24,775 bases of DNA from a virus. The first letter of the stretch is position 1; each line of letters begins with the position of its first letter. A program made the translations under genes and the position numbers. This document shows positions 1-24,775 of this stretch, piece after piece. The stretch spans positions 1 through 24,775 of IMG/VR virus record IMGVR_UViG_3300042389_000601; one strand, given 5' to 3'. The notes beneath the pieces were generated by a model. The model saw only the letters and a program-made list of their open reading frames with translations. It made no database searches and was not told the DNA's origin.

Positions 1-2
1 AT

Positions 3-923
3 ACAGCAAGAATTGAACATTTAATGAACAATCCAGAGGTCTATAATAAGACTCTGTTTTTACATTACGGTGATCTATCAGACTATAATACAATTTCAAA
101 TGTAATAAACAAATATAACCCAGACGAGTTTTATAATCTTGGAGCGCAAAGCCACGTTAAAGTATCTTTCGATGCTCCAGTATACACGGGTGAAGTGGTT
201 GGTATTGGTACTCTAAATGCTCTGGAAGCAATACGAGAGTATGAGCAGAGAACTGGAAAGAAGATTCGTTACTATCAGGCATCCAGTAGCGAAATGTTTG
301 GTAAGGTACAAGAAGTTCCGCAAAAGGAAACTACACCATTCTATCCCCGCTCTCCTTATGGTTGTGCGAAGGTATATGCACATTACTTAACTGTAAACTA
401 TCGAGAAAGTTATGGAATGCACGCTTCTTGTGGTATTCTTTTTAATCACGAAAGTCCACGCAGAGGTGAAACATTCGTAACAAGAAAGATTACAAGAGCA
501 ATTGGTAGAATTTATCAAGGATTACAAAAGAAATTGTATCTTGGAAATTTAGACGCTTTGCGTGATTGGGGATTTGCCGGGGATTACGTCGAAGCAATGT
601 GGCTAATGTTACAACAAGATACTCCAGATGATTATGTTGTTTCAACTGGAAAAATGTATTCGGTTCGTGAATTCTGTCAAAAAGCATTTTCAAAATATAA
701 CATGAACTATGAGGATTATGTTGAAATTGATCCGCGTTACTATCGTCCAGCCGAAGTAGATCAGTTGCTAGGAGATTCTACAAAAGCAAGAACCGTTCTT
801 GGTTGGCAACCAAAAGTAGATTTTGATGGTCTAGTAAACATGATGACAGAGCACGATTTTGAACTTGGTAGAAGAGATTATACGATTCATATCCATGATA
901 AGAATTTAAAACCAAAATGGTAA
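3..923 (+). CDS. gmd: GDP-mannose 4,6-dehydratase, 5'-truncated by window edge
   Basis: Converts GDP-mannose to GDP-4-keto-6-deoxymannose, the branch point for GDP-fucose, GDP-rhamnose and GDP-perosamine. The frame is open to the left edge (TARIEHL precedes the first ATG at 24), matching the interior of GMD proteins, so the true start and the N-terminal Rossmann GxxGxxG are outside the window and ATG 24 is internal. Family landmarks, numbered from that Met: [12 protein letters not shown] (38-49), SSSEMFG (87-93) with the catalytic Ser/Glu pair, the YxxxK catalytic pair Y112/K116, and [17 protein letters not shown] (141-157). The C-terminal [13 protein letters not shown] segment is also typical. 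About 60-65 N-terminal residues are missing relative to the usual ~370. The stop overlaps the next start by 7 bases. Identification is very secure; the biological end product depends on downstream genes, where a perosamine-synthase-like aminotransferase is the best candidate. Confidence 0.95.
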
Positions 924-1528
924 CTGTAATTACTTTTTATACACCAGAATATAAAGAAGAAGCAATTGAACTTGTTAAGACTTGCAACAATTTTCAATTG
1001 CCAGTAAAAGCATATCCCAAAGAAAGTAAAGGTTCTTGGGTTCATAATTGCACCATGAAAGCCGAAGTAATAGAACAAGCACTACATGAATGTCAAGGTG
1101 GTGTTATTTGGGTGGATGCTGATGGTAGATTTAGAAATAAACCAGAATTGTTTGATAAACTTGGTGATTATGATTTTGGCTGTTATTGGATTCCTAATGT
1201 TTGGAATCAACCAAAAAATGCACACTTAAAACCTTGGAATCTTGGTAATGAGGCTCTTGCTGGAGGTACAATGTATTTTAACAATACTCCGCTTGCAAGA
1301 AGTCTAATCAATACATGGAAAGTTGAAAGCAGAAACAATCCCAATCGTTGGGAGCAACAAAGTTTACAAAAGGTATGGGAATCTTATGATAAAATGGGAT
1401 TGCGTACTTTTAATTTTCCACAGTCATATTGCAAAGTATTTGACTGCAAATGGTTTGAACCAGAACAACCAGTAGTAGTTGAACATATGCAAGCAAGCAG
1501 AAGACTTAAAACAAAGGTAGGAAAATGA
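917..1528 (+). CDS. GT-A-type nucleotide-sugar transferase-like protein
   Basis: A 203-residue protein with the layout of a small GT-A-fold glycosyltransferase. It has a beta-strand start (VTVITFYTP), a hydrophobic strand leading to the metal-binding DxD signature [10 protein letters not shown] (D67, D69), and a later [21 protein letters not shown] segment (about 95-115) like the glycine-rich acceptor/sugar-binding loop of nucleotide-diphospho-sugar transferases. There is no signal peptide or membrane segment, so it should act in the cytoplasm. Its ATG lies inside the end of gmd and its stop overlaps the next gene by 4 bases (ATGA). Donor and acceptor cannot be told from sequence. The family-level call is fairly secure; substrate unknown. 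Confidence 0.7.
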
Positions 1529-2202
1529 AAGAAGATGTGTGGTTAGCACTACCCAGTGCAAATATAGAAATGGCAAAGAAAACTTTTCCGGTTTGGAAAA
1601 GTAAAGGTTATAAGATTGCCGTAATTGTTCCAGATAGATTGCTTTCTCAATACTCAGGATTAGCCGATATTATCGTTGCAGAATCTAGCATTGGTGGTTA
1701 TCAAGGTTGGCCCAAAGCAGTAAATTACCTATCTGGATTATTGTCTGATTATGAAATAATAATTGCTGCTGGTGATGATATGTACCCAGATTCAGATTAT
1801 GAAGCACACCAACTACGTTTACAATTTGTTCGTCATTTTGGTGGTACTTTTGGTGTAATGCAACCATACGGTGATAAGTTTGGAAGCATGGCTTGTGATA
1901 CCTGTGAACAAATCTGCGGAAGTGCTTGGTTGGGTAAAGAGTTTAGGGAAAAAATCAATCAAGGTAAAGGTCCAATGTGGGAAGAATATTGGCACATGTG
2001 GGCGGATACGGAACTATATCAAGTTGCAACTAAATACAATTGCTTGTGGATACGCGGCGACTTGAAGCAATACCATGAGCATCGACTTCGCGGAACTCAT
2101 AAATTTCATCCCACCATTCCAGCAGGAAATACAAAGGTAGCGGAGAAAATTTACAGGGAACGCAAAGCAAATAATTTTCCAAACAGTGAACCTTTACTAT
2201 GA
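1525..2202 (+). CDS. GT-A-like glycosyltransferase (GDD motif)
   Basis: A 225-residue protein. Its N-terminal beta-alpha units (VWLALPSAN, KIAVIVPDRL) lead to YEIIIAAGDDMYPDSD, where G83-D84-D85 sits where GT-A enzymes bind the metal and nucleotide. The second half has CGSAWLG (131-137), WADTELYQ (159-166, a possible catalytic acid) and HEH (184-186), a plausible third metal ligand. The length is that of a minimal GT-A catalytic domain with no acceptor-recognition add-on. Joined to both neighbours by ATGA overlaps, so it is probably translated by reinitiation. Similar small proteins recur in glycan cassettes of large marine phages (recalled, not searched). Substrate unknown. Confidence 0.65.
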   Translation: MKEDVWLALPSANIEMAKKTFPVWKSKGYKIAVIVPDRLLSQYSGLADIIVAESSIGGYQGWPKAVNYLSGLLSDYEIIIAAGDDMYPDSDYEAHQLRLQFVRHFGGTFGVMQPYGDKFGSMACDTCEQICGSAWLGKEFREKINQGKGPMWEEYWHMWADTELYQVATKYNCLWIRGDLKQYHEHRLRGTHKFHPTIPAGNTKVAEKIYRERKANNFPNSEPLL

Positions 2203-2864
2203 TAGACTTATTAATTAAATATCCAACACGAGCCAGACCAGATCAATTTAAACGTATTCTTTCGGAATATGTAAATAAATTATCTGGCAAATATAAAGTC
2301 AAGTTTGTTATTTCTATGGATTTGAATGACGAAACTTGCAATAATAATCCAATGCGCTATTTCTTAGAAGATATGAAATCACGAATTGATTTGGAATATC
2401 ATTACGGTGATAGTCAAAATAAAATACATGCATGTAATCGTAATATTCCAACAGATGGTTGGAAAGTTTGTGTTTTAGTTTCAGATGACATGACACCAAG
2501 AGTTCATGGATTTGATGAAATAATAATCAATGATATGAATATGCATTTTCCAGATTTAGATGGTGCATTAAATTATAATTGTGGAGGTCATGCATATCCA
2601 AAAGTTATGGTACTTTCAATTATAGGAAATCCATACTATAAAAGATTTAATTACATATATCATCCAGAGTACACTAGTTTATTTTGTGATGAAGAACAAA
2701 CTGTTATTGCCAGATCTTTAAATAAAATTGTTGATATAAACAATAAAATTATCACACATGATTGGAATGATATAAAAGACAATCTAAGACAACACACTGA
2801 AAAATTTTATCATAGCGATAAACAAGTATTTGAATCAAGAAAACAAAGAGGATTTCCACTATGA
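2199..2864 (+). CDS. Putative GT-A-like glycosyltransferase (SDD motif)
   Basis: A 221-residue protein beginning LLIKYPTRARPDQFKR, the start expected of a family-2-like glycosyltransferase. NKIHACNRNI (74-83) occupies the place of the xGxxxARNxG segment of that family, and CVLVSDDMTP follows (SDD at 95-97, putative metal site). The second half has a FDEIIINDM helix and LFCDEEQTVIARSL, like the family-2 catalytic-acid region. No signal or membrane segment. ATGA overlaps at both ends. Similarity to the two preceding genes is in layout rather than in sequence, so it is probably an old paralogue or a separate acquisition. Fold-level assignment only. Confidence 0.6.
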   Translation: MIDLLIKYPTRARPDQFKRILSEYVNKLSGKYKVKFVISMDLNDETCNNNPMRYFLEDMKSRIDLEYHYGDSQNKIHACNRNIPTDGWKVCVLVSDDMTPRVHGFDEIIINDMNMHFPDLDGALNYNCGGHAYPKVMVLSIIGNPYYKRFNYIYHPEYTSLFCDEEQTVIARSLNKIVDINNKIITHDWNDIKDNLRQHTEKFYHSDKQVFESRKQRGFPL

Positions 2865-3451
2865 GTATATTATGGACTATAGGTATTTTACATTTACCAA
2901 AACGCGCGCATGTTTATAATCAATTACTTACGGAACTCAATAAACAAATTGCAGCAGAAAATGCTCAAGATAAAATTGAGATCATAACCGAAACTGATAA
3001 TGGTGAAAACAGTGTTGGTAAAAAGCGAAACACCGTCTTGGACAAAGCAAGAGGTGAATATGTTTGCTTTATTGATGACGATGATATGATCACGAATATC
3101 TACGTTTCTAAAACTTTAAAAGCACTAGAATCAAAGCCAGATGTCGTAGAACTTGTTGGTTTCTTACCAAAATACAATCTACCATTTATTCATAATTTGA
3201 ACTGCGGTGGGCATTTCCGCAAAGATGGAATACAATTTCGCACACCAAACCATTTGAATACAATTAAAACTAGTATTGCAAGACAAGTACGATATCCCGA
3301 AATATCTCACGGTGAAGATCAAGATTATTCTCACCGCTTGTGGGATAGTGGATTAATGAAAACAGAAGCACTGATTGGTGATCGGATGTATATCTACCAA
3401 TTTGATTCTGCAAAATCTGAAACAGTAAAGTTTATGAAGAGAAATAAATGA
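2861..3451 (+). CDS. Family-2-like glycosyltransferase
   Basis: A 196-residue protein with a clear GT2 pattern: N-terminal strand ILWTIGILHLPKRAHVYNQLL, then SVGKKRNTVLDKARGEYVCFIDDDDM (51-76). In this pattern GxKRN is the nucleotide-side loop and DDDD (72-75) the metal-binding acidic cluster. SHGEDQDYSHRLW near residue 149 is the likely EDxx catalytic-acid segment. This is the most recognisable glycosyltransferase of the block. It is short (typical GT2 domains are 220-300 residues), so it is a bare catalytic domain. Coupled by ATGA to both neighbours. The activity class is fairly sure; donor sugar unknown. Confidence 0.75.
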   Translation: MSILWTIGILHLPKRAHVYNQLLTELNKQIAAENAQDKIEIITETDNGENSVGKKRNTVLDKARGEYVCFIDDDDMITNIYVSKTLKALESKPDVVELVGFLPKYNLPFIHNLNCGGHFRKDGIQFRTPNHLNTIKTSIARQVRYPEISHGEDQDYSHRLWDSGLMKTEALIGDRMYIYQFDSAKSETVKFMKRNK

Positions 3452-4380
3452 AAAAAATAATATCATATAGTCTTTGGGGAGATTTACCTCTGTATACCGT
3501 TGGTGCAATTTCGAACGCAAAACAAGCAAAAGAAATATATCCCGGATGGATATGTCGTTTTTATATTCACGAACCATCAGTTCCTCAATGGGTAGTTGAA
3601 GAATTAAAAAAACAAGATAATGTAGAAATTGTATTTTACAATGATAATGTTGGTTGGGGTGGAATGCTTTATCGTTTTTATCCTGCCACAGAAGATGATG
3701 TTGAGGTAATGCTAAGTAGAGATACCGATAGCCGACTTTCTTTTAGAGAAAAAGCGTGTGTGGATCAATGGTTAGTGAGTACAAAAAAACTTCATGTCAT
3801 AAGAGATACTTGCGTACATCAATCCCAAATGATGGGTGGATTATGGGGTGCTAAAAGGGGTTATTTAAATTGGATTAAACCTCATATTGATTTTATGTTA
3901 AAGAAAGTAAAAAATGGATCTGCTAGAAAGGGGTGCGATCAAGATTTTTTAAACTCAAAAGTTTATTTGTATGCTGTTGGTGAAATAGATGCAAATTGTG
4001 AAAAAATTAATAAATTAGGAACATATGATCCAAATCAAATTAGTATAATTTCTCATGATGATATTGCATTTGGTTGTTTGAGGTTTCCCGGTTTTAGCCG
4101 ACTTCCTCATGTAAATGATGAGATGCGAAAAATGCCTATTCCCAGACAATATGGCGAATGTTACCATACTTGTGTGCATTGCGGGTTAAAACACGATAAT
4201 AAATATATTGGAAAAGTCGAATCTTTAACACAAGATGAAATAAAATATCTGAATTTAAGTGAAGAAGAAAAACAAGAACGAGAAAATATTTTTAAATATT
4301 ATAAACAGTATTTAATTAAACAATACAAGTATGGTTTTAGTCCAGTACAGCACGAACATGGTTCGGAGAAGATAATATGA
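3448..4380 (+). CDS. Glycosyltransferase-like protein, tandem paralogue 1, with Cys/His cluster
   Basis: A 310-residue protein with an N-terminal half shared with the next gene: MKKIISYSLWG start, a GWGGMLYRFYPA segment (69-80), then VMLSRDTDSRLSFREK with a DxD motif (D92, D94) and an MMGGLWGAK loop (128-136) like the glycine-rich loop of GT8/GT32-type transferases. A CDQDFL motif (163-168) is also shared. The C-terminal part is extra: CYHTCVHCGLKHD (238-250) packs three Cys and three His and could bind zinc, followed by a charged helical tail (ending HEHGSEKII). The first 30 or so bases match the next gene almost base for base, so the pair arose by tandem duplication or has exchanged sequence. 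ATGA overlaps at both ends. Enzyme class inferred from the DxD arrangement. Confidence 0.65.
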   Translation: MKKIISYSLWGDLPLYTVGAISNAKQAKEIYPGWICRFYIHEPSVPQWVVEELKKQDNVEIVFYNDNVGWGGMLYRFYPATEDDVEVMLSRDTDSRLSFREKACVDQWLVSTKKLHVIRDTCVHQSQMMGGLWGAKRGYLNWIKPHIDFMLKKVKNGSARKGCDQDFLNSKVYLYAVGEIDANCEKINKLGTYDPNQISIISHDDIAFGCLRFPGFSRLPHVNDEMRKMPIPRQYGECYHTCVHCGLKHDNKYIGKVESLTQDEIKYLNLSEEEKQERENIFKYYKQYLIKQYKYGFSPVQHEHGSEKII

Positions 4381-5141
4381 AAAAAGTAATATCATATAGT
4401 TTGTGGGGTTCTTCTCCGCAATATACAATAAATTTAATAAAAAATTTAGATTTAGCAAAACAGTTTTTTGAAGGTTGGACCTGTAGAGTCCATTTATCAC
4501 CGAATGTTCCGCAAAATATTGTAAATTTTATAAACAGTAGAGATAATTCTGAAATTGTTTTGATGGGCGAAGATGAGGGTTGGAATGGTATGTTTTGGAG
4601 ATTTTATCCAGCAAGCGATCCAACCGTAGATATTATGATTTCTAGAGACTGTGACAGTTATTTAAACATAAGAGATAAAGCAGCAGTTGATGAATGGATT
4701 GCAAGTAAAAAAATGTTTCATATAATGAGAGATCATCGCTCACATAGTGCCAAAATTATGGGTGGAATGTGGGGTGCAATGCAAGGAGCAGTACCAAATA
4801 TGAAATCATTGATAGATAATTATAGTAGAAAAGAAACAAACAATAGAAAAAATATAGATCAAGAATTTTTAAAAGAGGTCATTTATCCTCTGGTAAAAAA
4901 TAATTCATTGGTTCATGATTTTATGGATCGTTTTGGAGAAGGTGCTAAAAAATTTCCAATACCAAGAAAAGAACCAATGCGAGAATTTATTCAAAACGAT
5001 ATATTGATGTATTTGAATGCTACCACCAAAGAACAACGCTCTCAAGAATATAAAAAATACGATAATTATGATAATGATTATATTGGAAGAATAGAAAGCG
5101 TAAGCGATGAAGATATTAATTTTTACAAGGATAATACATGA
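4377..5141 (+). CDS. Glycosyltransferase-like protein, tandem paralogue 2
   Basis: A 254-residue paralogue of the preceding gene: MKKVISYSLWG start, GWNGMFWRFYPA (69-80), MISRDCDSYLNIRDK with the DxD pair D91/D93, KIMGGMWGAMQ loop and IDQEFLK motif all line up. It lacks the Cys/His cluster seen in paralogue 1 and continues instead with a short charged helical tail. Retention of the DxD and MGG(L/M)WGA motifs in both copies argues that both are active, perhaps adding successive or alternative sugars. Coupled by ATGA overlaps on both sides. Confidence 0.65.
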   Translation: MKKVISYSLWGSSPQYTINLIKNLDLAKQFFEGWTCRVHLSPNVPQNIVNFINSRDNSEIVLMGEDEGWNGMFWRFYPASDPTVDIMISRDCDSYLNIRDKAAVDEWIASKKMFHIMRDHRSHSAKIMGGMWGAMQGAVPNMKSLIDNYSRKETNNRKNIDQEFLKEVIYPLVKNNSLVHDFMDRFGEGAKKFPIPRKEPMREFIQNDILMYLNATTKEQRSQEYKKYDNYDNDYIGRIESVSDEDINFYKDNT

Positions 5142-5992
5142 AAATAAAATATTTACACCATCACATGGGTCTAGGTGATCATTTTTGTTGTAATGGAATG
5201 GTTTTGGAACTTATTAAAAGATGGAATGTTGATAAGATGTTTTTATTTTGTTGGGAGCATAATCTAGAAAATTTAAAAAAACTATACTTTAACAAAAAAG
5301 TAGAATTGATACCACTAAAGGGACATACTAACGAGCAGAAACAAGTAAATGAATATTTAAAAAATTGTGGAGTTTCTTTGCATCATAATGGTGTAGTCGA
5401 TTGGTTAACTGGAAATAGTGGAGATTATTATCAAGTAGGTTTTAGTTGGATGGAAAATGAATGTCATAAAAAAATATCACAACATGTTTCTTGTGATCAA
5501 TGTTTTTATATGCAAACACAAGTTCCATATGAACTACGATTTGATGGTTTTTCTTTTGATAGAGACATTGAGAGAGAAAATCAAGTTTATACAGAATTAA
5601 ATCCAAATAATGAAGAGTATATTTTTGTTGCAATTGATGATATGACGCGACAAATGATTGCTCCTAGTAGAAAATGTTTAAATAGCAAAATAAAAATAAT
5701 AGATAATCCAAAAAACTATAGCATAATGGATTTGGGCAAAGTTTTGGAAAATGCCTCAGAATTACATTTAATGGAAAGTTCTATTCGTTGTCTAATAGAA
5801 GCTAAAATATATGACATGAGCAAACCAAAATTAAATTTACATGCATGGAGAGGAGCAATTTGGGGAAACAATTCCATACATGATTGGAATTTAATATGGC
5901 AAGATTGTTCCGAAATATTATGCAAAAGAAAATATCCAATGTATCAAGGAGCAAATAATACATTTACAATACAGGGATATCATAAAGAATGA
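5138..5992 (+). CDS. GT-B-like (glycosyltransferase family 9-like) protein
   Basis: A 284-residue protein starting with YLHHHMGLGDHFCCNGMVLEL. The GLGDH loop after the first strand resembles the GxGD(H/x)xxxxP nucleotide-sugar transferase start of heptosyltransferase-like (GT9) GT-B folds. A second half-domain with NYSIMDLGKVLENASELHLMESSIRCLIEA (about 195-224) matches the C-terminal GT-B logic in which a Ser/Glu pair before a helix contacts the nucleotide. It is shorter than true heptosyltransferases (about 320-350 residues). ATGA overlaps to both neighbours. The fold call is moderate; specificity unknown, and a non-catalytic sugar-binding role cannot be excluded. Confidence 0.5.
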   Translation: MKIKYLHHHMGLGDHFCCNGMVLELIKRWNVDKMFLFCWEHNLENLKKLYFNKKVELIPLKGHTNEQKQVNEYLKNCGVSLHHNGVVDWLTGNSGDYYQVGFSWMENECHKKISQHVSCDQCFYMQTQVPYELRFDGFSFDRDIERENQVYTELNPNNEEYIFVAIDDMTRQMIAPSRKCLNSKIKIIDNPKNYSIMDLGKVLENASELHLMESSIRCLIEAKIYDMSKPKLNLHAWRGAIWGNNSIHDWNLIWQDCSEILCKRKYPMYQGANNTFTIQGYHKE

Positions 5993-6831
5993 TAGAAACT
6001 ATTAAAAAACATATTTTCAAATCCAATATACCACACTTACAAACTAATCCGGGTATAGGTGATCTAATAAATTGTTACATTTATGGTAGTGAATTATTTA
6101 ATAGATTTGAGTCTGTTAAAATTAGGATAGATTATGGTGTTTTATATTTTTATAGAAATGATAATAAATATTCTGAATCTTTGCATAAATTTACACAGTC
6201 ATTAGCAAAATGTGTATTTAAAGATCCTAGATTTCAACTAATAGATGATCCTTTGGATACTGGATCTATTTGTACTCATGATTATTCTAAATTATTAGAT
6301 GTTGAATTTAAACCAAAAGATTTAAGTTTTATAGTACATAAGGAAGATTTTGAAAAACCAAATTATAATTATGTTGTGATAAATGTAAAAATTCGTGAAT
6401 ACGATAAAACATTGAATGATTCAAACATCCAATATCTTATTAAATATTTAAATTGCTACAATGGTAAGATAATTCTCATGGGAGATAGAATAGTAGATTA
6501 TAATAAAAATACTGAATACAATTCATACAAACATTGGGTGTATTCAATATACTATCAATTAATAGATAAACTGGATAAAGATAAAGTAATTGATTTAACT
6601 CAAGAACATTTAATGCATGAACCTAATATTGATAAATTTGTTTATGAATATAATTTAGTAAAAAATGCTAATGAAGTTATACAAATAGGATTTAGTGGTT
6701 CTTATCTAATTAGTCTTGGATTAAATAAAAATGTAAAAGTGATCTGCCATAACAATAATTTTATATGGATGGCTAAACTGTATTTACCAGAACAAAACAT
6801 ATTAAAAACATACAAAGAACTTCTAACATAA
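5989..6831 (+). CDS. Second GT-B-like protein
   Basis: A 280-residue AT-rich gene product with an NPGIGDLINCYIYG loop (20-33) analogous to the GLGDH loop of the preceding protein. Its C-terminal half has ANEVIQIGFSGSYLISLGLNKNVKVICHNN, resembling the nucleotide-binding half of GT9/GT-B transferases (small-residue loop GFSGS before a helix). The middle GKIILMGDR strand also fits a Rossmann half. Sequence identity with the preceding gene is low, so the relationship is structural at best. It is the last member of the unbroken ATGA-coupled run; the next gene starts 5 bases after its stop. Function inferred from fold hints and context only. Confidence 0.45.
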   Translation: MIETIKKHIFKSNIPHLQTNPGIGDLINCYIYGSELFNRFESVKIRIDYGVLYFYRNDNKYSESLHKFTQSLAKCVFKDPRFQLIDDPLDTGSICTHDYSKLLDVEFKPKDLSFIVHKEDFEKPNYNYVVINVKIREYDKTLNDSNIQYLIKYLNCYNGKIILMGDRIVDYNKNTEYNSYKHWVYSIYYQLIDKLDKDKVIDLTQEHLMHEPNIDKFVYEYNLVKNANEVIQIGFSGSYLISLGLNKNVKVICHNNNFIWMAKLYLPEQNILKTYKELLT

Positions 6832-6836
6832 TTCAC

Positions 6837-7256
6837 ATGAATAATTTAATATTAAAAAATATAACAAATGAATATGAATTAAAAGAATTCATAGAATCTT
6901 GTAAAGAAGAAACAAAATCATTTAGATATTTTTCAAATAGACCATATGATATTTTTAAAACTCATATTTGCTCTTATCTGTTATATTTGAATGATGCTGC
7001 AATTGGTTATTATCATATTGAAAATGAAAATAATATAAATTGGTTTGGGATTTGTATTAGTAAAAAATATCAAGGATATGGTATTGGTTCATTTATATTA
7101 AATCATATGATTTCTACTTGTAAATTAAATAATATAGAAAAAATACATCTAAGCGTTGACATAAATAATAGTGTTGCTATAAATCTTTACAATAAATTTA
7201 ATTTCAAAATAAAAAAAGTAAATGAATTTTATTTAGAAATGATAAAGGAATTTTAA
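6837..7256 (+). CDS. GNAT-family N-acetyltransferase
   Basis: A 139-residue acetyl-CoA-dependent acyltransferase. The acetyl-CoA pyrophosphate-binding motif is present as ISKKYQGYGIGSFIL (Q79-G80-Y81-G82-I83-G84), followed by the KIHLSVDINNSVAINLYNKFNF strand-helix (about 102-123) with the N..A..LY signature of GNAT enzymes. It has the length of a single GNAT domain. Located between the transferases and the aminotransferase/methyltransferase genes, it is well placed to acetylate an amino sugar nucleotide such as the product of the gene at 8192, but acylation of a protein is possible. This is among the most AT-rich stretches in the window. Starts 5 bases after the previous stop. Confidence 0.8.
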   Translation: MNNLILKNITNEYELKEFIESCKEETKSFRYFSNRPYDIFKTHICSYLLYLNDAAIGYYHIENENNINWFGICISKKYQGYGIGSFILNHMISTCKLNNIEKIHLSVDINNSVAINLYNKFNFKIKKVNEFYLEMIKEF

Positions 7257-7257
7257 A

Positions 7258-7566
7258 ATGGCTGATACATTTGGTGGACTAATTGATAAACTAATAACAA
7301 TTGATATGAAAATGTGGAATAATCAGGAATTGTTGTACGAAATTCGTAGAATGACCTTCGAGGAATATAAGGAAAAATATTTCTTACAGGAAGATGGATC
7401 TTTGAGATTGTGGGAATGCTTAAAAAAGGCATGTGATTTAAATGTTCAACGAAATACTCTAATTGACGAAATAGACGAAAAAGTTTTGGAAATAGTTAAA
7501 GATGGATTATTAGGATCTGATTTAGATTCTGGAAAACATATACAAAGAAAACATAAAACTTATTAA
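7258..7566 (+). CDS. DUF4254-like small protein of glycan loci
   Basis: A 102-residue protein with a LIDKLITIDMKMW start (8-20) and a CDLNVQRNTLIDEID segment (about 58-72). This spacing matches my memory of the DUF4254 pattern (ID-L-x5-K-x-W ... LN-x-QRN-x-LI-x-EID), a small helical family of unknown function found in bacterial and phage polysaccharide clusters. Mostly helical and charged with no membrane segment. The ribosome binding site is AAAGGA at 7244-7249, 8 bases before the ATG. It sits 1 base after the acetyltransferase and 12 before the methyltransferase. Gene reality is secure; family membership is from pattern memory. Confidence 0.6.
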   Translation: MADTFGGLIDKLITIDMKMWNNQELLYEIRRMTFEEYKEKYFLQEDGSLRLWECLKKACDLNVQRNTLIDEIDEKVLEIVKDGLLGSDLDSGKHIQRKHKTY

Positions 7567-7578
7567 GAAAATAAAATT

Positions 7579-8190
7579 ATGGCAGAACTACAAAGTAACG
7601 AATTACAAGGCAGAATTTCAATAAAAGAAGCAAATTTTTTATATGATTTAATTAAACAATTCAGACCAAATATATGCTTAGAATCTGGAACTGGTACAGG
7701 AGCAGGAAGCACAAGAAGTATAGTTTCTTCTCTAGTTGATAACAATTATGGCGTCTTATACACATATGAAGAATATAAACAATTTTATGATACTGCTTGT
7801 ATGACATTTAATAATGAAAAAGACAAAAAATTTGTTAATTTAGTTAATAAAAGATTTAATGATGGTATTTTAGATTTAAATGATGAAATGTTTGATAAAA
7901 TTAATTTTGTGTTTTTAGATGGCGGCGACGAAGCGGAAGATAGTAATACCAAATTACCAGTAGATGAATATCTGAAAAATGTAAATTTATCAGAAAATGT
8001 ACAATCCTTCAAATATCTAGAAAATAAATTAAAAAAAGGCACACATGTATGTTTACATGATTGGTCTATATCTGGAGGTAGAGGTAATTTTGTTAAGCAA
8101 TATTTACAAAGCACAAATTTTCATGGATTCAAACTTGTATCTGTATTGGAAGGACATACAGGTTTGGCGCATCTCATAAAAACTATTTAA
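7579..8190 (+). CDS. Class I SAM-dependent methyltransferase-like protein
   Basis: A 203-residue single-domain protein with Rossmann-type methyltransferase landmarks: motif I ICLESGTGTGAGSTRSI (32-48, acidic end of strand 1 plus the glycine loop), YTYEEY (61-66) at the acidic strand-2 position, FVFLDGGDEAEDS (110-122) at motif IV, and VCLHDWSISGGRG after strand 5. The FLDGG...HDW pair is typical of sugar/small-molecule O-methyltransferases of the Methyltransf_24/CmcI-like group. It probably methylates the phage-encoded glycan or its nucleotide-sugar precursor. The stop is 1 base before the aminotransferase start. The substrate is inferred only from the neighbourhood. Confidence 0.7.
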   Translation: MAELQSNELQGRISIKEANFLYDLIKQFRPNICLESGTGTGAGSTRSIVSSLVDNNYGVLYTYEEYKQFYDTACMTFNNEKDKKFVNLVNKRFNDGILDLNDEMFDKINFVFLDGGDEAEDSNTKLPVDEYLKNVNLSENVQSFKYLENKLKKGTHVCLHDWSISGGRGNFVKQYLQSTNFHGFKLVSVLEGHTGLAHLIKTI

Positions 8191-8191
8191 T

Positions 8192-9298
8192 ATGATTCCA
8201 ATTTACAAACCATACTTACCGGAAGAATCACTAAAATATGCATACGATGCAATAAAAAGTGGATGGATTTCATCTTTAGGCAAGTATAAAAACATAGCAT
8301 CAAATAAATTATCAAAGACATTGGGAGTTAAGCACTCTTTACTTGTTTCCAATGGAACAGTCGCAACCCATCTTTTATTTAAAGGTATAAAGTTCTTATA
8401 TCCAAATGCAAAGAAAGTTATAGTTCCAAATAATGCTTATATTGCTGCATATAATGCCATATTATATGACGATTTGCATGAATTTGATATCTATCCAATA
8501 GATGCAAATATAAACACATGGAATGCCGATTACTCAAATCTTCCGTTTGAACCCGACGAAAATACAATTTTTTTGGTTGTTCATAATCTTGGTAATATAG
8601 TAAATGTTCCAAAATTAAAAGAAAAGTATCCAAAATCAATATTCATAGAAGATAATTGTGAAGGTATATTTGGTGAATACGAAAACAAAATGTCTGGATC
8701 TGAATCTTTTTGTTCTGCAATATCTTTCTTTGGTAACAAAAACATCACCACAGGAGAAGGTGGAGCAGTTTATACTAATAATACTGAATTATATCAATAT
8801 TTAAATAAAGTTCATGGACAAGGACAAACAGAAGAACGATTTATTCATGATGTATTAGGATATAACTACAGAATGACTAATATTCATGCTGCTATATTAT
8901 TAGGTCAATTGGATTATTATGAAGAAATTAAAAACAGAAAAACTAAAATCTTCAATACATATCAAACATTGTTGAGAAATATAGACGGAATTTCTTTACA
9001 AAGTGCGGAAAACAACACTAAGCATTCCATGTGGTTGTTTGGTCTTAGAATTGAAAATAATCTATCGTATGCAGTATCTAAAAAGTATTTTGACTCGGTT
9101 GGAATAGAAACAAGACCAATGTTTTATCCTATAGATGTACACAAGCATTTACGACATATTAAATCAAACAATAAAATAGCAACTACTCTAAATAACGAAT
9201 GTATAATTTTACCATCATATCCTGAATTAACTGATATGGAATTAGAATATATTTGTGACATGGTTATAAATTACAATTCTAATGTGGTAACAAAATGA
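8192..9298 (+). CDS. per: PLP-dependent sugar aminotransferase (DegT/DnrJ/EryC1/StrS), GDP-perosamine synthase type
   Basis: A 368-residue fold-type I aminotransferase acting on 4-keto sugar nucleotides. It shows IPIYKPYL..WISSLGKY at the N-terminus (2-32), SNGTVATH (53-60) for the PLP phosphate, IEDNCEGIFG (152-161, D154 pairing with the PLP ring nitrogen) and SFFGNKNITTGEGGAVYTNN with the Schiff-base lysine K183. The FFGNKxITTGEGG and xPxYKPYL..WISS combinations are the ones I associate with GDP-perosamine synthases, which transaminate exactly the GMD product made by the first gene here. Residue 186 onward is family-typical (RMTNIHAAILLGQL near 228-242). The aminotransferase class is near certain; the perosamine assignment is a reasoned guess. 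Its stop overlaps the epimerase start (ATGA). Confidence 0.8.
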   Translation: MIPIYKPYLPEESLKYAYDAIKSGWISSLGKYKNIASNKLSKTLGVKHSLLVSNGTVATHLLFKGIKFLYPNAKKVIVPNNAYIAAYNAILYDDLHEFDIYPIDANINTWNADYSNLPFEPDENTIFLVVHNLGNIVNVPKLKEKYPKSIFIEDNCEGIFGEYENKMSGSESFCSAISFFGNKNITTGEGGAVYTNNTELYQYLNKVHGQGQTEERFIHDVLGYNYRMTNIHAAILLGQLDYYEEIKNRKTKIFNTYQTLLRNIDGISLQSAENNTKHSMWLFGLRIENNLSYAVSKKYFDSVGIETRPMFYPIDVHKHLRHIKSNNKIATTLNNECIILPSYPELTDMELEYICDMVINYNSNVVTK

Positions 9299-10203
9299 AA
9301 ACAATAATAACAGGTGGTTGTGGATTTATTGGATCAAATCTTGTAGATGAATTAATTATACAGGGACATGATGTTACTGTTATGGATGATCTCTCATCCG
9401 ATGCACACGATCAATTCTATTTCAATCCACAAGCAAAATACTATCATTACGATATTACAAATGAACATCTTGTAAATGGTGTATTTGATCGTCATGAACC
9501 TGAGTACGTTTTTCATTTAGCAGCAGAGGCAAGAATACAAAATTGTATACTGAATCCCGGTAGAGCATTAGATATTAATACTTTTGGTACTCAAAATGTA
9601 TTGAATGCTGCCAAAATGGTTAAAGCAAAACGTGTAATTTTTTCAAGTACTTCTGCGATCTATGGATTGACAAATAAGGCAATTCAAAAAGAATCCGACA
9701 AACCAGATTGTTTAAATGCTTATTCATATTCTAAATTTTTTTCAGAAGGATTGTGCAAAATGTACTCCGATTTGTACAATCTGGATACTGCTTGTTTTAG
9801 ATATTTTAATGTGTATGGTCCAAGACAACCAAAACGCGGATCATATGCGCCTGTAATTGGTGTATTCTCTCGTCAAAAGAAAGCAAATCAATTAATGACG
9901 GTTGTTGGAGATGGTTTGCAAACCAGAGATTATATTCACGTATCCGATGTAGTTTCTGCTAATATTGCAGCAATGAATCACAATACAAATCTTTGTGGTA
10001 AGATAATGAATGTTGGAACTGGTACATCATATTCTGTTTTAGATCTTGCAAAAATGATGGGTGGAGAGTATACTCATGTTGCACCAAGAACTGGAGAAGC
10101 AAGACAAACTTGTGCCGATATTTTTGTAATTAAACAAACTCTTGGATGGCAACCAACCAAATGTCTTAAGGAATATATGGAGAATAAAGAATATGATACT
10201 TGA
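9295..10203 (+). CDS. NAD-dependent epimerase/dehydratase (extended SDR, UDP-hexose 4-epimerase-like)
   Basis: A 302-residue extended short-chain dehydrogenase. The NAD-binding TGGCGFIGSNLVDEL (6-20), the DD acid pair (31-32), FHLAAEAR (73-80), the SSTSAIYG catalytic serine/threonine region (117-124), the Y143xxxK147 catalytic pair and RYFNVYGPRQ are all present. GDGLQTRDYIHVSDV points to the GalE/WbpP group that epimerises C4 of UDP-Glc(NAc)/Gal(NAc) rather than to GDP-sugar reductases. It would supply a second activated sugar for the glycosyltransferases upstream. The last 11 bases overlap the gp33-like gene, tying the glycan block to the core genes. Substrate uncertain. Confidence 0.85.
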   Translation: MKTIITGGCGFIGSNLVDELIIQGHDVTVMDDLSSDAHDQFYFNPQAKYYHYDITNEHLVNGVFDRHEPEYVFHLAAEARIQNCILNPGRALDINTFGTQNVLNAAKMVKAKRVIFSSTSAIYGLTNKAIQKESDKPDCLNAYSYSKFFSEGLCKMYSDLYNLDTACFRYFNVYGPRQPKRGSYAPVIGVFSRQKKANQLMTVVGDGLQTRDYIHVSDVVSANIAAMNHNTNLCGKIMNVGTGTSYSVLDLAKMMGGEYTHVAPRTGEARQTCADIFVIKQTLGWQPTKCLKEYMENKEYDT

Positions 10204-10414
10204 ATCTGGTGAATTAAATATTCAAAATGAAATTGAAAAGATAATTAAAAAGAAGAATTGTTCTTATATGGATGCGGTTCTACAAATTTGTGAATTACAC
10301 AATATAGATCCTTCATATATTGCCAAGCATTTGTCAAAGCCTGTTGTTGAAAAGATTAAAGCCGAAGCACAGTCATTGAACTTCCTGCCTAAATCTTCTC
10401 GACTTCCTATTTGA
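10193..10414 (+). CDS. 33: gp33-like late transcription coactivator
   Basis: A 73-residue protein. In T4, gp33 binds the RNA polymerase beta flap and links it to the gp45 sliding clamp so that late promoters fire with gp55. The body, CSYMDAVLQICELHNIDPSYIAKHLSKPVVEKIKAEAQSLNFL, follows the T4 gp33 core closely (SY-L-EA, ..IP.., FA-K, IIEKI-SEA). The ATG at 10193 is chosen over an upstream in-frame ATG at 10142, which lies deep in the epimerase gene. The T4 C-terminal clamp-binding tail (acidic/hydrophobic ..LDFLL) is not visible; the protein ends SSRLPI. As in T4 it lies near gene 32, but without gene 59 between. Its stop overlaps the -35 element of the gp32 promoter. Confidence 0.8.
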   Translation: MILESGELNIQNEIEKIIKKKNCSYMDAVLQICELHNIDPSYIAKHLSKPVVEKIKAEAQSLNFLPKSSRLPI

Positions 10415-10439
10415 CTTACCTACATAATACGGTTATAAT
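10411..10439 (+). promoter_or_regulatory. Near-consensus sigma70 promoter for gp32
   Basis: TTGACT at 10411-10416 and TATAAT at 10434-10439 are separated by exactly 17 bases, an almost perfect host housekeeping-sigma promoter. The -35 box overlaps the TGA of the gp33-like gene. Transcription should start near 10446, giving a leader of about 43 bases before gp32. This is the clearest early-type promoter in the window. Confidence 0.85.
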
Positions 10440-10473
10440 ACTTCGTATATCTGTCACACTTTAATACTTCGTA
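10436..10473 (+). repeat. 12-base direct repeat in the gp32 promoter/leader
   Basis: TAATACTTCGTA occurs at 10436-10447 and again at 10462-10473, 26 bases apart. The first copy overlaps the -10 box and the predicted start site; the second lies in the leader just before the ribosome binding site. In such a short intergenic stretch an exact 12-base repeat is notable. It could be a paired protein-binding site or part of a translational operator. Confidence 0.75.
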
Positions 10474-10488
10474 CACGAAAGGATACAA
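10446..10488 (+). promoter_or_regulatory. gp32 leader with small hairpin next to the ribosome binding site
   Basis: The predicted leader ends GAAAGGATACAA before the ATG, with AAAGGA (10478-10483) as ribosome binding site. TTCG at 10468-10471 can pair with CGAA at 10476-10479 around TACA, closing a hairpin that touches the AAAGGA. TTCGT in the first repeat copy could pair with the same ACGAA on readthrough mRNA. T4 gp32 is known to repress its own translation through leader structure; an equivalent role here is inference. Confidence 0.45.
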
Positions 10489-11409
10489 ATGTCATTTAAA
10501 GATTTAAAGAAGAAGTCCACCGATCTCTCAAAGATCACCCAAGAGTTGGATAAGTTGAACAAGGGTGGTGCAGAGTCGTACAAGGACGACCGGTTCTGGA
10601 AGCCTGAACTGGATCAAGCATCAAATGGTTTTGCAGTAATTCGATTCCTACCGGTCGTTGACGGTGAGGATGTTCCTTGGGCGCGTGTGTTTAGTCACGG
10701 GTTCCAAGGCAAGGGTGGATGGTTCATTGAGAACTGCCCAACTACACTAGGTAAGAAGTGCCCAGTGTGTGAAGCAAACAACGAACTTTGGAACAGCGGG
10801 ATTGAAGACGACAAGACTGTTGCGCGTGATCGTAAGCGCAAGTTGAGTTATGTTGCCAATGTTTATGTTGTTTCCGATCCAAAGCACCCAGAGAACGAGG
10901 GTAAGGTGTTCCTCTTTAAGTTCGGTAAGAAGATCTTTGATAAGATCATGGAGAAGATCCAACCCGAATTCCCAGATGATTCTCCTGTCAATGTGTTTGA
11001 TTTCTGGCAAGGTGCAAACTTCAAGTTGAAGATTCGCAAGGTTGCTGGTTATATCAACTATGACAAGAGTGAATTTGAAGAGCCAACTCCGCTTCTTGGT
11101 GGTGATGATGCAAAGTTGGAAGCACTTTGGAAGAAGCAGTATGCTCTTAAGGAGTTCACTAATCCCGAGAACTTCAAGTCTTATGACGAACTAAAGTCTA
11201 AGATGGAATCAGTTCTTCGTGGTGGCAGTGAAGGTAAGGCAAAGACTGCGGAAGAGATGGAGCAGATTGAGGACGCGGAGCAGCGTTTTGGTTCTGCACC
11301 AAAGTTCAAGAATCCTCCAAAGATGCCAGAAAAGAAGTCTCCGGTCGAAGATGATGCGGAGGAAGAGGATGCGCTCTCTTACTTTGAGAAGTTGGCAAAG
11401 GAAGAGTGA
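10489..11409 (+). CDS. 32: gp32 single-stranded DNA-binding protein
   Basis: A 306-residue protein (T4 gp32 is 301) that coats single-stranded DNA during replication, recombination and repair. The basic KKKST at 7-11 corresponds to the LAST cooperativity motif. The OB-fold core starts GFAVIRFLP (47-55). The zinc ligands are H70, C83, C91 and C94, in FSHGF and NC..KKCPVC as in T4. ENEGKVFLFKFGKKIFDKI and the acidic C-terminal tail (DDAEEEDALSYFEKLAKEE) are typical. The codon use is unlike any neighbour: lysine is AAG almost without exception (one AAA near the start) and GC is visibly higher, suggesting selection for very high expression. It has its own promoter upstream and a terminator 28 bases downstream. 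Very secure. Confidence 0.97.
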   Translation: MSFKDLKKKSTDLSKITQELDKLNKGGAESYKDDRFWKPELDQASNGFAVIRFLPVVDGEDVPWARVFSHGFQGKGGWFIENCPTTLGKKCPVCEANNELWNSGIEDDKTVARDRKRKLSYVANVYVVSDPKHPENEGKVFLFKFGKKIFDKIMEKIQPEFPDDSPVNVFDFWQGANFKLKIRKVAGYINYDKSEFEEPTPLLGGDDAKLEALWKKQYALKEFTNPENFKSYDELKSKMESVLRGGSEGKAKTAEEMEQIEDAEQRFGSAPKFKNPPKMPEKKSPVEDDAEEEDALSYFEKLAKEE

Positions 11410-11437
11410 ACTAATTTTGTTTGAGTGTAATTTGGAG

Positions 11438-11464
11438 AAGACGGCTTAAACGCCGTCTTTTCTT
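11438..11464 (+). terminator. Intrinsic terminator after gp32
   Basis: AAGACGGC (11438-11445) pairs perfectly with GCCGTCTT (11452-11459) around the loop TTAAAC, followed by a T-rich run (TTCTTTT). It lies 28 bases after the gp32 stop and between convergent genes. On the minus strand the tract after the stem is CTCCAAATT, so it should work mainly for the plus strand, although it may slow polymerase coming from the tape-measure gene. Confidence 0.9.
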
Positions 11465-13354
11465 TTATACATGCACACCAAATCCAGAACTTCTAGCGAC
11501 ATCTCTGGTTAGTGCTGCTGCCATTCCGCTCTCATCTGGTGGTATTGCTGCACCATCTACTACTGTTCCACCGGATTGACCCATTGGCATCATCTTTGTG
11601 CCATTGTTGTAATAATTATTGTTTATAATTACTGGTTGTGTATTTGCTGCCGAAACTGGTGTTTGCATCAAATCATTATTCATATTTTGTTGAGTTTGAT
11701 ACCGTACTGCTTCTCCTGTTGTTGATTGTTGCGCGGGGGATAGAGAAGCAGTTGGTGTTGATTCAAACGCTGCTGTAGGTGCTATAGATGGTGTAGGTGC
11801 AACAGTTTCCTTCAATGATGGTGTTTCTACCTTTGCTGTTGGCGTTTGTCCTTCTGCTGTTGTTGGTTTTTCTACACCCTTCTTAAACCAATCACCTATT
11901 CCAGGCACAGAAGCCGCAAATTCATAAACTTCTTTTGGTCCTATTGCCTCTGCAATTAAATTACCAACGTATTCACCACCATACGTTCCAATAACTCCAC
12001 CGAGTATTGAACCCAAAGGTCCTCCAACCAAACCTACAGCGGAACCTATGGTAGTTCCGATAAGGGAACCCATTCTTTTACCTAATTCCGCACCAATTGC
12101 TTCCTTCTTTTGTTCTGGAGTTAAATTGGGATCTTGTTGTATTGCTGGTATGTTTAAGTATCCGATGATACCTTCAATTGCAGTACCAAGCAATGGTACT
12201 CTTTTTAGAGCAGGAAGTATTACGTTTTTACCAGGTCCTTTTAAGAATGCCATAGGATTTTTAATGGCTTTTGCTAATTCTAGACCACCTTGTCCAAGTT
12301 GCTTCACCATCCCCACCGCACCAGTGCCTATATTTTTTGCAGTTTGTAACATTCTACCAAAGAAGCCGGGCTTTGGTGCTGCTGCGGCGGCTTGTGCTGT
12401 TGTGGATGCGGGGGTTGAAAGTAGTTGAGCAGGACTTGTGGTTGGTGTTGACGGGGGTTGCATAACAAACCCTTGACCTGGAATGTTTTGTATTCCGGCT
12501 GCAACTGGGGCTACTGATTGTGCTATTGCTGGAGCAGCTGATCCAGCGGCACCAAGTGCAGTTCCAAAACCTAGAAGAGATAATGCTTTGCTTCCTGCTT
12601 TTGATGCCGTTCCTGTTATTGCTGCTTTTGTGCCAGTTGCTGCTTTTGTTGTGGTATCAATTGCTTTAGCGGCTGTTGTAATTGGGGCAGATGCGCCTCT
12701 TACCTTTGCAAGTGCTCCTAATTTTCCACCAGCAGCAACTCTGGCAACACGAGAAAGTGCTCCAGCCTTTCCTCCTCTTCTTAATGTAGAAGCAAGAATA
12801 GCAGCATCGGCGGCAGTGCTCAACAATCCACCACCAGAATCCTCACCAGAACCACCCGTTCCAATTTTCTTCAAGATCTTTTCCATAATAACTTTAATGT
12901 CGATTAAAGTTTTATTTTGATCCATCTGCAAAGAAACTTGTTCTTGTTGAGCCTCAGCGGTTTCTCTTAGTTGTTCTGTCGATTGTTGGGGTATTGGTGA
13001 ACGAGTTTGTGCCTTTAACGACGCACTTTCATTTTGTATACCAAGTATGGTTTTTACTTTTTGGATTAAATCGTTTACAGTCTTTTTTATGTTGTTTGCT
13101 AAGTTTATGTAAATATCAAATGCCTTTTTGACAAACTTGTAATCTAATCCCTGAGTTTGTTTTTGTACCGCAGCATCCATTTTTTCTGACAGAGTAGATG
13201 ACTCTGGACGGGCAATTCTTCTTCGTGATGGAGTCGTGTTTCTTTGAAAAGAAGAAACCATAGCAGTTCCAGTATTTGAGAACATTCGTCCAATACCAGA
13301 AACTGCTTTAGTGTTTTGTTTACCCTCGGATGTTATTGTTGGTAGTGCTAACAT
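11465..13354 (-). CDS. Tape-measure / tail hub protein candidate (gp29-like position), Ala/Gly-rich
   Basis: A 629-residue protein, probably the tail-length ruler that fills the tail tube; T4 gp29 is 590 residues. Evidence is mainly positional: it directly follows the gp26-like gene and the -1 frameshift extension, as tape-measure genes follow tail-assembly chaperones. It has a basic N-terminus, a helical region (60-165), a long Ala/Gly/Thr-rich stretch (175-290), a Pro/Thr linker (297-330), a glycine-zipper segment (about 421-465, IGxxxGxxxG spacing) that could insert in a membrane, a Pro/Thr-rich linker (490-560) and a NNNYYNNG patch near the end. No clear ribosome binding site precedes the ATG, which is 3 bases after the extension stop, suggesting translational coupling. 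At about 1.5 A per residue the ruler would give a tail of roughly 90-100 nm, T4-like. An alternative is another virion protein. Confidence 0.6.
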   Translation of the reverse strand: MLALPTITSEGKQNTKAVSGIGRMFSNTGTAMVSSFQRNTTPSRRRIARPESSTLSEKMDAAVQKQTQGLDYKFVKKAFDIYINLANNIKKTVNDLIQKVKTILGIQNESASLKAQTRSPIPQQSTEQLRETAEAQQEQVSLQMDQNKTLIDIKVIMEKILKKIGTGGSGEDSGGGLLSTAADAAILASTLRRGGKAGALSRVARVAAGGKLGALAKVRGASAPITTAAKAIDTTTKAATGTKAAITGTASKAGSKALSLLGFGTALGAAGSAAPAIAQSVAPVAAGIQNIPGQGFVMQPPSTPTTSPAQLLSTPASTTAQAAAAAPKPGFFGRMLQTAKNIGTGAVGMVKQLGQGGLELAKAIKNPMAFLKGPGKNVILPALKRVPLLGTAIEGIIGYLNIPAIQQDPNLTPEQKKEAIGAELGKRMGSLIGTTIGSAVGLVGGPLGSILGGVIGTYGGEYVGNLIAEAIGPKEVYEFAASVPGIGDWFKKGVEKPTTAEGQTPTAKVETPSLKETVAPTPSIAPTAAFESTPTASLSPAQQSTTGEAVRYQTQQNMNNDLMQTPVSAANTQPVIINNNYYNNGTKMMPMGQSGGTVVDGAAIPPDESGMAAALTRDVARSSGFGVHV

Positions 13355-13357
13355 TAG

Positions 13358-13546
13358 TTATTTTTTCTTTAATTGTTCTTTTCTTTTATTTATTTCCTCT
13401 ACATGTTTTATTAAAAGATTTAGATATATTTCTCGCTCCCACGGTATCATATTTTCCAATTCAGTTAGGCTGTACTTATGTTCTTGGATTAGTATAAAGT
13501 TTGTTTTATACATGTTTTCCAAAGACTCATTCGCCAGCCCTAGTCG
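13358..13546 (-). CDS. Frameshift extension of gp26-like protein (gp51-like tail-assembly chaperone part)
   Basis: A short open frame between the gp26 stop and the tape measure. Entered from gp26 by a -1 shift it adds 62 residues (RLGLANES...EQLKKK) to the first 232 residues of gp26, giving about 294 in total. It contains an internal ATG at 13513 that would allow a free 51-residue protein. The core reads YSLTELENMIPWEREIYLNLLIKHVEEINKRKE, a helical motif (ENM-P-xEREIYL) of the kind seen in small hub-assembly proteins next to gp26 in T4-like phages. There is no strong ribosome binding site before the internal ATG (only TTTGGAAAAC), which favours frameshifting or weak coupling. The stop is 3 bases before the tape-measure ATG. 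Confidence 0.7.
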   Translation of the reverse strand, partial: RLGLANESLENMYKTNFILIQEHKYSLTELENMIPWEREIYLNLLIKHVEEINKRKEQLKKK

Positions 13547-14241
13547 AAAAAATCAACAAATTTATCCAAAACAACCTTTACTTTCTTTTGTGAATACGGC
13601 GACATTTCTTCCGACTCATAGTATATTGAGGGCATTGTATCAAAAAATTTACTCATTTTTTCGTACATATCTTGCGTAAATTGTTCTACAAATTCTTGTA
13701 GTTCTTTTTTAGAATAGTCTGAAGCATTATATACAGAATCTTTATCGTAAATTTTATCAATGCAATTTACTATGATATTGAATCCATTTTCTACCAACGG
13801 TTTAGATGGATCTACTGATAGAATTGCTCGCATGTTTGGGTACTTCATTTCCACAAACAAAGAATCTGATAATTTTAATCTTTTTTCGTGTTTTGTTGAT
13901 CTTTTTACTATAACTTTATTTAAATCTACATTTACTTCAAATTTTTTATTTGTATCTGGATCAATAACATTCACTTTGATTACTTCACCTATTGATTTTT
14001 CTCTTAATTTTAGAAAAATATATTCAATATCAAATGATGGTAATTCTTCAATATCTACTTTATCGATCAAACAATTTGTTATAACTTGATCCATTGCTTG
14101 CAGAATCTGATCATTGTCTTTAGATTCTGCGGCAATTAGAAGAATTTTTTCTTCCTTTACTAAGAATGGTCTATATCTTACTTTTTGACCATTTGATGGT
14201 AATTTCATTTCAAAGGTTGCAACGTCAATTTTTGGTAACAT
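13540..14241 (-). CDS. 26: gp26-like baseplate hub assembly protein
   Basis: A 233-residue protein (T4 gp26 is 208). The N-terminus, FEMKLPSNGQKVRYRPFLVKEEKILLIAAESKD, carries the YRPF-VKEEK-LL-A-ES pattern of gp26-like proteins of T4-type phages; the rest is acidic and mixed alpha/beta with DIEYIFLKLREKSIGE in the middle. It acts in assembly of the central baseplate hub and, by its position before the tape measure, probably as a tail-assembly chaperone. The ribosome binding site AAGGAG lies 8 bases before the ATG. It ends at a T TTT TTC heptamer, so a minority of ribosomes may make a longer form. Followed by the short extension frame and the tape measure. Confidence 0.75.
   Translation of the reverse strand: MLPKIDVATFEMKLPSNGQKVRYRPFLVKEEKILLIAAESKDNDQILQAMDQVITNCLIDKVDIEELPSFDIEYIFLKLREKSIGEVIKVNVIDPDTNKKFEVNVDLNKVIVKRSTKHEKRLKLSDSLFVEMKYPNMRAILSVDPSKPLVENGFNIIVNCIDKIYDKDSVYNASDYSKKELQEFVEQFTQDMYEKMSKFFDTMPSIYYESEEMSPYSQKKVKVVLDKFVDFFD
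13546..13552 (-). other. Putative -1 ribosomal frameshift site T TTT TTC
   Basis: On the minus strand the last codons of gp26 read GAT TTT TTC GAC TAG, so the heptamer T TTT TTC has canonical X XXY YYZ phasing one codon before the stop. In the -1 frame a TGA (13555-13553) lies immediately upstream, so that frame becomes open exactly at the heptamer and continues to 13358. A weak GACT/AGTC stem (13545-13542 with 13528-13525) follows; no strong stimulatory structure is evident. Confidence 0.7.
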
Positions 14242-14253
14242 TATTTAATCTCC

Positions 14254-14781
14254 TTAGCGATTATTCGATTTTGTAAATTCTGCATCTTGATATGAGAAAG
14301 TGACAGTTTGTTTTAAATATGAATCTCTGTCATCAAAAGACAATTGAGCGGCGTCTATGTTTGTTATTAATACTCTATTGAGTCTAACTGCATATAGTGT
14401 ATTGCTTGCAGAATCCATAGCAACTATGTTTAAAGTGCCCCATAAATTATTTACATATTCTACAAAATAATCAGATTGACTTTTGGGACTTGCTTTTTCC
14501 ATAAATGCATACAAATCTGCCGTGGGGTTTCCAGCACCATCCAATCTGAAAGTGATATTGCATGTTTGTGCCGGTAATTTAGCATATGGGATTTTAATTA
14601 TGGGTTGTGTGTTATATTGAAAATCGGCAGTACCAAGAGCGAGTGCAGGAAATTCAACAGATTCTACTAAAATTTGATATGCGCTTAATGAAGTTCCTGG
14701 CAGAAAAATATCTACAGAAAATCTGTTTGGACGCACCAAACCGGTTATTGCTCTTAAACTACTGGCTACATCTGATGCCAT
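14254..14781 (-). CDS. Tail-tube-fold protein (gp54/gp19/gp3-like)
   Basis: A 175-residue protein with the arrangement of the T4 tail-tube superfamily: RPNRFSVDI start strand (17-25), VESVEFPALALG (about 41-52), IKIPYAKLP, TFRLDGAGNPTADLYAFMEK in the middle, and the closing VLITNIDAAQLSFDDRDSYLKQTVTFSYQDAEF. That closing segment matches the pattern of gp54 (SSPELSYEDNN..TTFNVTFAYR) and gp19. The fold is shared by the tube (gp19), the tube initiator (gp54), the cap (gp48) and the terminator (gp3), so the exact role is open; among hub-assembly genes gp54 is the first guess. An AAGGAAG ribosome binding site precedes the ATG, which overlaps the upstream stop as TAATG. Confidence 0.65.
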   Translation of the reverse strand: MASDVASSLRAITGLVRPNRFSVDIFLPGTSLSAYQILVESVEFPALALGTADFQYNTQPIIKIPYAKLPAQTCNITFRLDGAGNPTADLYAFMEKASPKSQSDYFVEYVNNLWGTLNIVAMDSASNTLYAVRLNRVLITNIDAAQLSFDDRDSYLKQTVTFSYQDAEFTKSNNR

Positions 14782-15350
14782 TAAGATACTTCCTTGCGTA
14801 TTTCAGAATACAAATTTGCTGGATTTACTCCCTTAAAAACTGGAAGAAACGCAAAATTTGTCCATTCTTCTGGTGTTGTTATTTTAGGTTTACCCATTAT
14901 GTTTTTTGGTAAATAATTGTTAAAAACTGTGCCATAATATTTAGCAAATATTTTCTTATTCAACAAGGACAAAATTTTAACTCTTACCTTTTGGGGATCT
15001 CTTTCGTTGTAATTATACAAAAGATTATTCATCAGTAGAATCATTTTAAATCTATCCATTGGTGGTATATAATGCAAATTTATTCCAGAAAACATCGATC
15101 CAGATATGCCTGTTACTATCACTAAAGGATAACGATCAAATATCCTATCCTTAGATTTGGGTATATAACGAAAAAGTAAAACCTGTCCAGTTAATTTTCT
15201 TTTTAGATTTTTAGAAGGATCTAGAAGAAATTGCTTATAGTCATCGGGTTTTCCTTTTTGGGATTTGTTTATTCCCCGCATACTATCCCTCAACCACGAT
15301 ATTGCGGTTTGTGGGTTACGATTCGGATTCTGGGGGTTCTTCTTTTCCAA
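14781..15350 (-). CDS. Conserved T4-superfamily assembly protein (unnamed)
   Basis: Up to 189 residues. The centre reads GQVLLFRYIPKSKDRIFDRYPLVIVTG, then GINLHYIPPMDRFKMILL, and later PEEWTNFAFLPVF. This D-(Y/F)PLV..G-NLHY-PP..R pattern with an (E)EW..AxFLP end is widespread in T4-type phages next to gp4, and I recall it only as a conserved virion-assembly protein; gp2 (DNA end protector) is a possible identity because T4 genes 2 and 4 are neighbours, but T4 gp2 is longer. Start choice is uncertain. A TTG at 15350 gives 189 residues, overlaps gp4 by 35 bases and keeps a likely conserved AISWLRD segment. The ATG at 15281, with GAGGG 5 bases upstream, gives 166 residues. Confidence 0.6.
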   Translation of the reverse strand: MEKKNPQNPNRNPQTAISWLRDSMRGINKSQKGKPDDYKQFLLDPSKNLKRKLTGQVLLFRYIPKSKDRIFDRYPLVIVTGISGSMFSGINLHYIPPMDRFKMILLMNNLLYNYNERDPQKVRVKILSLLNKKIFAKYYGTVFNNYLPKNIMGKPKITTPEEWTNFAFLPVFKGVNPANLYSEIRKEVS

Positions 15351-15777
15351 AAAGTTCTTTTTCTGTTATTATTTTAAATTTCCAGTTTCTTTTATTAGCA
15401 AATTCTTCCGCAAAAGCCCATTTTGATTTATTTATTTGCCATTCAACAACTTCCTGTAAGTAACCTTTAGTTATTTTCTTTTTCTTTGCGGGTTCTTGAC
15501 ACTTTCTATGGGGTTTTATTTCTACCATATATGTCTGCACAGAGCCGTCTTTTTCTTTAACCTGTATAACAAAATCCACAAAATAACGGTGATAACGCTT
15601 ATCTACAGGAGAAAGATATGGTATTGGTAGTTCTTCAGAAGCCCAATTTATTATGTTTTCCGTATTATCACAAAATGTCATAAATTTACGTTCCCACAGA
15701 GAACGGTACACAATATTATTGGGATCTCCCTTGTACTTAGAGGGATTCTTTGGCTTAAATCTTCCTTTATACGACAT
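15316..15777 (-). CDS. 4: gp4 head completion protein, PD-(D/E)XK nuclease fold
   Basis: A 153-residue protein (T4 gp4 is about 150) needed to finish the DNA-filled head before tail joining. YKGRFKPKNPSKYKGDPNNIVYRSLWERKFM at the N-terminus is diagnostic of gp4 in T4-like phages. A TnsA/PD-(D/E)XK nuclease core is visible: E29 (LWERKF), D68 (YFVDFV) and E86-I-K88 (YMVEIKP), suggesting it can trim DNA ends. First gene of the minus-strand assembly block. It has no Shine-Dalgarno sequence in the 30 bases upstream, while a CTAAATA late-promoter-like motif sits only 6 bases before the ATG, so a leaderless late mRNA is possible. Confidence 0.9.
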   Translation of the reverse strand: MSYKGRFKPKNPSKYKGDPNNIVYRSLWERKFMTFCDNTENIINWASEELPIPYLSPVDKRYHRYFVDFVIQVKEKDGSVQTYMVEIKPHRKCQEPAKKKKITKGYLQEVVEWQINKSKWAFAEEFANKRNWKFKIITEKELFGKEEPPESES

Positions 15778-15780
15778 ACA

Positions 15781-15806
15781 TAGTATTTAGAAAAGGATTA
15801 ATACTA
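15781..15806. repeat. Inverted repeat in the divergent gp4/gp48 gap
   Basis: TAGTATT (15781-15787) and AATACTA (15800-15806) are perfect 7-base complements around 12 bases. The centre contains AAAAGGA, the gp48 ribosome binding site, so in plus-strand mRNA the site would lie in the loop of a hairpin that ends 1 base before the ATG. As DNA it could be a dyad operator for both directions. Size is modest in AT-rich DNA. Confidence 0.5.
15784..15790 (-). promoter_or_regulatory. Candidate late promoter (CTAAATA) for gp4 block
   Basis: CTAAATA on the minus strand, 6 bases before the gp4 ATG, resembles the T4 late element TATAAATA and the CTAAATA motif reported for marine T4-like phages. Initiation from it would fall at or next to the start codon. 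The motif is short and AT-rich, so chance is a real alternative. Confidence 0.3.
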
Positions 15807-15807
15807 C

Positions 15808-16539
15808 ATGGCAACCAATGTAAATTTAGTACCAACCGATGTTCGTCAAGGTAATTTTGACAGCAATATGATGTATTCCAATATACAAATACTGGAAAAC
15901 GAAATAGGTGCAGGTAATACCGCAGCAACAATAGCAAACTATTATTTGCAATTACCAAAAGAACTAAGTGATTTGTATAGTGCAGATTGGCAACAAGAAG
16001 AATTAGGTGCGGACTTTTTAAATAGATTAGCAATGCGGGTTGCCGGTACTCAAGGACCAGATGTAGATGCAGGAACACTTGGAGATGCTGGTTTAGAGTT
16101 GATGGAAAAAATAGGTATTGGTGGATTTGCAAAAGATATTGGTAGACGAAATGGTACTGTAAAAAATCCATTAAATACTTTATTGTTTAGAAATGCAAAT
16201 TTGCGTCAGTTCCAAATGACTTGGGATTTTATGCCAATTGATAAAACATTTGCTCAAAAATATAGTGATCTATTAAAACAATTAAGAAGTGGAATGCATC
16301 CGAGTGTTGGTGGCGTTGGTTATTCAACACCAAAGGTTTTTAAACTCAAAATTGTTGTTGCTCAAAAAACAATTTTTGCTACAGATTTGTGTGCGCTAAC
16401 AAATATAACCTATAATCCTTTCGGTTCCGGTTTACCTGCATTCCATAAAGATGGTGAACCAGTACACTCTACGTTGACTTTAGAATTTCAAGAACTTCTT
16501 CCCCTCACCAGAGAAAAAGTGGAAGAACTTTACAAGTAA
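15808..16539 (+). CDS. 48: gp48-like baseplate tail-tube cap protein
   Basis: A 243-residue protein (T4 gp48 is longer, about 364). It would sit on the central baseplate and help start tube polymerisation. Recognised by YYLQLPKELSDLYSADWQQEELG (about 45-67), NPLNTLLFRNANLRQFQMTWDFMPID (about 119-144), LKQLRSGMHPS, a CALTNITYNPFG strand, and the closing HSTLTLEFQELLPLTREKVEE. These match the gp48 pattern of T4-type phages (NP...LF...R.F.F...F.P; MHP; TLSMEF.EL..LT...). The second half has the tail-tube fold. The AAAAGGA ribosome binding site is 10 bases before the ATG and lies inside an inverted repeat. First gene of the plus-strand baseplate operon. Confidence 0.78.
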   Translation: MATNVNLVPTDVRQGNFDSNMMYSNIQILENEIGAGNTAATIANYYLQLPKELSDLYSADWQQEELGADFLNRLAMRVAGTQGPDVDAGTLGDAGLELMEKIGIGGFAKDIGRRNGTVKNPLNTLLFRNANLRQFQMTWDFMPIDKTFAQKYSDLLKQLRSGMHPSVGGVGYSTPKVFKLKIVVAQKTIFATDLCALTNITYNPFGSGLPAFHKDGEPVHSTLTLEFQELLPLTREKVEELYK

Positions 16540-16548
16540 AGGTCATAA

Positions 16549-17283
16549 ATGTATTTTAATAAATTGGGAACAACACAATATGGCGATGTAACAATTCCAG
16601 ACATATTCAAAAGAATTGTTTCACTTTCCTCTGAGTTTAATAAAAGTGATTTAGTTGAACAATATGAAATTTCAGAGGGAGAAACACCCGAAAGTTTATC
16701 CTTCTCATATTATGGTAAAGTTGATTATTATTGGGTAATATTAATAACAAATAATATAAAGAGTAGATTCTTTGATTGGCCAATGGCTTCAACAGAATTG
16801 GGTTCTTATATTGAAGCAAAATATGGAAACAAAAGTGCTTTGTTCTTTGAGGATACATCTTTGTTGGGATTTAGTAATTTTGGTGAAGTAAAATACGTCA
16901 CAAAAGATAGTTACAAATTTAAAGTATTTGAATCGGATAGAAACTTAAATAAATTAGTAACAGAAAAAATATCACCATCTCAACTTTTGCAAGAATCTGT
17001 AATAAATTTGTTGGATAAAGACGAAAATGTTTTAACAGGTAAAGAAGTACAAAGAGTAGTTTATGAAAATGAAACAGCATTACATCATATAAATTCTCCC
17101 TCTGATTCTCGTTTGCTGTTGAATGGTTACATCAACAGTAACACTGGAACTAATAATATTTTTGTTTCAAACGCAGATTATGAAACCGCAGAAAACGAAA
17201 AACGAAGAAACATTTTCTTAATTAGACCACAATATATTACGACTTTTGTTAGTAATTTTAAATCACTCGCACAGGTAGATTGA
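16549..17283 (+). CDS. 53: gp53 baseplate wedge protein
   Basis: A 244-residue wedge component (T4 gp53 is 196) that joins wedges to the central hub. It opens with IPDIFKRI and contains a LysM-like segment EQYEISEGETPESLSFSYYGKVDYYWVILITNN (37-69), the classic gp53 signature, followed by FFDWPMASTELGSYIEAKYG. The C-terminus (YETAENEKRRNIFLIRPQYITTFVSNF) is also typical. The insert between about 100 and 200 makes it longer than T4 gp53. AAAGG lies 6 bases upstream of the ATG; the next gene starts 1 base after its stop. Confidence 0.88.
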   Translation: MYFNKLGTTQYGDVTIPDIFKRIVSLSSEFNKSDLVEQYEISEGETPESLSFSYYGKVDYYWVILITNNIKSRFFDWPMASTELGSYIEAKYGNKSALFFEDTSLLGFSNFGEVKYVTKDSYKFKVFESDRNLNKLVTEKISPSQLLQESVINLLDKDENVLTGKEVQRVVYENETALHHINSPSDSRLLLNGYINSNTGTNNIFVSNADYETAENEKRRNIFLIRPQYITTFVSNFKSLAQVD

Positions 17284-17284
17284 A

Positions 17285-18580
17285 ATGATTAATAGCGTTC
17301 TACTAACAAATAAACCTACTATAACTTTAAACGGTATTGATATTACCGAAATAGTAACAGGTTTAACTATAACTGAGAGTCTTTTTGATCCAGTTTTGAG
17401 GGGTCATTTGACTACTCTTAATACGGCCAGCGCAAATCTATACCAAAGAACAGGTTCGCTTGGAGCATTATCTCCTATTGATTTTTCCATTAATAGTCTG
17501 TTTAAAGGAAATACAGAAAAAACTATAAAAACTAAAGACATGTTTGTGTATAAGATAATGCCAGGATCAGAAATACCAGGCACAACTAATACTGAAATCA
17601 TGTGTTATTTTGCCACTAAACCATTGTTTGTCAACAATAGCAGAATGATATCAAAATACTATGATGATACCATATCAAACATGGTAAAATCTTTTTGTAA
17701 AGAAATTGATATACAATGTGATATCCAAGAAACTGAAGGAAAAGTCAAAAGAGTATTCACATACGATTCACCATTTTCCCATATAATTTTATTGTCCAAA
17801 CAAGCAAGATCTAAAGAAAATCCAAAAAACGTAGATTACGTATTTTATCAAGACATAGACAATAAACACCATTTTATTACTATATCTAAATTTAAAGAAA
17901 AAGAAGTAAAATGGAAATATAAAGTATTACAACCACATCCCGAATTAACTACAGAAGAGGCAAAATATAGTGTAATTCGTCATAGTGGTGAGGGGTTTTC
18001 TCCTTTCGAAAATGCTTTAGAAGGATTATATTCTTCTGAAATTGTTTCATTTGATAGTACTACCGGAGATTACTTCTCAAAAACCCATGTTTATGATAAA
18101 AACAAATATAGTACCATTTCAAATAAAGCCATAATTAACGTAGAAAAAGAATCAGAATTTAAAAAAATAGCAAACAGTGCTGTTGCAGTACGAAGATTTA
18201 ATAAGCAAAGATTTTTACACGATTGTTCAGAAGAACCGGCAGGACAAGATGGTGTTGGTTTACAAGACGATTGGGCTGGAAATCGAATGGGTTCCATGCA
18301 GCAAATGGACCAAATTGTAATGTATTTAAATGTACCCGGTAATAGTGAAATGAAAGTTGGAGATTTAATAGAAGTTCGCAAGATGCTGAATGAAGCATAT
18401 ATTGAACAATCCGGAGTTCAGATGCAAGAGAAAGATGTATTTTTGACTGGCAAATTTTTAATTACAGCAATATCACATGATATCAGTTTAAAAAGTGGTG
18501 GAACTGCTGGTACTCCATCTTCAACATATACGATGCGTATAAAGGCAGTAAAAGATTCTAAAGGAGATGAATATGCCTAA
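17285..18580 (+). CDS. 27: gp27-like baseplate central hub protein
   Basis: A 431-residue protein; T4 gp27 (391) forms the trimeric collar that carries the gp5 spike and continues the tube channel. It shows the gp27/gpD-type hub layout: an N-terminal tube-like barrel (SVLLTNKPTITLNGIDITEIVTGLTITESLFDPVLRGHLTTL), a FNILLSKQAR-like helix written here as SHIILLSKQARSK near residue 165, a DYVFYQDID strand, and a C-terminal barrel with VMYLNVPGNSEMKVGDLIEVRKML and FLTGKFLITAISHDI. It precedes gp5 directly, unlike T4, where 27 and 5 are apart. Hub-family membership is secure; naming it gp27 rests on position and layout. Confidence 0.75.
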   Translation: MINSVLLTNKPTITLNGIDITEIVTGLTITESLFDPVLRGHLTTLNTASANLYQRTGSLGALSPIDFSINSLFKGNTEKTIKTKDMFVYKIMPGSEIPGTTNTEIMCYFATKPLFVNNSRMISKYYDDTISNMVKSFCKEIDIQCDIQETEGKVKRVFTYDSPFSHIILLSKQARSKENPKNVDYVFYQDIDNKHHFITISKFKEKEVKWKYKVLQPHPELTTEEAKYSVIRHSGEGFSPFENALEGLYSSEIVSFDSTTGDYFSKTHVYDKNKYSTISNKAIINVEKESEFKKIANSAVAVRRFNKQRFLHDCSEEPAGQDGVGLQDDWAGNRMGSMQQMDQIVMYLNVPGNSEMKVGDLIEVRKMLNEAYIEQSGVQMQEKDVFLTGKFLITAISHDISLKSGGTAGTPSSTYTMRIKAVKDSKGDEYA

Positions 18581-19421
18581 TAATCATTTGGGTGATCCTA
18601 CATTTAGGTGGTGGTGGGGTTGTGTTGAAGATAGAATGGACCCATTACAAAAGGGAAGAGTTCGAGTCAGAATACACGGTTATCATAGTCCATTTAAAAA
18701 AGATATTCCAACTGAGGGTTTGCCTTGGGCCGAAGTAATACAACCAGCCACAACGGGAAATTCACCGCAAGCGACAGCGGTAGGATTGCATGAAGGATTA
18801 TGGGTATTTGGATTCTTTAAAGATGGTGTTGAATGTCAACAACCAGTAGTTGTTGGATGGTTGCCAACTTTACCGGAAGAACCCCCAAAGGAAGAAACCA
18901 AAGGTATTGATACTCTCCAACAAAAAGATACAGAATCTGAAACTTTCCAAAAAAATTATGGTGATGGATTCCGTGATCCAAGAAAACAAGAAGATCTTAA
19001 AAAATATCCATCAAAAGAAGTAAAAAGAAATTATCCACTTGGAAATCAAGAATCTTCTGAAAAACGTGGTGTTCAACTAGAAGAATTAGAACCTAAAAAA
19101 CAAACTGATCGTTTGGGTAGAGCAATAACGATAAACGATAAAACAAAAATAAAAGAAACAATAATAGAATTAAAAAAAACACCACGACCAGAAGGATTGC
19201 TGGACTCGGCACCAATCGCAGATATTGATATTGAGGAGTATTTTGAATGTGGTGTGGTGAATAAAAGTGAAGCAAATAAAGGTACATTGAGTGGGTTGGG
19301 TTCTGGAAATAATTCATTTAAAAGCAGTATAGAGGCTTCCAAATTTGACAACTGGAAATTGACAAAAGAAAAACCATTAAATTCTTCCAACAAAGAAATA
19401 TTAGGATGTAATGACTCATGA
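18573..19421 (+). CDS. 5: gp5 N-terminal part: OB-fold spike base, no lysozyme
   Basis: A 282-residue protein homologous to the N-terminal OB domain of T4 gp5: FRWWWGCVEDRMDPLQKGRVRVRIHGYH (11-38) and IPTEGLPWAEVIQPAT (45-60) match T4 VGVVEDRMDPLKLGRVRVRV and IPTEKLPWMSVIQP. EGLWVFGFFKDG..QQPVVVGWLP closes the fold by about residue 100. The rest is a long charged, probably disordered tail ending GCNDS. The T4 lysozyme domain is absent: there is no room for it and no matching motif. The start at 18573 is preferred over ATG 18567 because AAGGAG (18561-18566) directly abuts the earlier ATG but is 6 bases from this one. The stop overlaps the spike gene by 4 bases (ATGA). Confidence 0.88.
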   Translation: MPNNHLGDPTFRWWWGCVEDRMDPLQKGRVRVRIHGYHSPFKKDIPTEGLPWAEVIQPATTGNSPQATAVGLHEGLWVFGFFKDGVECQQPVVVGWLPTLPEEPPKEETKGIDTLQQKDTESETFQKNYGDGFRDPRKQEDLKKYPSKEVKRNYPLGNQESSEKRGVQLEELEPKKQTDRLGRAITINDKTKIKETIIELKKTPRPEGLLDSAPIADIDIEEYFECGVVNKSEANKGTLSGLGSGNNSFKSSIEASKFDNWKLTKEKPLNSSNKEILGCNDS

Positions 19422-20962
19422 GCGAATGCGATAAACCAAATATAGTTTCAGAACAAAATTCTGGAAAAGAAATTACAGGCAAGGGAAGACCAACTTCTGG
19501 TAAAACAATAAATCTTCCTTCTGGTGATAATGTTTCTGCAACAACTCCAGAGTCTACACAAAAAACTAAAGGTAATGTTACAGTAAAAGGTGGAGTCACA
19601 GCCGGTAATCCACAAGCATCTGCTTCTGCCCAAAATACCCCAACACAATCCGGTGGTGGGGGTGGAGGTGGTGGGGGGGGACAAGGTTCCGGAGATTCCG
19701 GTTTTGCAACTTGTTCAAACAAACAATGGAAACAACCAGAAACAGAACACGGAAGAGTAAAAGGTGAAGAAATTGAACCAAAAGATCCGTGTGGTGGTAA
19801 AGAAAAGAAAAGCAAAGAATTTAAGCCAGTATCAATATATCCTTTTAATAAAGCGTTTCAAAGTGAAAGCGGTCATTTAATAGAAATGGACGATACGCCA
19901 GGTAGTGAACGAATTTCGTTGTTCCATCGTTCTGGTTCAAATGTAGAATATTATCCAAATGGCGATGTAGTGGAACAAAATGTAAGAGATCATTATTTCC
20001 ATGTGTTTAGGGATAACTATGCACATCTTGGTGGGTATTCTACAGTCACTGTAGATAAAGGACTAAAAATCCTAGTAAATGAAAACAAAGAAGAAAACAC
20101 TAAAGAGAAAAATGTAAACTTTGACATTTTTATATCTGGTAATTCCAATGTTAATATTTACATTGAAAAAGGAAATATGAATGTTTCTGTTGCTGAGGGG
20201 GATGCAAATATAAGATTAAATAAAGGTGATGTGAATATCCTCCAAGATGAAGGAAATTATAATCATACAGTTGGTGGTGATTATAATTTAGAAGTAAAAG
20301 GACATATGCACGTGGTAGTTGGTGGGGATGTTGTGAACGAAATAGGAGGAAATAGAGATGAAAGAATTGATGGAGATTTTGATCAAAAATATCTCACAAA
20401 CAGTTCGGGTTATTTGGGTGAATATTTGTTGGGCAATAAGAGAACTTATATCGGCGGAAATCAAATAACCGAAGTTGTTGGTAACATTAATGAAAAAGGA
20501 CAACACAAAAAACAAGAACTCCAATCTCAAGAAAAAACCATATATGGATCTTTTGTGACAAAAACCGGAGGAAATTGGTGGTTGGCTTCTACTGCTGGTA
20601 TACAGATAGAAGGATTGCAAACTATAACGATTAAATCTAAATTGGATATGGATATATTTGGGGCAGAATATAATGGGAAAATGCGGATATATTCCGGGAA
20701 TACTTTAGAATTAATTGGAGAAAAGTTTACAGTATTGCGTTCTGCTACCGATAAAATTGAACTAAAAAGTTCAAAAAATGTTACACTCAAAACCCCATTG
20801 CTTTATAAACCCGACGATAAAAAAGCACCACCATTCAGTCCAGATCCTAAACCACTGAATTTAGACAATCCAAGTGAATATCAAACATCAAAACCGTCAA
20901 ATACTAAAGATTTTATGCAAAACAATAAGAAGGAATGGGTGCCAACTAGCGCCAAAAAATAA
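19418..20962 (+). CDS. gp5 C-terminal part: beta-helix membrane-piercing spike
   Basis: A 514-residue protein corresponding to T4 gp5C, the needle that punctures the outer membrane. Residues 1-135 are low complexity (Ser/Thr/Lys/Gly) with a ten-glycine run (79-88). FNKAFQSESGHLIEMDDTPGSERISLFHRSG (143-173) matches T4 ETESGHIQEFDDTPGQERYRLVHPTG. From about 235 to 325, octad-type repeats (VxGxNxxI spacing, e.g. IEKGNMNVSVAEGDANIRLNKGDVN) predict a triple-stranded beta-helix. A second repeat-like run reaches about 440, then a Pro/Lys-rich tail. Coding this piece as its own gene separates what T4 produces by proteolysis. Translation probably reinitiates at ATGA. Confidence 0.85.
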   Translation: MSECDKPNIVSEQNSGKEITGKGRPTSGKTINLPSGDNVSATTPESTQKTKGNVTVKGGVTAGNPQASASAQNTPTQSGGGGGGGGGGQGSGDSGFATCSNKQWKQPETEHGRVKGEEIEPKDPCGGKEKKSKEFKPVSIYPFNKAFQSESGHLIEMDDTPGSERISLFHRSGSNVEYYPNGDVVEQNVRDHYFHVFRDNYAHLGGYSTVTVDKGLKILVNENKEENTKEKNVNFDIFISGNSNVNIYIEKGNMNVSVAEGDANIRLNKGDVNILQDEGNYNHTVGGDYNLEVKGHMHVVVGGDVVNEIGGNRDERIDGDFDQKYLTNSSGYLGEYLLGNKRTYIGGNQITEVVGNINEKGQHKKQELQSQEKTIYGSFVTKTGGNWWLASTAGIQIEGLQTITIKSKLDMDIFGAEYNGKMRIYSGNTLELIGEKFTVLRSATDKIELKSSKNVTLKTPLLYKPDDKKAPPFSPDPKPLNLDNPSEYQTSKPSNTKDFMQNNKKEWVPTSAKK

Positions 20963-20968
20963 TAAATA
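20962..20968 (+). promoter_or_regulatory. Candidate late promoter (ATAAATA) before the GAF gene
   Basis: ATAAATA lies 27 bases before the ATG at 20996 in the only sizeable gap (33 bases) of the baseplate operon, at a distance suitable for a short leader carrying the GGGGAAG ribosome binding site. It resembles the T4 late element but is AT-rich and overlaps the previous stop, so support is weak. Confidence 0.25.
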
Positions 20969-20995
20969 ATGATACGCACTTAACGGGGAAGAATT

Positions 20996-21631
20996 ATGTT
21001 TTTACTATTTAAATCAATAACTCCTGATATGTGGTATACGGCTGGATTTGCGCTGGTATCATTTATTGTTGGAATAAGTTTTTCGTTATTGAACGTTTTT
21101 CAAAAAAGAAAAACACATAAATTATTTACCAATTCGGAAAAAGATTTTACAAAAATACACACTCAAGTAAATGAAGTTTTGACAGAACTTAGATTGCAAT
21201 TAGATTGTGCAAGAGTTTATATTTCACAATTTCATAATGGTGGAGATTTTTTTAGTGGAGAGAGTATTTTAAAGTTTTCAATAACGCATGAATCATGTTC
21301 CCTAGGTGTCGCACAAACTATAGATCAACAGCAAGGTGTTTTGCTTACAAGATTTGTAGAAAAATTAAAAATTCTACAAGAAGATGAACCAAGAATAATA
21401 TTTACAAACACTTTGATTGATAGTCACTTTAAAGGATTTATGGAATCAAGAAACACTATTGCTTTTATTCTTGTTCCAATGAAAAAACACAACACAATTT
21501 CTCCTTTCGGTTATATTTGTTGTGAATGGTGCTCTTGGAACCACGCAGAAAGCATAAATCCAAATAAAACAATAGATCATTTGGAAAAAGATGTACGAAT
21601 ACTTAACACCCTATTAATAAAACATGGCTAA
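20996..21631 (+). CDS. Membrane-anchored GAF-like sensor domain protein
   Basis: A 211-residue protein with one N-terminal membrane helix (about 12-34, YTAGFALVSFIVGISFSLLNVF) followed by a basic QKRKTHK stop-transfer (C-terminus cytoplasmic expected), a linker helix (45-68), and a GAF-like domain (about 66-185). The latter is suggested by CARVYISQFHNGGDFFSGESILKFSITHE, a mid-domain FVEKLKILQEDEPRIIF.., and RNTIAFILVPMKKHNTISPFGYICCEW. GAF domains bind cyclic nucleotides or other small molecules. No output domain is attached. It lies between the spike gene and gp25 and overlaps gp25 by 8 bases, so it is made with late structural proteins. No T4 counterpart is known to me. Role unknown: virion component, injected protein or host-membrane signalling protein. 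Confidence 0.65.
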   Translation: MFLLFKSITPDMWYTAGFALVSFIVGISFSLLNVFQKRKTHKLFTNSEKDFTKIHTQVNEVLTELRLQLDCARVYISQFHNGGDFFSGESILKFSITHESCSLGVAQTIDQQQGVLLTRFVEKLKILQEDEPRIIFTNTLIDSHFKGFMESRNTIAFILVPMKKHNTISPFGYICCEWCSWNHAESINPNKTIDHLEKDVRILNTLLIKHG

Positions 21632-22025
21632 AACCAATTTAAATATAACCGACATAAGTAACGATTTTACCAGTAATCCTGTTACCGGCGACATATCAAT
21701 TAAAAAGAATATCGATGCTATAAAGCAATCTCTTAAAAATTTGATGCTAATGAAAAGATTTGATAAACCCTTTGATCCTAAAATTGATGTAGGATTAAAT
21801 GAGGTTTTATTTGAAAATTTCCCAGATCCAATTTTAAAAGACATTATTTCTAAAAAAATTGAATATATAATTTCAGTATATGAACCCAGAATCAAGTTGC
21901 AAAAAGTAGAAGTTGAAAGTTTATATGAAAAAAATTTACTGCAAATTGATATAACGTTTTCTTTAAGAAACCAAGCATCAGAAGAATTGCAAAACTTGCA
22001 AATAAATCTTGAGAGGATCAGATGA
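21624..22025 (+). CDS. 25: gp25 baseplate wedge protein
   Basis: A 133-residue protein (T4 gp25 is 132) of the GPW/gp25 family, the core wedge protein from which sheath polymerisation starts. NPVTGDISIKKNIDAIKQSLKNLMLMKRFDKPFDPKIDVGLNEVLFE is the typical N-terminal half, and the conserved EPR is at 87-89 in VYEPRIKLQKVEV. Despite older names it has no lysozyme activity. Starts within the 3' end of the GAF gene; stop overlaps gp6 by 4 bases (ATGA). Confidence 0.93.
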   Translation: MAKTNLNITDISNDFTSNPVTGDISIKKNIDAIKQSLKNLMLMKRFDKPFDPKIDVGLNEVLFENFPDPILKDIISKKIEYIISVYEPRIKLQKVEVESLYEKNLLQIDITFSLRNQASEELQNLQINLERIR

Positions 22026-23914
22026 AACCAGATTTTTCAAAATTAGACTATAGCGACATTAAACAGAATTTAATAACTTTTCTAAAGTCGCAAGATAAAT
22101 TTAATTCCTATAATTTTGAGGGATCTACATTAAACATTCTTTTAGACATACTGGCATATAACACACATTACCAATCATTATACAATAACATAACATTTAA
22201 TGAAGCTTTTTTGGACACGGCTCAAAAAAGATCATCCGTAGTTTCAATTGCTAAAAATTTAGGATATACTCCCGAATCTTCACGATCAGCAACATGTGCG
22301 GTAGAAGTTTTAATTGATGCAAATTCTAATGGTGGATTGTCTTCTTATACAATACCAAAAAATACAGCATTTAAAGTTAACAAAGATAATAGTGTTTATT
22401 ATTTTTACAACTTAAATGATGCGGTTTATACTCCCAATACTTACAATGAAACCACTGGTTTAGTGGAAACTTATACAACAGGTAGTATAGTTTTAAAAGA
22501 AGGTACGTTTAAAACCGTAAATTTTGTGATAAATGGTTCCAATCCAACACAAAAAATAACTTTAAGAAGTACTAATATCGACACAAATACAATTTCCGTA
22601 AGAGTACAAAATTCTACAAGTGATTCTTCAGGCATAAATGATGTTTGGGAAGAAGCAAAAAATATGGTAATGGTTGACGGTTCTTCTAAAGTATATTTTC
22701 TAGAAGAGGGACCAGATGAGAACTATAGAATATATTTTGGAGATGGTATAATAGGACAATCTTTAAATGAAGGTAATTTAGTAATAATTACATTTTTAGA
22801 AACTAATGGGGAAGAAGCAAACGAAATAGGAGTAAATGATGAAGAAGGTGCAAGAGTATTTACTTCTCCATCTCTACCAAATACAACAGTTATAGTGAGA
22901 ACTCCATCATATGGTGGTTCAAGTCGTGAAACCACTCAATCTATTAAATACAAAGCACCAAAGGCATTTAGTACTCAAGAGCGTGCCGTAACTGCTGACG
23001 ATTATTCTATAGTCTTGCAAAATGATTTTTCTTTTATCAAATCTATAAAATGTTGGGGAGGAGAAGATAATACACCACCCGCTTATGGAAAGATCTTTAT
23101 ATCAATAAAACCAGAAAACAGAGCAGCACTTTCAAACACAGAAAAAAATGCTATATTGCGTTCTCTGACAAAAAATAGAGCAGTTGTAGGAATAATACCA
23201 GAATTAGTAGATCCCAATTTGATTTATTTAATAATCAATTGTGATGCTAAAGTCGATATCATTAAAACAAATGGCTCAATTGAAAGTCTTAAGACTAAAA
23301 TAATCAGTGCAATAAATGAATACATTCAAACAAATTTGGATGTTTTTGATGCAGATTTGATAGTAAATGAATTGGAAAATACTATTAAAAATACTGACAC
23401 TTCTTTGTTAAGTGTTACTGTCACTCCCCAACTAGAATACAGATTAACTCCTGTTTATGGAACGGCTGTAGATTACACTATTAATTTCCAAAATGAAATA
23501 GTCAAAAGTGATAGTATTGATAAACCAAATATAAAGTCTTCAAGATTCAACTATTACGATTATCAAAATAACATAAGACTTTGCAGAATATATGATAATG
23601 GTTCTGGTAAATTATATCTTGCTTTTGAAAATGGTAATAAAGAATATAGCATTGGGAAATTTTCAAACATAGATTTAACCGAAAATGCACCAGAATATAT
23701 TGGTAGTATAGATTATGAAACTGGTATTTTATCTCTTACAAAATTTAAACCACAAATTAATGAAGAAAATAACCCATTTATAAAGTTTTTTGCTAACGTA
23801 GTAGATTCTGATGTGTTTGTAAATCCTGATACAATTTTAACAATAGATAGTGATGATCCTAATTCTGTTGTTATCAACTTGACAGAAACTGCTTATAGAA
23901 AACCAATTAAATGA
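22022..23914 (+). CDS. 6: gp6 baseplate wedge protein
   Basis: A 630-residue protein (T4 gp6 is 660) forming the inner iris ring of the baseplate. The N-terminus LDYSDIKQNLITFLKSQDKFNSYNFEGSTLNILLDILAYNTHYQSLYNNITFNEAFLDTA..SVVSIAKNLGYTP is diagnostic. The middle NYRIYFGDGIIGQSLNEGNLVIITFLETNG and APKAFSTQERAVTADDYSIVL segments are the conserved gpJ/gp6 core. It ends with a beta-rich C-terminal region. Part of the ATGA-coupled wedge set gp25-gp6-gp7-like. Confidence 0.95.
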   Translation: MKPDFSKLDYSDIKQNLITFLKSQDKFNSYNFEGSTLNILLDILAYNTHYQSLYNNITFNEAFLDTAQKRSSVVSIAKNLGYTPESSRSATCAVEVLIDANSNGGLSSYTIPKNTAFKVNKDNSVYYFYNLNDAVYTPNTYNETTGLVETYTTGSIVLKEGTFKTVNFVINGSNPTQKITLRSTNIDTNTISVRVQNSTSDSSGINDVWEEAKNMVMVDGSSKVYFLEEGPDENYRIYFGDGIIGQSLNEGNLVIITFLETNGEEANEIGVNDEEGARVFTSPSLPNTTVIVRTPSYGGSSRETTQSIKYKAPKAFSTQERAVTADDYSIVLQNDFSFIKSIKCWGGEDNTPPAYGKIFISIKPENRAALSNTEKNAILRSLTKNRAVVGIIPELVDPNLIYLIINCDAKVDIIKTNGSIESLKTKIISAINEYIQTNLDVFDADLIVNELENTIKNTDTSLLSVTVTPQLEYRLTPVYGTAVDYTINFQNEIVKSDSIDKPNIKSSRFNYYDYQNNIRLCRIYDNGSGKLYLAFENGNKEYSIGKFSNIDLTENAPEYIGSIDYETGILSLTKFKPQINEENNPFIKFFANVVDSDVFVNPDTILTIDSDDPNSVVINLTETAYRKPIK

Positions 23915-24775
23915 TCGAATTAAAGATTAAAACTCCGGTCGCAAATGATATAGTTTTTTCGGATTTAGTAACTATAAATTACGAAGTGCGAGATACTGAT
24001 GGTTTGTTTTCAACTGTAGTTTTTGAAATCGGCAATTCGGTTTATGAAAAAACTAATAGAGTAGATTTATTTAATGTAACTTTGACTGAAGGTAATCACG
24101 TTTTAACTTGCTATATTAGAAACAAATATGGCAAAGAATTACCAAATACTAGAAAAACAATATATTTTTCAACAAAACCTATTACGTTAGAATTAAAAAA
24201 TCAATTATCTTCTGTAGTAAGTGCTACTATACCTGATTTCTTGCAATATGAATATGGTGTATTTGTAGAATTTGTTAAAGAATATTATAGATGGATGGAA
24301 TTAAGTAAAAATGTAAATTACATTCCACACTCTATTGAACAATTCTTGGATGTAGATACTGTTCCACCAGAGTTAATTGATAAATTTTATGAAACATATC
24401 TTGCAGTTTTTCCTAAAAAATTTGCAACAGACAAGGAAACTGGAAACAAAGTTGATATTACAAAAATTATAAAAAGAATTAGAGATTTTTATAAAAGAAA
24501 AGGAACCGAAGATTCTTTTAGATTTTTGTTTAGATTGATGTTTGATGCGGAAATAACTCTTTCATATCCTAGAGAAAAAATTATAACAGCATCACAAGGG
24601 AAATGGGTAGTACCAACATTTATAAGAATACAAAATTTAACAGAAGATAACTGTGGATTTTTAATTGGTAAAGAGATTTATGGTCTTGATGCAAATGGTA
24701 ATAAGTCTTTCTTTGCAGTAGTAGAAGATGTTTCATTTTTCTTTGGTACTGGAAGAAACGAAACATCTTCTACTA
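23911..24775 (+). CDS. gp7-like baseplate wedge protein with N-terminal Ig-like domain, 3'-truncated by window edge
   Basis: Open from ATG 23911 (ATGA overlap with gp6) to the right edge, 288 codons so far. Residues 1-90 look like an immunoglobulin-like beta-sandwich (TPVANDIVFSDLVTINYEVRDTDGLFSTVVFEI... NVTLTEGNHVLTCYIRN..). Then follows the conserved wedge segment: YEYGVFVEFVKEYYRWMEL, IEQFLDVDTVPPELIDKFYETYLAVFPK, IIKRIRDFYKRKGTEDSFRFLFRLMFDAEITLSYPREKI, SQGKW. The RDFYKRKGTEDSFRFLFR motif marks the large wedge proteins that follow gp6 in marine T4-like phages, usually named gp7. T4 gp7 is 1032 residues, so most of the gene is outside. Naming is by position plus motif. Confidence 0.7.
   Translation, partial: MIELKIKTPVANDIVFSDLVTINYEVRDTDGLFSTVVFEIGNSVYEKTNRVDLFNVTLTEGNHVLTCYIRNKYGKELPNTRKTIYFSTKPITLELKNQLSSVVSATIPDFLQYEYGVFVEFVKEYYRWMELSKNVNYIPHSIEQFLDVDTVPPELIDKFYETYLAVFPKKFATDKETGNKVDITKIIKRIRDFYKRKGTEDSFRFLFRLMFDAEITLSYPREKIITASQGKWVVPTFIRIQNLTEDNCGFLIGKEIYGLDANGNKSFFAVVEDVSFFFGTGRNETSST

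Follow-up and report, generated by a model that had tools for sequence, protein, structure and literature searches.

In the window (the whole 24,775-nt stretch of viral DNA analysed here, from a T4-like phage), a gene related to gene 26 of phage T4 is followed on the minus strand by a short second frame and then by a 629-aa protein, which raises the question of whether the second frame is a gene of its own or the shifted end of the gp26-like gene. The latter was proposed in an earlier note on this DNA. From the sequence and its comparison with relatives, the locus very probably encodes a pair of tail assembly chaperones (TAC) that would be produced from one start by -1 programmed ribosomal frameshifting. 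The tail tube gene lies upstream of these genes in the minus-strand order, and the features of the locus are the following.

14254..14781, minus strand: gene of the tail tube protein, 175 aa, immediately 5' of gp26 (phrog_45 tail tube, E 3e-17)
13540..14241, minus strand: gp26-like gene, ATG start, 233 aa, putative short form of the chaperone, TAC-N like (PF12322, E 1e-59; phrog_150, E 3e-64)
13546..13552, minus strand: slippery heptamer T TTT TTC, in phase, with one codon between it and the gp26 stop (sequence; T TTT TTN in 208/214 distinct loci)
13540..13542, minus strand: zero-frame stop TAG of the short form (sequence)
13358..13546, minus strand: -1 frame extension, 62 codons and TAA, homologous to the T4 gp51 C-terminus (phrog_634, E 2e-23; extension profile matches T4 gp51 208-246)
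13533..13540, minus strand: predicted 5' arm of a downstream stem, GGGCTGGC, 5 nt past the heptamer (MFE fold; same outer stem predicted in the relatives L006 and L011)
13467..13475, minus strand: predicted 3' arm of this stem, GT A CAGCCT (arms nearly invariant in L001, L005, L006 and L011)
11465..13354, minus strand: tape-measure candidate, 629 aa, its start 3 bases past the extension stop (position; composition; weak PHROG matches)

The ATG start of the gp26-like gene is preceded by aaGGAGattaaata and its 3' end reads GAT TTT TTC GAC TAG. The heptamer matches X XXY YYZ in the zero-frame phase and falls where the two frames overlap. A TGA overlapping GAT, right at the start of the heptamer, closes the -1 frame and leaves a usable overlap of about 15 bases, slip site included. 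The extension reads RLGLANESLENMYKTNF...ENMIPWEREIYLNLL...KKK up to a stop at 13360..13358, and the predicted long product reaches 294 aa. Re-reading of the sequence found the heptamer, its phase, the TGA and the overlap given in the earlier note to be correct base for base, and likewise confirmed the 62 codons of the -1 frame, its end 3 bases before the 629-residue candidate and the length of the long product.

The label “gp26-like”, first assigned from the letters alone, was right, the protein being a member of PF12322 (T4_baseplate; 202 bits for a curated cut-off of 24.5). The 62-residue frame matches the “baseplate hub assembly catalyst” family (phrog_634, T4 gp51), and the gp26 profile phrog_150 runs on into the extension, its C-terminus being matched by the 62-residue frame. 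This extension is a conserved protein, present in 537 phage records. The 629-aa protein is alanine/glycine-rich, with hydrophobic stretches, and its weak PHROG matches include one to tape measure proteins (6e-6). No sequence match was obtained with the large proteins encoded downstream in 12 relatives or with part of T4 gp29, and because this comparison found nothing, the tape-measure label relies on position and weak profile matches. With the downstream neighbor so defined, the locus has the placement of a TAC locus, between a tail tube gene and a tape-measure candidate.

The order tail tube, gp26, extension, tape-measure candidate is the same as in lambda and P2, in which the G/GT and E/E' genes occupy this same place between tail tube and tape measure. 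As here, these genes have their -1 heptamer close to where the short form ends and derive the long form from a second frame. The slip site of lambda is G GGA AAG instead of T TTT TTC, and the short form is larger in the window than in lambda and P2 and belongs to its own Pfam family (PF12322). On this reading, most ribosomes would terminate at TAG and release the 233-aa short form, while a minority would slip back by one base on T TTT TTC, with both tRNA-Phe re-pairing, and continue into the long form carrying the gp51-type extension. Slippage would set the ratio of the two forms and, in the window, would probably be aided by an mRNA stem starting 5 nt past the heptamer. The two forms would then cover the tape measure protein, whose gene comes next downstream, and bring in tail tube subunits, as G/GT do in lambda.

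Relatives were gathered from IMG/VR and GenBank phages, and counts were made on distinct loci with a complete 3' end. This comparison, which the earlier note had suggested as a check, revealed that the heptamer, its phase and the downstream frame are kept across very divergent phages: an in-phase T TTT TTN is found at the end of gp26, together with a gp51-like -1 frame, in 208 of the 214 distinct loci, related sequences being taken as independent in these counts, so that nominal probabilities are overstated. The conclusion of conservation is safe despite this kinship because divergence reaches about 20-25% protein identity. The set spans Kyanoviridae (cyanophages), KVP40-like and Aeh1-like Straboviridae, Cronobacter LPCS28, Stenotrophomonas Yut3, Pseudomonas pf16, Caulobacter Cr30, three phages of rhizobia and Acinetobacter nACB2, with hosts including Vibrio and Aeromonas. 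The last base of the heptamer is mostly C (115 loci) or T (90), rarely G (2) or A (1), and in one IMG/VR subset T TTT TTC stands ten bases before the gp26 stop in every locus with both ends present. The homology of the -1 frame is kept even though the zero-frame stop and the upstream -1 stop differ in position between loci.

The heptamer is conserved beyond the amino-acid constraint. The codon preceding Phe-Phe ends in T in 98/98 distinct genes (expected 62%), though it encodes S, D, N, G or A, and the first Phe of the pair is TTT in 98/98 as compared with 69% elsewhere in the gene; other Phe-Phe pairs of the same proteins are mostly written TTC TTT. Elsewhere in these 98 distinct gp26 genes, T TTT TT occurs at only 12 of 22,953 in-phase codon steps, giving a chance of about 0.3% for one match in a 5-codon overlap, and the identical site in 208/214 distinct loci rules chance out. 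No relative was found to combine an intact second frame and a destroyed heptamer with a good ribosome-binding site at the internal ATG, the case that the earlier note had named as refuting frameshifting; the closest case is that of Ackermannviridae-like phages, which have kept the -1 frame and have no strict heptamer. The sequences L115, L121, L122 and L123, likewise devoid of a strict heptamer and corresponding to Ackermannviridae (0507-KN2-1, Mooltan), Vibrio K444 and Aeromonas TSW001, retain the MPWH motif in their -1 second frame. L021-L024, at first counted as relatives and belonging to the six distinct loci without the site, turned out to be distant members whose second frame is not in -1. 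They keep GTTTTTTC at the end of gp26, their gp51-like frame being in +1 (equivalently -2), and a +1 or -2 frameshift at the same place is possible.

Elements resembling frameshift stimulators were found on both sides of the heptamer. The RNA located 3' of it shows more structure than control segments taken from the same genes over the 208 loci (mean z of -2.29 vs -0.38), with z below -2 for 52% of downstream segments and 7% of controls. In the window, an outer stem GGGCTG/CAGCCT is predicted, in a fold of -20.5 kcal/mol (MFE) over 78 nt, with z about -4.2 to -4.6 for a segment chosen to start at the stem. This stem draws no support from covariation, its clade (L001, L005, L006, L011) being too small to offer any. 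A related clade of 63 distinct sequences has a 9-bp stem, pairing columns 15-23 with 62-70, which was named from single-sequence folds and then tested. It is paired in 89% of cells, of which 23 are changed on both sides vs 7.4 +/- 2.1 when shuffled, and pairing falls to 19-35% when the stem is slid by 1-3 columns; RNAalifold returned no consensus structure on the same 63 sequences. The evidence for covariation in this related clade is good but not unanimous. By eye, another clade shows a hairpin GACCG...CGGTC, which reads GACGG...CCGTC in L302.

Upstream of the heptamer, a Glu-Gly codon pair stands at a fixed distance of 9 nt in 101 loci (about half), mostly cyanophages. The Glu is written GAG in 80 of these 101 vs 28% elsewhere (odds ratio 10), yielding GAGG, and Shine-Dalgarno-like tetramers occupy this position in 100/208 loci vs 57/1,456 control windows. 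The dnaX frameshift has a Shine-Dalgarno stimulator, which GAGG resembles. No such element was found in the window's own sequence, and across loci the upstream element and the stem display no clear anticorrelation.

The second frame could otherwise be expressed as a separate short gene, with a start of its own or through termination-reinitiation following gp26, without any frameshift. GenBank annotates the gp51-like protein as its own CDS in cyanophages, stop-start overlaps (TGATG/TAATG) occur in Cr30, phiM9, ValKK3, Yut3 and RHph_I1_9, and the window has an in-frame ATG at codon 12 of the extension. This explanation is nevertheless improbable, considering that the start positions of the second frame are not conserved among relatives, that the usual ATG has no upstream Shine-Dalgarno, and that it leaves the invariant T TTT TT without a reason. 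Moreover, in L013 and L116 the extension has no ATG, GTG or TTG among its first 30 codons, and independent initiation therefore cannot yield it in these two loci. Frameshifting is the sole explanation common to all loci, and reinitiation may coexist with it in some. In L111, L112, L114, L118 and L119, the second-frame start overlaps the gp26 stop (TGATG/TAATG) just past the slip site. Many relatives have a start codon early in the second frame, in some of them across the stop, so that reinitiation could add there a separate short product, the third of the locus.

Slippage could also be thought to occur during transcription, as RNA polymerase can slip on long T/A runs and the site is a run of 6-7 T. 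With just 6 T in the window and in most loci, the tract is usually thought too short for this; the codon phase is invariant, the wobble T is selected, and the downstream stems and upstream GAGG are marks of ribosomal slippage, all of which makes a transcriptional origin very improbable. Least credible of all is the view that Phe-Phe-stop is kept for the needs of the protein while the second frame is the decaying remnant of a gene. Phe-Phe is indeed conserved at the amino-acid level and T4 has two separate genes instead, but codon choice at the slip site is constrained far beyond amino acids and the extension is too widely conserved among phage records for a remnant.

Under ribosomal frameshifting, both forms would come from one gene, whereas in T4 they would come from genes 26 (208 aa) and 51 (249 aa), which are separate, on opposite strands and divergently transcribed. 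With a fused-product profile, T4 gp26 aligns across the short form (hhalign probability 98.6) and T4 gp51 over nearly the whole length, extension included (96.6). The view of gp26 and gp51 as one gene with a shifted long form, put forward in the earlier note, is thus supported by comparison, and the homology it suspected between the 62-residue extension and gp51 is found with the C-terminus of the latter; the assimilation of gp51 to the extension alone did not hold, T4 gp51 being a homologue of the complete long form. The short and long forms have their N-terminal part in common, as judged from the sequence, the -1 frame and the alignment of T4 gp51 to the whole fused product. The 3' end of T4 gene 26 reads GAG TTC TTT GAG TTA CTA TAA, in which the slip site is absent (G TTC TTT), and no extension lies downstream. 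T4 has one gene for the short form and another for the long form, and the simplest history would be that its ancestor swapped one frameshifted gene for two. An internal product of T4 gene 26, 26', is annotated at 4303-4590 (L109); it is perhaps relevant to T4 isoforms and is unrelated to the slip site.

In T4, gp26 and gp51 are counted among the hub assembly chaperones, gp51 being required yet absent from the particle (PMC3004832). The present finding supports taking gp51, the “hub assembly catalyst” of T4, for the long form of a chaperone of the tape measure. The passages of Sullivan et al. 2010 (PMC3037559) that bear on it describe the gp51 of cyanophages and vibriophages as lacking its first ~200 residues and offer no explanation; these would seem to be missing because they are gp26, joined to the rest by frameshifting. 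On a larger scale, the chances are about even that T TTT TTN frameshifting is ancestral and prevailing in T4-like phages except T4, with stimulators exchangeable by lineage (a downstream stem with covariation in some and, in cyanophages, a GAGG of Shine-Dalgarno type 9 nt upstream), and that the separate genes 26 and 51 of T4 are a derived replacement by duplication.

The tail assembly chaperone genes of T4-like phages were identified by Vladimirov, Gautam and Davidson (2022, Virology 566:9-15), as reported in passages of PMC10885494 and PMC12846349, and their proteins are very probably the same as those described here, T4 gp26 matching the short form and T4 gp51 the long form as a whole. According to the same passages, some T4-like phages have a short gene and a longer fused gene in place of the frameshift (PMC10885494, citing Vladimirov et al. 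2022) and poly-T slippery sequences are known -1 signals in their TAC-N genes (PMC12846349, citing Vladimirov et al. 2022). The TAC locus of Vandenendeviridae/Andersonviridae (phage Adele) has a stop-free conserved -1 frame and an invariant poly-T at the end of TAC-N, and frameshifting was likewise deduced there by comparison only; it concerns other virus families and a different motif, GTTTTT, and the passages on it make no mention of stem covariation or of an upstream Shine-Dalgarno-like element (PMC12846349). The papers searched, Vladimirov et al. 2022 not being among them, contained no text on frameshifting specifically in cyanophage gp26/gp51. The core claim is best treated as known in kind; the comparative detail is new, leaving aside whatever part of the lineage spread and stimulators Vladimirov et al. 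2022 may have reported. The GenBank feature tables examined contain either gp26 alone or gp26 and gp51 as distinct CDSs, and none has a joined feature, meaning that the long protein is missing from these annotations. In cyanophage records where gp51 is a separate CDS (e.g. L025, L125), the internal ATG chosen as start differs between records. The site, with stimulators that vary naturally across hundreds of phages, constitutes a ready comparative set for how frameshift ratios are set.

A role as tail assembly chaperone is favored by the short/long design and by the location just ahead of the tape-measure candidate. An AlphaFold2 model of the short form (pLDDT 88) gave no significant match against the PDB. 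Among the PDB matches listed, the highest probabilities are those of 3fgx (Bacillus stearothermophilus, 0.72) and of the HK97 tail assembly chaperone 2ob9 (0.57), both with E 1.7 over just ~55 residues, and the weak likeness of the modelled fold to 2ob9 is suggestive only. A sequence search of solved structures with gp26 found no match. In a viral structure library, the model matches gp26 proteins and one gp51 (W5ZRX8, 4e-6), which supports a fold common to gp26 and gp51. Outside the locus, two plus-strand regions of the window were noticed by eye: a long run of nucleotide-sugar/glycosyltransferase-like genes adjoining the tail module (3-10203), and a baseplate spike-like protein containing about eleven consecutive glycines (19418-20962).
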